From Parcubacteria group bacterium ADurb.Bin192 (GTDB lineage Bacteria; Patescibacteriota; Patescibacteriia; 2-12-FULL-60-25): a stretch of 64,000 nucleotides of DNA. Under the pieces are notes generated by a model. That model was not told where the DNA came from. It made no database searches and saw only the letters and a list, made by a program, of their open reading frames with translations. This document shows, piece by piece, positions 1 through 64,000 of the stretch. Location: positions 1 to 64,000 of the forward strand of contig MWCR01000007.1 of the NCBI GenBank assembly GCA_002070095.1, read 5' to 3'. Each line of letters starts with the position of its first letter. Within the stretch, counting starts at the first letter, position 1. Position numbers and translations under genes: made by a program.

Positions 1-105
1 CAGACCGGTGATGATCACCAACTTGTTTTTGGGTAAATCCAAAGAAACATTTTTAAGATTGTGGACCCGCGCTCCTTTAATGGAGATGTTGTTTTGTATG
101 GACAT
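1..105 (-). CDS. uvrA: UvrA excinuclease subunit A, N-terminal fragment
   Basis: The reverse strand from 105 opens with 35 residues containing [12 protein letters not shown] and ending VIITGL. This is the characteristic start of UvrA, the ATPase that scans DNA for lesions in nucleotide excision repair; in the family the next residues are the first Walker A loop (SGSGKS), which lies outside the window. The gene runs off the left edge, so only the first few percent is visible. Other ABC ATPases lack the GARxHNLKN signature, so the family call is fairly secure. The next gene on the same strand ends at 209, leaving a short gap without an obvious terminator. Confidence 0.85.
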
Positions 106-208
106 GTTGCGCTAGAGCCTACCACAAAACTTTAGCCCAGGCAAGAGTCTCTATCTTCAAACAATAACTCGTGCGATTAAACAGCAAAATTTCCAAAAAT
201 CTATTTTT

Positions 209-2248
209 TTACTCGCTGGGTGGAGCTGTTCTAAAATTAGAACATGCAAAAAATGCAAAATTTCTCTTTATTATGTCAATGCCAACTTCACCGATAAAAT
301 TAAAACCGCAACTAATAATTTTAGAGTGGTCTACGGCATTTAATATTTCTTCCGTCGTCCAAGATCCTTCTATATAGTTTTTCTTAAAATCACTCGGGCG
401 AGATTCGCTATATGTCTCAATGGCGCTACTGAGAGAGGTTAAGTAATCCCTGCTTCCGCCAACACAATTAAAACTGCCAGGAGAATAAATTATCTCTTCG
501 AGAATAGAGGATAGAGAAAATAAATCCTTACCGCACAAGCTCTTAGAGACAAGTACTTGCCCGTCAGAGGGCATAAGACCCCAGGCCAACGACAAGTCCG
601 GCACTCTTACGCTTAATAAGCTCTTGGTTTGGCCCCCTTCCGCTTTACAACCTTCATCGAATTCCTTTACATCGCCGACAGAAACTCTATTTATCACATA
701 CCCGCCCATAAAACCTGTTGAAGCTCCACTGCCCGTAGCACTGGCACTGACCGGAGCGGTTTCACCCATATCTTCATCGTCAATAACTTCGTAACCCGAA
801 CCAGCCTGCTTGAGACAAATCATATACAGCTGCACCTCTGAAACCTCTAACCTGGAATTGATATTACCTGTGATTTGAAATTTTGTTTTATCGACACATC
901 TCATTTCATGACGAGAGTTGCTGATACACTCCTGTAACTCACCAGAGGCGCAGCTCATGCACATCTGATTTGGATTGGAACAAGTCTCGCCCTTGCATAC
1001 AGATAAGCTGTCGCCGCCCTCTACAAAATATTCCCTGCCGCACTCAGCCTCTTTGAGAGACTTAGTGAAACCTTTTTTAACATCAAAATTTATAGGATTA
1101 TCCGGAGGCCCCGCATCTTGCAGCAATACCTCGCTCTTGCCTTCAGCAGGATTTACATCTCTACAATATAAAACATCAATAAAAGATATGCGATTGATCA
1201 TCGGCACTTTGTAAGAACGTAAAATAGTTGTATTAACATTGACATTGGCCAAAATAGCGTATGCGCTCAATCCGAGCGCTAAACCGGCTAATGAGTCTAT
1301 CATTATAGTTTTAGCGGTTTGGATATCATTGGCTACGGCTGAAAACATGTAGCGAAAGCCGCCATACATAAAAAGCAAAGCCGCCGCGATGATAATCACT
1401 CCCATGCCGTAGTTAAAAATCAAACCAATGAAGTTTTTTAGGCCGTTGATAGTAGTCACCCCTCCAATCGGATATTGAAGTTCATAGTCAGGATCCGGCG
1501 ACATGCAATAGCCTTGCACGGTATTACCTTTTTTTGGACAACCCTGCCCACTAACCCAATTGCCCACCCCTGAAGCTTTTACGCACTCACTTTCCGTATG
1601 ACAAAAGGCATTGATATCAACAAACTTCCTGCGCTTGACATCAAAACCCCCACCCGCGCCCGTGGTACCGGCCGGTAAAGGAATAAACGGTTCTCCCACC
1701 GAAGGCTGAGGATCGGTCACGCTGTCTTTTAATTCACAGCAAATGGGATAAGCTCCTTTATCATTACAACCCGATGGTCCGCCGGAATAAATCGTTCCGC
1801 CCGCGCCCGTAGTGCACTGCGAGGCGGTAGCGCAGACATAAACTTTATTCATGTCGGTCGAACTGTCGTTGCAGCGATTCTTTTTAGTCACACAGCACAC
1901 GTCTTTGGATGTATCACAACCCCAACCCTCCAGCTGGCCGGTTGAATTTTTGATAGGTGAACCTCTCATGCCGGCGCAGACTGTTTCCGGAACACAAACA
2001 GCTACATTTAAATGCCCATTGGGCATGCAACGGTTGGTCGCGCAAGGACCATTGCCCAAGCCCGGCGAAGCCTTGGGATAAGCATAACCCGGGTCACAGC
2101 CCACCGAAGCATAGGCTGTACCCGCACTGCCGGAACCGGGCAGGGCCGATGGAGGTACGGCGCCGGGTGGAATGGCTAGAGCCTCTGAAGCCAAAAACAA
2201 AAATCCGGCCAAGACCAAGAACATGATAGTTTTATTTTTATTTGCCAT
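209..2248 (-). CDS. Cys-rich secreted protein with T4SS-pilin-like membrane domain
   Basis: About 679 residues. The start at 2248 gives a clean signal peptide (MANKNKTIMFLVLAGFLFLA, cleavage after SEALA); an ATG six codons upstream is also in frame. Residues about 45-240 are Cys-rich, with many closely spaced Cys. Two membrane segments follow at about 275-295 and 312-332 (core GVIIIAAALLFMYGGFRYM), the layout of the PF18895 type IV secretion pilin family common in CPR genomes. After the membrane pair comes a long extracytoplasmic Cys-containing tail. It directly follows, with one base between, a DsbA-like oxidoreductase gene, which suggests its disulfides are made by that partner. It may be a surface or secretion-channel component; the pilin call is by pattern only. 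Confidence 0.6.
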   Translation of the reverse strand: MANKNKTIMFLVLAGFLFLASEALAIPPGAVPPSALPGSGSAGTAYASVGCDPGYAYPKASPGLGNGPCATNRCMPNGHLNVAVCVPETVCAGMRGSPIKNSTGQLEGWGCDTSKDVCCVTKKNRCNDSSTDMNKVYVCATASQCTTGAGGTIYSGGPSGCNDKGAYPICCELKDSVTDPQPSVGEPFIPLPAGTTGAGGGFDVKRRKFVDINAFCHTESECVKASGVGNWVSGQGCPKKGNTVQGYCMSPDPDYELQYPIGGVTTINGLKNFIGLIFNYGMGVIIIAAALLFMYGGFRYMFSAVANDIQTAKTIMIDSLAGLALGLSAYAILANVNVNTTILRSYKVPMINRISFIDVLYCRDVNPAEGKSEVLLQDAGPPDNPINFDVKKGFTKSLKEAECGREYFVEGGDSLSVCKGETCSNPNQMCMSCASGELQECISNSRHEMRCVDKTKFQITGNINSRLEVSEVQLYMICLKQAGSGYEVIDDEDMGETAPVSASATGSGASTGFMGGYVINRVSVGDVKEFDEGCKAEGGQTKSLLSVRVPDLSLAWGLMPSDGQVLVSKSLCGKDLFSLSSILEEIIYSPGSFNCVGGSRDYLTSLSSAIETYSESRPSDFKKNYIEGSWTTEEILNAVDHSKIISCGFNFIGEVGIDIIKRNFAFFACSNFRTAPPSE

Positions 2249-2249
2249 A

Positions 2250-2987
2250 TTATTTACCCAAAACATTAAGAATGGTTTGCAGGTCCGCGGCTCCGTCTAT
2301 ACGTTTACCGTCGATAAAAAAAGTGGGAGTCACCGAGACACCGATGGCTCGAGCATCCGAAAGAGACTGATCCACGGCCGGCTTGGTCAGCTTGCTTTTA
2401 AGACAAGCTTCAAAACGGGAATCAAGACCAAGATTTTTACCCATCATAACCATCAAGTCCACGCTTAAGCTGTCTTGAGATGCATATAGCATATCGTGAT
2501 ATCTCCAAAAAGCTTCACTGCCACCGTAACGCCAAACACAACGTGCGGCCAAGGCCGCATTTTCAGCTTCAGGATCCAATTCGACTATGGGAAAATCCCG
2601 GATGATTATTTTTACGTCAGGCCTTAATCTGGCCAGGTCGCGGATCGTGCCGGCTGATGCTTTACAATACGGACAACCGTAATCCATGAATTGCACCACC
2701 ACCCGGGTAGCGCTGGCCGGCCCCAAAAAGGGATCGTCTCCTCTGCCGGCGGCCACGGCTTTAATCTGTTCTATATTTAAACCCAGCACCGTATCATTTT
2801 TTTGCAAAATGCCGGAATATGTTTTTTTAATCCCGGTATTCAAAACCGGCTCTTTGCCGCTTTTTAAAGCTTGATAAAAAACCATGGTTTGCCGGACAAA
2901 ATAAACCAAAAACACAAGAACCAGCCCTAAAGCCGCCATCAACACCCTGGCCCATGTTTTTTTATGCCACGGCTTATTATCCTCCAT
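2250..2987 (-). CDS. DsbA/DsbG-like thiol oxidoreductase, membrane anchored
   Basis: 245 residues with an N-terminal membrane anchor at about 13-34. A thioredoxin-fold domain follows, with the active site C105-P-Y-C108 in FMDYGCPYCKASAG and a cis-Pro loop VSVTPTFFIDG near residue 222. This matches DsbA-family proteins (PF13462-type) that form or shuffle disulfides outside the membrane. It is the first gene of a two-gene operon with the Cys-rich pilin-domain protein, its likely client. A TAAAAT -10 box (2995-3000, reverse strand) ends seven bases before the ATG, predicting a leaderless or nearly leaderless transcript. The family call is confident; the client relationship is inference. Confidence 0.88.
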   Translation of the reverse strand: MEDNKPWHKKTWARVLMAALGLVLVFLVYFVRQTMVFYQALKSGKEPVLNTGIKKTYSGILQKNDTVLGLNIEQIKAVAAGRGDDPFLGPASATRVVVQFMDYGCPYCKASAGTIRDLARLRPDVKIIIRDFPIVELDPEAENAALAARCVWRYGGSEAFWRYHDMLYASQDSLSVDLMVMMGKNLGLDSRFEACLKSKLTKPAVDQSLSDARAIGVSVTPTFFIDGKRIDGAADLQTILNVLGK

Positions 2988-2994
2988 GCCTTTA

Positions 2995-3000
2995 ATTTTA
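2995..3000 (-). promoter_or_regulatory. -10 box of the dsbA-like operon
   Basis: TAAAAT on the reverse strand, seven bases before the ATG at 2987. The -35 region is weak (TTCTTT at 17-base spacing). Confidence 0.45.
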
Positions 3001-3058
3001 TCACAAATAACGAGAATAAAGAACCAAATCCGTCAGATCCTAGATACGGCCGCCCGTC

Positions 3059-3087
3059 TTGACGCTGGCCGATTTAGGGTTTACTCT
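3059..3087 (+). promoter_or_regulatory. Promoter of secG operon
   Basis: TTGACG (3059-3064), 17-base spacer, TACTCT (3082-3087). The predicted transcript start is at about 3094, next to the ATG at 3095. An upstream in-frame TTG start would lie inside the -35 box and is therefore unlikely. Confidence 0.6.
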
Positions 3088-3094
3088 GTTCGTC

Positions 3095-3316
3095 ATGCGA
3101 CAAATCATATTACCCATTATTCAAATAGTGCTTTCCGTCTTACTGGTAACGGCTATTTTATTGCAACAAAGAGGTACCGGATTGGGCGCGGCATTCGGCG
3201 GAGAAGGCGCGGTTTACAGAACAAAAAGAGGTCTGGAAAAAGGCTTATTTTATGCCACTATCGGCTTATCAGTCCTGTTTTTCGCGACCGCCATCCTGAA
3301 CATAGCTCTCAGCTAA
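3095..3316 (+). CDS. secG: SecG, preprotein translocase subunit
   Basis: 73 residues, the usual size for SecG. There are two hydrophobic segments (about 4-24 and 51-71) separated by the conserved loop QQRGTGLGAAFGG. SecG assists SecYE and SecA in moving proteins across the membrane. I start at the ATG at 3095 because an apparent extension to 3059 overlaps the promoter. The next gene, a solute-binding protein, starts nine bases after the stop, so the two are probably cotranscribed. Confidence 0.9.
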   Translation: MRQIILPIIQIVLSVLLVTAILLQQRGTGLGAAFGGEGAVYRTKRGLEKGLFYATIGLSVLFFATAILNIALS

Positions 3317-3325
3317 ATACAACTT

Positions 3326-5173
3326 ATGCCTGCCCGGCTCACGCGTTTCCGCGCGACGATACGCAGGATGTTTTTCTGGCTAACACCCGCCGCCAAAACT
3401 TCATCCGAACAAGAAACCGAATCCGTCAGGGACCGAGCTTTAGTTTTGAGTATCACCAAACCCAAAGCCATCCCCAAATGGCGCCAACTGCGCTACGCAG
3501 GCAGAGTACTTAATATAAACGAACGCCGAACTTTGGCGCTTTCCATTTTTTTATTTTTTGTTTTTTTGACAGCCGGTTTTATTTTGTTGGCCATGGATCA
3601 TGTAACTACGGTTCCGGTTGTGGGCGGAACTTACACCGAGGCCGTGGTGGGCGAGCCCAGAGCCATTAATCCCATCGACGCCCCAAGCAACGATCCTGAC
3701 GCTGATTTGGTCAGCTTGATTTATTCGGGTCTTTTCAAGATGCGCGGGCTGGAAGCCGAACCGGATCTGGCTCAAAAGTACGAATGGCAAGAAGACGGGA
3801 AGGTGCTGACCGTTAAAATCCGGGATGACGCGTATTTTCATAACGGACAACCGGTAACCGCTGAAGACGTTTTGTTTACCATCGAGGCCTTGCAGGATCC
3901 GGCCAGAGGGTCGGCTCTGGCGCCCTTGTTCAGAGGCGTCAAAACGGTCATCATCGACCGCAAAACCGTGCAATTTATACTGACACAGCCCGATGTCACT
4001 CTGTTGACATCGCTCACGGTGGGCATCATGCCTTTCCAATTATGGCAGGATATCCCAGCCACCAGCGCGCGTCTCGCCAACCTGAATCTCAAACCCATCG
4101 GTTCGGGCGCCTATGAAGTCAAATCATTCACCCGCGACAACTTGGGAATCATCCGTTCTTACACCATCGAAAGATCAGAACGCTATTACGGTATTAAACC
4201 GAACATAAAAACCATTACTTTTCAGTTTTATCCCGACAGACAAGCCGCCTCCGATGCTTTAAAATCTGATTTGGTTGACTCGTATTCTTTCATACCTTCG
4301 GATGAAATTGATAAATTTAAATCAGCCGCCCGCTGGCAAACAATCGCCCTGGAGATACCCCAGCAGACCATAGCCTTTTTCAATTTAAAAAATAAAACCC
4401 TGGAGGATATCCGCGTCCGGCAGGCCTTAATTCAAAGCGTCAACAAAGAAGACATCATCCAGGCCTACAACAACTTCGCCCTGATTACCGAATCACCTTT
4501 CCCATTCTTGGCTGCCGCCAGCAGCACGGAATACAATCTGGACAAGGCTCGCGAATCCATGCAAAACTCCGGTTGGGTCTTGCCGGGCAACGACAGTATC
4601 AGAATCTACGAGCCGTCCAAAAAAACCGCCCCCGTGGACTCCAATTCATCTTCAACCAAACTTACGCTCTCCATCTTGGTTCCCAACGAACCCGGATTGC
4701 TTAAAATCGCCGAAGTCCTCAAAAGACAATGGTCATTGCTGGGAGCCCAAGTGGAAATCAGCGCCATGGAAGCCCGTGAAGTCTTGCGCAAATCCAGCCG
4801 GGACAGAGATGGTCAAATTATTCTATGGAACGTCCTCCTGCGTCCGGACCAGGATCTGTTCCCCATCTGGTGGAGCGGACAGGCCGGAGACAGAGGAACG
4901 AATTTCAGCGGCTTGGCGGACAAAGAGGTGGACGCTCTGATTGAACAAACAAAACAAGCTTCCTCAACGGAATCATTGCTTCAAAAAAGAGAAGCCTTGA
5001 GCAATGCCGTCTTAAAACAATCAGCGGCCGTGTTTTTAGCCAGACCAAAATACGGTTATGTTGTCTCAACCCGCATCAAAGGCATCTCAAAAAACATGAT
5101 CCTGGCCACTCCTCAAGACAGATTCGCGGAAATAGACAAGTGGTATATAAAAACCGGTTTAAGATGGAAATAA
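3326..5173 (+). CDS. ABC transporter solute-binding protein, family 5 (peptide type)
   Basis: 615 residues. A basic, soluble N-terminus of about 70 residues precedes one membrane segment (about 74-92), so the protein is anchored rather than a lipoprotein. The rest matches the SBP_bac_5 (DppA/OppA) fold: a start like YTEAVVGEPRAINPID, then VSLIYSGLF, LTVKIRDDAYFHNGQPVTAEDV (the family signature) and the second-lobe motif VRQALIQSVNKEDII. Known members bind oligopeptides or nickel for an ABC importer. No permease or ATPase genes are adjacent, so an orphan binding or chaperone role is possible. Downstream is tRNA-Leu with its own promoter. Confidence 0.85.
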   Translation: MPARLTRFRATIRRMFFWLTPAAKTSSEQETESVRDRALVLSITKPKAIPKWRQLRYAGRVLNINERRTLALSIFLFFVFLTAGFILLAMDHVTTVPVVGGTYTEAVVGEPRAINPIDAPSNDPDADLVSLIYSGLFKMRGLEAEPDLAQKYEWQEDGKVLTVKIRDDAYFHNGQPVTAEDVLFTIEALQDPARGSALAPLFRGVKTVIIDRKTVQFILTQPDVTLLTSLTVGIMPFQLWQDIPATSARLANLNLKPIGSGAYEVKSFTRDNLGIIRSYTIERSERYYGIKPNIKTITFQFYPDRQAASDALKSDLVDSYSFIPSDEIDKFKSAARWQTIALEIPQQTIAFFNLKNKTLEDIRVRQALIQSVNKEDIIQAYNNFALITESPFPFLAAASSTEYNLDKARESMQNSGWVLPGNDSIRIYEPSKKTAPVDSNSSSTKLTLSILVPNEPGLLKIAEVLKRQWSLLGAQVEISAMEAREVLRKSSRDRDGQIILWNVLLRPDQDLFPIWWSGQAGDRGTNFSGLADKEVDALIEQTKQASSTESLLQKREALSNAVLKQSAAVFLARPKYGYVVSTRIKGISKNMILATPQDRFAEIDKWYIKTGLRWK

Positions 5174-5183
5174 AAGACCTTGT

Positions 5184-5212
5184 TTGACAGAGAGCGTTCT
5201 GACAGACATAAT
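5184..5212 (+). promoter_or_regulatory. Promoter of tRNA-Leu
   Basis: TTGACA (5184-5189), 17-base spacer, CATAAT (5207-5212). The expected start is about 25 bases upstream of the tRNA. Confidence 0.75.
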
Positions 5213-5242
5213 TCCTGAGTTCGCGGTATGAATTCCGATGTT

Positions 5243-5329
5243 GGGCGAGTGGCGGAACTGGTAGACGCACTGGCTTCAGGAGCCAGCGGCCGCAAGGCCA
5301 TGAGGGTTCAAGTCCCTCCTCGCCCACCA
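5243..5329 (+). tRNA. tRNA-Leu (anticodon CAG)
   Basis: An 87-base class II tRNA. The acceptor stem GGGCGAG pairs with CTCGCCC, followed by discriminator A and an encoded CCA. The anticodon stem is CTGGC/GCCAG around loop TTCAGGA, giving CAG. A long variable arm (cggccgcaaggccat region) and the T-loop GGTTCAAGTCC are present. The long variable arm and CAG anticodon identify leucine. Confidence 0.95.
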
Positions 5330-5675
5330 CTGAAATTCATGCGGACGGACCCACCCAATGAACACCTGATACTCAAAGCGGATTGACATAATGAAACACA
5401 TGTGTTATCATTAAAAAATAAATGAATAACGCTTATTGCAAATTTGAGCTAATCTTAGTCAAATCTCAATAGTCGTGATTCAAAAAAACTACAGACACAA
5501 TCATTTAAAGTAATATTTTTTGAATACAAAATCCTCACTTTGTGCGGAACGACAGATTAATATTTTTATTTAATTCTTAATGAGATATGAACGCTCGCCC
5601 CAAGGCCTGCGGCATTGATTAGAAATAAAAATCAGCAGTCATAAGATTGCGTGACTTTTGAATACAAAAAACAAT
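5330..5675 (+). promoter_or_regulatory. RNase J promoter and long AT-rich leader
   Basis: TTGACA (5383-5388), 17-base spacer and TATCAT (5406-5411) form a near-consensus promoter, predicting a start at about 5418 and a leader of roughly 255 bases before rnj. The leader is AT-rich and contains the string TTTTGAATACAAAA twice (about 5517 and 5656). No gene is seen. A long 5' leader on an RNase gene could allow self-regulation by cleavage, as is known for RNase E; that is inference here. Confidence 0.5.
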
Positions 5676-7751
5676 ATGACCATATTTTACAAATACCCAT
5701 CTTCCGGGCGTTCGTCCAGAGGATCGGGCGGAGCTTTTAGCGGACGGCCGTCAAAACCGGCCAGCCCCAACGGCTCCAACCGATTTGTCCAAAAAACAGA
5801 TCACAAAGACATCATAGCCAAGGCTATCAAACAAGCCTCGCTCAAAAGCGAGCATTTCAGATCCGCGGCCGCGGACGCGACCAGCGGCAAAGTGGTTAAG
5901 TTTAAGGCGCCCGAAAATTCAAAAAACAAAAGGGCCGCACCGCCTCAAACTCATCAAAGAAAAAATGAAAAAAAATCCGGCGGAAAAAGACACGGTGGTT
6001 CTTTTTCGAATGAAGAACCTCGATTTCATACCTATAAACACCAGCCGCGACTCAAAACAGGCACTGATAAAGACACCCTGGAAAAACAAGATCGCTTAAA
6101 AATCATTGTGCTCGGCGGCAACGAGGAAGTGGGACGCAACATGTCTTTAATCGAATATAAAAATGACATAATTTTGATAGACATGGGTTTGCAATTTCCG
6201 GAAGATGATATGCCGGGCGTCGATTACATCATTCCCAATATCAGCTATCTGACGAATAAAATCAAAAATATTCGCGGAGCCGTTATTACGCACGGGCATT
6301 TGGACCATATCGGAGGCATCCCCCATCTGGCTCCCAGGCTGGGCAATCCCCCGCTGTTCATGAGCGCGCTGACGGCCGGCATTGTTAAAAAAAGACAAGA
6401 AGATCACAAAGGAACCGCCCCTCTTAAAATCAATATCATCAATACGGATGATGTCATCCAATTAGGCTGTTTTAAACTGGAATTTTTCAGAGTATCGCAT
6501 AACATACCTGATTCTTTCGGCATCATAGTCCACACTCCGGCCGGCATCGTGGTTCACACCGGGGACTTTAAAATAGACGTCAATCCATCCGGCGACAAGC
6601 CCACTGAAATTGAAAAAATTAAGCAGCTGGGACAAAAAAATGTCTTAGCCCTAATGGCCGACTCAACCAACGCCACTCAGCCCGGGCATCAGCTGACCGA
6701 GGGTGATATTCAACACAATATTGACGACATTATTAAAAACGCCAAAGGAAGAGTTATCATCGGAACTTTCTCCTCCATGTTGGGACGCATTCAGCAGATA
6801 ATCTGGGCCTGCGAACGCATGGGCAGAAAAATAGCCATCGAAGGCTTCTCCATGAAATCCAACGTAGCCATAGCTCAAGAACTTGGTTACATGAAAGTAC
6901 AGAAAGGCACCCTGATCGACATCAAGACCGCGCTCAAGCTGCCCAATGAAAAAGTAGCCATCATCTGTACCGGCGCTCAAGGAGAAGATAGAGCTATTCT
7001 GATGCGCATCGCCAACGGCGAGCATTCCATGTTTCAGATTGAACCGGGAGACTCGGTGGTATTTTCTTCGTCAGTTATTCCGGGCAATGAACGCAGTGTG
7101 CAAAGGCTCAAAGATACGCTGTATCGAGAAGGGGCCGAAGTGGTCCACTACCAAATGATGGACGTGCACGCGGGCGGACATGCCAAACAAGAAGACTTAA
7201 AGCTGATGCACCAAATGGTCAAACCTAAGTACCTGATACCCATCGAGGGCAATCACTCTTTCTTGCACTTGCACGCCAAGGCGGCCGTAGAGGGCGGCTT
7301 CAAAAAAGAAAACATCTTGATCGCGGACAACGGACAAATAATGGAATTCGATCTCAAAGGAAACGGTATTTTGACTAACAAAAAGATCCCCACCGAATAC
7401 GTATTTGTGGACGGCTTGGGCGTGGGTGATACCAATCATATCGTACTGCGTGACAGGATAGAATTATCAAAGGACGGAATGGCCATTGTATTGGCCGTGG
7501 TTTCAGCGCAAACCGGCAAGCTTATCAAGCAGCCGGAAATCATGACCCGCGGTTTTGTCTTCTTAAAAGAACACTCGGATCTGCTCCCTATGGCCAAAAA
7601 GAAAGCGGCCGCCATCTTGAAAGATGATGATCCGCGCTCTTCGGCCAACGGACAGTACCTCAGGGACAAATTACGCGACCAATTGGGGCAATTCTTGTTC
7701 GTTAAAACCGGACGCCGGCCCATGATACTCCCCCTTATCATTGAAGTATAA
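5676..7751 (+). CDS. rnj: Ribonuclease J
   Basis: About 691 residues from ATG 5676; an in-frame TTG at 5658 is an alternative. The first 135 residues are a low-complexity basic extension rich in S, G, K, R and P. The metallo-beta-lactamase core follows: LGGNEEVGRNMSLIEY, then the metal-binding motif THGHLDHIGG (H206-x-H208-x-D210-H211), HTGDFKID, the beta-CASP region (GTFSSMLGRIQQI) and the C-terminal domain. RNase J is a 5'-3' exonuclease and endonuclease in mRNA decay and rRNA maturation. The tail is unusual compared with Bacillus RNase J, which lacks it, and may bind RNA or partners. RNase Y lies in the same window at 59693. Confidence 0.93.
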   Translation: MTIFYKYPSSGRSSRGSGGAFSGRPSKPASPNGSNRFVQKTDHKDIIAKAIKQASLKSEHFRSAAADATSGKVVKFKAPENSKNKRAAPPQTHQRKNEKKSGGKRHGGSFSNEEPRFHTYKHQPRLKTGTDKDTLEKQDRLKIIVLGGNEEVGRNMSLIEYKNDIILIDMGLQFPEDDMPGVDYIIPNISYLTNKIKNIRGAVITHGHLDHIGGIPHLAPRLGNPPLFMSALTAGIVKKRQEDHKGTAPLKINIINTDDVIQLGCFKLEFFRVSHNIPDSFGIIVHTPAGIVVHTGDFKIDVNPSGDKPTEIEKIKQLGQKNVLALMADSTNATQPGHQLTEGDIQHNIDDIIKNAKGRVIIGTFSSMLGRIQQIIWACERMGRKIAIEGFSMKSNVAIAQELGYMKVQKGTLIDIKTALKLPNEKVAIICTGAQGEDRAILMRIANGEHSMFQIEPGDSVVFSSSVIPGNERSVQRLKDTLYREGAEVVHYQMMDVHAGGHAKQEDLKLMHQMVKPKYLIPIEGNHSFLHLHAKAAVEGGFKKENILIADNGQIMEFDLKGNGILTNKKIPTEYVFVDGLGVGDTNHIVLRDRIELSKDGMAIVLAVVSAQTGKLIKQPEIMTRGFVFLKEHSDLLPMAKKKAAAILKDDDPRSSANGQYLRDKLRDQLGQFLFVKTGRRPMILPLIIEV

Positions 7752-7767
7752 CATCTTTAACCGATAG

Positions 7768-7797
7768 ACCCTTCGCTTTAAGCGGAGGGTTTTGGTT
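7768..7797 (+). terminator. Terminator after rnj
   Basis: A ten-pair stem (ACCCTTCGCT / AGCGGAGGGT) with a short TTA loop and T-rich tail. Confidence 0.75.
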
Positions 7798-7821
7798 ATG
7801 GACTTAATGCCGTATTTGAGC

Positions 7822-7827
7822 TAAAAT
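7822..7827 (+). promoter_or_regulatory. -10 box of trpS
   Basis: TAAAAT followed by exactly six bases and the ATG of trpS, so the predicted transcription start is the start codon itself. Confidence 0.55.
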
Positions 7828-7833
7828 ATACGC

Positions 7834-8826
7834 ATGAAAGATACCGTCTTTTCGGGCGTCCAGCCGACCCGCAACCTGCATATCGGCAACTACATTGGGG
7901 CGCTCAAACAATGGACTCATATTCAACAGCAGCATCACTGTTATTTTTGTATTGTGGATCAACACGCCATTACCGTCCCGCAAGATCCGGCGCAATTAAG
8001 AAGCCGAATCTTAACCATGGCCGCCATCTATTTGGCCATCGGCATAGATCCCAAAAAATCCATTCTGTTCATCCAAAGCGAAGTTCCCCAGCACACGGAA
8101 TTAGGCTGGCTCTTGATGACCATTGCCAAAATGGGAGAGTTGGAAAGAATGACACAATTTAAAGATAAATCCCGCAAAGGAGGCGCGATCTCAGCCGGCG
8201 TCGGTCTGTTCGGCTATCCCGTGCTCATGGCCGCTGACATTTTGCTTTACGATACCACCATCGTGCCCGTAGGCGACGACCAGCTCCAGCACATCGAGTT
8301 GACGCGCGTCCTGGCCAGAAGATTTAACGAACGCTTTGGAGATACTTTTGTCGTCCCCCAACCCTTGATCCAGAAAATCGGCGCCCGCATCATGAAACTG
8401 CAAAAACCAGAAGAAAAAATGTCCAAAAGCGATGAGGCCGAAATGAATACCCTGTTTTTGACGGACGAGGATGATGTTATCCGCAAAAAAATCATGCGCG
8501 CGGTCACCGATTCGAGCGCCGGCATATCTTATGACCTGGAAAGTAAACCGGCCGTTTCCAATCTCATGATTATTTATCACCACATGACCGGTTTGAACAT
8601 GAAAGAAATTGAAAAAAAATTCACAGATCAGGGTTATGGAGATTTCAAAAAAGACCTGGCCGAACAAATAATCGAGCACATGTCCCCCATCAGAAAAAAA
8701 ATCAAACACTATCTGGCCGACCCGGCTGAACTGAATAAAATACTGGATGCCGGACGAGATAAAGCCTTGGCCGCGGCCGAAGAAAAAATGAAGCTGGTGC
8801 GGGCCAAAATGGGTTTGGGCCGCTAA
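7834..8826 (+). CDS. trpS: Tryptophanyl-tRNA synthetase
   Basis: 330 residues, typical for bacterial TrpRS, which charges tRNA-Trp. Class I signatures are the HIGH-type motif HIGN (residues 16-19, in GVQPTRNLHIGNYIGAL) and KMSKS near residue 196. The tryptophan-pocket region GYPVLMAADILLYD and the GDDQLQHIELTR block are also present. The start follows a -10 box at leaderless spacing, with no Shine-Dalgarno sequence. The 3' end overlaps the convergent gene at 8823 by four bases. Confidence 0.97.
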   Translation: MKDTVFSGVQPTRNLHIGNYIGALKQWTHIQQQHHCYFCIVDQHAITVPQDPAQLRSRILTMAAIYLAIGIDPKKSILFIQSEVPQHTELGWLLMTIAKMGELERMTQFKDKSRKGGAISAGVGLFGYPVLMAADILLYDTTIVPVGDDQLQHIELTRVLARRFNERFGDTFVVPQPLIQKIGARIMKLQKPEEKMSKSDEAEMNTLFLTDEDDVIRKKIMRAVTDSSAGISYDLESKPAVSNLMIIYHHMTGLNMKEIEKKFTDQGYGDFKKDLAEQIIEHMSPIRKKIKHYLADPAELNKILDAGRDKALAAAEEKMKLVRAKMGLGR

Positions 8827-10003
8827 CCAAACAATTCATTGATTTTACGATAAAATTCCTCTATGTTTTCAGGTGAATAACCTATTTTTTGTAATTTTTC
8901 ACCCAATGGCTCGTGCCGGAACAGAGCTTCCACAAAAATCGTGAGTTCAATTTCGGGCGTTTGACCCCCCGGCGCTGATCGTCGCAATTCAGCCAACGCC
9001 GCGCGTTGTTCGTGATATAATCCGATACCTTGCCGCCTGTCGATATCATTAAACAAGGTCAATTCTTCAATCACGGCTTCGGTCAAATTTTTTGCGGCTG
9101 AACCGCTTATTTTTTTATCTTCAAATCGAGCCGTTCGGCCATCATCGCTTAAACCATGAAACACTTCGTGCGCCACCGTGCCGCGATTATCACGTTCGGC
9201 ATAAGCGATCCCTATGCGGCCTTTGGTATAGAAACCTTTAATCGATTCCCAACTTTCAGGCTCATTAGCCAAGACGCTCTTAACTTCAAATTTCAAACCG
9301 TTCCCTCTTTTTTGAATAACAGCCTCATCAAGCCCGGGAAAAACCTGCGATAAAAACTCCTGAACATCTTCTTTAATTGCTTTATATTCTTCTGACAAAT
9401 TTTCAGTTTCAATTTCGCATAATGCGTCAACCAAAGGATAAAATAACTGCGAATACGTTCTGACAGTCACACGACGCAGAAAGTCAGTATCTTTTTCTTG
9501 GGCTAAAGCCGGATTTTTATTCAAGTATTTGGAAACCTGATAAAAAAACGGACCCTCTTGTTTTTTACCATCTAAAAGCCCAAGCACCTGATCCAGATAA
9601 TTATCCATATTTTCCAGAGCGGTACGCCTTTCATTTTTAGGTAACTTTTCAAGACCGTCCAATAAATAAGCCCTGACTTTACCGACATCTTCGGACTTAA
9701 GACCATTGATCTCACTTAAACACTTTTCAACGTACAAATCGTGCCCTTGCAAGGAATCCTCGGGATCTCTTTCGGTTTCTAAGGCTCGTTCAAGATGCGA
9801 CTCTGCCAATATTTTAAAAAAACATCATCCTCAATAATTTGCGCGCCTTGCTGTAAACTTTTAAAAACATATCCTTTGTCAAAAATTGAAGCCGCCGACC
9901 GCCCCACAGTGCGCCTGATTTTCTTGGAAAGTTGTGTTGGGTCCTCTATGAATTCCGAATTTGATTTTGATTCAATTGACGAGACTTCATGATGTTCATG
10001 CAT
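8823..10003 (-). pseudogene. HEVFH-motif protein, frameshifted at an A7 tract
   Basis: Two overlapping minus-strand frames look like one gene. The first part (10003-9779) reads ...IIEDDVFLKYWQ; adding one base in the run of seven A's at 9816-9822 turns this into ...DDVFFKILAESHLERALE and joins the second part (to 8823). The merged protein would be about 390 residues. The second part contains AHEVFHGLSDDG, an HExxH zinc-peptidase-like motif, with LTEAVIEELTLF downstream that could supply a third ligand. The family is not recognised. The ATG at 10003 follows the stop of the CHASE2 gene by three bases, so translation is probably coupled. A sequencing error, a real mutation or slippage on the homopolymer are all possible. 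Confidence 0.6.
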
Positions 10004-10006
10004 ACA

Positions 10007-12001
10007 TCATTTCTTGGTCATCACCCACACTCCGTTCCAATCCGCGGACGGCGGTTCGGCAATAAAATGCTGAGCGCGCGTTTTAAGGGTTTTAGAAGGC
10101 CCGTCGTCCGGGCGCAGGGCCAGCAATTCATCGATCAGGACGACAGCTCCGACGAAATCTTTGGCAAAATAGGCCGCTAAAGCCCGATCAAATTTAGCTA
10201 CAAATTCCTTGTCCGCCGGCGAAGCGTTTTTTATTTTTTTGATTACTTCAAAAATCTTAACCGGCTCTTTTTTGCCTTTAACGGCCACCAAATCCAAAGC
10301 GCGTAATAGATAACCAGAGCCCAATTCTTTGGCCACGGACTCAGTGATCAGTAAACTGACTCCGTATTCTTTGGTTAAACTTTCCAGACGGGAGCCCAAG
10401 TTTACGCTGTCTCCGATGACTGTGTAATCAAACCTTTTTTCAGATCCCATGTTGCCCACCACCATATCACCCGTATTGACGCCCACCCCGATCTTAAACT
10501 CCAAATCACCGAATTGCCGTTCATTATTCATCTGCCGCAAAGCGGCCAGCATGTCCAAGGCCGTGTCGACCGCCCGCTTGGCATGATCCGGCTGATCAAA
10601 AGGCGCGTTCCAAAAAGCCATGACCGCGTCCCCGATATATTTGTCCAAAACACCGTCATGTTCAAACACAATATCCGTCATGCGAGTCAAATATTTATTC
10701 ATTATCTCAACCAACTGCTCCGGCTTCAGACCTTCGGAGATCGAAGTAAAGCCCCTGACATCGGAAAACAAAACCGTCATAGTCCGCCGGTCACCGCCCA
10801 GTTTTAGTTTAGCCGGATTATCCAGAATAGACTCCACCACGGAATGAGAAACATACCTGGAAAAGGCCGAACGAATCTCGCGTTTTTGTTTTTCAGATTC
10901 CAGGCGCCTCTCCAAAACAACCGCCCCGAAGGCCACCATTAGAGCAATGGTCGGCCACAGCAGATCCACAATCCAACCACGGTCAAAAAGCCAGATCGAA
11001 CCAACCAAGGACATGATCCAAAAAACAGCAATCAGAGGCACAAAAGTACGGGCACGCAAAAAAGGAATGGCCAAGCCCAGAAACAGACAAATGATAATTA
11101 TCCAAAGCGCTCTCAACCAAATGGGTAATTCAAATAAAAATCTTTTTTGTAATAAAGTATCCAAAACGGATGCATGAATTTCCACCCCGGGCATGGGCTG
11201 GGAAGCCGAAGTGGGCACCAGCTGATCATCATGCAGATTGGAAGCGGTTGATCCGATTAAAACAAATCTGTCTTTAAAAAAATCCGGCTCCACCTGCCCG
11301 TCAATCACATCAGCGGCGGAAACCGTGGCAAACCCCTGACGAGGCTTGGCCGGATAATTTACTATCATGCGCCCAGCCGCGTCCGTACCCTCGGACAGAT
11401 CTATATCAACCCCTCCCAAAGAAGCTATTTGCGCCGCGAAAGCCGGCACCCGGGAACCGTCAACCGAAACCGCTTCCAAAGGAACTCTCCGGACCACCCC
11501 ATCCACGTCTTGCGGTGTGTTGGTGTGCCCCAAACGAGCGGCCGCCACGGCTATCATGGGTATGGGCGTTAATACTTTTTGACTGTTATAGGCGACCACC
11601 TCGGGCAAATTGGTGATTTCCAGTTCCACGGGCAAAACAACCTTGCCGGCCAATCTCAAAGACCGAGCTAAAGATTCATCGTTCGTCTGATCTGACGCTT
11701 CCGGAAAATTAACATCATAGCCCATAACCAAAGGCTGTTGCCGGTTGATAGTATCAATCAATTCAGCGTGTACGGCTCTGGGCCAAGGCCATCTGCCCAA
11801 ACGAGCCATGGCCGCGTCATCAATGGCCACAATTACAATTCTTTGATCCGCCGGATGGGAAGCGTATAAACGATCTGACAATCGGTTGCTCCAAGAGCCG
11901 AAAATTCCCAGCCACATAAAAACCGAACAAGCCGAGCCAACCGCCAAACTCACCAAAAGAGGCGCGCGCCAATTGGTTTTTTTAATCAATCGCATGTCCA
12001 T
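10007..12001 (-). CDS. CHASE2-domain adenylate/guanylate cyclase
   Basis: 664 residues. One membrane segment (about 15-33) is followed by a CHASE2 extracytoplasmic sensor (about 38-280, with RIVIVAIDDAAMARLGRWPW), then three membrane segments (about 293-360) and a class III cyclase catalytic domain (about 405-590). The domain shows LFSDVRGFTSISEG and LDKYIGDAVMAFWNAP (two metal Asp) and FDYTVIGDSVNLGSRLE; the K of DKYIGD and T of DYT fit adenylate rather than guanylate specificity. A short TPR-like tail ends the protein. It follows the FecR-domain gene by six bases. CHASE2 proteins often pair with FecR-domain proteins elsewhere; the ligand is unknown. Confidence 0.9.
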   Translation of the reverse strand: MDMRLIKKTNWRAPLLVSLAVGSACSVFMWLGIFGSWSNRLSDRLYASHPADQRIVIVAIDDAAMARLGRWPWPRAVHAELIDTINRQQPLVMGYDVNFPEASDQTNDESLARSLRLAGKVVLPVELEITNLPEVVAYNSQKVLTPIPMIAVAAARLGHTNTPQDVDGVVRRVPLEAVSVDGSRVPAFAAQIASLGGVDIDLSEGTDAAGRMIVNYPAKPRQGFATVSAADVIDGQVEPDFFKDRFVLIGSTASNLHDDQLVPTSASQPMPGVEIHASVLDTLLQKRFLFELPIWLRALWIIIICLFLGLAIPFLRARTFVPLIAVFWIMSLVGSIWLFDRGWIVDLLWPTIALMVAFGAVVLERRLESEKQKREIRSAFSRYVSHSVVESILDNPAKLKLGGDRRTMTVLFSDVRGFTSISEGLKPEQLVEIMNKYLTRMTDIVFEHDGVLDKYIGDAVMAFWNAPFDQPDHAKRAVDTALDMLAALRQMNNERQFGDLEFKIGVGVNTGDMVVGNMGSEKRFDYTVIGDSVNLGSRLESLTKEYGVSLLITESVAKELGSGYLLRALDLVAVKGKKEPVKIFEVIKKIKNASPADKEFVAKFDRALAAYFAKDFVGAVVLIDELLALRPDDGPSKTLKTRAQHFIAEPPSADWNGVWVMTKK

Positions 12002-12007
12002 AAAACG

Positions 12008-14110
12008 TTAATTGAAATTACCGGTTGTTGTTTGTCCGTAAATAACATGAAAATCAACCGCTGAATTTTTGATTATGCCATTCTCCGAGTACTCGGCCGT
12101 GACTGTCACCACGCCCGTTCCCAAACCCGCGGTTATGGTAGAGCCTGCCAAAGAAACCAAATTATTGGACAACGACCATCTGGCCGCGGCCGTAACATTA
12201 CTGGAAAAACCATTGGAGTAGTGAGCCGTCACGCTTAAAACTCGGGCTTGACCGGTAACCAAATCACCACCGGCCGGAGATATACTGATCCTTGACAGTT
12301 CAACATTTTGAATGACCGTCACTGAAACACGTGAAGACAATATCTTTAAACCATCATTAACAGTTGCTTCGATGGTTACCGAGCCCGGCGCGCTGGCAGT
12401 AAAAGACGATCCGCTTATAGAGCCTAAATTACCAATCACTTTTAGACTGGCTAAACTGGTCACGTCCAGAGAACTGCCGTCACGCTTAAAACCACGGACG
12501 ATTAAACGAGCTGATTCTCCCACATTCACAGGATTGGGTTGAGCCAAGACTTCGATTTTTTCCAAATCAAGCTCTTGAGCCGTGACAGGCGGCTGATTAT
12601 TATTTTCGCCGACTGTCGGCGGCGTATCGATCGGAGGATTGCTGACGGACGAACCATCAGAACCATCTCTTTGAGTCGAAGTGACTGACTCCGACCCGTC
12701 CAACCCCGGCTCCGTAGAGGTGGCTGACAATGCCTCGCTTTCTAAATCCGCAATCGAAACTGACGGTTTTTGGCATTCATCCAATTTGAGACGCATTCTT
12801 TCCAAACGCAATCTGTGGGATTTTATTTTTTCGTCCAATAAACCTTGATATTGAGGATTAAGCGTGGTTCTTAAGGCCGCAAAATCATTTTCTTCTCTGG
12901 CCAGGCCCTGCTCAACCGCATTGATGGTTTCCCTCAATCTTTCCAAAGACTGCACCCGGCAATCCATGGCTGACGCCTCATCCAGCCTGGCATCGACCGC
13001 CAAAGCACGAGCATAGAAAACCTGTGCCGGTTCGCCCTCCCATACTCTCACATACAAATCTTCCAAACGAATTTTAAATCTATACAAAATGTCATCCGGA
13101 CTGACTTCGGAAACGGACAACAGTAAATTGCCTATTATCGGCCGTATTTCTCTAGTGTATTCGCTGCCATGTTTGCCCTGCAGGCTGTTTGTAATTTCCT
13201 TTTCAGCCTCTGACAAAACATGAAAAGCCAGCCCGGATTTACCTCTAATTATCAGGTCTTGCGCGTAAGCGACTCTGCGCCCGGCATAGCGAGCCTGTAA
13301 TTCAACCGCCTTTTTGCCGGCCAGCCAAATACGCAGTTTCTCCGACCAACCGGACAGACCATATAGCCACTGATCCGGCTTATGTCCGCTTTGAACCCCT
13401 GACGCCACCAGCAAAGCCCGGGCAGCCGACTCAACAAAATTGGCATCATGCCTCTTATTTAAATCACGCCAGGCGTCGTCCCTCCAAGTACTGCTGGCCG
13501 CTTGTCCGGTTTCCAAAACCCGGCCATCCGGCTGGAATGAAACCCAGTCGCCATCAATCTTTAGATCTGAACTAAAACTACTGTTATTGGAATCAATCAA
13601 AACGCTTCCGTGATCCACTAACAACTCTTTTTGATTATCCAGGGTCGACAAGGCATAGGCCGTGCCTCTGACCGTGGCCACCACGCTGTCCGTTTGACCT
13701 TGATAAGAACTCTCCAAATCCAACAAGCGGAGAACTCTGTTCCATATCCGTCCATCGGTCAAACGCCATTTATAGTTTAATGACAGACCTTGCAAATCAG
13801 CTTGTTCAATCACCAAGGTGGTATTTTCATCCAAACGCGTTTCCGCCCGGCCATAAACCATGATACTGGCCGCAGAATCTTTTGCGGTACGCAGAGTATC
13901 ACCTTCCTTGATCTCCAAACCACTGCTGGCCAGTTTCTCCAAACCACTGTCTTTAGAGGTTACAAAAACCGTCCCTTTTTCCAACACCAAGAGCCCCTTC
14001 GAATCTTCCACTCTATTTAGGGCGCTCAAGGACCAAAACCAAAGCCCAAAAATCACCAACAAAACGACCGGCCCAAGCAATACCTGATATTTGATATACT
14101 GTTTCTTCAT
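12008..14110 (-). CDS. FecR-domain protein with Ig-like C-terminal repeats
   Basis: About 700 residues, starting at ATG 14110 (MKKQYIKYQVLLG) because the in-frame ATG at 14131 lies upstream of the -10 box. A membrane anchor (about 9-27) is followed by a FecR-like beta domain (about 35-150, with GTVFVTSKDSGLEKLASSG and SVVATVRGTAYALS). A helical middle segment, a Ser/Thr/Pro linker (about 460-500) and two bacterial Ig-like (Big_2-type) domains follow. Its operon partner is the CHASE2 cyclase, and the two may form an envelope sensing unit. That role is inference; the FecR call rests on the domain pattern. Confidence 0.75.
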   Translation of the reverse strand: MKKQYIKYQVLLGPVVLLVIFGLWFWSLSALNRVEDSKGLLVLEKGTVFVTSKDSGLEKLASSGLEIKEGDTLRTAKDSAASIMVYGRAETRLDENTTLVIEQADLQGLSLNYKWRLTDGRIWNRVLRLLDLESSYQGQTDSVVATVRGTAYALSTLDNQKELLVDHGSVLIDSNNSSFSSDLKIDGDWVSFQPDGRVLETGQAASSTWRDDAWRDLNKRHDANFVESAARALLVASGVQSGHKPDQWLYGLSGWSEKLRIWLAGKKAVELQARYAGRRVAYAQDLIIRGKSGLAFHVLSEAEKEITNSLQGKHGSEYTREIRPIIGNLLLSVSEVSPDDILYRFKIRLEDLYVRVWEGEPAQVFYARALAVDARLDEASAMDCRVQSLERLRETINAVEQGLAREENDFAALRTTLNPQYQGLLDEKIKSHRLRLERMRLKLDECQKPSVSIADLESEALSATSTEPGLDGSESVTSTQRDGSDGSSVSNPPIDTPPTVGENNNQPPVTAQELDLEKIEVLAQPNPVNVGESARLIVRGFKRDGSSLDVTSLASLKVIGNLGSISGSSFTASAPGSVTIEATVNDGLKILSSRVSVTVIQNVELSRISISPAGGDLVTGQARVLSVTAHYSNGFSSNVTAAARWSLSNNLVSLAGSTITAGLGTGVVTVTAEYSENGIIKNSAVDFHVIYGQTTTGNFN

Positions 14111-14118
14111 ACCTGATA

Positions 14119-14147
14119 ATGATAGCAACATTCTTGAGAAGTAACAA
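14119..14147 (-). promoter_or_regulatory. Promoter of the FecR-CHASE2 operon
   Basis: On the reverse strand TTGTTA (14147-14142), 17-base spacer, TATCAT (14124-14119), then eight bases to the ATG at 14110. Its -35 box touches that of the divergent rnpB promoter. Confidence 0.6.
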
Positions 14148-14176
14148 TTGACAAAAACCCCGTTTTTTGCTATCCT
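14148..14176 (+). promoter_or_regulatory. Promoter of rnpB
   Basis: TTGACA (14148-14153), 17-base spacer, TATCCT (14171-14176), expected start near 14183. Confidence 0.75.
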
Positions 14177-14182
14177 GCGCGT

Positions 14183-14686
14183 ATTCGGGCCAAACAGATG
14201 ACTGCTCCCCGTCGCTAAAGCTATGGGGAGAGGAAAGTCCGAACATCCTTTCCGCAGTAATGCGGGATGTAGCGAGAGCTGTTAACGGCAGCCGGGATAT
14301 ACCGGGCAAATACATGGACCATCACGGAAAATCGCCCAAAGCGAAATTCAGTGCCCATGCCTGCCCATAAACCCAGGGAAAGTGCCACAGAGACAATACT
14401 ATCCCCCTACGCGTAAAGCTTTGGGGGACAAAGGTGAAAAGTGATGACAGGTGGACGCGTACTAAAAAACCTCCGTTCTGCCGGTCATCTCCGGCCATGG
14501 CAACATGGTTTGGCGGCAAACCCTCTCTGATGCAAGAGCAAGACTCCGATGCCTCATTTGGCCAAGGAGACTGGTCGCTCGCATGAGCCCGCAAGCGATT
14601 GCGGGCCAAGATAGATAGTCATCCCCCGTAATGCGCGCAAGCGAATATTACAGGGACAGAATTCGGCTTATCGTTCGGCCCGATCT
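14183..14686 (+). ncRNA. rnpB: RNase P RNA
   Basis: The catalytic RNA that trims the 5' ends of tRNAs. The universal core GAGGAAAGTCCGAAC occurs at about 14230. Terminal helix P1 is formed by CGGGCC near 14186 and GGCCCG near 14682, and the 3' core ACAGAATTCGGCTTAT is present at about 14656. The region between carries recognisable P-helices and GGTAA-like core strands. At about 500 bases it is long for a bacterial A-type RNA (usually 350-420), suggesting extended peripheral helices. It has its own promoter and terminator. Confidence 0.93.
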
Positions 14687-14687
14687 A

Positions 14688-14718
14688 AAAACCCTCCGCC
14701 CCAAGCGGAGGGTTTTTA
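14688..14718 (+). terminator. Terminator after rnpB
   Basis: Eleven-pair stem AAACCCTCCGC / GCGGAGGGTTT with T-tail. Confidence 0.85.
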
Positions 14719-14763
14719 GATAAGCTACAACTAAAAACAATTCAACGCTCTGTCTACCAACTG

Positions 14764-14798
14764 TTACATGTTACATGTTACATGTTACATGCTACATG
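14764..14798 (+). repeat. Heptamer array, ttacatg type
   Basis: Five tandem 7-base units: ttacatg four times, then ctacatg. The array lies between rnpB and the sugar transferase gene and contains the -35 region of the latter. Confidence 0.9.
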
Positions 14799-14805
14799 AT
14801 ATAAT
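14777..14805 (+). promoter_or_regulatory. Promoter built on the heptamer array
   Basis: GTTACA (14777-14782, inside the heptamer array), 17-base spacer, TATAAT (14800-14805), then exactly six bases to the ATG at 14812. This predicts a leaderless mRNA. Confidence 0.6.
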
Positions 14806-14811
14806 CATCAC

Positions 14812-16236
14812 ATGAACCGTTTCAATCTAACCTTTACAGCCATTCGCCTGCCCCTGGACGCCATCGCTCTGGCCATAGCTTCAGCTTCGGCATACTTGCT
14901 GCGCTATTCTCGTTTCGCGACTGAAGTCCGCCCGATTTTGCAAGACATTCCCTATCAATCATATATCCAAACCAGCCTAACCTTTATCGGCGTCTGGATT
15001 GTTATGTTTATTATCGCCGGGCTTTATTCAACCAGACCGCGGCGGGCTTGGAACGAACTGGGAAGGATTATCTTGGCCTGCACGGCCGGGGTCATGATTT
15101 TAATCGCCTCCGTCTTTTTTCAACGAGAACTCACTCAATCGCGTTTTATCGTTATAGCCATCTGGGCTTTATCCATCTTCTTCGTATTTTTTGGACGTTT
15201 AATGTTACGCACGATCCAACATCAGCTGCTGCGCATGGGCTTTGGACACAACCGCATCGTGATCGTGGGCATGGATAACACCGCCCTCAAACTTGGCGGT
15301 ACTTTTAAAAAATCACCCATTTTCGGCTTTTCGGTTGTTAAACAACTGCCCAAATGGGACGAGGCGCAAAAAGACATCATAAAAAGTCTTATCAGAAAAA
15401 ATCAAGTGGACGGCATTATCTTGGCCGACCCGGATATGCCCAAAGACCGGGCTTTACACCTGATTGCTTTCGCCAATAAATATCATCTTCACTTCTGGTA
15501 CTTGGCCGATTTATTCGCGGCCCGCTTTATTAATATCGAAGTCACTACTCCGGGCGGCATTCCCCTTATCGAAGTTAAGCCCACGCCCCTGGACGGCTGG
15601 GGGCGCATCGCTAAACGCGCGGAAGACATTATTTTTTCCATCATACTGGTGGCTGTTACTTCTCCTCTCTGGATATTGGGAGCCATTCTGATACTCATCG
15701 AAGACGGCCTGCCCATTATCTATAAAAGCGAACGCGTAGGCGAAAAAGGCCGGCTGTTTTTGGCCTACAAATTACGTTCCATGTATAAAAAATATTCCAT
15801 CGGCCCGCAGTTCGGCAATGCTAAAAAAAATCTGGAGCTTGAAAAAGAACTGATTAAAACCAAAAGCATCAAACAAGGGCCGGTCTATAAAATTTCCGAC
15901 GATCCGCGCGTCATGAAAACCGGCGCTTTCTTAAGACGCTGGTCCATTGATGAACTACCCAATTTCATCAGCGTCATCAAGGGCGACATGTCGCTAGTTG
16001 GGCCACGCCCGCATCAACCGCGCGAAGTGGAGGGCTACTCGGACGCGCAACGCCGCGTCCTGGCCGTCAAGCCCGGCATCACGGGCATGGCGCAAATTTC
16101 GGGACGCAGCGATTTGGTTTTTGATGAAGAAGCCCGCCTGGATACCTGGTATATCGAAAATTGGTCGCCCCTGCTGGATTTATACATTCTGCTCAAAACT
16201 CCGTTTGCCGTGATACAAAGAAAAGGAGCGTACTAG
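14812..16236 (+). CDS. Polyprenyl-phosphate sugar-1-phosphate transferase (WbaP/WcaJ-like)
   Basis: 474 residues. There are four N-terminal membrane segments (to about 120), a Rossmann-like domain (about 140-250, IVIVGMDNTALKLGG), a re-entrant/membrane segment (about 273-297) and the C-terminal bacterial sugar transferase domain. That domain shows SERVGEKGRLFLAYKLRSM, IDELPNFISVIKGDMSLVGPRP and KPGITGMAQISGRSD. Such enzymes start exopolysaccharide or glycan synthesis by putting a sugar phosphate onto undecaprenyl phosphate. Two glycosyltransferases lie downstream at 18875 and 20040. The sugar specificity cannot be read. Confidence 0.93.
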   Translation: MNRFNLTFTAIRLPLDAIALAIASASAYLLRYSRFATEVRPILQDIPYQSYIQTSLTFIGVWIVMFIIAGLYSTRPRRAWNELGRIILACTAGVMILIASVFFQRELTQSRFIVIAIWALSIFFVFFGRLMLRTIQHQLLRMGFGHNRIVIVGMDNTALKLGGTFKKSPIFGFSVVKQLPKWDEAQKDIIKSLIRKNQVDGIILADPDMPKDRALHLIAFANKYHLHFWYLADLFAARFINIEVTTPGGIPLIEVKPTPLDGWGRIAKRAEDIIFSIILVAVTSPLWILGAILILIEDGLPIIYKSERVGEKGRLFLAYKLRSMYKKYSIGPQFGNAKKNLELEKELIKTKSIKQGPVYKISDDPRVMKTGAFLRRWSIDELPNFISVIKGDMSLVGPRPHQPREVEGYSDAQRRVLAVKPGITGMAQISGRSDLVFDEEARLDTWYIENWSPLLDLYILLKTPFAVIQRKGAY

Positions 16237-16293
16237 AAATGAAGCACGCGGCATGTAACAATTAGTTATCCCGATAAGAATTCGAGATTGACA

Positions 16294-16779
16294 TTAAGAG
16301 ATAATCTTAATATTGTCCGGCAGGTCATCCATCGCCACTTCAATGACATCTATGGGAATGACTTTTCCATGACTCCGCACCTGCATACCTTCATCCGGGC
16401 CAAATTGTGATTTGTCAAAGACATAAACTTTAGCCCTAAGCCCTGCTCGGACAGCATCAACCAGATTCTGCGTCGATTTGAAATGCAAACCATTATCCTC
16501 CAGGCCCCAACCACTCTCCGAATCTCCTTTAACATTTCTCTCGTTGATTAACGCTCTGAAGATAGCCGCATCCGCAAAAGCAGTAGCAAAAACTGCCGGC
16601 GCACCATCATTTTCATTAGTACCAGACGCACTATCATATGCATAAGCTTGACGCGGCTCAAGTTCTTGTATTTCTGTAGGCGAACCATGAAAAACATACT
16701 TCCCCTCTTTTTCTAAAGCCAACAGCTTTCTGCGCCCTTCGCCCATTTGTTCAATTTTTGGAGGTTGATCGAAATTCAT
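16294..16779 (-). CDS. Small protein with ADP-ribosyltransferase-like pattern
   Basis: 161 residues, family not securely recognised. It contains YVFHGSPTEIQELEPRQAYA, then APAVFATAFADAAIFRALI and KVYVFDKSQFGP. The order HGS, L-x-PR, VFATxxxxAAIF resembles small ADP-ribosyltransferase-fold proteins of bacteria and phages, but the catalytic set cannot be confirmed by eye. It is a single minus-strand gene between plus-strand genes, with no clear operon. A degraded catgtaa-type repeat lies between it and the sugar transferase (about 16243-16262). Confidence 0.45.
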   Translation of the reverse strand: MNFDQPPKIEQMGEGRRKLLALEKEGKYVFHGSPTEIQELEPRQAYAYDSASGTNENDGAPAVFATAFADAAIFRALINERNVKGDSESGWGLEDNGLHFKSTQNLVDAVRAGLRAKVYVFDKSQFGPDEGMQVRSHGKVIPIDVIEVAMDDLPDNIKIIS

Positions 16780-16858
16780 AATGGTGGAAATGTATATATC
16801 AGATTATCAGGTCGATAGACAATAGCCAAGGCGCATTATAATATGTGAATGATATATT

Positions 16859-17632
16859 ATGAAAATTACTTTTTTAGGCCTTTCCAGTTTTTTAATCGAG
16901 AATAAATATGATCATAAAATCTTGATCGATCCTTTTAATGACTCCCCCGAATGGAGCTTCGGCTTGAATTTTCCAAAAACCATCGAGGGCAAACGTCTTA
17001 CCGTGGAACTGGTTTTATTGAGTCACATGGATGCTGATCATGCTTCTTTTCGTCCGGAGGTAAGTATTGAACCGCATGGCAAGAAAGATCATAAGGCTTC
17101 CGAATACAAAATACGGTTTCCCAAACTGAATCTGCACGGTGTCTTGCTGAGCGAATGGAACGGCTATCCCAATATTGGCTGGTCATATAATATTGACGGC
17201 TTTAATTTGTGGCATCTGGCGGACAACGTCCCGTTGCTGACAAAATCGCAAATCAAAGAGGCGGGGAAAATTGACATATTGTTCATCTCTCCCACAAAAA
17301 TAGCCGGCAATATTCAGACGACGCTTAAAAACATCAAAAACATCGATCCCAAGTACGTGGTCTGGGCCCATCATATTCCGGTACAGCCTCAAAATGAAAC
17401 GAATTTAAAAAAAATACGAGACTATTACAAAAAAATCATCCTCCCCCAAAAGGCTAATAAAGGCGCTGACATGCACGCCGTTGAAGTTTTTACGGCCTAT
17501 ATGGCGAATATTTTTGAAATGAACAAAAAATTCGAGCGTGTAATCTTGATTGACAAACCGGCCTATACTGTCAATAATAAGAAATCCGACAAACCGACTG
17601 TTTTATTTTTCAGAAGAAGCGCGCAAAAATAA
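16859..17632 (+). CDS. MBL-fold metallohydrolase (UlaG/YycJ-like)
   Basis: 257 residues. The metallo-beta-lactamase fold is shown by [14 protein letters not shown] at the N-terminus, ILIDPF and the metal motif SHMDADHA (H56, D58, D60, H61), with WAHHIPVQP near residue 180. The substrate is unknown; relatives include L-ascorbate-6-phosphate lactonase-like proteins and nucleases. TATAAT at 16837-16842 lies 16 bases before the ATG. mscL starts 62 bases downstream of the stop. Confidence 0.75.
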
Positions 17633-17694
17633 TGCAAACCGGCCGCAGCTTGTTGCCTGAAATTTCCCTGTTTACCATTAACATCACCCTTAAT

Positions 17695-18078
17695 ATGTTT
17701 AAAGAATTTAAAGAATTCGCGGTCAAAGGCAATGTCATGGACATGGCCATCGGCATCATTATCGGCGCAGCTTTCGGCAAAATTGTCAGTTCTTTCGTGG
17801 CCGATGTGATCATGCCGCCCATAGCCGTGCTCTTGAGCGGTATAGATCTCTCCGGTTTTGCGGTCACGCTCAAACAGGCTACCGACACAACGCCGGCCAT
17901 TACCCTAAATTACGGGCTGTTCATGAATACGGTCATTGATTTTTTAATTATCGCCTTCGCTATTTTTCTGGTTGTTAAACAAATCAATAAATTAAAAAAG
18001 AAAGAGCAGGCCAAACCCGTTCAACCATCCGAAGACACTTTGCTTTTAAGGGAAATCAGAGATCTGCTAAAAAAATAA
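17695..18078 (+). CDS. mscL: Large-conductance mechanosensitive channel MscL
   Basis: 127 residues from [20 protein letters not shown], the canonical MscL start; a longer frame to 17632 lacks homology. Two membrane helices (about 15-45 and 72-95) and the gate region [20 protein letters not shown] are conserved, with a charged C-terminal helix. MscL opens under membrane tension to release solutes during osmotic downshock. Confidence 0.96.
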
Positions 18079-18097
18079 GCTGCGCAGTTATACGGCT

Positions 18098-18811
18098 ATG
18101 TCATTTGAATCTTATTGCGAAGAACTGCATCGAATTTGCGCGCTGAAAAAATTCGATCTTCAAGAGGCCGGATTGGACGCTTACGCGCAATACCCCCTGT
18201 ATCGCATAACCGTTAATCCGTCGGCCAAACACACGATTTGCCTGACGGCCGGCATACACGGCAACGAGACTTCGGGCCCGCTGGGCATATTGAAATTTTT
18301 GCAAAATTACCAAGCCCCAAGAACCCAGGCCAAGCTGATCATTTTTCCATTGCTAAATCCTTACGGCTTCACCAAAAACAAACGCGAAGACCGGGGAAAC
18401 TTGAATCTGAACCGGCATTATTTTGAAAAACCTCAACCCAAAGCCGTAAAAACAATCTGTGATTTGATTAAACAAGCCCGACCCGATTTCAGTTTGTCCT
18501 TGCACGAAGATGATGAATTATCCTGTTTTTATATCTATCAATACGGAACAAACAACGAGTTAAGCTCTTCCATTATGGATTTTATAGGACGACGCGCCAA
18601 GGTGTGCCGAGACGCAAAGATTTATGATCACAAAGCGGTAAACGGTATCATAAAAAATCCCGCTTTTGACGGCACGCTGGACGAGTGGCTGCATGCCCGC
18701 AATATGTCCGACGCCGCTTGCCTCGAAATTCCGGACTCCATCCCCCTCAAAAAACGCGTTGACCTAATTGCTCAAATACTGGAATTCATCGCCCAAAAAA
18801 AGACGGCTTAA
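18098..18811 (+). CDS. M14-family zinc carboxypeptidase/deacylase-like protein
   Basis: 237 residues. The zinc pattern of M14/aspartoacylase-type enzymes is visible: AGIHGNETSGP (H54, E57), NPYGFTKNKREDRGNLNLNRHY and the third ligand in SLSLHEDDE. These enzymes remove C-terminal residues or acyl groups; the substrate is not readable and the call could equally be succinylglutamate desuccinylase-like. The gene starts 19 bases after mscL. A short C-terminus makes it smaller than secreted carboxypeptidases, and no signal peptide is seen, so it is probably cytoplasmic. Confidence 0.75.
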   Translation: MSFESYCEELHRICALKKFDLQEAGLDAYAQYPLYRITVNPSAKHTICLTAGIHGNETSGPLGILKFLQNYQAPRTQAKLIIFPLLNPYGFTKNKREDRGNLNLNRHYFEKPQPKAVKTICDLIKQARPDFSLSLHEDDELSCFYIYQYGTNNELSSSIMDFIGRRAKVCRDAKIYDHKAVNGIIKNPAFDGTLDEWLHARNMSDAACLEIPDSIPLKKRVDLIAQILEFIAQKKTA

Positions 18812-18839
18812 TAAAGTCGGCTTATGCTTGACAAAACAG

Positions 18840-18868
18840 CCGACAAATGCGCGCGCTGTGTTTAAAAT
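18840..18868 (+). promoter_or_regulatory. Promoter of glycosyltransferase pair
   Basis: CCGACA (18840-18845), 17-base spacer, TAAAAT (18863-18868), then exactly six bases to the ATG at 18875. Confidence 0.55.
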
Positions 18869-18874
18869 AGGCGC

Positions 18875-20065
18875 ATGCGTGAAGAAGTTGAGGCGATAAA
18901 AAAAGAAATCTCCAAATTACGCATTGCCTTGGTGCACGATTATTTGGTGCAAGACGGAGGAGCGGAAAGAGTTCTGTCCGCGTTTCAGCGTATTTTTCCG
19001 AAGGCTGAAACTTTTGTCACCATCTATAATCCCAAAAAAAGCCACCCGCATTTTAAAGACAAAAAAATACACACTTCTTTTTTAAATAACTGGCCTCTGG
19101 CCAAAGGCCACTATCAATGGTACTTGCCGCTCCTGCCCGTGGCCGTGGAACATTTGGATTTGTCGGGCTATGATCTGATTTTGTCATCATCCAGCTCATT
19201 CGCCAAAGGCGTAATCGCTCCGGCCAAAGCTAAACACATTTGCTACCTGCACACTCCCACCAGATTTTTATGGGAGCACCGAATCGGTTATTTGGAAGAA
19301 CTGACCCAGCCGCGTGCCATCAGAAACGCCCTTCCCTGGCTCTTGCACCGCATGCGGTTGTGGGACAAAGCGGCCGCTGAACGGCCGGATTGCATTATCA
19401 CCAACTCACAAACCAGCCGCGAAAGAATCCAGCGTCATTATCGCCGTGAGGCGCGTGTCATACATCCCCCCGTGGATATTGACCATATCCATTTATCGCG
19501 CCATCCCGGACAGTATTGGCTGGCCGGAGGACGCTTGGTGGCCTATAAAAAATTCGATTTGATAGTCAAAGCCTTTGCTCATCTGAACGCTCCGCTCATT
19601 GTTTACGGCACGGGTCCGGAATTAAAAAAACTCAAAAAATTAGCTGGTAAAAAAACCAAGTTTACCGGCATGATCAGTGATCACGATAAAACCCGGCTTT
19701 ATCGCCATGCCATCGGTTTCATCAATCCTCAAGTCGAAGATTTCGGCATCACGGCCGTGGAAGCCATGGCCGCCGGCAAACCGGTTCTGGCCTATGGCGA
19801 AGGAGGAGCCAAAGAAACCGTTATCCCGCAGAAAACAGGCCTGTTTTTTGAATGCCAAGCCTGGGAAGATATCGGAGACGCGGTCATCCGGCATAAACCG
19901 GAAAATTATGATCCCCTAAAAATCCGTCAACACGCTGAGTCTTTTTCCTTTCAAAGTTTTGAAGAACGTCTGATCAAACACATCGGATCAGCTTTGGGGC
20001 TGGACCTCTTCCAGTCGCACGAAGACGCTTTGCTGGGCAATGTCTATGCCGACTATCTTGATTGA
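18875..20065 (+). CDS. GT4-family glycosyltransferase (WbaZ/mannosyltransferase-like)
   Basis: 396 residues of GT-B fold. The N-terminal domain has LRIALVHDYLVQDGGAERVL and the CYLHTPTRFLWEHR block. The C-terminal nucleotide-sugar domain has GGRLVAYKKFDLIVKAF, VYGTGPELKKLK and EDFGITAVEAMAAGKPVLAY, the E-x7-E signature of GT4 enzymes. Likely adds a sugar during surface glycan assembly, with the transferase at 14812 as possible initiator. It overlaps the next glycosyltransferase by 26 bases, so translation is probably coupled. Confidence 0.9.
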   Translation: MREEVEAIKKEISKLRIALVHDYLVQDGGAERVLSAFQRIFPKAETFVTIYNPKKSHPHFKDKKIHTSFLNNWPLAKGHYQWYLPLLPVAVEHLDLSGYDLILSSSSSFAKGVIAPAKAKHICYLHTPTRFLWEHRIGYLEELTQPRAIRNALPWLLHRMRLWDKAAAERPDCIITNSQTSRERIQRHYRREARVIHPPVDIDHIHLSRHPGQYWLAGGRLVAYKKFDLIVKAFAHLNAPLIVYGTGPELKKLKKLAGKKTKFTGMISDHDKTRLYRHAIGFINPQVEDFGITAVEAMAAGKPVLAYGEGGAKETVIPQKTGLFFECQAWEDIGDAVIRHKPENYDPLKIRQHAESFSFQSFEERLIKHIGSALGLDLFQSHEDALLGNVYADYLD

Positions 20066-21053
20066 TGCCAGGTCCATGGCCGATACCAAGGGCGGAGGCG
20101 TGAGCCGGGCGGCCTCCTACTGGTTAACCGACGTAACCGGCCGGCAAACGGCGCGCTATGTTTGCGTAACCACGGGCCGCCGCCCATCAGCCAAAGTCCA
20201 AAATTTTTGCGCCGAACATAATTTTGAATATCATCATTTTAAAATCCCGAATAAACTTTGGACCCTGCTGACCCTGTTCAATCTAACCTCTCTCCAGAGA
20301 TACGGTTTAAAAAAATTCGGAGAAATCGACACGATTTTATTGCCCAATATCGGTTTTACCGGCCCGCTGACAGCTCCCTACCATCTTCTGCTTCATGATT
20401 GCTCGTTTGCCATAGAACCGCGCTGGTTCAAATGGAAGATGCGTCTCTGGCACAGGCTCTTGCCGGTGAAAAACCTGATTAAAAAGGCCGAACGCGTACA
20501 CTGCGTTTCCGAACAAACCAAAAATGATGCCCGGCGGCTTTATGATCTGAATCCGGAAAAACTGTCTTTGACCCATCCCATGAATCAAGGCTTGAATGAT
20601 TCGCCCGAAAAAAAACCAGCTTGGCTCCCCGCGACAACAGAACGCTTTGTCTTGCTGATGGGCGGTGCTGATCCCAGAAAAAATATTTATACCGCTTTAA
20701 AGGCCGTTTCTCTGTACAATATTCATCAACCGGACAGGCCCTTGATACCCGTGGTATTGGGAGGCGAGCCTCATAACCCGTTTGGAGACTGCCCCCTGCC
20801 AAGCGTGATCGCGCCTCATCATATTGCTGACAGTGAACTGATTTATTTATACAAACATGCCCAAGCCCTGCTCTACCCCTCTTGGTACGAGGGCTACGGC
20901 CTGCCCCTTCAGGAAATTCAGTCTTATAACAAGCTGTGCGTAGCTTCCACGGCCGGCGCTCTGCCGGAGACCGCCCCGCCGGGCACAATCTTCTGCCACC
21001 CGGCCAAACCTCATGAATGGCTAATGGCATTAAATCTATTGGGAACGGAATAA
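20040..21053 (+). CDS. GT4-family glycosyltransferase
   Basis: 337 residues of GT-B type. Visible motifs are DARSMADTKGGGVSRA at the N-terminus, LLMGGADPRKNIYTALKA and LLYPSWYEGYGLPLQEIQSY, the last being the GT4 E-x7-E sugar-nucleotide motif, then ASTAGALPE. The start overlaps the upstream glycosyltransferase; ATG 20046 is an alternative. Donor and acceptor sugars are unknown. Confidence 0.88.
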   Translation: MSMPTILIDARSMADTKGGGVSRAASYWLTDVTGRQTARYVCVTTGRRPSAKVQNFCAEHNFEYHHFKIPNKLWTLLTLFNLTSLQRYGLKKFGEIDTILLPNIGFTGPLTAPYHLLLHDCSFAIEPRWFKWKMRLWHRLLPVKNLIKKAERVHCVSEQTKNDARRLYDLNPEKLSLTHPMNQGLNDSPEKKPAWLPATTERFVLLMGGADPRKNIYTALKAVSLYNIHQPDRPLIPVVLGGEPHNPFGDCPLPSVIAPHHIADSELIYLYKHAQALLYPSWYEGYGLPLQEIQSYNKLCVASTAGALPETAPPGTIFCHPAKPHEWLMALNLLGTE

Positions 21054-21103
21054 GAACCATTCAGGCTTGACATCCAAGGCTGTCTATACATAAGCTTTGA
21101 CTA

Positions 21104-21132
21104 TTGACAGATAAGTCATTTTTTGCTACATT
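21104..21132 (+). promoter_or_regulatory. Promoter of the giant Ig-like protein gene
   Basis: TTGACA (21104-21109), 17-base spacer, TACATT (21127-21132). Leader of about 38 bases. Confidence 0.7.
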
Positions 21133-21176
21133 AACACGTTCTGCGCCTCTAACCCGGGCGCCACGAATTAATAATT

Positions 21177-24100
21177 ATGGCTAATCTAAGCAAAATATCT
21201 ATGAACAAACTTTTTACCCGCCTTATGATCGCCACTCTGGCCATCGTGAGCTTGACTGCTATGGTGCCTCAAAGCGCTTTAGCTGCAACCGGCCCTTGGC
21301 AATGGTCCGATATTTCGGACAAGCTGACGGCCCGCGAAAATCGTCCGGTTTGGGCCATGGCTCGAGCCGAATCTTATTGGTATTTGACCGATGGTCAGGA
21401 TCTGGCTGCCGGCGGCCATGTATGGCGCACGGATGGATCTGTTATGGATGACATAACAGCCCAAGTTCGCAATGCCGGCTTGTCTCGCGTTGACGATATA
21501 ATCAGCGACGGCCAGATGGTGATTTTCTTAAAAAACGTGGTTTCAAATTCCAGGAACTATGAAGCTCTGTCTTTAAAAGGCGGAACCTATGGCTACCCGG
21601 CTTATAAATGGCAAAGCTTGATGAATTCAGATGAAGGCTTGGCTTCAATTACGGGTAAAAACGGCGAATGGATGCTGGTCAGTACTAAGGGACGCGTTTT
21701 TAAATGGGTATCCGCGAGCAACACCTTTGAACAAATGAATGTGCCCATGAACAGAACTTGGGACTACTCGCAATTATTGTATTCAACCAAACACACCTCA
21801 CCCATCGAAGGGCACAACGCCTTCATGGTGACTCAAGCCCTGCCCACCAACAATGGATGGATCTTTGTGGTGCCAAATGTTTATTACACATCCCCCAGAT
21901 TTAACGAACATCAGTTCGCTCAAAGCTGGACGGTTTATAATTACACTTCCAACGGAAACTACAATAGTCTGGTTACCCTGAATTATATCAACGCCATTGC
22001 CTCAAATGGATCACAGGTATTAATCGTGGGTGGCGATCAGGTGACCAATTACAACAAAGCATATTTGGTCGAAGGCACCAGCGTAAAACAAATCTACAAC
22101 TTGCCCGGCATCGCCTGGAACAGGGCCTTGATCAGTCATAACGGCAAGTCATGGATGATAGTCAGCGGCAAAGATCTGGCGCGCTTTGACGGTACGAATT
22201 TTGAAACACTGGGACGCACCCGCGACTACTTTGTGACCTCGATCGGTAATGGCAACGGCACATTCTTATTGGGCGGAGCTGTTTCAAGCGACGGCTACAA
22301 CGAGCCTACCTCGCCTCTGACAGCCAAGCTGGTGAGAGTCGATGAGAATACCGGCTATGTTTCAACTCCTGCTAACACGGTGCCGGCTTCAAATATTAAT
22401 TGGGATGAAAAACTGGAGACGGTTAAAGGCACGGCTAACAATATCACTTATTGGAGCTGGTTTAATCCGGGTTTAAAGAATCATGAAAACATTATTGACC
22501 CCAAATACACGGTTGGAGCTCAATCCAAGGATGGTATCAATAAAATAGAATTATACATCAACGGCGCCAGACAACGCGTTTGCGAATTCGGTAACAGCAA
22601 GAACAATGTGGAATGCGCCATGTTTATAGAGAGCACGGGCTACGCCTACGGCTCTGATGTTGGCGTTGACGCCAAAATAACCAACGGCAAAGGCCAGGCA
22701 ACCACCGTTCCTGTACGGGCCATTCGCTTCCATGACACGACCGTAACCGCCACCATGAGCGTGGGTAATAATACGCCATACTTGTATCGCGGTTCATCCA
22801 ATAATGTAACCGTCAACGGCTATGCCGGAACCGGCATCGAACGTGTCGAGATCTACGTTAACGGACAAGTTAAACAAACCTGTTACGCGGGCAGTGATTA
22901 TCGCTATGCCGCTTGTAACATCAGTCTGAACGGCAATGATTACAACGCAGGCGGCGGCGTGGCCTTTAACGGCCGTGTTATCTCTAAAGGCGGACAGGAG
23001 GCTTGGACTTGGCTGGGCTATTATACGGTGGTTGACGGCAACGGCACCTACGTACCCACCTCACAGCATTCTTCAACCAACTGGTTTGATTTTGACCCGA
23101 GCGGCAATGACTTAAACTACAACCAAAGCAAGACCATCAAGGCCCGGGCTTATGACACTGACGGCTTAAAAATGATGGAAATACTGGTTAACGGACAAGT
23201 CAAACAAACCTGTTATTTTAATCGTGTTTACACAGCTCAATCATGTCAGGTCACGATTTACGGCAGTAATTACAGCGATCAAACCAATATCCCGGTTTTT
23301 ACGCGGGCCACTGATTACTATAACAACGTGACCAATTCAAACACTCAATTCTTAAACGCCGGACAATCTTACGGCAATAATTACGACACCACATTATCCG
23401 CTTGGTTTGGAGCCAATGTTCAATCAGGAGACATTCAAAAATACACGGATAAAACTTTCGAATTCTACGGGCAGTCTTCCCGCGGATTAAGACAGCTGGA
23501 TCTATATGCCAACGATGTGGTGATAGCCACCTGTACATACAATGATCCGGCCAACAGCGCGCAAAGCTGTACCAAAACAATCAATTTAAGCAATTACTCG
23601 GATTATCAAACCGTCAAATTCCGCGTTAAAGCCACGGACAAGTACGCCAACTCCAATTGGTCTCCGACCGTGAGCATGCGGGTTGTGCCGGGCGGATCAA
23701 GCGTTAACCAAAATTCCAGCATATCCCTTTCGACCACCGACAATAAAACCGCTTACAATAAGGATGAAAGTTTCACACTCTATGCTTATTCCACAGACTA
23801 CGACGGCATACAACGCATAGATCTCTATGCCAACGGCTTATTGTTGAATTCCTGCACGCCGTCAAATCCGACCAGCTACACTTGCTCGGCCACGGTTCGC
23901 GGCTCAAACTACACCAGTAACTCGATGAGCTTGCCTCTGCAGGCCAAAATGACTGACCGCTACGGAAATACGAGCTGGTCAAGCACCAAATACGTCCAAA
24001 TCAATGGAACCGCAGATAATTATTACACGGTGGTCAAAATCAACTTATCACCCAATAAATTAAGCTATACCAGACAAGAAACCTTTACGGTTTCAGCCGA

Positions 24101-24626
24101 GGCGACCGACGGCCATGGAATTCAAAAAATGGAAATCTACGTTAACAACAGTTTATGGCAATCATGCAACACGGGCTATGGCACCACGGCCAGCTGCAGC
24201 GCTACTGTTTCCGCTGCAAACTATCCGAGCAATATTTATTCTCTGCCCATCAGAATCAGAGTTACCGACAATACCGGAAATGTGGTTTGGTCCGCCACGC
24301 GCGGAGTGACAATCACGGATACCGCGACCACCCCGATCACCGGCCAAGAAGCTGACGTTAAGGGCAATTTAAGTATCAGCTCCACGGCTGACAGCGGCTA
24401 TGTCAGCGGGCAACAGATAACCTTCACGGCCAATGGCAGTGACGGCAACGGTATTGAGCGCTTGGAACTATACGTGAACGCCAACTTAGTCAAAACCTGC
24501 TACGGAGAGTCCACCTGCAGCTACACCGGCTCATATACAGATAACTCCCTGACTTATGGAGCCAAGATGACGGACAATCTGGGTAATACCATTTGGAACG
24601 GCTACAAAACAATTTACAAACAATAA
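21177..24626 (+). CDS. Large secreted surface protein with seven Cys-paired Ig-like modules
   Basis: 1149 residues with a signal peptide ending near QSALAA (about 36). Residues 38-400 form a domain shared with the next gene (WSDISDKLTARENRP, later LARFDGTNFETLGRTRDYF), probably beta-propeller-like. From about 430 to the end come about seven modules of roughly 95-110 residues with the pattern G-hydrophobic-x-hydrophobic-E/D-L/I-Y-V/A-N, then two Cys 9-15 residues apart, a Y-rich strand and TDxxGNxxWS. Each Cys pair could form one disulfide. No C-terminal anchor is seen. It is likely an exported adhesin or surface-layer-type protein; the specific family is not recognised. Confidence 0.7.
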   Translation: MANLSKISMNKLFTRLMIATLAIVSLTAMVPQSALAATGPWQWSDISDKLTARENRPVWAMARAESYWYLTDGQDLAAGGHVWRTDGSVMDDITAQVRNAGLSRVDDIISDGQMVIFLKNVVSNSRNYEALSLKGGTYGYPAYKWQSLMNSDEGLASITGKNGEWMLVSTKGRVFKWVSASNTFEQMNVPMNRTWDYSQLLYSTKHTSPIEGHNAFMVTQALPTNNGWIFVVPNVYYTSPRFNEHQFAQSWTVYNYTSNGNYNSLVTLNYINAIASNGSQVLIVGGDQVTNYNKAYLVEGTSVKQIYNLPGIAWNRALISHNGKSWMIVSGKDLARFDGTNFETLGRTRDYFVTSIGNGNGTFLLGGAVSSDGYNEPTSPLTAKLVRVDENTGYVSTPANTVPASNINWDEKLETVKGTANNITYWSWFNPGLKNHENIIDPKYTVGAQSKDGINKIELYINGARQRVCEFGNSKNNVECAMFIESTGYAYGSDVGVDAKITNGKGQATTVPVRAIRFHDTTVTATMSVGNNTPYLYRGSSNNVTVNGYAGTGIERVEIYVNGQVKQTCYAGSDYRYAACNISLNGNDYNAGGGVAFNGRVISKGGQEAWTWLGYYTVVDGNGTYVPTSQHSSTNWFDFDPSGNDLNYNQSKTIKARAYDTDGLKMMEILVNGQVKQTCYFNRVYTAQSCQVTIYGSNYSDQTNIPVFTRATDYYNNVTNSNTQFLNAGQSYGNNYDTTLSAWFGANVQSGDIQKYTDKTFEFYGQSSRGLRQLDLYANDVVIATCTYNDPANSAQSCTKTINLSNYSDYQTVKFRVKATDKYANSNWSPTVSMRVVPGGSSVNQNSSISLSTTDNKTAYNKDESFTLYAYSTDYDGIQRIDLYANGLLLNSCTPSNPTSYTCSATVRGSNYTSNSMSLPLQAKMTDRYGNTSWSSTKYVQINGTADNYYTVVKINLSPNKLSYTRQETFTVSAEATDGHGIQKMEIYVNNSLWQSCNTGYGTTASCSATVSAANYPSNIYSLPIRIRVTDNTGNVVWSATRGVTITDTATTPITGQEADVKGNLSISSTADSGYVSGQQITFTANGSDGNGIERLELYVNANLVKTCYGESTCSYTGSYTDNSLTYGAKMTDNLGNTIWNGYKTIYKQ

Positions 24627-24637
24627 TCAAAAACATT

Positions 24638-24667
24638 AAAAATCCTCGGCTTAGTCCGAGGATTTTT
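24638..24667 (+). terminator. Terminator after the Ig-like protein gene
   Basis: Stem AATCCTCGG / CCGAGGATT extended by flanking A and T runs. Confidence 0.85.
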
Positions 24668-24729
24668 AATTAAGATCAAAAGGCCGGCGCGTTTGACATT
24701 TTTATCCCATGAGGCAAGGTATTGCTTAT

Positions 24730-25806
24730 ATGATGAAGTTAATCAAGCTGGGCTTGTTTTTGGGGATGGCTATCAGCCTTGGCCTGTCCGCCCAACAGAC
24801 AAACGGAGCCGAACTGACCTGGATTGATCTCTCGGCTCAAATTCCAACAACCACTCTTGATCAAAATATTAACTACCCCTTGCTTTCATTCTCCTCCAGC
24901 CGCGGACGCGAATGGCTGGCCGGCAACCCGAACCAGCTTTTTCAAGTAACCTCCAAAGAAAAAATCTTCGATCTGACTACGGACTTAAAAAAAATCGGCT
25001 TTGAAAAAATCCGCCAAGTGGCTTCCGACGGCAGTCATTGGCTGGTAATCGGCGATTCCAGTCCTTGGTTCAACCAACCTGATTTGGCCTTTAAATACGA
25101 CGGCATGTACTGGCATAACGTCAGCTTTATCATGACGGCTCTGCCTCCCCAGGAATGGATAGGAAGAGTTGCGGGCAAAAAAAATATCTGGTTGCTGCCT
25201 ACCGGCAAAAGTCTTTACGTCTGGCACAGCTCTTTAAACAGCCTGCTCAAAATTAATCTGCCCCCCGAGTTAATCGGCCAGGGACAAATTGATTTTAAGT
25301 TTTATTCGGTCGAAAACGGCTGGCTGGTTAAAACGAACAACCGTCACGGCCAAAATTTTTATTTATTTGACGGCCAAAATTTTAAAAACATCAGCCAGAA
25401 TTTGCGCGCCGGACAAAGAAGCTGTATCGCTTCCAACGGCTCCGAAGTTATCCTGTTCGAAACAATTCCGTCAGCCGAAGCCGGACAAAGCGTGCAAGCC
25501 TCTCGCTACCATGGTTACGGATTTCAGACCATAGACAAACTGCTTAATCCGCTGACGCAAAATTCTTCCGGGTCTTGGGAAGAGCAAAACAGTCACGCTG
25601 TTTGGAATGGAAAAAATTGGCTTATCTTTAATCACGACAGACGAATGGCCGGCTTTGACGGACGCCGACCCTTGTTTCTTTTCAAAGAAACCAAAGATTA
25701 TTTTATAAATTCCGGCTACGGCACCACAGGCTCGGCACTACATGTGGGTTACGCCGTTAATAAAAACGGAGAGATGCTTCCCCGCCTGGTGATGACCACT
25801 CAATAG
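24730..25806 (+). CDS. Secreted protein related to the N-terminal domain of the Ig-like surface protein
   Basis: About 359 residues with a signal peptide (MMKLIKLGLFLGMAISLGLS). The body parallels the first 380 residues of the preceding protein: WIDLSAQIP, later VASDGSHWLVIG, NGWLVKTNN, MAGFDGRRPLFLFKETKDYF. The repeated W-L-V strands suggest a beta-propeller. It lacks the Ig-like modules. AAGG about ten bases upstream of the ATG may be the ribosome binding site; an upstream ATG at 24709 is possible. A TTGACA lies at 24693 but I see no well-spaced -10 box. Confidence 0.65.
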   Translation: MMKLIKLGLFLGMAISLGLSAQQTNGAELTWIDLSAQIPTTTLDQNINYPLLSFSSSRGREWLAGNPNQLFQVTSKEKIFDLTTDLKKIGFEKIRQVASDGSHWLVIGDSSPWFNQPDLAFKYDGMYWHNVSFIMTALPPQEWIGRVAGKKNIWLLPTGKSLYVWHSSLNSLLKINLPPELIGQGQIDFKFYSVENGWLVKTNNRHGQNFYLFDGQNFKNISQNLRAGQRSCIASNGSEVILFETIPSAEAGQSVQASRYHGYGFQTIDKLLNPLTQNSSGSWEEQNSHAVWNGKNWLIFNHDRRMAGFDGRRPLFLFKETKDYFINSGYGTTGSALHVGYAVNKNGEMLPRLVMTTQ

Positions 25807-25808
25807 CA

Positions 25809-26486
25809 TCACTCATCAATGGGCAATTCTTTTTGCTCTCTGTAATAAATCAATTCTTCCTCCATAGTCTCCAGAGGAACATGCTCACCTCTGTAAACAA
25901 TCCTGTCTTTTAAAGACGTCATTTTGGCCCGCGCCTCTTCAGACAAAGAACCGGCAGATGTTTGTACAATCTCTTCCAATTCATCCAATATTCGTTTATA
26001 ACCTTCACGCAATTTTTCACCCTCGACCGTTAAAACGGAAAAAGTTTCCGGATGAGATCTCCAATAATCCACCCTGGCTTGATGACGCACATCTTCAATC
26101 TCTCTGGTCTCGGCCTCTTTAAAAGTCAGTTCATAGTCATCATGCCGCAACATTTCATCCAATTTTTGACAGCCGGCCGACTGCTTGAATCTTTGCATGA
26201 GGTGAGCGGTGGAACGCCTGACAGCCGCGCTGACCCTGTCCCACTCCACCAAAGCTCCCTGCTCACTGAAAAACTCCTCCATCGCGAATCTGACGGGCCA
26301 TATCCGCCAAGCAAAATCCTCTACAAATTCAGCCAGCTCGGCCAAATCCTGATTTTGCCCGTCGTCATAAGCCGCAATCAAACCGTCAGCTTCGGCTTGC
26401 AAATCTTTGGACGCCAAATCGCGCCATTCGGACAAAAAGTCCACCAGCTCCAAAATCGACCGGTTACCGATTGATTGCTTTTCCAT
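25809..26486 (-). CDS. Hypothetical acidic helical protein
   Basis: About 225 residues from MEKQSIGNRSILELV; an upstream in-frame ATG at 26546 is disfavoured because TATACT lies nine bases before 26486. Rich in E, D, R and L and predicted mostly helical, with no signal peptide or membrane segment. No motif is recognised. Convergent with the previous gene, three bases apart. Confidence 0.6.
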   Translation of the reverse strand: MEKQSIGNRSILELVDFLSEWRDLASKDLQAEADGLIAAYDDGQNQDLAELAEFVEDFAWRIWPVRFAMEEFFSEQGALVEWDRVSAAVRRSTAHLMQRFKQSAGCQKLDEMLRHDDYELTFKEAETREIEDVRHQARVDYWRSHPETFSVLTVEGEKLREGYKRILDELEEIVQTSAGSLSEEARAKMTSLKDRIVYRGEHVPLETMEEELIYYREQKELPIDE

Positions 26487-26554
26487 ATTGCTACCAGTAT
26501 ACAGACTAAAAACAAAAGAATAAAGCCAAGGAATTCGATCAGTCACGAATTTAT

Positions 26555-26582
26555 ATATTTAATATTTGATATTTAATATTTT
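26555..26582 (+). repeat. Heptamer array, atattta type
   Basis: Four tandem 7-base units: atattta, atatttg, atattta, atatttt. Confidence 0.75.
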
Positions 26583-26604
26583 AATTAATCAGCTGCCCTT
26601 CCCC

Positions 26605-26735
26605 TTGCCAAAATACCAAGTTTAGCGTAAGCTTGGTCTACTTTAATAACTTGCCGGGCACCCAATAAAACAAGTCCCGGTGGCCCTCCTCCCCGCGTTG
26701 GTTTCGCCCGGTGGAAAGGCTAATAACAACTGTTT
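26605..26735 (+). promoter_or_regulatory. rpsA promoter and structured leader
   Basis: TTGCCA (26605-26610), 17-base spacer, TAAGCT (26628-26633) gives a leader of about 95 bases. In it GCCGGGC (26653-26659) can pair either with GGTGGCCC (26679-26686, one bulge) or exactly with GCCCGGT (26706-26712). Two exclusive stems suggest a regulated leader, possibly S1 autocontrol. Confidence 0.4.
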
Positions 26736-27848
26736 ATGTCAACCAATATAACCGAAGCTCCAACGAGCAAAATATCGGAATTATTACAAAATAAAACCTA
26801 CACCGCCTTCCCCAAGGTGGGTGACGTGGTGCATGGAAAAGTTATTTCCGTGGGCCGCAACGAAGTGCGTATTGATATCGGAGGCTTGGCCATGGGCTTG
26901 GTGCGCGGTCCGGAAATGGATCCTCAAGCCATGCTGGCTATCGGCGATGAAATAGATGCCACAGTCATTGAATTGGACAATGAATTCGGTGAACTGGAAC
27001 TGTCGCTGAAAGGCGCCGGCCGCAAAAAGACCTGGGACAAAATCAAAGAGCTTTACACCAGCGGAGCCATCGTTACGGTCAGAGTGTTGGAAGCCAATAA
27101 AGGCGGCCTCATCACGCGCCTCGAAGGTCTTTCCGGATTTTTACCCGTTTCGCAACTCTCACCCGAAAACTATCCTCGTGTACAAGGCGGAGAAAAAAAC
27201 CGCATTCTGGAAAAACTGAAAGAGCTGGTGGGTAAAGAAATGGAAGTTAAAACCATTGACGTGAATGAAGAAGAGGGCAAATTCATTGTGTCCGAAAAAG
27301 CGGTTTGGGAAACCAAACAAGAAAGCGTTATTTCAAAATATAAAGTCGGAGACACGGTGGAGGGCACGGTAACCGCGGTTACGGACTTTGGAGCTTTTGT
27401 TAAATTCGATGCCAATCTGGAAGGCTTGGTGCATATCAGCGAAATCGCCTGGCAGCGCATCGACCATCCGCGGGATGTCTTAAAGGTTGGCGATCGCGTG
27501 CGCGCGGAAATCATCAACCTCGAAGGATCCAAAATCTTCTTGTCCATGAAAAAACTGGTGGATGACCCATGGATGCATGTCAGTAGCAAGTACAAAGAAA
27601 ATCAGTGGGTTAAAGGACGCGTGCTTAAAATCAATCCTTTCGGCTTGTTCGTGGAGCTCGATCCGGATATCCATGGCTTGGCTCACATCAGCGAGCTGGC
27701 CGAAAAGCCGGTTAAGGACGTTAATGAAATCGCGCGCATCGGAGATGAGTTTGATTTCCGCATCGTATCCATTGATGCTGACAATCATCGCCTGGGCCTG
27801 TCGCTCAAAAAACTCAAAGAACCTGAAAAGGAAACCGAAAGCAAATAG
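26736..27848 (+). CDS. rpsA: Ribosomal protein S1, four S1 domains
   Basis: 370 residues with four S1 RNA-binding domains at about 22-92, 108-180, 196-265 and 282-355. Visible motifs are VGDVVHGKVISVGRNEVRID, SGFLPVSQLSPENYP, VTDFGAFVKFDANLEGLVHIS and NPFGLFVELDPDIHGLAHISEL. S1 binds mRNA on the 30S subunit; four domains is typical of short S1 forms. In a genome with apparently many leaderless mRNAs its role may differ from that in E. coli. It ends with a terminator. Confidence 0.9.
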   Translation: MSTNITEAPTSKISELLQNKTYTAFPKVGDVVHGKVISVGRNEVRIDIGGLAMGLVRGPEMDPQAMLAIGDEIDATVIELDNEFGELELSLKGAGRKKTWDKIKELYTSGAIVTVRVLEANKGGLITRLEGLSGFLPVSQLSPENYPRVQGGEKNRILEKLKELVGKEMEVKTIDVNEEEGKFIVSEKAVWETKQESVISKYKVGDTVEGTVTAVTDFGAFVKFDANLEGLVHISEIAWQRIDHPRDVLKVGDRVRAEIINLEGSKIFLSMKKLVDDPWMHVSSKYKENQWVKGRVLKINPFGLFVELDPDIHGLAHISELAEKPVKDVNEIARIGDEFDFRIVSIDADNHRLGLSLKKLKEPEKETESK

Positions 27849-27854
27849 AAACAT

Positions 27855-27884
27855 AAACCGCCCCGCTGATCGCAGGGCGGTTTT
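27855..27884 (+). terminator. Terminator after rpsA
   Basis: Stem AAACCGCCC / GGGCGGTTT with T-run. Confidence 0.85.
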
Positions 27885-27943
27885 GTATGCCACTATTCAT
27901 ATTCGACGTTTGGGGCTTGAGTTTGCTAAACTATGGCCGACAC

Positions 27944-27971
27944 TTGAAAAACCGCTACAAATTGTTAAACT
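27944..27971 (+). promoter_or_regulatory. Promoter of ftsH
   Basis: TTGAAA (27944-27949), 16-base spacer, TAAACT (27966-27971). The leader would be about six bases. Confidence 0.55.
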
Positions 27972-27983
27972 GAAGCAACCACT

Positions 27984-29834
27984 ATGAATCAAACCATACG
28001 CAACATTATCATTTTCACCATATCCATGATCATTATCGGAGCCATTCTGGCCACCGCTTCTTTGGATACGGAAAAACGGACCGATATCGCCACCTTGGCC
28101 AATGACGTTCAGCAAGGCAAAATAACCAGCCTGCAAATCAGGGGCACAACCGTAGAGGCTACTTATGAAAATGGCGACAAAATCGTGGCCGAAAAAGAAC
28201 CGGGTGATTCTTTGGCTACGATTTTTAACAATTACGGCGTGGACAGCCAAACCATGCGCTCCATTCCCACTGAAATCAAAGAACCCGGAGGCTTTACCTA
28301 TTGGGCCTCTTTGATCATACCCAACATGCTGCCCATCCTTTTACTGCTGGGCATTATGTGGTTCTTTTTCAGGCAAGTACAAGGACAAAACAGCAAGGCC
28401 ATGTCTTTTGGGCAATTCGCGAGTCATGAAATACCTAAAGACGCTAAGAACAAAGTCACCTTTAAAGATGTGGCCGGCGTTAAAGAGGCCAAACACGAGC
28501 TCATGGAGATCGTGGAATTTTTGAAGCATCCGGAAAAGTTCGCTTCTTTCGGAGCCAAGATACCCAAAGGCGCTCTGCTTATGGGCTCGCCCGGCACCGG
28601 CAAAACCCTACTGGCGCGCGCCATCGCGGGCGAAGCCAATGTGCCCTTCTTCCACATGAGCGGTTCTGAATTCGTGGAAATGTTTGTGGGCGTGGGCGCG
28701 TCCCGTGTGCGAGATCTGTTCACCAGAGCCAAAAAGAACGCCCCCTGCATCGTATTCATTGATGAGATAGACGCGGTTGGCAGACAAAGAGGCTCTGGCT
28801 TGGGAGGATCGCATGATGAACGCGAGCAAACACTTAATCAAATATTGGTGGAGATGGACGGTTTTGAACCCAATGCCGGGGTGATTGTAATTGCAGCTAC
28901 CAACCGGCCTGACGTGCTGGATCCCGCACTTTTAAGGCCGGGACGCTTTGACCGGCGCATCGTACTGGATCCGCCCGACATTGATGACCGAGAAGCTATT
29001 CTTAAAATTCACGCCAAACAAAAACCCTTGTCCAAAGGCACATCTTTACGCAAGCTGGCCGAAAGAACACCCGGCTTTTCCGGAGCCGACCTGATGAACC
29101 TGATGAACGAAGCGGCCATCTTGGCCGTCAGACGCGGAAAGACCAGCATCGGAGAAGATGAGCTTTTGGAATCGATCGAAAAAGTCATGCTGGGCCCGGA
29201 AAGACGCAGCCGGGTAATGAGCGAGGAGGAACGCAAAATAACCGCCTATCACGAGTTAGGACATGCTTTAGTGGCCCATTTGCTGCCCCACGCTGATCCG
29301 GTCCAAAAAGTCAGCATTATTTCCAGAGGCCGGGCTGCGGGCTATACCATTAAAACACCCACCTCGGACAGATACATGCGCCGCCGGGAAGAATACACCG
29401 AAGATCTGGCTGTCATGCTGGGCGGTTACGCGGCCGAGCAGATTATCTTTGGAGACATCACCACCGGCGCTTCGAGCGACATGAGCAATGCCACACAATT
29501 GGCCCGCAACATGGTCACTCAATGGGGCATGAGTTCCAAACTCGGACCCCGCGTGTACGGAGACCGCGAAGACATGATTTTCCTGGGCCGCAATATTCAT
29601 GAAAACCGCGACTACTCGGAAAGACGCGCCGAAACCATTGATGACGAAATAGACGGATTGATATCATCTGGTCTGGCCAGGGCCAAACAAATCATTACCG
29701 ACAACAAATCAATAATGGACAAAGTGGCTGAAAAGCTGTTGGAAACAGAGACCATGGAACGCGAAGCTTTCCTGGAAGCCGTGGGCATCCCGCCGGCCAA
29801 TCCGAACAATATGTTTAAGTCAGACTCAAAATAA
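27984..29834 (+). CDS. ftsH: ATP-dependent zinc metalloprotease FtsH
   Basis: 616 residues. There are two membrane segments (about 7-27 and 110-130), an AAA+ domain with Walker [14 protein letters not shown] (about 197), Walker [16 protein letters not shown], the sensor region [19 protein letters not shown] and the zinc site H423-E424-x-x-H427 ([10 protein letters not shown]). FtsH degrades damaged or short-lived membrane and soluble proteins. All catalytic elements are intact and the length is normal. Confidence 0.97.
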
Positions 29835-29878
29835 TCCACTCAAGAACCGGCTTAATAACAAGCATAAATCAAACCACT

Positions 29879-29908
29879 AAAGACTCTCCTGCCAAGGAGG
29901 TCTTTTTT
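29879..29908 (+). terminator. Terminator after ftsH
   Basis: Imperfect hairpin, AAGACtCTCCT against AGGAGgTCTT, followed by T6. Confidence 0.65.
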
Positions 29909-29926
29909 ATGTTATTATATGGACGT

Positions 29927-30946
29927 ATGTTAAAAAGAAAATCGATCATTCCACATGACCGCCCGGTATACCGCGAAGTTATACCGCAGGCCTTAAAAAT
30001 TTCATGGCGCAACCCCCTGCTATGGATTTTCGGCATTTTTGCCGCCGTTCTAAATACCGGGGGATCCTTGGATGTCATTTGGAAATTCTGGGATTCTGTT
30101 CGGACTCAAGGTTCGGATTTATTTATCGGCGATTTGGCCGTCAACATCTGGCAGACCGCTTTTATGGGCGGCTTCAGCGCCTTGCCATTTATGCAAGCGC
30201 TCTTGGCCCTGGTCGTACTGACCGTCATCTTGCTGGCCGTGGGCGCTTTTTCCTGCGTCAGCCAAGGCGTGATTATTTATTCTATCGGCAATCACAAAGA
30301 CGGCAAATTGGATCATTTGAAAAAAGGCTTGACTGTGGCGGCCCGCGCCTTGATCCCAGTCGCGGTCTTAAATATCTTGATATTGGTTTCGGTTTGGCTG
30401 GTGCGCTTTTTAATCTCACTGCCCCTGGCTATCGCCCTGGGACAAGAAAGCTATCTTTTTACAGCGGTCTACTTGGTATCTTTTATAGTTTTTTTCGTGG
30501 CCGCCATGATATTGAGCATCATGCAGATCTACGCTTTAAACGCTATGTTCTTGCAGGGCGCGACTCTGGCGCAAGCCTTTAAAAGAGCCTGGGTGGTTCT
30601 GAAGGATCACTGGCTGGTAACCCTTGAAACCGCTTTAATCCAAGCGACTTTGATGATGGTTTTGGCTATCGCGGCTTTTATCGCTATTCTGATTTTATCT
30701 TTCCCTTCGGGCGTTCTCTATGTTCTGGCCTTTATGTTGAACAGCCTGCCTTTGTTCTATATCAGCTTTGGCATCTTTATCGGTTTGATAATCATTTCTT
30801 TAACCGTGTTAACCGGCTTTTTGGTCACCTTTCAATACGCCATTTGGACCCTCATGTTCCGTAAATTCGGAGAGGGCGGAGTGGTGCCCAAAATACACCG
30901 TCTGTTTCGTTCATTAACCAAAAGAACCGGCGTTCCGCAATCATAG
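29927..30946 (+). CDS. Polytopic membrane protein
   Basis: About 339 residues from MLKRKSIIPHDRP; the upstream ATG at 29909 overlaps a TATTAT -10 box (29913-29918). Roughly six membrane segments lie between about 20 and 320, with a short charged C-terminal tail. I recognise no catalytic motif. The pattern resembles the glycerophosphoryl-diester-phosphodiesterase membrane-domain type proteins found in many bacteria, but this is weak. It lies 21 bases upstream of pilB. Confidence 0.6.
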   Translation: MLKRKSIIPHDRPVYREVIPQALKISWRNPLLWIFGIFAAVLNTGGSLDVIWKFWDSVRTQGSDLFIGDLAVNIWQTAFMGGFSALPFMQALLALVVLTVILLAVGAFSCVSQGVIIYSIGNHKDGKLDHLKKGLTVAARALIPVAVLNILILVSVWLVRFLISLPLAIALGQESYLFTAVYLVSFIVFFVAAMILSIMQIYALNAMFLQGATLAQAFKRAWVVLKDHWLVTLETALIQATLMMVLAIAAFIAILILSFPSGVLYVLAFMLNSLPLFYISFGIFIGLIIISLTVLTGFLVTFQYAIWTLMFRKFGEGGVVPKIHRLFRSLTKRTGVPQS

Positions 30947-30967
30947 AATTGAGTCGGAGTGATAAAT

Positions 30968-32815
30968 ATGGCCAATCCCCTTCCCAAGCCCAAAACCCCC
31001 TCCATCGAAGATTTGCTGAAGAAGGCCAAGTCCCCGGTTGTGACTGAAAAAACCAGTCCCGGGTTGTTTAAAGGCGCAAAAAAATTACCGGGCGAAGAAA
31101 AAAAGAAAAGCAAAAGCCTGTCCGAAATGAGCCAGCTCGAACTGCTAGAGCAAAAAATGAAGCAGATACAGACTTCGGAAATAGAAAGACTGACTCAAAG
31201 AGAGGCAGGCTCGCATTCATTGCCCTATATCAACTTAAAAGGCTTTCCCATCTCACCGGAAGCTTTGTCTTTGATCACCAAAGAAGAAGCTGAAGATGCC
31301 AAAACCATCGTCTTCCTGAAGGTTACGGATGAAATAAGACTGGCTACCAGCCAACCCGGAGAAAAGGTGGAAAAAATCGCTCAAAAACTGGCCTCGGATC
31401 AATTATCGGATGTCCAAATATATTATTGCTCGGAGGCCAGCTTTCAGTTCGGTTTATCTTTGTACGAAGCTCTGCCCAAACCCATCGAAGTGGTCTACGG
31501 AGTAAAAATTTCAGCTGAAGATTTACAACGCTTTGAAAAAGAACTGTCCAATTTTAAAGACCTGCAGGAAAAACTGAAAAAAGTTTCGACCACGGATTTG
31601 GTAACCTTGATCATCGGTTCAGCTTTAAAGGGCAATGCTTCGGATATTCACATTGAAACCGAAGAAAGAGAAATAAAAGTCCGCCTCCGGATAGACGGCA
31701 TCCTGCACGAAGCCGCGGTTATTCCGAGCACGCAATGGAAATTAATCATCTCGCGCATCAAACTGCTGGCCGGCATGAAAATCAATATTGATTCCGTGCC
31801 CCAAGACGGACGCATTACCATCTATTTGACCAACGAGAAGATAGAAATCCGCGTTTCCACTTTGCCTACGGCTTACGGCGAGTCAGTGGTTATGCGTTTG
31901 CTTAGGCCCAAATCCATTTCTTTGGATTTTGAACAACTGGGAGTGGAAGGTCTGGCCTGGGAAAGACTGAAGGAGGAGATCGCCCGGCCCAATGGCATGA
32001 TCGTCACCACCGGGCCCACAGGTTCGGGTAAAACAACTACTCTGTACGCCATCCTAAAACGATTAAATACACCGGAAGTTAAAATCATCACCTTGGAAGA
32101 TCCGGTTGAATATAAATTGCCCGGCATTAATCAAAGCCAAATAGACCACTCCAGAGATTATACTTTTGCGAGAGGCCTGCGCTCCATTTTGCGCCAAGAT
32201 CCGGATATCGTGATGGTGGGTGAAATCAGAGACACGGAAACGGCGGATATAGCCGTCCAAGCGGCCCTGACCGGACATTTGGTCATATCCACCATTCATA
32301 CCAATAACGCGGCCGGTGCCATTCCGCGCTTTCTGTCCATGAGCGTTAAACCGTTTTTCTTGGCGCCCGCTCTTAACTGCGTTATCGGACAGCGCCTGGT
32401 CCGCTTGTTGTGCAATGAGTGCAAACAACCGGTGGAAATCGATGAAGCTTTAATGACTCAAGTCAAACACGAACTGACAGACCTGCCTAAGGACTCCAAT
32501 ATTAATCTGGATGTCAACAATTTAAAATTCTACGCCCCTTCAGATAAGACCAAGACTTGTCAGGCTTGCAATGGCCTGGGCTATAAAGGACGTTTGGGCA
32601 TTTACGAAATATTCACCATGAACAAAGAGATTGAACATATGATTCTGGGTAGTTCGGTTTCCGAATACGACATGCTGGCTGTGGCCAAAAAATACGGCAT
32701 GATAACCATGACTCAAGATGGCTTGATCAAAGCGGCCAGAGGCTTAACCTCGGTGGAAGAAGTTTTGCGCGTGGCGGGTATGGAAGTGGTTAACGAAGAT
32801 GTACCTGAAGAGTAG
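30968..32815 (+). CDS. pilB: Type IV pilus/secretion assembly ATPase PilB (GspE family)
   Basis: About 615 residues from ATG 30968, preceded by GGAG at good distance. A charged N-terminal region is followed by an N2-type domain and the ATPase core: Walker A GPTGSGKTTTLYAIL (about 345), Asp box, Walker B QDPDIVMVGEIRDTETADIA and His box GHLVISTIHTNNA. The zinc-binding tetracysteine region is present (C-NEC and TCQAC). PilB powers pilus extension; CPR use type IV pili for attachment and DNA uptake. Other pilus genes are not in the window. Confidence 0.93.
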   Translation: MANPLPKPKTPSIEDLLKKAKSPVVTEKTSPGLFKGAKKLPGEEKKKSKSLSEMSQLELLEQKMKQIQTSEIERLTQREAGSHSLPYINLKGFPISPEALSLITKEEAEDAKTIVFLKVTDEIRLATSQPGEKVEKIAQKLASDQLSDVQIYYCSEASFQFGLSLYEALPKPIEVVYGVKISAEDLQRFEKELSNFKDLQEKLKKVSTTDLVTLIIGSALKGNASDIHIETEEREIKVRLRIDGILHEAAVIPSTQWKLIISRIKLLAGMKINIDSVPQDGRITIYLTNEKIEIRVSTLPTAYGESVVMRLLRPKSISLDFEQLGVEGLAWERLKEEIARPNGMIVTTGPTGSGKTTTLYAILKRLNTPEVKIITLEDPVEYKLPGINQSQIDHSRDYTFARGLRSILRQDPDIVMVGEIRDTETADIAVQAALTGHLVISTIHTNNAAGAIPRFLSMSVKPFFLAPALNCVIGQRLVRLLCNECKQPVEIDEALMTQVKHELTDLPKDSNINLDVNNLKFYAPSDKTKTCQACNGLGYKGRLGIYEIFTMNKEIEHMILGSSVSEYDMLAVAKKYGMITMTQDGLIKAARGLTSVEEVLRVAGMEVVNEDVPEE

Positions 32816-32860
32816 TTCTCCCTCAAAGAGTATTACTGTCCAAACCCCTTTAGACCCGCC

Positions 32861-32888
32861 CGTCATCCTGAATTAATTTCAGGATCTC
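32861..32888 (+). repeat. Dispersed palindromic repeat (gtcatcctga type)
   Basis: Inverted repeat with arms gtcatcctga and tttcaggat around aattaat. A second copy occurs at about 58250-58277. Confidence 0.7.
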
Positions 32889-32915
32889 CAAACTTAATAC
32901 TTTATAGAAACTGTA

Positions 32916-33353
32916 TTATTTGATTAAAACCTTGATAATCTTTTTACCGGTCAACCATTTTTGAATATTCTCCGGCCACTCGATAACCAAAACCGTTCCC
33001 GGTTCGGACAGTTCCTCATCCAAATCCAGCGCCGGCAAATCTCTTTCACTCTCCAAACGATAGGCGTCAACGTGTACCAAACGACGAATATTTTCATATT
33101 TTACCGGGTAAACGCGCATCAAAGCAAAAGTGGGGCTTAAGGCTCTTTTTTGAGCGCCTGCCAGTTTAGCCAAAGACTGGACCAGGGTGGTTTTACCAGC
33201 TCCCATCTCACCCGACAAAGCGATAATGGAACCCGGTTCCAAACTCTTGAGCAGAGGTTGAGCAACCGCATCCCAGTCTTCCACTCGGTCAACCTGAATA
33301 TTCTGCCGGCCATCAGCCAGCGAAAGAGCCACTCGACGAGTTTGTTTGTGCAT
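32916..33353 (-). CDS. tsaE: TsaE, tRNA t6A biosynthesis ATPase
   Basis: 145 residues, the normal size. Walker A is in LSGEMGAGKTTLVQSLAK, followed by SPTFALMRVY and HVDAYRLESERDL. TsaE works with TsaD, TsaB and TsaC to make threonylcarbamoyladenosine at A37 of ANN-decoding tRNAs. It lies eight bases downstream of tsaD, so they are cotranscribed. The TsaB partner is not seen in the window. Confidence 0.94.
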   Translation of the reverse strand: MHKQTRRVALSLADGRQNIQVDRVEDWDAVAQPLLKSLEPGSIIALSGEMGAGKTTLVQSLAKLAGAQKRALSPTFALMRVYPVKYENIRRLVHVDAYRLESERDLPALDLDEELSEPGTVLVIEWPENIQKWLTGKKIIKVLIK

Positions 33354-33361
33354 ATTTTTGT

Positions 33362-34504
33362 TTATAGATCCAAATCAGGTTCAGCGTCCAATTTCTTCCA
33401 GTCTTTGATTTTACGCCGGCTAATCATCTGCCACAAACCGGCAGCCGCAATCATGGCTCCGTTATCCGTATGCAGGCCCTTGGCCGGAGACAGGAACCGT
33501 GCGCCCGGACAAGATTCGCGCACAGCAAGCTTCAACTCGCTCCTAAGCAAGGCATTGGCCGAAACTCCACCCACCACGGCCACGGCCTTGGGTTTAAACT
33601 TAAGCGCAGCTTTGACGGTTTTAAAAACCAGGACGTCCACAATGGCCGCTTCAATGGAAGCGCAGACATCTTCTATTTTATAAACCTGTTTGTCTTTTTT
33701 TAGTTTTTCCAACAAAACTCTGACCGCTGTTTTTAAACCGGAAAAACTCATATCCAAAGACGGATCGTGCAACATGGGACGAGGCAGATCAAAAGCCAGC
33801 GGATTGCCTTGCATAGCCAAACGAGACAGCTTGGGACCGCCCGGATATTCCAAGCCAAGCAGTTTAGCGGTTTTATCAAAAGCCTCACCGGCAGCGTCAT
33901 CCCGTGTACGGCCCAAAATTTTATATTTACCAAAATCCCGCATGAGCACCAATTCCGAATGTCCGCCTGATACCAAAAGAAACAAAATAGGATATTTCCA
34001 GTGCTTACGATTGCCAGGAACCAGCCAAGCCGAAGCCAAGTGACCCTCAAGATGGTTAATGGGAATCAAAGGCTTGTCGTAATACCAAGCCAAGGTCTTA
34101 GCTCCTTCCAAGCCGACCCTCAACGCCGTGGCCAGTCCCGGACCCCGCGTCACAGCCACCGCGTCAAAATCAACCTTCTTGATTTTTGATTTTTGATTTT
34201 TGATTTTAATGGTTTTATTCAGCAAAGAAACAAGTTCAGCTACGTGCGTCCTGGCCGCCACTTCGGGCACCACTCCGCCATAACGCGCGTGAATGGGTAT
34301 TTGCGTGGCAATAAAATGTTTCTTGATCGAGACGCTGTACTCGGGAACCGCAACCGATTCTTTGACCCGCGTCCTTTCTCCGGATCCAATTCTTAATTTT
34401 GAATTTTTAATTCTTAATTGAAGCAACGCCACGCTGGTTTCATCGCAACTGGTTTCTATACCCAAGATATTCATCTGTTTTTGCTTGACCGTCTTTTTTG
34501 GCAT
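33362..34504 (-). CDS. tsaD: TsaD, tRNA t6A transferase, with two repeat-derived insertions
   Basis: 380 residues from ATG 34504; ATG 34474 (MNILGIETSCDETSVAL) is the family-typical start, but the promoter favours the first. Metal and substrate motifs are present: ETSCDETSVA, HARYGGVVPEVAARTH, VTRGPGLATALRVG, NHLEGHLAS (metal His), VSGGHSELVL and VGGVSANALLR. Two segments rich in K, I and N (LRIKNSKLRI near residue 30, and KIKNQKSKIKK near 105) are encoded by degenerate 7-base repeats and lie between conserved blocks. TsaD transfers the threonylcarbamoyl group to tRNA A37. Confidence 0.95.
   Translation of the reverse strand: MPKKTVKQKQMNILGIETSCDETSVALLQLRIKNSKLRIGSGERTRVKESVAVPEYSVSIKKHFIATQIPIHARYGGVVPEVAARTHVAELVSLLNKTIKIKNQKSKIKKVDFDAVAVTRGPGLATALRVGLEGAKTLAWYYDKPLIPINHLEGHLASAWLVPGNRKHWKYPILFLLVSGGHSELVLMRDFGKYKILGRTRDDAAGEAFDKTAKLLGLEYPGGPKLSRLAMQGNPLAFDLPRPMLHDPSLDMSFSGLKTAVRVLLEKLKKDKQVYKIEDVCASIEAAIVDVLVFKTVKAALKFKPKAVAVVGGVSANALLRSELKLAVRESCPGARFLSPAKGLHTDNGAMIAAAGLWQMISRRKIKDWKKLDAEPDLDL
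34181..34208 (+). repeat. Heptamer array inside tsaD, gattttt type
   Basis: Three gattttt units and one gatttta. On the coding strand it supplies K/I/N codons in a linker between conserved blocks. Confidence 0.85.
34388..34420 (+). repeat. Heptamer array inside tsaD, aattctt type
   Basis: Units aattctt, aattttg, aattttt, aattctt and a partial unit. It encodes LRIKNSKLRI, directly after the N-terminal signature. Confidence 0.8.
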
Positions 34505-34509
34505 ATAAT
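34481..34509 (+). promoter_or_regulatory. Promoter of the EamA-like gene
   Basis: TTGCTT (34481-34486), 17-base spacer, TATAAT (34504-34509). It overlaps the divergent tsaD promoter. Confidence 0.5.
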
Positions 34510-34515
34510 AGACTA

Positions 34516-34543
34516 ATTATAGCTAAAATTTCGACTTAGTCAA
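34516..34543 (-). promoter_or_regulatory. Promoter of tsaD-tsaE
   Basis: Reverse strand TTGACT (34543-34538), 16-base spacer, TATAAT (34521-34516), 11 bases to the ATG at 34504. Confidence 0.65.
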
Positions 34544-34568
34544 TCATTAAATAATCAACCTTTGTTTT

Positions 34569-34982
34569 ATGTGGATCCTCTATGCTTTGTTGGCCGCGGT
34601 CACGGCCGGCATCATGACCATCGTGGCTAAAATCGGACTCAAACAAGTGGATCCCACTTTAGCGACCGCTCTTCGCAGTTTCATCATGTTCGTTTTCATG
34701 TTGGTGACAGCCATGGCATTGCAAAAACACAAACTCTTGGGACAAATCAATAACTCGGCTATTTGGGCCATTATCATCTCCGCTGTTTTCGGAGCACTTT
34801 CTTGGCTGTTTTATTTCCTGGCTTTAAAAGACGGGCCTGCCGGCAAAGTGGCAGCTTTGGACAGACTGTCTTTAGTATTAGTGGTTGTGATGGCCGCCTT
34901 GTTTTTGTCGGAAAAAATTACTTGGCAAGTCGGCATAGGCGCTTTACTAATGACCATTGGCGCCGGGCTGATGATGCTTTAA
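34569..34982 (+). CDS. EamA/DMT-type half transporter
   Basis: 137 residues with about five hydrophobic segments covering most of the protein. The start MWILYALLAAVTAGIMTIVAK and the end ITWQVGIGALLMTIGAGLMML match one EamA domain. Full-length DMT transporters carry two such domains in ten segments, so this form probably works as a dimer. The substrate is unknown. Confidence 0.8.
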   Translation: MWILYALLAAVTAGIMTIVAKIGLKQVDPTLATALRSFIMFVFMLVTAMALQKHKLLGQINNSAIWAIIISAVFGALSWLFYFLALKDGPAGKVAALDRLSLVLVVVMAALFLSEKITWQVGIGALLMTIGAGLMML

Positions 34983-34998
34983 CTCAAATACAATTCAA

Positions 34999-35026
34999 TA
35001 AAAACGCCCGGTTGAACACACCGGGC
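34999..35026 (-). terminator. Terminator abutting the stop codon of the 95-aa gene
   Basis: Reverse-strand stem GCCCGGT / ACCGGGC followed by T-rich sequence. The first stem base is the last base of the TAG stop of the gene ending at 35026. Confidence 0.75.
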
Positions 35027-35313
35027 TAAGGACGTTTGTTAATGGCCCGAAGCAACAACAGATTGGTCACCAGAGCCGAGATGGAACTGATAAAGACCAG
35101 TGATGCCACCAAACCGCAATACAACCTGTAGTCTCCCAGGGCCGGGTCCAAAAACAAGAGGTAAAAGAACGCGCCCATGCTGATAGCTGTCAGCTGAACG
35201 CTCATGGTGGCATACACCAACCAGCCGGCCCTGGGCTTGGGCCTGATGGTCTTGGGCAAGGCCGGGCAGGCCATGGGCCTCAAGCTGTCCAATACTTGTT
35301 CATCGCGCTTCAC
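35026..35313 (-). CDS. Small two-helix membrane protein, unknown
   Basis: 95 residues, starting at GTG 35313 behind a very strong ribosome binding site (GGAGGTGA, five bases away). Two membrane segments at about 32-52 and 64-86; no recognised motif. It is one of several genes here with strong Shine-Dalgarno and a terminator at the stop codon. Confidence 0.65.
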   Translation of the reverse strand: MKRDEQVLDSLRPMACPALPKTIRPKPRAGWLVYATMSVQLTAISMGAFFYLLFLDPALGDYRLYCGLVASLVFISSISALVTNLLLLRAINKRP

Positions 35314-35374
35314 GAATCACCTCCCCGTTTGGCCATAACAACTGTCCCAGATTATATTAAAGACGGATTATTGT

Positions 35375-35396
35375 AAAAAAATACCTCTTGCGAGGC
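35375..35396 (-). terminator. Terminator after the HD hydrolase gene
   Basis: Reverse-strand hairpin CCTCGCAAGAGG followed by TATTTTTTT. A second GC-rich hairpin lies between it and the gene. Confidence 0.65.
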
Positions 35397-35428
35397 GAAT
35401 GAGCCCGGCCGGCTAAGGCCGGTCAGAG

Positions 35429-35998
35429 CTAAGTGAGTTTTTTGAGACCGTGCCACCAAGCCGTGGAGGTCGTCTCGCGCATGGCGGCGAATAACCGCTT
35501 GGCCGACTCGGTGCGCAGAGCCTGCCCCACGTTGGTAATCCAGTCCTGCGCTTCAGCATAGCCCCGTTCCAAGTATTCCTTGCCCGTGAAAGCGCATTCC
35601 AAGTAGTCCGCGTCCTTCAGAATATCGCCCAAGGGCGGCTCCCGGACTTCTACCTGACGCCACAGGTCATAGATAGCCTGCCCCACGCCCCCCAAAGGCT
35701 CCAGCTGTTCGCGTGCCGCCCGGTCTTCGTCAGCCTCCACGTAGCGCCGGGCCAGCTTATGCAGATCTCCGATACGCGTTTCGTGGCAGTCATGAAAAAC
35801 CAAGGCCGCGGCCGCTTCGCTCGGATTTGGATAACCTTCCAGATGAGCCAGTATGTAGGCAATCTGCGCGGCCATCAACGAGTGTTCAGCCACGGAATCG
35901 GGCCGCTCGACTTGCGCCAGCCGCCAGCCTTCGTGCTTCACGCGCCGGAGGTGGCCCATCTCGAACAGGAATTGGGAAAGGAGCTTGAGCTGTTCCAT
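35429..35998 (-). CDS. HD-domain hydrolase (YfbR/HDDC2 5'-nucleotidase-like)
   Basis: About 189 residues from MEQLKLLSQFLFEMGHLRRV. The HD_3 pattern is clear: RPDSVAEHSLMAAQIAYILA (metal His), LVFHDCHETRIGDLHKLAR (HD pair) and a late Asp in LGDILKDADYLECA. Known relatives are 5'-deoxynucleotidases. Start 35998 is chosen because TGGACA, a 17-base spacer and TAGGGT lie immediately upstream, placing the transcript start within about two bases of the ATG. Confidence 0.88.
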   Translation of the reverse strand: MEQLKLLSQFLFEMGHLRRVKHEGWRLAQVERPDSVAEHSLMAAQIAYILAHLEGYPNPSEAAAALVFHDCHETRIGDLHKLARRYVEADEDRAAREQLEPLGGVGQAIYDLWRQVEVREPPLGDILKDADYLECAFTGKEYLERGYAEAQDWITNVGQALRTESAKRLFAAMRETTSTAWWHGLKKLT

Positions 35999-36048
35999 AT
36001 GCCCAACCCTAGCCCAAAATTGAACCAGTGTCCAGACCGGACCCCGGC

Positions 36049-36077
36049 TTGACACACAGTGTATTTACACCTAAAAT
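36049..36077 (+). promoter_or_regulatory. Promoter of tRNA-Glu
   Basis: TTGACA (36049-36054), 17-base spacer, TAAAAT (36072-36077). Confidence 0.8.
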
Positions 36078-36090
36078 ACCCACACTTTTT

Positions 36091-36125
36091 AATCTTCAAT
36101 ATTGAAGATTAAAGACTGATGATTG
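36091..36125 (+). repeat. Degenerate heptamer array upstream of tRNA-Glu
   Basis: Units aatcttc, aatattg, aagatta, aagactg, atgattg; the first three also form a palindrome. Confidence 0.5.
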
Positions 36126-36133
36126 ACCATACT

Positions 36134-36208
36134 TGGCCCCATCGTCTATCGGTTAGGACAGCGGCTTTTCAAGCCGTTAAGAGGGGTTCGACTCCCCTTG
36201 GGGCTACC
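36134..36208 (+). tRNA. tRNA-Glu (anticodon TTC)
   Basis: 75 bases with encoded CCA. The acceptor GGCCCCA pairs with TGGGGCT (first pair G-U). The anticodon stem GCGGC/GCCGT encloses loop TTTTCAA, giving TTC. The T arm is AGGGG-TTCGACT-CCCCT. A terminator hairpin follows within ten bases. Confidence 0.95.
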
Positions 36209-36211
36209 AAA

Positions 36212-36240
36212 AAAGACTCTCCAACATGGAGGGTTTTTTG
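36212..36240 (+). terminator. Terminator after tRNA-Glu
   Basis: Eight-pair stem ACTCTCCA / TGGAGGGT followed by T6. Confidence 0.75.
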
Positions 36241-36480
36241 TTTAAAGAATGAGTAAGCAAAAAATGGACGCCGAGAGCCAGGATGGTTATCGGGTGGTGT
36301 ACGGCAACCATAAATAAATCCCCCTATGAGGGGCAATTTTCCCAGGGGTTAAATTGTGCGAAAACGCGAGCTTTTTGCTGCGCCTGCTCCGTCGGATTTG
36401 ATGAAAAATTCAAATCCGCGTTACATTAAAAACTTGCGGAAAAGCCGGCTCTGAAATTTTGCAAATAATGCAATATTGAT
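36241..36480. other. Intergenic region without a supported gene
   Basis: Contains small hairpins (ccccctatgagggg near 36320 and the inverted repeat GGATTTGA/TCAAATCC at 36396-36419). A 22-codon frame from 36250 has no support. No function seen. Confidence 0.5.
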
Positions 36481-36506
36481 AAAAAAACGATACCCAGTGG
36501 TATCGT
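36481..36506 (-). terminator. Terminator after the lipoprotein gene
   Basis: Perfect reverse-strand stem ACGATACC / GGTATCGT followed by T7. Confidence 0.85.
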
Positions 36507-36520
36507 GAGGACGCACCAAT

Positions 36521-37858
36521 TTACGGGCACTTGCCGAGACCGTCCTTGAAGGTCGGCACGGTAGGGCGCGTCTTGGGCTTGTGCAAATCGGGACAAACGA
36601 GCGTATTAGAGGTCACGTCCTGGCCGTTCAGGCAAATCTGAACGAAGCCGGCCGCCTGATTGGTGGTGTACGCGGGAGGCCAGTTATGCTCGTTGCCGTT
36701 ACATACCACCTCAAGGTACGCGTAGCCGTACCACCAACCGTCGAACGTGAGAGATTGTCCAGGAGCCGATTTGAGCACGTTCCCGTTGCCGTCCCAGGTC
36801 TCGACAACTAGATTGGGACACGGGTGCAAAAGCTCGGGCCCGGGAGTGACGCGGATACCGGTAGCCGGACAGCCGTTGGCCGGAGGCGGCGGCGTGCAGA
36901 CGCTGCCCTCATCGATCCAACCGTCGCAGTCGTCGTCCTTACCGTTGCAGACTTCGACCGTAGGTACGCAAGCCGTAGCCACGATATCTACGCAGGCCTT
37001 GCTGTCGCTGCGCGGCGTGGTGAGCGTGACCTTGCCATTGACGCACGCCTTCCAGCCGCTCACACCGCTCTCGTAAGTAAAGTCGTTGCCGTCGCGGTTG
37101 TAGTTGAGGCCGGCTTCCACCTTGGCGTCGCCGGTCGTGCTGATAACCGCCTTGACCACGACTTCTCGGCATCCCGTGATATCCCAGCCCTCGTGCCCCA
37201 GATGGAGCAAATAGGGATTCAGCGGCACGTCGTACGTGATTTTGCCGCTCTGGAATACATTATTGTAAATCACGTCGGGTTCGTTGCCGTTGTACCAGCC
37301 TTTGCGGTCATACCAAGCGGCCCAGGTGATCCCGCTCGCGCCGGCCGCGGTGCCGCTGTTGACCACCACGGTTCCGTCGTGACGAATACAGTAACCGGAC
37401 AGCTCATGGATGGTCACGGTCGAATTCGGCGAATCGGCCGTAATCTGGAGCCAGGGCCGGGTTTGGTTGTAGCCGGACTCCAACCCCCTCTCGAAGTGAC
37501 AAACGAGGTCATTGGGATCACACTCCGGAGGAGCGCTTACTGTGCCGCAAGTCGCGGACTGGTTACCTGACGAAGTGCTTTCGTCGGTGTCTTTGATGCA
37601 CTCAATGTCCCCGCCGGAAATGCTACCGTTGAAGTAACACTGGCCATGGGAACAGTAAAGCGTGGCGCCGTTCAGGCAATGCTGATAAGCGGCACACTGA
37701 GAGTCGCTACTACACTTAGTACTCCCTACGGGAGAACTATTTTGAGCCGCATGCTCGTCCACTGACGGATACAGCTCGGAATTGTCGCCGCCGCAAGCAT
37801 TGGCGAGGACAAGAAGTGCTACAGATGACGCACCGCGCCATGAACCGATTTTCTTCAT
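36521..37858 (-). CDS. Predicted lipoprotein with MopE-like metal-binding motif
   Basis: About 445 residues from MKKIGSWRGASSVALLVLAN; the lipobox LANAC marks lipid attachment at Cys. An N-terminal Cys-rich stretch (CSSDSQCAAYQHC) precedes a beta-rich middle (about 130-320). The motif CNGKDDDCDGWIDEG near residue 320 is the putative metal-binding repeat (PF11617-like) typical of Myxococcota and related secreted proteins. GC content and codon use are higher than in its neighbours, which suggests acquisition from elsewhere. An AGAGGT lies about 11 bases upstream of the ATG. The exact role is unknown. Confidence 0.7.
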   Translation of the reverse strand: MKKIGSWRGASSVALLVLANACGGDNSELYPSVDEHAAQNSSPVGSTKCSSDSQCAAYQHCLNGATLYCSHGQCYFNGSISGGDIECIKDTDESTSSGNQSATCGTVSAPPECDPNDLVCHFERGLESGYNQTRPWLQITADSPNSTVTIHELSGYCIRHDGTVVVNSGTAAGASGITWAAWYDRKGWYNGNEPDVIYNNVFQSGKITYDVPLNPYLLHLGHEGWDITGCREVVVKAVISTTGDAKVEAGLNYNRDGNDFTYESGVSGWKACVNGKVTLTTPRSDSKACVDIVATACVPTVEVCNGKDDDCDGWIDEGSVCTPPPPANGCPATGIRVTPGPELLHPCPNLVVETWDGNGNVLKSAPGQSLTFDGWWYGYAYLEVVCNGNEHNWPPAYTTNQAAGFVQICLNGQDVTSNTLVCPDLHKPKTRPTVPTFKDGLGKCP

Positions 37859-38082
37859 CGGAAGGTGGTACCTCTCTACAGAAACAATTATGTTGGGAAT
37901 GAACGGTTGCGCCTTGTGGGCGGCGGAGGATACCCTGTCACCCCGCAATTTCAGTATATTAACAGCACCCTACCGTTGTCAACTGACGATTCGGAAGTTC
38001 CAAAAGAGTCATCATCTGATTTATAAAAAACATCGAATATACTAAGCTCGAGGCGGATGCTTTTGACAATGGAGGCCCGGAA

Positions 38083-38502
38083 ATGGTCAATAGCCAAACG
38101 CCTGTCAAAGAACATCAATGGGAGCGGAAAACAAGCCATAACGGGAATTTTTGGGAAGAAAGGCGCTGTCCTGTTTGCGGATTGGAAAACCGGAGCGAGA
38201 GGAGCGCCCGCGAAAAACAATGGCGGGTCACCACACCTTGCATCGAGCCGGTAACGGAACCGGTTGCCTACGCAGATCTCTGCGAGGAACTTAAAAAGAA
38301 TGATGTGCGCGAGAAGGCGGTCATCATCATCAACCCCAATTACTGTACAGCGGTATTTTTAGTCGGCAGCCAAGGGATACACATATACCCAAACATCAAA
38401 GCAAGCGGGCCGGAACAGATAAAAGCGGCGTGTGCCGAGCTTTTCGCTGGATCAGGGCAAGACATTATACAGTCTACCGTTACAGCGACTTCGGTTACTT
38501 GA
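38083..38502 (+). CDS. Hypothetical protein with N-terminal CxxC
   Basis: 139 residues, unrecognised. Starts behind GGAGG seven bases upstream of the ATG; a TATACT box is at 38038-38043. CPVCGLE near residue 30 and a later TPCIEP may belong to a zinc ribbon. The second half alternates hydrophobic strands (VIIINPNYCTAVFLVG). Like other strong-Shine-Dalgarno genes here it stands alone. Confidence 0.55.
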   Translation: MVNSQTPVKEHQWERKTSHNGNFWEERRCPVCGLENRSERSAREKQWRVTTPCIEPVTEPVAYADLCEELKKNDVREKAVIIINPNYCTAVFLVGSQGIHIYPNIKASGPEQIKAACAELFAGSGQDIIQSTVTATSVT

Positions 38503-38854
38503 ATTCGCTATACAGCCACAGCGGCGACTAAAATGACTAAGAAAGTCGAGATGGGCTGGCGGTAGCCTATACCATCACCGGCCGCGAGGAGGAGAAAGCT
38601 GGACGGATGTGGGGCGTGTTCCTTGGGAAGGAAAATCTGACTCAGTCGACCGCGTGGTCGATTTTTTATTATCTTTTTCCTTTTTGGCTCTAGCCAGGAC
38701 CTGCCACTTAAAAAAATCACTTAGTTAATAAGCGATTTTTTAAATGCCGCTTAAAATCGAGTCAAACTCGATCACGTTGCCCGGTTGTTAATGCGATTTC
38801 ACGTGGCACGCCTGAAGTTTTATTAATTATTCAATTTTAAAAATCCTCGCCTTT
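38503..38854. other. Intergenic region with terminator hairpins
   Basis: Holds the terminator at 38646 and an AT-rich hairpin (AAAAAATC... GATTTTTT, about 38711-38742). A 28-codon frame from 38606 runs through the terminator and is not convincing. Confidence 0.5.
38646..38668 (+). terminator. Terminator downstream of the 139-aa gene
   Basis: Stem TCGACC / GGTCGA with T6. Confidence 0.7.
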
Positions 38855-39889
38855 CTAATCAGCGCTCACATCGCCCGTAGATGAAAGTAAAACGGCTATA
38901 GGACGCGTGGAATCGAATTTAGCCAAGATGATATTGATAATCACCATAATGGGTACACATAAAAACATACCCACCACCCCCCAGATGGATCCCCACACCA
39001 CCAAAGAAATAATAATCACCAAAGGGCTCAAATTAAGAGACTTGCCCATCAGGCGAGGTTCGATAATCGAACCCAGAGTCATCTGGATCGTGGTCAATAA
39101 GACGGCCAGCAAAAAAGCGTGCGCCACATCATATTGCACCACCGTGAACAAAACCGGCAAAAATACAGCCACCAAAGACCCGACATTGGGAATGAAATTC
39201 AAAACAAAAACCAAAACAGCCCAAAAACTCGCGAATTGAATACCCATGGCCATGAGCACGGCGTAACATGAAAAAGCCGTCACGAAACTGATCAGGGTTT
39301 TAATTTTAAGATAAGTATTGATGTCTTGTTGAATTTTTTTAATCAAATTCTCGGTGGCTAAACGGGTTTTGGGATTGGGAAACAGGGTTTTGATCTTCCA
39401 ATTGAAAGTGCGATATTCCAAAAACAAAAACAGTACGTAGATGCTGATCATGGTGGCAAAGCCGGCAACCGTGGTGATGATGCCCGCGGCCGTGGTGGCC
39501 ACGGTGGTCAGATTAATATAATCCAAAAATTCGCCGTAAGTTATTCTGTCCTGCAAATCAAAGCGGGTATTTAAATCATTGATAAAAAATTGAAATTTCG
39601 CCTGAAACTTTGGAGCTGACGCGATAACTTCGTTGACACTGTTATTAACAAAGCCGACAAATATCCAAGCCGCCAAGGCAAAAGTGGCGAAAGATAAAAT
39701 CAAAGCCAGCCAATAGGGTACATTTTTGGAGCCTAAACGGATTTTTTCATAGCCCTCGGCCAAAGCAATCAAAATGTACCAGATGATAACGGCAATGATC
39801 AGAGGAATGATGATGGCCTTGCCGATGTACAACAGATAAAAAGCCAGCACCAAGCCCATAAAACTTAAAATAATGGTTATTATTTTCAT
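38855..39889 (-). CDS. AI-2E-type transporter (PF01594, PerM/YdiK-like)
   Basis: About 344 residues from MKIITIILSFMGLVLAF; the upstream extension lies in the promoter. Eight or so membrane segments with the family block LAVLLTTIQMTLGSIIEPRLMGKSLNLSP... (read around residues 265-300) and the end WGSIWGVVGMFLCVPIMVII. The family includes AI-2 exporters and Na+/H+ antiporters, so the substrate is open. It diverges from the helicase gene. Confidence 0.88.
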   Translation of the reverse strand: MKIITIILSFMGLVLAFYLLYIGKAIIIPLIIAVIIWYILIALAEGYEKIRLGSKNVPYWLALILSFATFALAAWIFVGFVNNSVNEVIASAPKFQAKFQFFINDLNTRFDLQDRITYGEFLDYINLTTVATTAAGIITTVAGFATMISIYVLFLFLEYRTFNWKIKTLFPNPKTRLATENLIKKIQQDINTYLKIKTLISFVTAFSCYAVLMAMGIQFASFWAVLVFVLNFIPNVGSLVAVFLPVLFTVVQYDVAHAFLLAVLLTTIQMTLGSIIEPRLMGKSLNLSPLVIIISLVVWGSIWGVVGMFLCVPIMVIINIILAKFDSTRPIAVLLSSTGDVSAD

Positions 39890-39905
39890 AGATAGCAGTA
39901 ACTCC

Positions 39906-39934
39906 ACTATAGCAATAATCCACACCTTGAACAA
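39906..39934 (-). promoter_or_regulatory. Promoter of the AI-2E-type transporter gene
   Basis: Reverse strand TTGTTC (39934-39929), 17-base spacer, TATAGT (39911-39906). Confidence 0.55.
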
Positions 39935-39945
39935 TGCGCCGGTAT

Positions 39946-39974
39946 TTGACACTGGGACGTTTAGCTCCCACAAT
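39946..39974 (+). promoter_or_regulatory. Promoter of the Pif1-like helicase gene
   Basis: TTGACA (39946-39951), 17-base spacer, CACAAT (39969-39974), ATG eight bases later. Confidence 0.65.
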
Positions 39975-39982
39975 TACTGACA

Positions 39983-41365
39983 ATGAAACTGGAAATAACA
40001 TCGGAATTCAAAGAAGCTTTGCACAAAATGGAAAACGGCAAAGCTTTTGTTTTTATCACCGGCCGGGCGGGTACCGGCAAAAGCACCTTGCTACGTCATT
40101 TCGTGGAACAGGGAAAAATCAAAGCCCCGGTTTTAGCGCCGACCGGCGTAGCCGCTCTGAACGTGCAAGGCGAAACCATTCATCGTTTTTTCAAGATCCC
40201 TCCTTCGGTCGACATTCAGGTGGCGCGCATGGAGGCTGAAAATCGTAAAAAACCGGACATTTACCGCCAAATACAAGCGCTGATTATAGATGAGCTCTCC
40301 ATGGTCAGAGCCGACCTTATGGACGCCATGGATATTTTTCTGCAAGTCATCCGTCAAGATCAACGCCCTTTCGGCGGAGTCAGAATAATCGGCATCGGGG
40401 ACTTGTATCAGCTTCCTCCGGTGGTCACCAGCTCGGATAAAAACGAATTTTCCTTGAGATATAAAACCCCCTACTTTTTTTCTTCCACGGCTTATCGCCG
40501 GTTGCACGGCGCCGGGCAAATCGACTTTGCTGAACTGACAAAAATTTATCGCCAAAAAGATCAGGACTTTATTGCAATACTGAATGCCATCCGCAACCGC
40601 GATATCGGACCTCAACAGCTTGGCATTATCAATGACCGGATAATCACCTCTCCGCCGCCCGAAGACTCCATTGTCTTAACTCCCACCAATGACGCAGCCG
40701 ATAATCTGAATCAAACCAAGCTCCATCAACTCCCGGGAACAATCAGCGTGGTCGAAGGTTCGGTGGAAGGTAAATTTCAAGAAAAAGACATGCCCACGGA
40801 TCTGTATTTGGAGCTGAAAACCGGAGCCAGAATCATGTGCGTGGCCAATGATCAAAAAAACCGATTCGTGAACGGCAGTCTTGGCTGGGTGGTGTCGGTC
40901 AACGCGAACAAGGGAGAGCAGTGCGTGACGGTTCTAATGGACGGAGCTCAAGAACCCATTGTCATCGAACCCTATACCTGGAATATTCACCGCACCAAAT
41001 TCAATCGTAAAACCGGTTACTTGGAACAACAGCCCGTGGGCAGTTTCAGACAAGTTCCTCTGCGCTTGGCCTGGGCCGTCACCATTCATAAAAGCCAAGG
41101 CAAAACTTTTGACAAAGTAACATTGGATTTGGGACGCGGGGCTTTCGCCGCCGGACAGATATACGTAGCCTTGAGCCGATGCCGAACCTTGGAAGGCTTG
41201 AGTTTAATAAAACCCGTGACAGCCTGGCAGCTCAAACCCAATGACCATCTGGATTATTACTTCAATCAAATACTGAACCAACCGCCGGAGGCCGAGTATC
41301 TGGTAGATGATGAACAGATGGTGAGGCTCAAGCATCTGATTTTAACTTTACTTTGGACTATCTAG
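39983..41365 (+). CDS. Pif1/RecD-like helicase, C-terminus probably altered
   Basis: 460 residues. Superfamily 1 motifs in order: Walker A ITGRAGTGKSTLLRHF, motif Ia APTGVAALNVQGETIHRFF, Walker B ALIIDELSMVRADLMDA, motif III GIGDLYQLPPV, motif IV-like LTPTNDAADNLNQ and motif V/VI AWAVTIHKSQGKTFDKV with IYVALSRCRTLEGL. It should unwind DNA 5' to 3'. The last 18 residues or so (after VDDEQMV) overlap, in another frame, sequence encoding an adhesin repeat, so the original C-terminus was probably replaced at about 41310-41320. Confidence 0.9.
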   Translation: MKLEITSEFKEALHKMENGKAFVFITGRAGTGKSTLLRHFVEQGKIKAPVLAPTGVAALNVQGETIHRFFKIPPSVDIQVARMEAENRKKPDIYRQIQALIIDELSMVRADLMDAMDIFLQVIRQDQRPFGGVRIIGIGDLYQLPPVVTSSDKNEFSLRYKTPYFFSSTAYRRLHGAGQIDFAELTKIYRQKDQDFIAILNAIRNRDIGPQQLGIINDRIITSPPPEDSIVLTPTNDAADNLNQTKLHQLPGTISVVEGSVEGKFQEKDMPTDLYLELKTGARIMCVANDQKNRFVNGSLGWVVSVNANKGEQCVTVLMDGAQEPIVIEPYTWNIHRTKFNRKTGYLEQQPVGSFRQVPLRLAWAVTIHKSQGKTFDKVTLDLGRGAFAAGQIYVALSRCRTLEGLSLIKPVTAWQLKPNDHLDYYFNQILNQPPEAEYLVDDEQMVRLKHLILTLLWTI

Positions 41366-43287
41366 ATGCCAATGGCGCCACCAGCACCTCGTTTTCAGGC
41401 AATGGCCAAGGAACCACCTTTACAGTGGAACAAGGCGCTTACAAGGTCACGGAAGATGCTGATGAAGGCTACGCCACGACCTATGCAGGTGACTGCGAAG
41501 GCACGATTACTGCCGGTCAAAATCTAACCTGCACGGTTACCAATAATGATTTACCGATTATCCCGTCTGATGTGGCTACGGGCACCATCAGGATCATAAA
41601 AAACGTGGTCAATGACCATGGTGCCACCAGCACGGCTCAAGATTTTACCCTGACATTGTCGGCCAGCGGTACCAACCCCATCAATTTTACGGGCAATGCT
41701 TCGGGCACGGAATTCGTTATTCCGGTCGGTGCTTATACGGTTATCGAACAAACAGCTGCCGGTTACACGGCCACTTATTCCGAAGACTGTTCAGGTATCA
41801 TGGCCGCCGGCTCCAGCACAGTATGTACGGTTACTAATGATGACATTGATACTTCAATAGCCACGGGCACCATCACCATTATCAAACAAGTCATCAACGA
41901 CAACGAAGGACAATCCAGCCCCGAAGATTTCTCTCTGACCTTGAATGCCAGCAACACGGAACCCATTATCTTCAACGGCAATGCTTCTGGCACCAGCTTT
42001 GTGATTGAAGCCGGCGGTTACTATGAAGTTACAGAGGATGCTTATGAGGACTATACGGCCAGCTATTCAGAAGGCTGCTCCGGCATCTTGGAAGCAGGTA
42101 CTACCAGCACTGTATGCACTGTCACCAATAACGACAACTACAACGAACAGCCTCCCAGCAACCGCGGTAAATTGATTGTTGTCAAAAAAGTAGTCCATAG
42201 CTACAGCCGTCCGGAAAATGCTTCAGACTTTACTTTGCGCGCCACTTACATGCCGGCTCCGAATGATGACACGGCTTATGCTTTTGCCAAAGTCATGGAC
42301 ATCGTAACTTCCACCACCTCTGTTTTTAGAGGTAATGAAACTGGAACCGAATTTGAAGTCGGCGTCGGACCTTATTCGGTCACTGAAGATGCTAACCCTT
42401 ATTACAATACCGCCTATTCCGAAGGCTGCCGGGGAAACATAGTCTCTGACATGACAGTCACCTGCACGGTGACCAACACGGACAAACCCTCCAGCGGCGG
42501 CGGAGGCGGCTCTTCGAGTGGCGGAGGCGGAGGCTGGTCTCCGGGTATTTTGGGAAGCACTCCTGCTCCCACAGCCGTTCCTCAACCAACTCCCAGAGTT
42601 TTGGGCGCTGAAGACGAAGAAGCTCCGCTCTGCATCTTAACCGAAGCCGAAGCTTTGTATGTAACTTCAGACGTCAGAACCATTCTGGGTCACTTGGGAG
42701 TCAACCGTAATGAAGCCATGGAAGAGAAGTATAATAAAGAACTGACGCCGCGCGTGGTCCCGGCCGATATCTCACCGGAGCACTTGGCCGCCATTCAAAA
42801 CTTCGTCAACTATGGTACCAAAAGCAATGTGCGCTTGGGCCAAGGCGAAAGAGCGGGCGCGGTCAACAGCTTCAGAGCGATTTACAAACGCATTCCCGCA
42901 AATGAATGCGACTGGCAAAACGTCATCAAAATCGCGGACACCAAAATGCCTTATGACCTGAATGCCGGACGCGAAGAGGAAGTATTAAAAACCTTCAAAG
43001 AAATTTACGGCTATGACTATGACTCCAACAATCTGCTGGAAAGAATCGCTCACAAAGTCATGTCTTACGGAGTTCGCCCGCAAATCAGAGATCTGGATGC
43101 CGAATACACGGCCGCCAAAGTCTTCTACAGAATTTACGGTAAATTCCCCACCACGGCTTCGGAATGGGATGCTAACCGAGCCTTGGCTTACAGCGGAATC
43201 CCGCAAAAATGGCTGACCAAAGATCTGACCAAAAATGCCAGCTTGATCACCAATATAGGCACCAACAACACTCCAATCTCCAGATAA
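41353..43287 (+). CDS. Adhesin-like repeat protein, 5' truncated
   Basis: 644 residues from an apparent TTG; the frame is open back to 41314, where it reads EAQASDFNFTLDYLDANG, the middle of a repeat. There is no signal peptide. Four to five modules of about 90 residues with IKxVxNDxG...DFTLTL...FTGNASGTEF...GAYTVxE...YTATYSEDCSG...CTVTNND match prealbumin-like/SpaA-type surface domains. A GSG-rich linker (about 378-395) precedes a conserved-looking C-terminal domain (about 425-635). The gene begins inside the helicase gene, so its 5' part is missing through deletion, rearrangement or misassembly. Confidence 0.7.
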   Translation: MDYLDANGATSTSFSGNGQGTTFTVEQGAYKVTEDADEGYATTYAGDCEGTITAGQNLTCTVTNNDLPIIPSDVATGTIRIIKNVVNDHGATSTAQDFTLTLSASGTNPINFTGNASGTEFVIPVGAYTVIEQTAAGYTATYSEDCSGIMAAGSSTVCTVTNDDIDTSIATGTITIIKQVINDNEGQSSPEDFSLTLNASNTEPIIFNGNASGTSFVIEAGGYYEVTEDAYEDYTASYSEGCSGILEAGTTSTVCTVTNNDNYNEQPPSNRGKLIVVKKVVHSYSRPENASDFTLRATYMPAPNDDTAYAFAKVMDIVTSTTSVFRGNETGTEFEVGVGPYSVTEDANPYYNTAYSEGCRGNIVSDMTVTCTVTNTDKPSSGGGGGSSSGGGGGWSPGILGSTPAPTAVPQPTPRVLGAEDEEAPLCILTEAEALYVTSDVRTILGHLGVNRNEAMEEKYNKELTPRVVPADISPEHLAAIQNFVNYGTKSNVRLGQGERAGAVNSFRAIYKRIPANECDWQNVIKIADTKMPYDLNAGREEEVLKTFKEIYGYDYDSNNLLERIAHKVMSYGVRPQIRDLDAEYTAAKVFYRIYGKFPTTASEWDANRALAYSGIPQKWLTKDLTKNASLITNIGTNNTPISR

Positions 43288-43300
43288 AAAATCAAGATGC

Positions 43301-43328
43301 AAAAACCCCGTCACACGACGGGGTTTTT
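43301..43328 (+). terminator. Terminator after the adhesin-like gene
   Basis: Stem AAAACCCCGTC / GACGGGGTTTT with T-tail. Confidence 0.85.
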
Positions 43329-43341
43329 AAATTAGCTGACC

Positions 43342-43962
43342 TTAAAGCTCAAAAAAATTCCACATCTTCCATTGCATGTATTTAACTCTTTTAGGTTGAC
43401 ACTTGAAGCCGTCCTCATAGTCCCCTTCCTGCACAATCAGCTCAAGACGGCCGTCGAGATCAATATCGTTAAAAGTAAAACTGCAAATCGGTTTTGGTAA
43501 ATTGGATGATTGCCAAGCGGGTTTGACTTGTCCTTCAACCAAACGCATGATAAACAAATGATTTTTCACGGATTCATCCTCTTCCTCGAGCCAAAAAGGC
43601 TTGCTCGGGCCGTAACTCCCCGGCTTCCAGACCGACAAATTCAATTTGGTCTGACCATCATGCATGGAGTCCGCCAGCACAAAGAACGTTACTTGCCATT
43701 CGGGCGGTGACCGCCAAATCACGTCCGAACCGCGCGCCACGGTCATAACACCTCCGTCGAGCCCAAAAGACTCCTCTTGCCCGTCACCATCCCAGTCAAA
43801 CAACTGAACACCAATTTTAAGCTCCGACTCGTGACTTATGTCTGCAGTTTGCAAAGATTCTTCCGGACGAACAATGGCGGCCCAAAAAATAACCCCTATT
43901 ACAATCAGGAGCGTGAAAAATATCACGCTCCCTATGATTTTACGACTATTTTTGAGAGGCAT
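43342..43962 (-). CDS. Membrane-anchored protein with FG-GAP/EF-type Asp motifs
   Basis: 206 residues. A single N-terminal membrane anchor (about 9-30) is followed by an extracytoplasmic domain with two Asp-rich loops, FDWDGDGQEESFG and NDIDLDGRLELIV, which resemble calcium-binding FG-GAP or dockerin-like loops. No enzyme motif. It begins six bases after the stop of the DUF3160-like gene on the same strand, so they are likely cotranscribed. Confidence 0.6.
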   Translation of the reverse strand: MPLKNSRKIIGSVIFFTLLIVIGVIFWAAIVRPEESLQTADISHESELKIGVQLFDWDGDGQEESFGLDGGVMTVARGSDVIWRSPPEWQVTFFVLADSMHDGQTKLNLSVWKPGSYGPSKPFWLEEEDESVKNHLFIMRLVEGQVKPAWQSSNLPKPICSFTFNDIDLDGRLELIVQEGDYEDGFKCQPKRVKYMQWKMWNFFEL

Positions 43963-43968
43963 CGGTTT

Positions 43969-46287
43969 TTATCTGACAAAATACGTCATCCAATCAGCCA
44001 GTCTTGGAGGCGTGTCCGAAATAAGCATCTCTCTCCATTTAGTATTGGTCAGTCGATCGCTCATATCCCAGGCGAATTCATAATGCGTGTACACACCGCC
44101 TTTGGCCACCCGTAATTTACCGTCTATGGGCACAATCACGTAGATGGCTGACACATTGCCCGTCGCTTCCTCCAATACCTGGCCATTGAAGGCATCTGTG
44201 GCCACATCCGCGATCAGCGAAGCCGGATTGTCAATTAAACTGGTGCGCGTGTCAGCCTGCTGGTCGCCCAAAGATTGCCACCAAATGGCTTCCAGCTGAC
44301 CGCCGTAAGTTTTAATCAATTCATATTCCCCATCATTCAAGGGTTGATTATTCAATTCTTTTTCGGAAATGGTTTTTAAAGACACGGCCATATCTTCCAA
44401 ATTTTTTAAAGTTATTTCCAGCTCCTCATCCAACAAGCCTTGATTTTTAAGCCCCTCTCTGGTCATTTGAGCTAAACCGGCCAATCGGGCGTACAAGACC
44501 GGGTTGGGCTCGACATAGCCTCTGGCGTCCTTGTCCGGCTCTTGCGGACCGCCGCCCATTTCCGCGTAAGCTTGTTTAGCATACAAAATCGTATCGTGTT
44601 TCAACTCGGTCCAGCTGCCCAAAAAAGTACTTAACGATTTGCGGGTCCAGGCCTGATTACGCATAAAAGACGGGTAGCCTGCGCCGGCCTCATCCAATAG
44701 CGGGCGCAAAACATTCAGCCAGCCCCAATACAGATTCTCCATCCAAGTTTCACGCGCTATCTTGGCTACCAAACCCTGTACCTTAGCCAGATCTTCGGCA
44801 TAACCCGGGATCTTTTTCTCTCCCATTTGTTCCAAAATATTTTCCGCTTCTTGGGATCCGAAAGCCGCCGGTATATCCAAGCCCTTGGGCATGGTTCTTT
44901 CGCGAGACAATAATTTTTGAAAAATATCCGCGTCCAAAACATAGCGCTGACCCATGAATCTGAAATTGGTCATGGCCGGCTGAATATCCGCGGGCATGGA
45001 ATTAATACTCGGACCGGGCAGTGTTTTGAGCATGCTGACCAAATCATCATAAGCTTGAGTATTTTGCGCCATGGCCGGCAGATTATAAGATCCGGTATAA
45101 ACCTTGGCTGTCAGAGGCGACAGCTCCGGATAATTAACATCATCGCTCCGGCCGACCATAAAACTGATGGGTCGGAATAAAGCGTTCCATAAACGCAGAT
45201 TATTATCCTGTTCCAAAGCCTTGGTTATCAAAATGGATGAATAGATATTGTCAGCCAGGGGTTTACCTTCTTGAAAAAACGGAAACTGCATGCGTCCATA
45301 CCACATCATGGATTTGAAATAAGCTTTCAGAGCCGGAGTTTTATCGTAATGACCGCGCGGGACATATTGCGAATAATCTTCTGTCGCTCCCATAACCAAA
45401 GATATGTTCATACCTTCATGCGCTTCTATCAGCTCCAGTTCACGCTTTACCTCATTTTCAATCATGGCCGGAATCTTGACTTGAGCATTTAGCAGTTTGG
45501 ATCCGACCGCGAAAAAGCCCACATTGCGCTTGGCCGCGTTTTCCCAAGCCGTGCCCTTCAGTGACTCGTATTGTTTGATTGATTCGGCCAGCATGCTTTG
45601 ATTCAAAACATTCAGGATGGGCAAAAATTTATCCTGTTCAATCTTCTCCAGAACATGATTAAACAAAAGATGATAATTATGCAACATAGAGTCCGTAGTT
45701 ACGAAGTTGGGTATACCGTCGTAACGATTGGCTTCGTAGATAGGATAAAATTCCACATGTTCCCCGGCCATAACCGCGAATCCGTTTTTAACCAACAAAT
45801 CTTGAGCCGTTTTGGGCAAAGATTTGAAATCAGACCAGTTGGTCACATTGGAAAAATCCGCTTTAACAGTATAAGCGGGTACGGACGGCTCAAACTGAAC
45901 ATCAATCGGCTTATACTCCGCAAAAACTTGGCTTTCAACCGGCTTTGAATCTAAAAATTCATTCAACCAGGCTTGAGTTTCGGCTGACATGACCAAATCG
46001 GATACCGCCAAATTATCTGCCACTGAAGATGGCTCTTGATCTTGAACGATCTGCTGGTCGGTTGTGGTTTGATCGACCGCCACGGGCTGAACCTGATTCG
46101 GAGCTGTTCCATTACGGCTCTGATTAACCACAAAAACAATGACAGATAAGATGGCTACCGCGGCCATGGCAATCACCAAAATCGGCCCCCGGTTAAAACC
46201 CGTCTGTAAATCAGGCCTGTCTTCTTTGATTGCGGCTTTTTTAGCACCGGATTTTTTTGGAGCCGCGATTTTTTTCTTAACAGTCAT
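43969..46287 (-). CDS. DUF3160-like exported protein
   Basis: About 772 residues from MTVKKKIAAPKKSGAKK. A basic, Lys/Ala-rich cytoplasmic start, one membrane anchor (about 38-58) and a low-complexity linker precede a large mostly helical domain that I associate with DUF3160 (for example VTTDSMLHNYHLLFNHVLEK and NPVLYARLAGL). Members are poorly characterised and often surface-associated in CPR. The family name is from memory of the pattern. The -10-like TATACT at about 46320 (reverse) may be its promoter. Confidence 0.6.
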   Translation of the reverse strand: MTVKKKIAAPKKSGAKKAAIKEDRPDLQTGFNRGPILVIAMAAVAILSVIVFVVNQSRNGTAPNQVQPVAVDQTTTDQQIVQDQEPSSVADNLAVSDLVMSAETQAWLNEFLDSKPVESQVFAEYKPIDVQFEPSVPAYTVKADFSNVTNWSDFKSLPKTAQDLLVKNGFAVMAGEHVEFYPIYEANRYDGIPNFVTTDSMLHNYHLLFNHVLEKIEQDKFLPILNVLNQSMLAESIKQYESLKGTAWENAAKRNVGFFAVGSKLLNAQVKIPAMIENEVKRELELIEAHEGMNISLVMGATEDYSQYVPRGHYDKTPALKAYFKSMMWYGRMQFPFFQEGKPLADNIYSSILITKALEQDNNLRLWNALFRPISFMVGRSDDVNYPELSPLTAKVYTGSYNLPAMAQNTQAYDDLVSMLKTLPGPSINSMPADIQPAMTNFRFMGQRYVLDADIFQKLLSRERTMPKGLDIPAAFGSQEAENILEQMGEKKIPGYAEDLAKVQGLVAKIARETWMENLYWGWLNVLRPLLDEAGAGYPSFMRNQAWTRKSLSTFLGSWTELKHDTILYAKQAYAEMGGGPQEPDKDARGYVEPNPVLYARLAGLAQMTREGLKNQGLLDEELEITLKNLEDMAVSLKTISEKELNNQPLNDGEYELIKTYGGQLEAIWWQSLGDQQADTRTSLIDNPASLIADVATDAFNGQVLEEATGNVSAIYVIVPIDGKLRVAKGGVYTHYEFAWDMSDRLTNTKWREMLISDTPPRLADWMTYFVR

Positions 46288-46389
46288 AAAAAATAATAAT
46301 AAAAATTTTATATTAAAAATAGTATACAATCTAAGCATCAATAAAACAAAAACAGCCAAAGCAAGACAAAGAAACGGCGTTTTCAGCGG

Positions 46390-47892
<1,503 letters not shown>

Positions 47893-47896
47893 ATTT

Positions 47897-47928
47897 CATG
47901 TAGCATGTAGCTTGTAACATGTAGCAAG
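47897..47928 (+). repeat. Heptamer array, catgtag type (left arm of S23 cassette 1)
   Basis: Units catgtag, catgtag, cttgtaa, catgtag plus a partial unit. Confidence 0.85.
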
Positions 47929-47939
47929 TGGACTAATCA

Positions 47940-48284
47940 CTAGCTACAGTTTTTTATTGTTGACCAGAGCATGGCACCAATTTCATCCGCCAAGATTATT
48001 GCTTCTTTGCATGCATCATCAGAAATCCATTTTTCTTTTAATGAGAAGTCTAGAAGATATCGAGATTCTTTCAGAGATCCATAAGAAATCTGCAAAAAAT
48101 TGCGCAAAACTTTTTCTTGCTGTCGAGCATAGCCTTCTGTGTAATTTAAAATAACAGATAGGGCCGCTCGTCTGATTTGAGATCTTGCGCCATAAACTTC
48201 GTCTTTGGGGAAGTTACGCGTAATTTTATAAATTAAATGTACATAATCATCCATCTTTTTCTGCAAAGTTTCATGAAATGTCAT
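47940..48284 (-). CDS. S23-family four-helix-bundle protein (23S rRNA IVS-type, Avd-like), copy 1
   Basis: 114 residues, the full length for PF05635. The family pattern is clear: MDDYVHLIYKITRNFPKDE near the start, SQIRRAALSVILNYTEGYAR in the middle and FLQISYGSLKESRYLLDF toward the end. Members are encoded in 23S rRNA intervening sequences, stand alone, or serve as Avd in diversity-generating retroelements; the molecular role of solo copies is unclear. It is bounded by inverted heptamer arrays and has a paralog at 48612. No reverse transcriptase is in the window. Confidence 0.92.
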   Translation of the reverse strand: MTFHETLQKKMDDYVHLIYKITRNFPKDEVYGARSQIRRAALSVILNYTEGYARQQEKVLRNFLQISYGSLKESRYLLDFSLKEKWISDDACKEAIILADEIGAMLWSTIKNCS

Positions 48285-48291
48285 ATTTTTG

Positions 48292-48319
48292 TTACATGTT
48301 ATAAGTTACATGCTACATG
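48292..48319 (+). repeat. Heptamer array, ttacatg type (right arm of S23 cassette 1)
   Basis: Units ttacatg, ttataag, ttacatg, ctacatg. Confidence 0.85.
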
Positions 48320-48320
48320 A

Positions 48321-48566
48321 CTATAAAGTCGCCATCTCCTCCAAAGTCCACTTCATGGTTTCGGTTGAAAAACGCAAACGAAAAGCATTAGCTTGATCGG
48401 AAACTGAAAAAATATAGAACTTCTCTCGCCCCCGGCGCTCCGCGTGCACCAAATTAACCCGCTCCACCTGATATTCCCGGTTACCCCATACAAAAGACAC
48501 GGGTTCGACTTTGCGACCTTTGAAAGACACGACTACATCGATGGGTTCACCAATGAACTGGTACAT
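48321..48566 (-). CDS. DUF6504-like small protein associated with dinB
   Basis: 81 residues. The sequence IDVVVSFKGRKVEPVSFVWG with a terminal WTLEEM resembles the DUF6504 family, small proteins encoded next to Y-family polymerases or ImuB. Proximity to dinB (one S23 cassette between) supports that. Its role is unknown. Flanked on both sides by heptamer arrays; the start lies just after a ctatatg-type unit. Confidence 0.55.
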   Translation of the reverse strand: MYQFIGEPIDVVVSFKGRKVEPVSFVWGNREYQVERVNLVHAERRGREKFYIFSVSDQANAFRLRFSTETMKWTLEEMATL

Positions 48567-48573
48567 AATTCGT

Positions 48574-48608
48574 CATATAGCACAAAGCACAAAACATATA
48601 GCAAAAAT
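48574..48608 (+). repeat. Degenerate heptamer array (left arm of S23 cassette 2)
   Basis: Units catatag, cacaaag, cacaaaa, catatag, caaaaat. Confidence 0.75.
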
Positions 48609-48611
48609 CTA

Positions 48612-48965
48612 TCACTGATCCATCTCTATCTTCTTTATTGTTCGCCAAAGCATTGCTCCAATTTCATCCGCCAACTCTATTCCTTGCTGATAATCCGAAT
48701 CTGATAAATAGTTTTCATCTCTTGAGAATTTAATTAAATATTTTGACTCTTTCAATGAGCCGTAGGCTATTTGTAAAAAATTTAAAAACACTGCCCTTCT
48801 TTGTCTGGCATAACCTTCTAAATAATTTAAAATAACAGATAGTGAGGCTCGCCTAATCTGCGAAGTTACGCCATAAAGCTCCTCTCTTGGAAAAGACCTG
48901 GAAACCTTATAAATAAAATGGACATACGCATCCATCTTTTGTTGCAAGATATCATGAAAAAACAT
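48612..48965 (-). CDS. S23-family four-helix-bundle protein, copy 2
   Basis: 117 residues from MFFHDILQQKMDAYVHFIYK. Same family and same strand as copy 1, with shared blocks SQIRRASLSVILNYLEGYAR, FLQIAYGSLKES and ELADEIGAMLWRTIK. The two copies differ at many positions, so the duplication is not recent. Function as for copy 1. Confidence 0.92.
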   Translation of the reverse strand: MFFHDILQQKMDAYVHFIYKVSRSFPREELYGVTSQIRRASLSVILNYLEGYARQRRAVFLNFLQIAYGSLKESKYLIKFSRDENYLSDSDYQQGIELADEIGAMLWRTIKKIEMDQ

Positions 48966-48995
48966 ATTCCTATAAACAATTAACTTCTTTTTTTG

Positions 48996-49023
48996 CTTTA
49001 TGTTATGTGTTATATGCTTCGTG
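48996..49023 (+). repeat. Degenerate heptamer array (right arm of S23 cassette 2)
   Basis: Units ctttatg, ttatgtg, ttatatg, cttcgtg. Confidence 0.75.
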
Positions 49024-49072
49024 AAGCTATAGAACAAAAATAGAACATTATCAAACCAAAGTCAAGAGCTAA

Positions 49073-49108
49073 TAAAAAACGGCTCATCAGGGAGCCAAAA
49101 CGAGCCGT
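49073..49108 (-). terminator. Terminator with the stop codon in its loop
   Basis: Reverse-strand stem ACGGCTC / GAGCCGT followed by T6. The TGA stop of the gene at 49087 is inside the loop. Confidence 0.8.
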
Positions 49109-49695
49109 GAGAAAAGTTGCGGATCCGGAGACGCGTTCTCCGCGTTGATCATGGACGACAAAGTCCTGCGATATTCGAGAGCCTGGACAAATATTTGGAC
49201 CGGCTTGCCGGATGGAAAAGCCAAATTCCAAAAAGTACTGATCTGATACCAGTAAGTAAGCTGTTGCAGGCGAGCGGGCAGGCCCGTGCTGGCAGCCTTA
49301 AGCGACCGGCGCCAGCTGCTCCTGCGCAAAACCCGGCCCAAACCCTCGTTCCGGCGCTCGCTCTCGGGTTGTTTTTTGATGAAACGCGAGACCGCGCCCT
49401 CAAATCTACGCAAGTCGCTGCCAAGCAGCGGCACAAGCAACAAATCAACGTCCTGATAGGAACCAAGTCCGGTTCCACTGGTGGGATTAAGCACCGAGCC
49501 CACAGCCACAACCGCCAACGGCAGATTGCGCTCTTTGCTTAATCTCCTCAGTCGCTCGCATAGATCCGAGACATTTTCTCGATCGCACGGATCCAGGATG
49601 GCCAGATAGTCGGACCAAGAAACTTCACACTTGAAACAAGCAGTATGTTCCCCGGCCCAAACTCCCAAAACCGACCCAATAATTTGAAGGTTCAT
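49087..49695 (-). CDS. Nucleotidyltransferase-fold protein
   Basis: 202 residues from ATG 49695, behind AGGAGGAGAG at a good distance. VVAVGSVLNPTSGTGLGSYQ followed by DVDLLLVPL matches the GS(x)nDxD signature of DNA-polymerase-beta-type nucleotidyltransferases; a third Asp is not obvious. The C-terminal half is helical. GC-rich relative to neighbours. It may be a stand-alone enzyme or part of an antitoxin-like system, but no partner gene is visible. Confidence 0.6.
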   Translation of the reverse strand: MNLQIIGSVLGVWAGEHTACFKCEVSWSDYLAILDPCDRENVSDLCERLRRLSKERNLPLAVVAVGSVLNPTSGTGLGSYQDVDLLLVPLLGSDLRRFEGAVSRFIKKQPESERRNEGLGRVLRRSSWRRSLKAASTGLPARLQQLTYWYQISTFWNLAFPSGKPVQIFVQALEYRRTLSSMINAENASPDPQLFSRLVLAP

Positions 49696-49773
49696 GCTCT
49701 CTCCTCCTTTTTTGGTTTTAGTTGGTTGACTGCATAAAAACATATCAAAAAATACATGTCAAGATAAAGTCTA

Positions 49774-49813
49774 ATAAAAAGAGCCCTCGAACAAAACATT
49801 CTGTCCGAGGGCC
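49774..49813 (-). terminator. Terminator downstream of the duplicated gene pair
   Basis: Reverse-strand stem GCCCTCG / CGAGGGC followed by TCTTTTTATT. Confidence 0.65.
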
Positions 49814-49872
49814 AAGTCGAGCCGAGCTCGACCAAGCGACTAAGAAGCCGGGGGGCCCGAACCCAGGGCCAA

Positions 49873-49898
49873 GGCACGTCGTTCGCGAACGACGTGCC
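49873..49898 (+). repeat. Perfect 26-base palindrome with TTCGCGAA core
   Basis: Arms GGCACGTCG and CGACGTGCC around TTCGCGAA. Confidence 0.9.
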
Positions 49899-49921
49899 AA
49901 GCGACCTAGGATCCGAGTTCC

Positions 49922-49947
49922 ATCACGTCATTCGCGAATGACGTGAT
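49922..49947 (+). repeat. Perfect 26-base palindrome with TTCGCGAA core, overlapping a stop codon
   Basis: Arms ATCACGTCA and TGACGTGAT around TTCGCGAA. Read on the minus strand it supplies the last codons and the TGA of the gene ending at 49928-49930. Confidence 0.9.
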
Positions 49948-50530
49948 CTACCCCCAGAGCGAAGACGCCGATATTGCCAGGCTGCCCGTCAACCCAGTAC
50001 CAGACGTCGCAGTCCAAGCCGCGCCCGCAAAAGTCGCCGAGGTGGAGGAGGTTGCCAGCAGCGAGGCATGTGTCAGTACGGGTGTACAACCCATCCAGCG
50101 GAAGCCGTTCGCCCGTAGCTTTGAAGTGGGCCAAAATGAGCCCTGCTACGAGTGATACCTCGCCGAAGCTGGACAAGTGGTGCTCGGAGAGCGCCAAGTG
50201 CTGACGAAGCGCGGAGAGCAGTTGCATCTGCTCATCAACCGCCTTCGACGTGCTGTCCTTCAACAGCCGCGGCACCCAGAAGACCAGCGCGTCTTGGGTC
50301 GGCGTGTCCTCGAAGTCCCATTCTTGCAGGTACCGGAAACCTTCGAAGCAAGGGCCGGTCAAGGGGGCATGCTTTTTCAGGGTGAAGCCGGCACGCACCT
50401 TGTAGCAAAGAGGCACGTCGGACGGGACGTCATGCTCTGTGGCCAGCTTGCGATACTTGGCCAGCGTCCCCTGATGCTCGGCCGGAACTTCCGCGTTGGT
50501 GAGCGGAACGAGATATTCTTTGCTTGCCAT
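49928..50530 (-). CDS. Unrecognised protein, downstream copy of a tandem pair
   Basis: 200 residues from ATG 50530 (MASKEYLVPLTNAEVPAEHQ), starting four bases after the upstream copy stops, so the pair is an operon. Residues about 38-192 are encoded by the 468-base block that is identical in the other copy. The N-terminal 35 residues differ more, and the end (VDHVIRE) comes from a palindrome. Cys, His and Trp are frequent (for example LHLGDFCGRGLDCDVWYW). No family recognised. Confidence 0.6.
   Translation of the reverse strand: MASKEYLVPLTNAEVPAEHQGTLAKYRKLATEHDVPSDVPLCYKVRAGFTLKKHAPLTGPCFEGFRYLQEWDFEDTPTQDALVFWVPRLLKDSTSKAVDEQMQLLSALRQHLALSEHHLSSFGEVSLVAGLILAHFKATGERLPLDGLYTRTDTCLAAGNLLHLGDFCGRGLDCDVWYWVDGQPGNIGVFALGVDHVIRE
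49952..50419 (+). repeat. 468-base exact duplicate, copy A
   Basis: Identical by eye to 50592-51059, a shift of 640 bases. Confidence 0.9.
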
Positions 50531-50534
50531 GTTC

Positions 50535-51359
50535 CTAACCTCTTCCTTCATTTCGAAGCTTATCAGCTTCTCCGCGTCCAAGAACCTCAATCCCCAGAGC
50601 GAAGACGCCGATATTGCCAGGCTGCCCGTCAACCCAGTACCAGACGTCGCAGTCCAAGCCGCGCCCGCAAAAGTCGCCGAGGTGGAGGAGGTTGCCAGCA
50701 GCGAGGCATGTGTCAGTACGGGTGTACAACCCATCCAGCGGAAGCCGTTCGCCCGTAGCTTTGAAGTGGGCCAAAATGAGCCCTGCTACGAGTGATACCT
50801 CGCCGAAGCTGGACAAGTGGTGCTCGGAGAGCGCCAAGTGCTGACGAAGCGCGGAGAGCAGTTGCATCTGCTCATCAACCGCCTTCGACGTGCTGTCCTT
50901 CAACAGCCGCGGCACCCAGAAGACCAGCGCGTCTTGGGTCGGCGTGTCCTCGAAGTCCCATTCTTGCAGGTACCGGAAACCTTCGAAGCAAGGGCCGGTC
51001 AAGGGGGCATGCTTTTTCAGGGTGAAGCCGGCACGCACCTTGTAGCAAAGAGGCACGTCAGACGCGACGCCATGCTCTATCGCGAGACGACGGTATTTGG
51101 CCAGCGTCTCCTGATGCTCGGCCGGAACTTCCGCGTTGGTGAGCGGGACGAGATATTCGACCACCTCTTCCGACTCCTTATCCGACAGACCTCCGCGGTC
51201 AGGGTGGCCTTCTGCGGACACGCGCAGAGTGGCGACCATGCGATCCACGATGCCCGGATTTTGGAGAAGTTTTTCGCCCTCCTCAATCGTCAAACGCTCG
51301 GCGAAGAGTCTCATGAGCGCCCCGTACTTCCCAGCTTCCCACTTGAATAGGTTCGCCAT
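50535..51359 (-). CDS. Unrecognised protein, upstream copy of a tandem pair
   Basis: 274 residues, starting at ATG 51359 behind AAAGGATAGGG. The first 67 residues (MANLFKWEAGKYGALMRLFA onward) are absent from the shorter copy and look helical. The shared part begins at EYLVPLTNAEVPAEHQ. The C-terminus (IEVLGRGEADKLRNEGRG) differs from the other copy. The protein is not recognised; GC-rich codon use sets it apart from the core genes. Confidence 0.65.
   Translation of the reverse strand: MANLFKWEAGKYGALMRLFAERLTIEEGEKLLQNPGIVDRMVATLRVSAEGHPDRGGLSDKESEEVVEYLVPLTNAEVPAEHQETLAKYRRLAIEHGVASDVPLCYKVRAGFTLKKHAPLTGPCFEGFRYLQEWDFEDTPTQDALVFWVPRLLKDSTSKAVDEQMQLLSALRQHLALSEHHLSSFGEVSLVAGLILAHFKATGERLPLDGLYTRTDTCLAAGNLLHLGDFCGRGLDCDVWYWVDGQPGNIGVFALGIEVLGRGEADKLRNEGRG
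50592..51059 (+). repeat. 468-base exact duplicate, copy B
   Basis: Identical by eye to 49952-50419; divergence begins abruptly on both sides. Confidence 0.9.
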
Positions 51360-51726
51360 GTGGTTGCCCTATCCTTTCTTCCGTGGATTCCCGCTTTCCC
51401 CCTTCGCTGACCCAACTCCGCATAAAGCTTCGATGGATTCAGCTCCGTGGGACAAGACGCGAGAATGACGAAAATGCCGTCGGTGCATCCGAAACCCGCC
51501 TCATGCAGAGCCTTGGACTTCCCTTTGGTTAAAAACGGCTCAACTTTCACGAAGCATGTAGCATGTAGCATATAGCAATAAGTTTGATGATACATGTTAC
51601 AAGATATATGCTACATGAAATTCATGTAAATTAAGCCGTTTTTAATGCATTGATTATTAAAAGAACAATGGCTTTATTTAGCAATAAAATCAGCTTCTGT
51701 CAAGCCTTAATACGGCAAGCGGTTAT
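51360..51726. other. Intergenic region with solo inverted heptamer element
   Basis: A 95-codon minus-strand frame here (51311-51595) runs through repeat sequence and has no protein-like features. The element at 51555-51617 is the main content. Confidence 0.5.
51555..51617 (+). repeat. Compact inverted heptamer pair without a gene
   Basis: Left units catgtag, catgtag, catatag; right units atacatg, ttacaag, atatatg, ctacatg, separated by about 14 bases. It looks like the same ends as the S23 cassettes with the gene missing. Confidence 0.85.
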
Positions 51727-52311
51727 CTAACCCTCGCTGTCAGCCGTCGGCACCAAGTGACATTTTCTGCATCTGGCTTCATACATTTCATCACCTCCTA
51801 CCACGATGCGCGGCGAATCATACGGAGCCGGCTGACCGTCGATTAAACGCTGAGTTCTGATAGCCGGTTGCGCACAGCATACGCAGACCGCATTCAGTTT
51901 GGTCACGGAATCAGCCAAGGCCATGAGTTGGGGTATGGCACCAAAAGGCTCGCCCCTAAAATCCGTATCCAAACCCGCGATCAAAACACGCACTCCGCGA
52001 TCTAAAAGCTGTCGGACAACTGCCATAATCTGTTCGGTAAAAAATTGAGCCTCATCAAATGCCACCACCCGGCAATCTTCTTGCCAGTGGGTAAAAACAT
52101 CTAGCGGTTCATTAATGGGAATAGCTTCATACATCCGCCCGTCACGAGATGCTATGGCTGATTGTTCACCGCGCACGTCAATTTGAGGTTTAAAAACCAA
52201 TACTTTTTGTTTAGCGATGGTCGCCCGTTTCAAGCGTCTGATCAGTTCCTCACTTTTACCGGAAGACATACAGCCGGCGATGACTTCCAGGGATCCAAAT
52301 TGATTTGGCAT
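51727..52311 (-). CDS. tdk: Thymidine kinase
   Basis: 194 residues, type II thymidine kinase. P-loop in AGCMSSGKSEELIRRLKR, Walker B VVAFDEAQFF, lasso region VCVCCAQPAIRTQRLIDG and zinc-binding Cys pairs (CVCC and CRKC). It phosphorylates thymidine for salvage, in keeping with the reduced nucleotide synthesis common in CPR. Upstream region contains ctacatg-type heptamers and TATAAT about 14 bases before the ATG. Confidence 0.97.
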   Translation of the reverse strand: MPNQFGSLEVIAGCMSSGKSEELIRRLKRATIAKQKVLVFKPQIDVRGEQSAIASRDGRMYEAIPINEPLDVFTHWQEDCRVVAFDEAQFFTEQIMAVVRQLLDRGVRVLIAGLDTDFRGEPFGAIPQLMALADSVTKLNAVCVCCAQPAIRTQRLIDGQPAPYDSPRIVVGGDEMYEARCRKCHLVPTADSEG

Positions 52312-52912
52312 AAATATGTTTGATTATACAATCAGGCGCCGTCTTGCACAAAACATGTAGCATGCAGCACATAACATGTAACATCGTCCCGCGTCAAAAC
52401 AAATATTGTCATTCCCGTGACTTGTCCCGCGAAGCTTTAGCGAAGTGGGAAAACGGGAATTCACGGAACTATGAACGGCAGGATGTGGGATGTGGGATGT
52501 GGGATGTGGGACGTGTTGTACGCAAGAGCCTAACTCACCCTACCCTCTCTTACCCAAGAGAGGGAAAGAAAGCCGAAGGCGGGGATAAATTAGGACGCGA
52601 TGTACGCGATAGGACGTTAAGTACGTTATTAATTGTTGCTTAAGGTGGATTCTCCCGATGCTGCGATTCGGGATCCCGATCCCACCTACGCTAAGGCGAT
52701 GGTGGGCACCGCGAGTGTATAATTTTTTGCGAGTATCGGGACCGATTTAATTATTTAGCTCGTTAAGCCTATCAGCTGCTTAGCCGGGAATGACCATGTT
52801 GGTTTTGACGTAGGACACGGGACGTGGGGTAGTCGTTCGCGAACGACACCCCGTGGGACATTAGGTACGTTATGGACGATTGTTGTGTGCTACATGTTAT
52901 ATGCTACATGAA
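52312..52912. repeat. Repeat island between tdk and the 346-aa gene
   Basis: No gene. Left array catgtag/catgcag/cacataa/catgtaa (52354-52381), right array ctacatg/ttatatg/ctacatg (52890-52910). Between them are three to four gggatgt units (about 52482-52512), gacgtagg/ggacgtg-type heptamers, the near-palindrome with TTCGCGAA core (52822-52854), tcgggatcccgat (about 52668) and a gtcattcccg-type palindrome (about 52408-52460). Confidence 0.75.
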
Positions 52913-53920
52913 ATGATTGACTTTCTATCGAAAATGAATTATTTTCTGGCGGTTGGATCTGGTTCCTTGGACAAGGAGACTGTAATGCAGGCCCACGAAA
53001 AAGCGCTGGATGAACTGGAAAAACTTACTTTGAGCAAACGTTTTGCCGCGGTCAAGCACCCGGGCTGTCCTTATTGTCAAAAAGACACCTTTCACATGTC
53101 CCGCGCGCATGCCCTGGCAGCCAGCGCGGTCATCATCTCGCTGTGTACGCTGGCCGGTTTTTGGCTGTCCGGCCAAGCAGGGAGTGGTTTTTTTGACTTT
53201 ATCGGCTCCATGCTGATGCTCGGCTTGCTGGGCGTGATGCTGGCCGGAAGCTATACCCGCGTCATCGACGAATGGCTGGCCTTCAAACACCACAAGCGCC
53301 TGCTCAATGAGCTTGATTACATAGATAGGCTTTGGCTGGCCTTAAGATATGAAATGCGCCGAGTGCGGGAACAGTATGCCGGGGAACAAGATCCGGCCGC
53401 CCTATGTTTGCATGAGGTGGATCGTTTTCTGCAGCAAGCCCAAAACCTGCAGTACCACCTGCGAACCGCCTCTGTCAGCCGCGGTCCGGCCGAAGGACTG
53501 ATGGAGTGCTTAAGCGCCATCTCCCATGTCCGCCAGCAAAAACAAATCCTGCAGGATTACCGCGCCGACTGTCTGTCGCTTTTACAGGATTTGTACACGA
53601 TCACGGACAGCATGCAACAGCATCAGGCCTTGCAGGTTGCTATGTTCCGGGACACAACCGGACAGCCAATCCACTCTCCTGATGACCTGGTCGTCTTGTG
53701 CCTGGAGAGAATCGTATCTCCCATGCGCATGGCTGAAATCTACTTGGTTCTGACGGACATGGATGCCAAGGTAGCGCGCGCCTGCCGAGCCGATCAGCTC
53801 AAACAAGCCCGCAAAAAAAGCTTCAAGGAAGGCCGGCCCAATACAGAACTCATGAAGACAGCCTTGCAAAAAACCATCTATCATCTGTCTCCGGTCCAAG
53901 ACTTCGTCAAGCGCCTCTAA
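52913..53920 (+). CDS. Hypothetical protein with CPYC motif and two membrane segments
   Basis: About 335 residues from ATG 52913; ATG 52934 is also possible. HPGCPYCQKDTFHMSRAHAL near residue 45 could bind zinc or act as a redox pair. Two hydrophobic segments at about 64-85 and 92-112. The remainder is helical and coiled-coil-like with many Q, R and L. Not recognised. The stop codon lies in a terminator loop. The start directly follows a ctacatg-type array. Confidence 0.6.
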   Translation: MIDFLSKMNYFLAVGSGSLDKETVMQAHEKALDELEKLTLSKRFAAVKHPGCPYCQKDTFHMSRAHALAASAVIISLCTLAGFWLSGQAGSGFFDFIGSMLMLGLLGVMLAGSYTRVIDEWLAFKHHKRLLNELDYIDRLWLALRYEMRRVREQYAGEQDPAALCLHEVDRFLQQAQNLQYHLRTASVSRGPAEGLMECLSAISHVRQQKQILQDYRADCLSLLQDLYTITDSMQQHQALQVAMFRDTTGQPIHSPDDLVVLCLERIVSPMRMAEIYLVLTDMDAKVARACRADQLKQARKKSFKEGRPNTELMKTALQKTIYHLSPVQDFVKRL

Positions 53921-53934
53921 GCGCTTGTTTTTTT
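53908..53934 (+). terminator. Terminator with the stop codon in its loop
   Basis: Stem CAAGCGC / GCGCTTG, loop CTCTAA containing the TAA stop, followed by T7. Confidence 0.85.
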
Positions 53935-53935
53935 A

Positions 53936-53970
53936 TAAAAAATGCCCGGAGCCGGATCACGGCTCGGGCA
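53936..53970 (-). terminator. Terminator with the stop codon in its loop
   Basis: Reverse-strand stem TGCCCGAGCCG / CGGCTCCGGGCA (small mismatch) with T6; the TGA of the NlpC/P60 gene is in the loop. Confidence 0.85.
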
Positions 53971-54583
53971 GGTAAGGCAGAACAAGCCAACGCAGTTGAC
54001 TCGAATGTTCAATTTCGCGCTGGGCCGGGCAGATTAACGTCACCACACGATGGCCGTCCGGCATGATTCTGCGAGCGCCCCGATACGCGCCATTCTCCAC
54101 AAAGTGTTCAATCGGATCCTCAACCACCCCTCGTTTGCTGTCCGCCGCGTGAATCACGGTACCTTGGCCGGTAGCCAAACCCACGTGCCCCACAGCTTCA
54201 TCAGGATAGAGGTGATACAGGTTCCAGCCCGTACCGGCCTTGAACACCAAGTCCCCGGCCTTCAAGCCATCCTTGTCCACCTTTTTGCCCATCTCGCGCT
54301 GTTCGACCGCATACTTGGGCAGCCAAATACCGCGCCGGGCATACAGCCACTTGACCATGGATGAACAGTTGACCACTTGAGGAGCGCGCTTGTATTTGGC
54401 GTCAAACACATAGCGCGACCGGCCGATTAATCCTCTGGCCAAAGCCACCATGTCCACCTCAACCACTCTAAAACCTCTGGTTTTGAGGATGGCTAAGACT
54501 TCATCTTGAGGAATGAACAGCCACAAAGCTGAAAGATCCAGAGCGCAACGCTGTTTGACCGCACGGAATCCAAAGTCATACAT
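53957..54583 (-). CDS. NlpC/P60-family peptidase-like protein
   Basis: 208 residues behind a strong AGGAGGAGGGAGA site. The cysteine peptidase pattern is visible: nucleophile Cys in VNCSSMVKWLYARRGIWLPK (about 91), GDLVFKAG, and His in AVGHVGLATGQGTVIHA. Such enzymes cleave peptidoglycan stem peptides or related amides. There is no signal peptide, so it may act inside the cell, be released by lysis, or be a toxin-like effector. It belongs to the strong-Shine-Dalgarno, terminator-overlap group. Confidence 0.85.
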   Translation of the reverse strand: MYDFGFRAVKQRCALDLSALWLFIPQDEVLAILKTRGFRVVEVDMVALARGLIGRSRYVFDAKYKRAPQVVNCSSMVKWLYARRGIWLPKYAVEQREMGKKVDKDGLKAGDLVFKAGTGWNLYHLYPDEAVGHVGLATGQGTVIHAADSKRGVVEDPIEHFVENGAYRGARRIMPDGHRVVTLICPAQREIEHSSQLRWLVLPYLPEP

Positions 54584-54869
54584 TCTCCCTCCTCCTTATG
54601 TATCCGCGCCGTTGATTCTCCTTACGGCCTAAATAATCATAAAAAGACCTTTTGGTCAACCATTTCATGTAGCACGTAGCATATAACATATAACATGTAG
54701 CATGTAGCATGTAACAATATCAAACCCCGTTATGCGATGAGGTAAGTTGTTTTACATCGAAAACAAAGACGAGGACGTCCACTCTGCATATCGGCTGACA
54801 TTGCATGGTGCTTTAAGTTATATGCTACGTGCTACATGAAACCATCTTTCTTCTTTGTTTTTTATTCTG
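54584..54869. repeat. Repeat island upstream of the half-MFS pair
   Basis: No gene. Left array of seven units, catgtag, cacgtag, catataa twice, catgtag twice, catgtaa (54666-54714); right array ttatatg, ctacgtg, ctacatg (54818-54838); about 100 bases of unique sequence between. Confidence 0.8.
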
Positions 54870-54875
54870 TATAAT
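54870..54875 (+). promoter_or_regulatory. -10 box of the half-MFS operon
   Basis: Perfect TATAAT followed by exactly six bases and the ATG at 54882. The -35 region is weak. Confidence 0.6.
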
Positions 54876-54881
54876 AGAGCC

Positions 54882-55469
54882 ATGTTTCGCTGGTTACGCG
54901 CTTTGGCCGTGAGTGACATGATGTATCTGACGGTTTTCGGATTGCTCGCGCCCATCTTTGCTTTATTTTTAAGAGAACGGATTCCGGGCGTCACCTTGCT
55001 GACCGTGGGTTTGGCCGAGGGTATTTATCTATTAACCATTGGAATTTTAAGGCCCTTCTCGCAACTTTATTCAAAAAACGATTTAACGGGCTGGAGAACT
55101 CAACACTTATTATGGTTTGGTTCTTTTTTTGCGGCCATGACCCCGTTCCTATACCTCATGGCGCGCGACATGATTGATATTTACGTAATTCAAATTCTCT
55201 ACGGCGTAGGCATAGTTTTCTGCGAACCGGGCTGGAGCCGCCTGATGGACAAGGCCTGCCAGTACCGTTCTTTTTTAAGCACTGAAAGATACAACACCAT
55301 CGGTACCCTGACCGCGGCCGGACTGGCCTTGATCGGAGGTTTTATCGCAGATCAATACGGCATGGTTACCCTATTGATCTATATGAACGTAACCATCGTG
55401 GTGGCGGCCGGCTTTTTATGCGTTCTTTACTGGCGTTTCGGTTTGAATAAAAATTCAACCAAAGCCTGA
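54882..55469 (+). CDS. Half-size MFS-like transporter, first of a pair
   Basis: 195 residues from MFRWLRALAVSDMMYLTVFG with about six hydrophobic segments, the size of one MFS half. Segment order and start (SDMMYLTVFGLLAPIFALFL) parallel the next gene. MFS transporters normally have 12 segments in one chain; two six-segment chains encoded side by side could form a heterodimer. The substrate is unknown. Confidence 0.7.
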   Translation: MFRWLRALAVSDMMYLTVFGLLAPIFALFLRERIPGVTLLTVGLAEGIYLLTIGILRPFSQLYSKNDLTGWRTQHLLWFGSFFAAMTPFLYLMARDMIDIYVIQILYGVGIVFCEPGWSRLMDKACQYRSFLSTERYNTIGTLTAAGLALIGGFIADQYGMVTLLIYMNVTIVVAAGFLCVLYWRFGLNKNSTKA

Positions 55470-55472
55470 ATT

Positions 55473-56051
55473 ATGAAATCCAATCCTTTAAAAATTTTAT
55501 TGACCACGGATCTGCTGATTGCCGGAGCCTATGGCCTGATACTGTCCATCTTCCCTTTATTTTTAATGGATACCATGGCCGGCGCCACTCTGTTTACCGT
55601 TTCTTTGGCGCAAAGCCTCTTCCTGTTATCCAAAATAAATTTTCACTGGATTGCCGCCAACTACATTAAACATCATCATGTCCTCGATAGAGCGCGCGGA
55701 GGTTTATTGACCGGAGCCATCATCATTTCTTTGGTGCCGGCTTTGTATCTAACGGTCTCGGATATGACTTTAATTTTATTGATCCAAATATTTTTGGGCC
55801 TGGGCATGGGTATTTTGCAAGCATCCTGGAAAATTTTATCTCACGAAGATATAAAAAAGACGGACTGGCCGACTCTGCAAAACAATCACCGACATACCAC
55901 TATTTTTGTTATGGCCATGACCGCGGCCTTGGGCGGCTTTACAGCTTATAACTACGGATACTGCGCCCTGATGTACTTAATGACCGGTATCGGTTTGCTC
56001 GCAGTCCTTTTAAGCGCCGTACTAATCATGAAATCACCAGCCAAAAGCTGA
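55473..56051 (+). CDS. Half-size MFS-like transporter, second of a pair
   Basis: 192 residues with about six membrane segments, starting three bases after the previous stop. TTDLLIAGAYGLILSIFPLF lines up with the start of the previous protein. Poly-charged loops are short. Same interpretation as its partner. Confidence 0.7.
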   Translation: MKSNPLKILLTTDLLIAGAYGLILSIFPLFLMDTMAGATLFTVSLAQSLFLLSKINFHWIAANYIKHHHVLDRARGGLLTGAIIISLVPALYLTVSDMTLILLIQIFLGLGMGILQASWKILSHEDIKKTDWPTLQNNHRHTTIFVMAMTAALGGFTAYNYGYCALMYLMTGIGLLAVLLSAVLIMKSPAKS

Positions 56052-56115
56052 TAATCAGTGCAGGCAAAAAAATTTAAAAAAAATAAGTTTACAATAATTT
56101 TTATTTTATAATTTT

Positions 56116-56892
56116 TCAGTTTGAGTTTCTGTCTTTGTTTCGCCATTCGGCGATTTTTTTATGGTCGCCTGATAATAAAACCTTGGGTACTTTCCAACCC
56201 ATAAATTCTTCAGGACGCGTATATTGCGCGTACTCCATCTCACCGTCTTGATTCCATGACTCCTGATCCAGGGATGAAGCCGCGCCCAAAACACCGGGCC
56301 TCAAACGCACTACAGCATCAGTCATAACCAAGGCGGCCAACTCTCCGCCCGTCATCACGTATGGCCCTATGGACAATTCCTCATCCGCCAATTTTTTAGC
56401 CACTCTCTCATCAACGCCTTCATACCGCCCGCACAAAAAAACCAAACGGTCATATTTAGCCAACCGGCGGGCATCTGATTGTGTAAACATCTTGCCTTTG
56501 GCTGAAGTTAAAATAACTCTCACTCGTCCTGCGTCACTCGTCCTGCGTCCTACGTTTTTTCCATCAGAGACGCGGGACGACTGGGACGTACGACGTGGAG
56601 TGGTCGTTCGCGCAACGACACCCCGTGCGACGCCCATTGTTTTCAATGCTTCATAAAACGGCTCCACCCGCATCACCATACCCGCTCCCCCGCCAAAAGG
56701 CCGGTCATCCACGTGCCCGTGCTGATCTATAGCCCACTGTCTTAGCTGGTGAGCTTCAACTTTAAGCAATTTATTTTTTTGCGCTCGCCCTAAAATCGAC
56801 TCACCGCAATACGCGTCAATCATTTCCGGAAAAAGAGTCAGGACATCAACCTGTAAAAACCGGCCATTCTTTTGAGACTGTTTTTTAATCAT
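56116..56892 (-). CDS. trmD: tRNA (guanine37-N1)-methyltransferase TrmD with repeat insertion
   Basis: 258 residues. Family motifs are VDVLTLFPEMIDAYCGESIL, HVDDRPFGGGAGMVMR, the knot region VFLCGRYEGVDERV and IGPYVMTGGELAALVMTDAV. TrmD methylates G37 of tRNAs to prevent frameshifting. Residues about 87-125 (rich in R, T and S) have no counterpart in the family at the usually short linker before VILTSAKG and are encoded by heptamer and palindrome repeats, in frame. The C-terminus is short and ends normally. rimM and rplS, its common neighbours, are absent. Confidence 0.95.
   Translation of the reverse strand: MIKKQSQKNGRFLQVDVLTLFPEMIDAYCGESILGRAQKNKLLKVEAHQLRQWAIDQHGHVDDRPFGGGAGMVMRVEPFYEALKTMGVARGVVARTTTPRRTSQSSRVSDGKNVGRRTSDAGRVRVILTSAKGKMFTQSDARRLAKYDRLVFLCGRYEGVDERVAKKLADEELSIGPYVMTGGELAALVMTDAVVRLRPGVLGAASSLDQESWNQDGEMEYAQYTRPEEFMGWKVPKVLLSGDHKKIAEWRNKDRNSN
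56518..56634 (+). repeat. Inverted heptamer pair plus palindrome inside trmD
   Basis: Left units cgtcctg, cgtcact, cgtcctg, cgtccta (56525-56552); right units of gacgcgg, gacgact, gggacgt, acgacgt type (56569-56596); then a TTCGCGcAA-type palindrome (56597-56627). Length fits a multiple of three (39 codons). Confidence 0.85.
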
Positions 56893-56931
56893 ATTGAATC
56901 AATTTTGCCACGCTCCGCATAAAACGTCCAT

Positions 56932-56965
56932 CAAAATAAAATCACCTCGCATGAGCGGGGTGATT
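56932..56965 (-). terminator. Terminator after khpA
   Basis: Reverse-strand stem AATCACCCCGC / GCGAGGTGATT with T-rich tail. Confidence 0.75.
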
Positions 56966-56984
56966 CTTGTCTGACTATTTTGGA

Positions 56985-57332
56985 TTATATACCCAAATCG
57001 GCCAAATCCTGATCTGAAACCAGCTTATCCTCTTTCTCTTCAGGCTTGCGGCGCGTTTCCTGATGAGCCATGCGGGCACCCTCGGGTTCGTAAACCTTGA
57101 GGTTGACGCGGGCATTTTCTTTGGCGCCCACAATTTTGAGCAAGATGCGCAAGGCACGGGCCGTTTGACCCTGGCGGCCAATGACGTAGCCCATGTCTTC
57201 TTGATTGATATGAAGAGTAATGAGTACGCCGCGTTCATCAACAGTGCGTTCGGTCTTCACGTCATCCGGGTGGTTGACGATAGACTTAACCACATATTCA
57301 ATAAACTGCTGGTCCTTAAACTGTTCTGCCAT
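56985..57332 (-). CDS. khpA: KhpA, KH-domain RNA-binding protein
   Basis: 115 residues from MAEQFKDQQFIEYVVKSIVN. A single type-II-like KH domain with VIGRQGQTARALRILLKIVG, the GxxG loop of the YlqC/KhpA family, followed by a charged tail. It binds RNA broadly, often with KhpB. The position between rpsP and trmD is conserved across bacteria. A 234-base gap and a terminator separate it from rpsP, so it likely has its own promoter in a structured leader. Confidence 0.92.
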   Translation of the reverse strand: MAEQFKDQQFIEYVVKSIVNHPDDVKTERTVDERGVLITLHINQEDMGYVIGRQGQTARALRILLKIVGAKENARVNLKVYEPEGARMAHQETRRKPEEKEDKLVSDQDLADLGI

Positions 57333-57531
57333 ATCGGCTCTGAACAATCCGCTCAACAGCCACACGCTTGCTCGCGCAAGACGAGCGCCTCGAGACGGAT
57401 AATGTCATGATTGCCGGCCTAAGATGCAAACCGACGTTTATAAATTAACTTGTAAAATACTTGGATTATTGGCCGGCATCTTCAGCCAAAATCCAGCTGA
57501 ATATAGCACACAAAAAACCCCATGTCAAAAC

Positions 57532-57558
57532 AAAAAAGAGGATTTAACCTCTTTTTTT
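57532..57558 (-). terminator. Bidirectional terminator after rpsP
   Basis: Stem AAAAAAGAGG / CCTCTTTTTT with short loop, usable on either strand. Confidence 0.8.
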
Positions 57559-57566
57559 GGCTTATA

Positions 57567-57872
57567 TTAGGCTTTTTTTGCCAGCTTCTCTTTGCGCTTC
57601 TTGGAAATCTTGGTGTTTTTTCTTTTCTCGCCCTTAACCACACCGTGCTCCACAAAAAGATTCCAAACCGTGTCCGTGCATTGCGCGCCGTTGGCTATCC
57701 AATGTTCGATCCGGTCTTTTTTAACCGTAAAAGTTCCGGGATTGGTGCGGGGATTGTAATGACCCAAGATTTCCAAAGCCTTGCCCCAAGGATCACGCGA
57801 CTTCTCGCAGATAATAAACCTGTATTCAGGCTGTTTTTTCTTGCCTATTCTGGTTAAACGAATGCTTAACAT
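57567..57872 (-). CDS. rpsP: Ribosomal protein S16
   Basis: 101 residues. MLSIRLTRIGKKKQPEYRFI is the classic S16 start, followed by GHYNPRTNPGTFTVKKDRIE and a Lys-rich C-terminus. A 30S assembly protein. Its neighbours khpA and trmD lie downstream on the same strand. Confidence 0.97.
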   Translation of the reverse strand: MLSIRLTRIGKKKQPEYRFIICEKSRDPWGKALEILGHYNPRTNPGTFTVKKDRIEHWIANGAQCTDTVWNLFVEHGVVKGEKRKNTKISKKRKEKLAKKA

Positions 57873-58353
57873 AGTTATTCAAGTTGTTTGAGATATTAAT
57901 TCTGATAAATGAGGTTTAGTCAGGGTACCAGCCCCGAACCTCTTGAGCCCATCCCCTCTTTCTGACGGGAAGGATGTTGGCCGTAACATAGCTGGAATAG
58001 GCGGTAAAGTCAACTGTTTCATGTAGCACATAACATGTAGCACATCGCAATCGTCCATAACGTCCTCTCACGTACTTAGCGTCCCAATCGTCGCTCGTCC
58101 CGCGTACCGCGTCATGAAACATGTCCCGACACCATGATCGGGATCCCGATCAATATATATTTGATTATTGTATCGGGATAGCACGTAGCATGTAACAAAC
58201 AATCCAACATCCAACATCCTACGTCGCACGTCCTACGTAACCACCCCCCGTCATCCTGAACTTGTTTCAGGATCTCATCACTAAATAATTAATACACCCT
58301 ACGTCAAAACCATTGCGAGCGAAGCGCGGCAATCTCGCTTATTAGTAATCATG
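57873..58353. repeat. Repeat island between truB and rpsP
   Basis: No gene. Contains the array catgtag, cacataa, catgtag, cacatcg (58020-58047), cacgtag, catgtaa (58182-58195), the left arm of a long inverted repeat (58052-58123), a tcgggatcccgat palindrome (58138-58150), cgtccta/cgtcgca units (about 58213-58240), a gtcatcctga-type palindrome (58250-58277) and a cattgcgagcgaagcg-type repeat (58311-58336). Confidence 0.75.
58052..58123 (+). repeat. Left arm of the long inverted repeat around truB
   Basis: 72 bases. Its reverse complement matches 59347-59420 except for one 2-base insertion. Confidence 0.9.
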
Positions 58354-59025
58354 TCACTGCGCCCAGTCTCCCGTCAGCAGGTCTTCCAAACTCTTAGCAT
58401 CTTTCAGCTTATACGGGCCAATGCGCGTGCGCCTTAATTCCTTAAGATAAGCGCCGCAGCCCAGTTGCTCGCCAATATCGTGAGCCAAAGAACGTATATA
58501 GGTGCCCGAGGAACAAGTAACTCTGAATTTTAAGACCGGCCAACTATATTCCGTAATGACTAATTCTGTGATATCCACTTTTTTAGTGGGGCGCAAATGC
58601 TCCACATCCACGCCTTTTCTGGCCAATTCATAAAGTTTCTGCCCGCCCACTTTTTTAGCCGAATAAGCTGGAGCCTTTTGTTCAATCGTACCTCTGAACT
58701 TCGCCAAAGCTTCTTCTATATCTTCCCGACGCGGGACGAGCGACGTGGGACGTGCGACGACCACCCCGGTTAAATCATAAGTATCACTGGTGCCGCCCAA
58801 CTGAGCAGTCGCTTCATAAGTTTTATCCAGCCCGACCACGTCATGCAGTTTTTTGGTCTGGCTGCCTACGCCCACTAATAGCAAACCCGTGGCAAACGGA
58901 TCCAAGGTCCCGCCATGCCCGACTCGACGCGTTTTATATATCCTGCGTACTTTATCAACCACATCATGCGAGGTGATCCCGGCGGGCTTATCTATCAATA
59001 ACATGAGAGATGGAGAATCAGGCAT
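58354..59025 (-). CDS. truB: tRNA pseudouridine-55 synthase TruB with small insertion
   Basis: 223 residues. IDKPAGITSHDVVDKVRRIY, the catalytic Asp motif RVGHGGTLDPFATGLLLVGV (D42) and the C-terminal YIRSLAHDIGEQLGCGAYLKELRRTRIG block identify TruB, which makes pseudouridine 55 in the T loop of tRNAs. Residues about 89-100 (VARPTSLVPRR) derive from ggacgag/cgacgtg heptamers. The C-terminal PUA domain is absent, as in many short TruB. The gene lies inside the long inverted repeat. Confidence 0.95.
   Translation of the reverse strand: MPDSPSLMLLIDKPAGITSHDVVDKVRRIYKTRRVGHGGTLDPFATGLLLVGVGSQTKKLHDVVGLDKTYEATAQLGGTSDTYDLTGVVVARPTSLVPRREDIEEALAKFRGTIEQKAPAYSAKKVGGQKLYELARKGVDVEHLRPTKKVDITELVITEYSWPVLKFRVTCSSGTYIRSLAHDIGEQLGCGAYLKELRRTRIGPYKLKDAKSLEDLLTGDWAQ
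58726..58761 (+). repeat. Heptamer insertion inside truB
   Basis: Units of gggacga, gcgacgt, gggacgt, gcgacga type; 36 bases, in frame. Confidence 0.75.
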
Positions 59026-59237
59026 AAATCAATAATCAAGATACAGTATTCAATTAAAAATTACGAATTACGAATTAATAATCAATAACCAAATTCCAAT
59101 CACCAATTAAGGTCTTACAATTGACACCCTATCCTGTCATTCCTGCGAAGGCAGGAATCCAATATGGATAATTAATCATCCATATTTTGGTCAATTGGTT
59201 ATTGTTGTATTGGTTATTATGCACTTTAGCAGATTGC

Positions 59238-59269
59238 CACGCCACGGCGTTCGCGAACGCCGTGGCGTG
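59238..59269 (+). repeat. Perfect 32-base palindrome with TTCGCGAA core
   Basis: Arms CACGCCACGGCG and CGCCGTGGCGTG around TTCGCGAA. Confidence 0.9.
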
Positions 59270-59346
59270 CTCGTCGGACTCGCTCGCAATGACAATGTTG
59301 GTTTTGACGCGGTACATTGGGGTCGTTTGTTATATGCTACGTGCTA

Positions 59347-59420
59347 CATGTTTCATGACGCGCGGTACGCGGGACGAGCGACGATTGGGACGCTAAGTAC
59401 GTGAGAGGACGTTATGGACG
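59347..59420 (+). repeat. Right arm of the long inverted repeat around truB
   Basis: 74 bases matching the reverse complement of 58052-58123 with a single 2-base difference. Confidence 0.9.
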
Positions 59421-59692
59421 CGATGTACGTTAAGTACGCCAGTTGAGCTATGGACTTCCGTCTCGTTTTTTGATAACCTGTGCTCATCAGCCATTAATCT
59501 ATTTGAAAAGAATCGGATGGTTTGGTCTGCGCGCTGATCACGAGTAATTTACGGATTTCCTTGCTTATAATTTCCATGCTAATTTTAGCCAAAAATTTCA
59601 GACAACATTCTGGAAAGACGGGCTCTCCTGCCATGGAGGCGTGATCGTTTGTTGAACACAAAAGCAGATCTTTGCCATGCGATTGTCATCAT

Positions 59693-61225
59693 ATGACATT
59701 TGTTATCGCATTAATTTTGGGTTTGGGAATAGGTGGCGGTTCGGCCTACTACCTGTTTACAGCCAAAGCCAAAAAAGCCAAATTAACCTTGGAGGAGGCC
59801 GAAAATAAATCAAAACTGCTGGTCAAAGACGCGGAAACCAAAGAGCAGGAAATCTTGGTCCGCGCCAAAGACAAGGCTATCAAAATCATAGAAGAGGCCC
59901 GTCGTGACGAAAAACAAGCTCAAGAAGAACTTAAAAAACAACAAGCCGCCTTGGTGGAACGGGAGACGGCCTTTGGAACCAGAATGCTGGAAATTGATGA
60001 AATCAAACAAAAACTCGAAAAGCAGTCCGCGGATCTGACAGACAAAGAACAGCAAATCCAAGCCATCAAAGAAGAAGAAAGCAAAAAACTGGAAGAAGTG
60101 GCCAACCTGACCCAAGAACAAGCTGTGGAGCGCTTGCTGTCTTTGGTCGAAGAAAGAGAACAGGATACTCTCATGAGCCGTATCCATAAATTGGAAAAAA
60201 TGGAGTCTGATGAAATAGACCGCAAAGCCAAAAACATCTTGGCCGTGGCCGTCCAGCGTTTGGCCGCCTCGCACGTAGTGGAAACCACCACCACACACGT
60301 GGAACTGCCCAGCGATGAAATGAAAGGACGCATTATCGGACGCGAAGGCAGAAATATCAAAACCATCGAATTATTGACCGGCTGTGAACTGATTATCGAT
60401 GACACGCCCAACATGCTGACCATTTCCGGCTTCTCGCCCATCAGAAGACAGGTAGCCAAAAGAACATTGGATAAACTGATCGTGGACGGACGCATCCACC
60501 CCGGACGCATTGAAGAAACCGTGGACGAATCCAAAAAAGAACTGGCTTTGGATATTAAAAAAGCCGGCGAAGACGCCCTATTCCAAGTGGGCATCTCCAT
60601 GGCCGGCATCGATCCCAAGCTGGTGCAGATTTTAGGCCGTTTGAAATACCGCACTTCGTACGGCCAGAATATTTTGCAGCATTCCATGGAAGTGTCGTTG
60701 ATAGCTACCATGTTGGGCGAAGAACTGGGTGCTGATGTTTCGGTTTGCAAAAAAGGCGGACTGTTTCATGATATCGGCAAGGCCGTGGATCACGACTTAC
60801 AGGGCGGACATCCGGAACTGGGTGTGCAAATCCTTAAAAAATTCGGTTTTCCTGAAGAAATTTGGTATCAATGTCTGGGCCATCATGAAGACAAACCTAA
60901 AACCTTGGAAGCTGTTATTGTTAAAGCTGCGGATGCTATCAGCGGAGCCCGGCCCGGAGCACGTAAAGACTCTCTGGAGCAGTATGTGAAGCGCTTGGAA
61001 GAGCTGGAAAAGGTGGCTTCAGGTTTTGAAGGCATTGATAAAGTCTATGCCATACAAGCGGGCCGCGAAATTCGCGTATTCGTTAATCCCAAGGCCATGG
61101 ATGATTTTGGAGCCACTAATCTGGCACGCGACATTGCCACCAAAATCGAAGCCGAACTAAAATACCCCGGAGAAATCCGTGTCACTTTGATTCGCGAGAC
61201 CCGCATCATTGACTACGCCAGATAA
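59693..61225 (+). CDS. rny: Ribonuclease Y
   Basis: 510 residues from MTFVIALILGLGIGGGSAYY. An N-terminal membrane anchor (about 2-20), a long coiled coil (about 25-190), a KH domain (about 200-265: GRIIGREGRNIKTIELLTG) and an HD domain (about 330-425: GGLFHDIGKAVDHDLQ). The C-terminal RNase Y region ends ETRIIDYAR, a family hallmark. It is the membrane endonuclease that starts mRNA decay in many bacteria lacking RNase E. RNase J at 5676 would be its exonuclease partner. A longer frame to 59672 lacks support. Confidence 0.97.
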   Translation: MTFVIALILGLGIGGGSAYYLFTAKAKKAKLTLEEAENKSKLLVKDAETKEQEILVRAKDKAIKIIEEARRDEKQAQEELKKQQAALVERETAFGTRMLEIDEIKQKLEKQSADLTDKEQQIQAIKEEESKKLEEVANLTQEQAVERLLSLVEEREQDTLMSRIHKLEKMESDEIDRKAKNILAVAVQRLAASHVVETTTTHVELPSDEMKGRIIGREGRNIKTIELLTGCELIIDDTPNMLTISGFSPIRRQVAKRTLDKLIVDGRIHPGRIEETVDESKKELALDIKKAGEDALFQVGISMAGIDPKLVQILGRLKYRTSYGQNILQHSMEVSLIATMLGEELGADVSVCKKGGLFHDIGKAVDHDLQGGHPELGVQILKKFGFPEEIWYQCLGHHEDKPKTLEAVIVKAADAISGARPGARKDSLEQYVKRLEELEKVASGFEGIDKVYAIQAGREIRVFVNPKAMDDFGATNLARDIATKIEAELKYPGEIRVTLIRETRIIDYAR

Positions 61226-61252
61226 AAAAACCGCCTGTCAGTTCAGGAGGTT
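61224..61252 (-). terminator. Terminator with the stop codon in its loop
   Basis: Reverse-strand stem AACCTCCTG / CAGGCGGTT (one mismatch) with T7; the loop AACTGA includes the TGA of the 145-aa gene. Confidence 0.8.
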
Positions 61253-61675
61253 GAGAGATGATCGGGTCGCCGCCAGGCGGCCCGACATTTTTAGCGGCTG
61301 ACGGAGATGTGCCAGCGCGATCGCTGACCTGGTAACCCGAGTTGAGCGCGCGATGCGACGCAAGCAATCCAACAGGATCTTGCCCTTGACCCAGGAATTG
61401 CGCGGGGCAAAGCCGAGCAACTTGTTCAAAACCAGCACAAACCGGTCTATGAGCAGCGGATCAATCAAGAACATGTTCGGACACACCGCTTCCTGCTCAA
61501 AGACATGCAAGCTGTTGGTGATGTGAATCTCGGCTTGGCGACGACGGGCGGCACTGGTTAATACTCGGCTCATAAACTGAACCATGAAATGGCTCTGATC
61601 TTCCTGGCACAGGTACTCATCCAGATCCTCAAGAGAGCCTTCCCAGTAAAAGATCAGACTTAGATAACTTTCCAT
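61238..61675 (-). CDS. Hypothetical helical protein
   Basis: 145 residues behind GGAGGAGGAGG four bases or so from the ATG. Begins MESYLSLIFYWEGSLEDLDE; Arg-rich toward the C-terminus. No family recognised, no membrane segment. Convergent with rny. It is the clearest member of the strong-Shine-Dalgarno, stop-in-terminator group. Confidence 0.6.
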   Translation of the reverse strand: MESYLSLIFYWEGSLEDLDEYLCQEDQSHFMVQFMSRVLTSAARRRQAEIHITNSLHVFEQEAVCPNMFLIDPLLIDRFVLVLNKLLGFAPRNSWVKGKILLDCLRRIARSTRVTRSAIALAHLRQPLKMSGRLAATRSSLNLLN

Positions 61676-61750
61676 GCCTCCTCCTCCCCGTTAATGCCTT
61701 AAAATACCCAAAATCTTAAATACATTATTTAAAAACAACCGTCAACCCTA

Positions 61751-61780
61751 TTGTCCGCTGGCTGAAAAAGAGCATAATAT
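61751..61780 (+). promoter_or_regulatory. Promoter of the ymdB-like gene
   Basis: TTGTCC (61751-61756), 18-base spacer, TAATAT (61775-61780), exactly six bases to the ATG. Confidence 0.55.
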
Positions 61781-61786
61781 ACTTCT

Positions 61787-62599
61787 ATGACCTGCATTAA
61801 TATTTTAATTTTTGGAGATGTGGTCGGCAAAATCGGCCGTTTAGCTCTAAAAAAGCACTTGCCGGTTTTAAAAGACAGATACTCTCCGGATATCACGGCC
61901 ATCAATGTAGAAAATCTGGCTCACGGACGAGGCATTACGCCCGGCACCCTGCAAGAGATGAGTGACCTGGGAATTGATATTTTTACTTCGGGGCACCATG
62001 TCTGGGAAAATCCGCAAGGTTTATCCTTGCTTGACAGCAAAGACTGGCAGACACGATTGATCCGCCCGCTGAACGCAGACCCAAAATCAGCCGGGATTGG
62101 GTATTGCGTAAAAAACATCAAAGCCACCAATGTGATATTTTTAAACCTGCAGGGCCGCCTCTTTATGCCCCAGGAAGTATCTTCCCCCTTTTTAGCCTTT
62201 GACCGTTTCTGGGCGCAAACAGTACCCCAATACCCCAATCCGTTGGTGGTAATAGACTTTCACGCCGAGGCTACCAGCGAAAAACAGGCTTTGGGACATT
62301 TTGCCGACGGGCGGGCGGGACTGATCTACGGCACCCATACCCATGTGCCCACGGCTGATGCCCAAATACTGGAAAAAGGCACGGGCTATATCACGGACGC
62401 GGGCATGGTCGGTGCTTATGATTCGGTTATCGGTTTTGAAAAAAATAGCTCTATTAAGCGATATTTAGAGGATTCAACCGCTCCTTACGAGCTCGAAAGC
62501 CATGGCCGGGCCGTTATTAACGCTTTATTATGGACCGTGACTATTGACAAAAAGGGTGAAAATCAGCTTAAGCTGATAAGGGAAATTATTGATATATAA
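61787..62599 (+). CDS. ymdB: YmdB-family metallophosphoesterase
   Basis: 270 residues of the TIGR00282/PF13277 family. NILIFGDVVGKIGRLALKKH (metal Asp), INVENLAHGRGITPGT (metal Asn/Glu), TSGHHVWENPQ, VIDFHAEATSEKQALGHF and YGTHTHVPTAD are all conserved. B. subtilis YmdB hydrolyses 2',3'-cyclic nucleotides and is known to interact with RNase Y; here it lies next to but not in the same operon as rny. Confidence 0.95.
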   Translation: MTCINILIFGDVVGKIGRLALKKHLPVLKDRYSPDITAINVENLAHGRGITPGTLQEMSDLGIDIFTSGHHVWENPQGLSLLDSKDWQTRLIRPLNADPKSAGIGYCVKNIKATNVIFLNLQGRLFMPQEVSSPFLAFDRFWAQTVPQYPNPLVVIDFHAEATSEKQALGHFADGRAGLIYGTHTHVPTADAQILEKGTGYITDAGMVGAYDSVIGFEKNSSIKRYLEDSTAPYELESHGRAVINALLWTVTIDKKGENQLKLIREIIDI

Positions 62600-62617
62600 G
62601 CGAATAAATGCTAGACT
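62589..62617 (+). promoter_or_regulatory. Promoter of the HU gene
   Basis: TTGATA (62589-62594), 17-base spacer, TAGACT (62612-62617). Leader of about 73 bases. Confidence 0.6.
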
Positions 62618-62696
62618 AACCCCATTAATCAACCGTCTAAACCCAACTTGAGACAGTTGGCCGGCGACGGGCTAATTCACACTTAAATCAACCATT

Positions 62697-63023
62697 ATGA
62701 ATAAAGCTGAACTCATCAACGTTATCGCTGAAAAAGTCGGCGTAACTAAAAAACAAGCTGAAGACATGATCGAGTCTTTCGTTGACATCGTCATCAGCGA
62801 ACTGCAAAAAGGCAACGAGGTGACCATCGCGGGCTTCGGTCAATTCCTGGCTAAAAAACGGGCCGGCCGCATGGGCGTTAATCCGCAGAACCCGTCTGAA
62901 AAAATTCAGATACCTTCCGTGACCGTACCCAAATTCAAAGCCGGTAAAAGCCTGAAAGATGCTTTGAAGAGCCAGCACGCCCCGGAACCGATGACAGCTG
63001 CTCCGGAATCATCCGTCCAATAA
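62697..63023 (+). CDS. hup: HU-family DNA-binding protein
   Basis: 108 residues. MNKAELINVIAEKVGVTKKQ, then EVTIAGFGQFLAKKRAGRMG, NPQNPSEKIQIP and VPKFKAGKSLKDAL match HU; the NP tip of the DNA-bending arm is present. A short Pro/Ala/Ser tail follows. Nucleoid protein bending DNA without strong sequence preference. Confidence 0.96.
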   Translation: MNKAELINVIAEKVGVTKKQAEDMIESFVDIVISELQKGNEVTIAGFGQFLAKKRAGRMGVNPQNPSEKIQIPSVTVPKFKAGKSLKDALKSQHAPEPMTAAPESSVQ

Positions 63024-63040
63024 AATCCAAAAACAGATTA

Positions 63041-63064
63041 AAACACCCCGCTTGGGGTGTTTTA
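63041..63064 (+). terminator. Terminator between hup and the methyltransferase gene
   Basis: Perfect stem AAAACACCCC / GGGGTGTTTT, loop GCTT; usable on both strands. Confidence 0.85.
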
Positions 63065-63784
63065 CTTTTTTTGAACCACGGCCACCAGATTCCTGCCTTT
63101 GAACCAATGGCACCAACCGGATAAATCATAAGCACCGATATTCTCTATGGCCCATAATTTAGCATCGAAATCAGCTTTATATTCAAGCGGAGTATAAGCA
63201 TGCACGTAGCGTTTTTCCGGCCTAGAACCCGCTTTCCAGGCGTAATACAAGTCCCCGCCATCCCCGCCCGGAACACCCACGGCTCTTAACCAGGCGTATT
63301 TAAAAGTTTGCCACGAAAAGAAACGACGCGCGCGCAAATTCCAAACCGCACACACCAGCCAGCCTCCGGGCTTTAACAGACGATGCATCTCTTGTATGGA
63401 ACGACGTCTCCATTCCTCCGAAGGCACGTGGTGCAAAACAGCTACGCAGGCGACCAAGTCCGCGCATTGATCAGGTAAATCTACTTGAGGCAAACCTCCG
63501 GAAATGATTTTAAAATTCGGCCGTCCGCCGTTCTTTGCTTCAGCCTGCTGTCTTAAAGCTTGAGAGGGTTCGACACCCAAATAATTTATATTCGCCGGCA
63601 AAACATCAAACAACCTGCCATTACCGGCTCCCATGTCGATCAGTGTGTCTCCGGGTTTAGTTTTTTGAACAATCAAATCCATTAAATTCCAAGGCCGGCC
63701 CCGCTTGGAGCTGAACATCCGCCCTTCCGATTCATAAAAATCCGAGACTTCTTGAGCTGTTCTTTGTCTGGCCCGTGTATCCAT
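63062..63784 (-). CDS. Class I SAM-dependent methyltransferase
   Basis: 240 residues from MDTRARQRTAQEVSDFYESE; the longer frame to 63826 overlaps the promoter (TGGACT, 17-base spacer, TATCTT, then seven bases to the ATG). Motif I LIDMGAGNGRLFDVL, motif II region LGVEPSQ, motif IV LVACVAVLHHVPSEEWRR and LLKPGGWLVCAVWN are typical. The pattern resembles ALKBH8/Trm9-type tRNA wobble uridine methyltransferases, but the substrate is uncertain. Confidence 0.85.
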   Translation of the reverse strand: MDTRARQRTAQEVSDFYESEGRMFSSKRGRPWNLMDLIVQKTKPGDTLIDMGAGNGRLFDVLPANINYLGVEPSQALRQQAEAKNGGRPNFKIISGGLPQVDLPDQCADLVACVAVLHHVPSEEWRRRSIQEMHRLLKPGGWLVCAVWNLRARRFFSWQTFKYAWLRAVGVPGGDGGDLYYAWKAGSRPEKRYVHAYTPLEYKADFDAKLWAIENIGAYDLSGWCHWFKGRNLVAVVQKK

Positions 63785-63833
63785 ATCAATCAAGATAACG
63801 GTTTCAAGAGCAAAAGTCCATGCCATTCCATCC

Positions 63834-63862
63834 TTGCCATAATCCTCAATTCATAGCATCAT
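63834..63862 (+). promoter_or_regulatory. Promoter of the last gene
   Basis: TTGCCA (63834-63839), 17-base spacer, CATCAT (63857-63862), ATG ten bases later. Confidence 0.45.
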
Positions 63863-63872
63863 AGGCTTTACC

Positions 63873-64000
63873 ATGCAAAAGATTCCTCCTCTTGATTTGG
63901 CTAAAGACGTCATAAAAAACGTCTTGTTTTTGGATTGCCCGACCAGAAAAGATGTGATGAAAGAAATCAGAAAGCGTTTAAAAAACACAGACTATGCCTT
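63873..64000 (+). CDS. Unrecognised gene, N-terminal fragment
   Basis: 42 codons before the window ends, beginning MQKIPPLDLAKDVIKNVLFL and continuing with a charged helix (TRKDVMKEIRKRL). Too short to assign. Confidence 0.45.
   Translation, partial: MQKIPPLDLAKDVIKNVLFLDCPTRKDVMKEIRKRLKNTDYA

Follow-up and report, generated by a model that had tools for sequence, protein, structure and literature searches.

Short interspersed repeats in frame within trmD and other conserved genes of a Patescibacteria genus

The best-known selfish repeats in frame within essential genes are those of Rickettsia, where the Rickettsia palindromic elements (RPEs; Ogata et al. 2000, 2002) have been found in frame in unrelated genes (reviewed in PMC10969869). 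The RPEs are palindromic repeats of about 100-150 bp, which encode a recurring peptide and are apparently tolerated by the proteins that carry them (PMC10969869). A second group of described repeats is heptameric, and includes the TAACTGA repeats of the Beggiatoaceae and cyanobacteria (PMC4679880) and the GGGNATC repeats of Xanthomonas and Nostoc (PMC4692102), which are tandem 7-nt units spread throughout the genome, mostly in intergenic DNA, with few units per array and some words that contain a stop in one strand. The GTAG/CGTC-tagged REPs have CGTC/GACG motifs and inverted pairs, and some of their copies lie within genes for replication and repair (PMC3733652). The tandem repeats of the Borg elements are also comparable, being reported as fast-evolving and as adding probably disordered segments to proteins (PMC9879509).

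The repeats considered here lie in a draft Patescibacteria genome (1.44 Mb in 69 contigs; G000 in the comparisons below), and were followed up from a window, that is, the whole stretch of 64,000 nucleotides analysed, on contig MWCR01000007.1. They resemble the RPEs in that the same repeat is found in frame in 16 unrelated genes, with a conserved peptide among copies, but they belong to another phylum, and are formed by arrays of degenerate 7-bp words rather than by one palindrome of about 150 bp, while the sister species refill the same loops with unrelated repeats. In contrast with the known heptameric repeats, there are many word families per genome, mixed arrays, inverted pairs, and linked palindromes, and the insertions are interior to conserved enzymes, whereas the Beggiatoaceae copies found within open reading frames (ORFs) are mainly at the protein ends (PMC4679880). 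A REP is a single hairpin of 20-40 bp, one end of which bears an unpaired tag (PMC3733652), whereas CGTC is here the core of every 7-bp unit, and the Borgs differ in being archaeal extrachromosomal elements (PMC9879509). No published account of such repeats in Patescibacteria was found in a search that covered few subscription journals, which is weak evidence of novelty. The likeness to the RPEs is one of the way of working, set by description, and does not place these repeats in the RPE family.

The in-frame insert of TrmD

TrmD is a tRNA-modifying enzyme that bacteria normally need. In the assembled genome, trmD is represented by one locus, and the search for a second intact trmD, which would have counted against the original prediction, recovered none. 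The gene sits downstream of a KH-domain-like ORF, presumably so on account of its VIGRQG motif, of a gene that we take to be rpsP from its sequence, and of truB (Table 1); the ORFs were called mechanically. The protein reaches 277.4 bits against a cut-off of 220 in the NCBIfam equivalog model, and 244.4 bits against 195 in another equivalog model, so that both cut-offs are well exceeded. Together with the open frame and the conserved flanks, the former score argues that the insert is tolerated, as had been predicted.

The insert had been described as an in-frame segment of about 39 codons, residues 87-125 (56634-56518, minus strand), and these coordinates proved to be right. The alignment with a solved structure, 3ky7, is formed by two blocks, residues 12-88 and 123-254, and the 34 residues between them (89-122) face a gap or turn of two residues, which defines the strict insert given in Table 1; the number of additional codons is thus about 34-39, depending on the borders. 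The loop is located in the turn between the helix that follows GGGAGM and the strand VILTSAKG, which we take, from established TrmD structures, to run into the cofactor loop. A structure prediction of TrmD was discarded, being a single-sequence model with a pLDDT of 31.6, and a search for TrmD relatives in viral contigs, by which the alignment was to be deepened, recovered none.

The DNA of the insert had been read as an inverted pair of heptamer arrays followed by a TTCGCG-centred palindrome, and both modules are indeed located, at 56521-56627. The left array contains a perfect 14-bp direct repeat. As the GACG and CGTC arrays are inverted, the strand can fold back on itself; the predicted fold of the insert has a free energy of -52 kcal/mol as RNA (z -2.3 in relation to shuffled sequences) and a z of -2.9 as DNA, and is stable, yet exceeds the shuffles only moderately.

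Table 1. Coordinates of trmD, its insert, and related features in the window.
Feature	Position	Strand	Remarks
trmD, tRNA (guanosine(37)-N1)-methyltransferase	56116..56892	-	258 codons including insert; single copy; TrmD equivalog
Strict in-frame insert, residues 89-122 (ARGVVARTTTPRRTSQSSRVSDGKNVGRRTSDAG)	56527..56628	-	Two-block alignment to solved TrmD; surface turn before VILTSAKG
Module 1: imperfect TTCGCG-centred palindrome GTGGAGTGGTCGTTCGCGCAACGACACCCCGTG	56595..56627	.	Copies elsewhere at 88-92%
Module 2, right arm: GACG-type heptamer words GAGACG-CGGGACG-AC-TGGGACG-TACGACG	56567..56595	+	Sequence; genome matches
A/T-rich loop between inverted heptamer arrays	56555..56566	.	Sequence, folds
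Module 2, left arm: CGTC-type array, minus strand TAGGACG-CAGGACG-AGTGACG-CAGGACG-AGTG	56521..56554	-	14-bp direct repeat; 94% hflX match
Intergenic module 1 copy (GTGGGGTAGTCGTTCGCGAACGACACCCCGTG)	52821..52859	+	90% match, same window as trmD
truB	58354..59025	-	TruB equivalog, 236.9 bits; in-frame GACG heptamer array at 58724-58763 (VVVARPTSLVPRR)
DinB-type Y-family DNA polymerase (IMS)	46390..47892	-	Pfam PF00817 and PF11799; two in-frame inserts
dinB insert 1	47004-47061		Heptamer inverted pair
dinB insert 2	about 47125-47190		Heptamers and second palindrome family CCTTTCGCGAAAGG / TCCCTCCTTTCGCGAAAGGAGGGA

Copies and related arrays across the genome

The comparison of the insert with the whole genome recovers many matches, the best of which has an E of 4e-18, with 89% identity over 64 bp, whereas a search of 464 kb gave no paralogous match for the trmD DNA on its flanks; the insert is therefore not a product of chance. 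Several loci, in genes and between them, carry the palindrome and its adjacent arm at 88-92% identity over some 40-64 bp, and copies of the palindromic module are found at C10:10975, C11:22276, C13:34840, and C1:206410, in addition to the intergenic copy of the window, which bears out the earlier claim that the building blocks are those of intergenic islands. The left arm matches a segment inside hflX (C1:123819-123850), and HflX and TrmD share the peptide GRRTSDAGR, while the inverted array pair is matched elsewhere in the genome at 81%.

The copy that comes closest to being complete (C10:37026-37150) belongs to a gene resembling an O-antigen ligase (Pfam Wzy_C), where the palindrome, arm, loop, and second array have the same order and frame as in trmD, with 86% identity over 71 bp. 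The encoded peptides, TRGVVTRTTTPRRTSQSSYVNQSDAGRATRDVRR in the O-antigen ligase-like gene and ARGVVARTTTPRRTSQSSRVSDGKNVGRRTSDAGR in TrmD, share RGVVxRTTTPRRTSQSS. No single alignment in the whole genome spans the full insert, and one continuous source copy was rejected, the longest alignment being of 71 bp, apart from a looser full alignment with this same copy. Given the lack of an end-to-end copy elsewhere, the insert may have been assembled piecewise in place.

Arrays of the GACG type lie within 16 conserved genes whose sequence on either side of the array is homologous in the sister genome: rpiB, hflX, dnaE (where the array is at the N-terminal end, perhaps ahead of the real start), pheT, an asparagine synthase, two glycosyltransferases, cysS, valS, leuS, the O-antigen ligase-like gene, ychF, dinB, trmD, truB, and ligA. 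A short ORF antisense to pheT, which also has a GACG array, was left out of this count. The 16 genes are unrelated to each other, and the arrays occur in both orientations. The second insert of dinB is absent from the sister species.

A number of coding arrays were also observed individually. The truB array is a lag-7 island inside homologous coding DNA, where the sister species has a different sequence, and leuS (L308:11424-14543, minus strand; 1040 aa) contains at least three in-frame heptamer arrays of two vocabularies. A 380-aa ORF (33362-34504, minus strand) with homologous sequence in the sister genome has two in-frame A/T-rich heptamer arrays, at 34166-34217 and 34384-34423.

A scan for islands of self-similarity by lag, over 1.22 Mb of this genome sampled in stretches, recovered 165 islands at lag 7 and 32 at lag 9, and 0-2 at lags 4, 5, 8, 10, and 11, so that the units are phased in steps of 7 nt, as in the described heptameric repeats. 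The sister genome G001 has 246 period-7 islands. In homologous coding DNA, these islands are depleted in both genomes (23 observed versus 94 expected in G000, and 58 versus 138 in G001), as expected if selection purges most genic insertions. The 58 coding islands of G001 encode cycles such as RTTYNVQ, NYELRIK, and PNSKFQI, and 66 period-9 islands were also observed in that genome (L098-L157).

Exact four-unit matches of the GACG type number 54 in this genome, 33, 19, 9, and 5 in four sisters, and at most 3 in the other members of the genus, while the reversed control pattern has 0 in the genus, and such matches are nearly lacking in some 370 further genomes of the class; a scan over named genomes gave mostly unrelated bacteria among the matches listed. 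The GACG vocabulary thus hardly occurs outside this genus. Heptamer arrays in general extend beyond it, given that 96 kb of trmD loci from outside the genus have 6 lag-7 islands versus 0-3 at other lags below 14, and that an AATTA-type heptamer pattern is present in 25 of 287 Patescibacteria genomes; these loci and this one pattern form the whole of the baseline outside the genus.

A second 7-bp vocabulary of the window, CATGTAR, forms mostly intergenic arrays at 14750-14808, 47888-47933, 51540-51587, and 54661-54721, and one array elsewhere in the genome reaches 16 units. At 49877-49943, two near-perfect TTCGCGAA palindromes (GGCACGTCGTTCGCGAACGACGTGCC and CACGTCATTCGCGAATGACGTG) adjoin each other.

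One alternative is that the insert grew locally, with no mobile element, from a short seed in a loose loop, by polymerase slippage in steps of 7 nt, with the palindrome added by templated repair, in which case each species would grow a repeat of its own. Heptameric repeats are over-represented in many bacteria, for which a slippage tied to the polymerase footprint has been proposed (PMC4692102), and in G001, identical neighbouring words exceed those of shuffled arrays (36 versus 17 for NNNGTAC, and 11 versus 2 for NNNCGAA); several species also have another heptamer in this same loop of TrmD. In G000, by contrast, the arrays lack the uniform unit of the heptameric repeats, and the mixed GACG words draw on about six triplets, with fewer identical neighbours than in the shuffles (15 versus 28.8, P 0.001), as in the CATGTAR arrays (63 versus 77, P 0.02). 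Slippage cannot, moreover, yield a palindrome and arm that recur at 86-92% over 50-71 bp in unrelated places, an extent that calls for the actual copying of DNA. Simple slippage was therefore rejected as the sole source, countered by the neighbour-word test in the two word families of G000, even though the two families of G001 fit it, and local growth as a whole is considered unlikely.

The same loops in sister species

The comparison of TrmD among sister genomes, which had been put forward as a check on the insert, reveals the same loop in different states across nine members of the genus, being short in G002 and G003, and up to long in the others. The loop is filled with a GTCATTCCTGCGCAGGCGGGAATCC-type palindrome in G001, a different palindrome in G006, and AGTG-type heptamers in G008, while among more distant members of the class, G065 has AATT-type heptamers, and G057 has AATCCG-type heptamers with a palindrome. 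The loops of G008 and G065 were each detected as a formal period-7 island. The word of the G008 loop forms arrays elsewhere in that genome, and is found in no other sister except for one match in G005, which is below the reversed control for that genome.

This coincidence extends to other proteins. Of 772 variable loops located between conserved blocks in the orthologues of G000 and G001, 45 have a raised repeat content in the former, 77 in the latter, and 11 in both (odds ratio 3.2, P = 0.003); the TrmD loop is below the G000 threshold and contributes nothing to this result. The test is conservative, as its k-mer thresholds were set against coding windows that themselves hold some inserts. 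No 10-mer is common to both members of any of the 11 coinciding pairs. The gene trmD is one case of a phenomenon that is genome-wide and genus-wide, which goes beyond the original prediction.

An assembly or binning artefact, by which a chimera induced by the repeats placed intergenic DNA in trmD, would be in keeping with a draft genome in many contigs and with the ease with which repeats misassemble. The frame is, however, kept on both sides in trmD and in 15 other genes, analogous inserts occupy the same loop in the sister assemblies, and period-7 islands lie in the homologous coding DNA of two independent genomes. A chimera appears unlikely from the sequences, given the equivalent inserts in 16 genes here and in independently assembled sisters, and an artefact as an account of the insert is scarcely credible.

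The arrays and the palindrome may also be a functional element that acts as RNA or DNA structure, in the regulation of the trmD message, as a protein-binding array, in DNA uptake, or in the organization of the chromosome, the in-frame state being a mere cost of its location in a gene. The stable fold of the insert fits such a role, and the TAACTGA heptamers of the Beggiatoaceae precede start codons and have been proposed as regulator sites (PMC4679880). Against this, unrelated sequences fill the same loop in the sisters, the target genes share neither kinship nor orientation, the arrays are strongly depleted in genes, and the word families vary from species to species, which makes a functional element highly improbable.

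Proposed origin and significance

The insert probably represents selfish or neutral short interspersed repeats, RPE-like in their working, which permissive surface loops tolerate. What spread within this Patescibacteria genus would be arrays of NRS-GACG words of 7 bp, commonly paired in inverted orientation and joined to TTCGCG palindromes, with copies written into many sites, of which the coding ones would survive only if the frame is kept and the loop is dispensable. Neither strand of most GACG words contains a stop codon, the exceptions being TAG-, AGT-, and TGT-GACG in one phase, and, as 7 is one more than a multiple of 3, an array of heptamers gives one and the same 7-residue cycle regardless of the frame of entry; together, these two properties let the GACG vocabulary pass through genes unusually easily. 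An array can then enter in any frame, with only its total length having to fit. TrmD would, most likely, work as before, with a basic, Ser/Thr-rich loop, and the insert is presumably neutral for its activity.

The copying may proceed by recombination, by template-switching of replication at the hairpins, or through some transposase. A search for a mobilizing enzyme recovered Y1/RAYT transposases (PF01797) in three of the nine members of the genus, and these were rejected as the mover, their presence being uncorrelated with the repeats across the nine; no target-site duplication was seen by eye. The repeats differ from the RAYT-driven REPs on two features, as the cognate transposase is absent from the repeat-rich G006 and G008, and an array pair with a TTCGCG palindrome takes the place of the single short tagged hairpin. 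It is conceivable, if rather doubtful, that a dedicated or unusually active copying process in this genus writes steps of 7 nt, and fewer of 9 nt, from a small pool of words, and returns again and again to the same permissive loops in essential proteins, which it overwrites, so that each species comes to have a new vocabulary there.

This genus belongs to a second, unrelated, and streamlined lineage, in which a different kind of repeat, proposed here to be selfish or neutral, lies in many translation and replication genes. The sister species, which filled the same loops with different sequences, are natural replicates, through which both the permissive loops of essential enzymes and the neutrality of the inserts become directly testable. 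The repeats also provide a system for asking why bacterial repeats so often have units of seven, which give one heptapeptide cycle in any frame.
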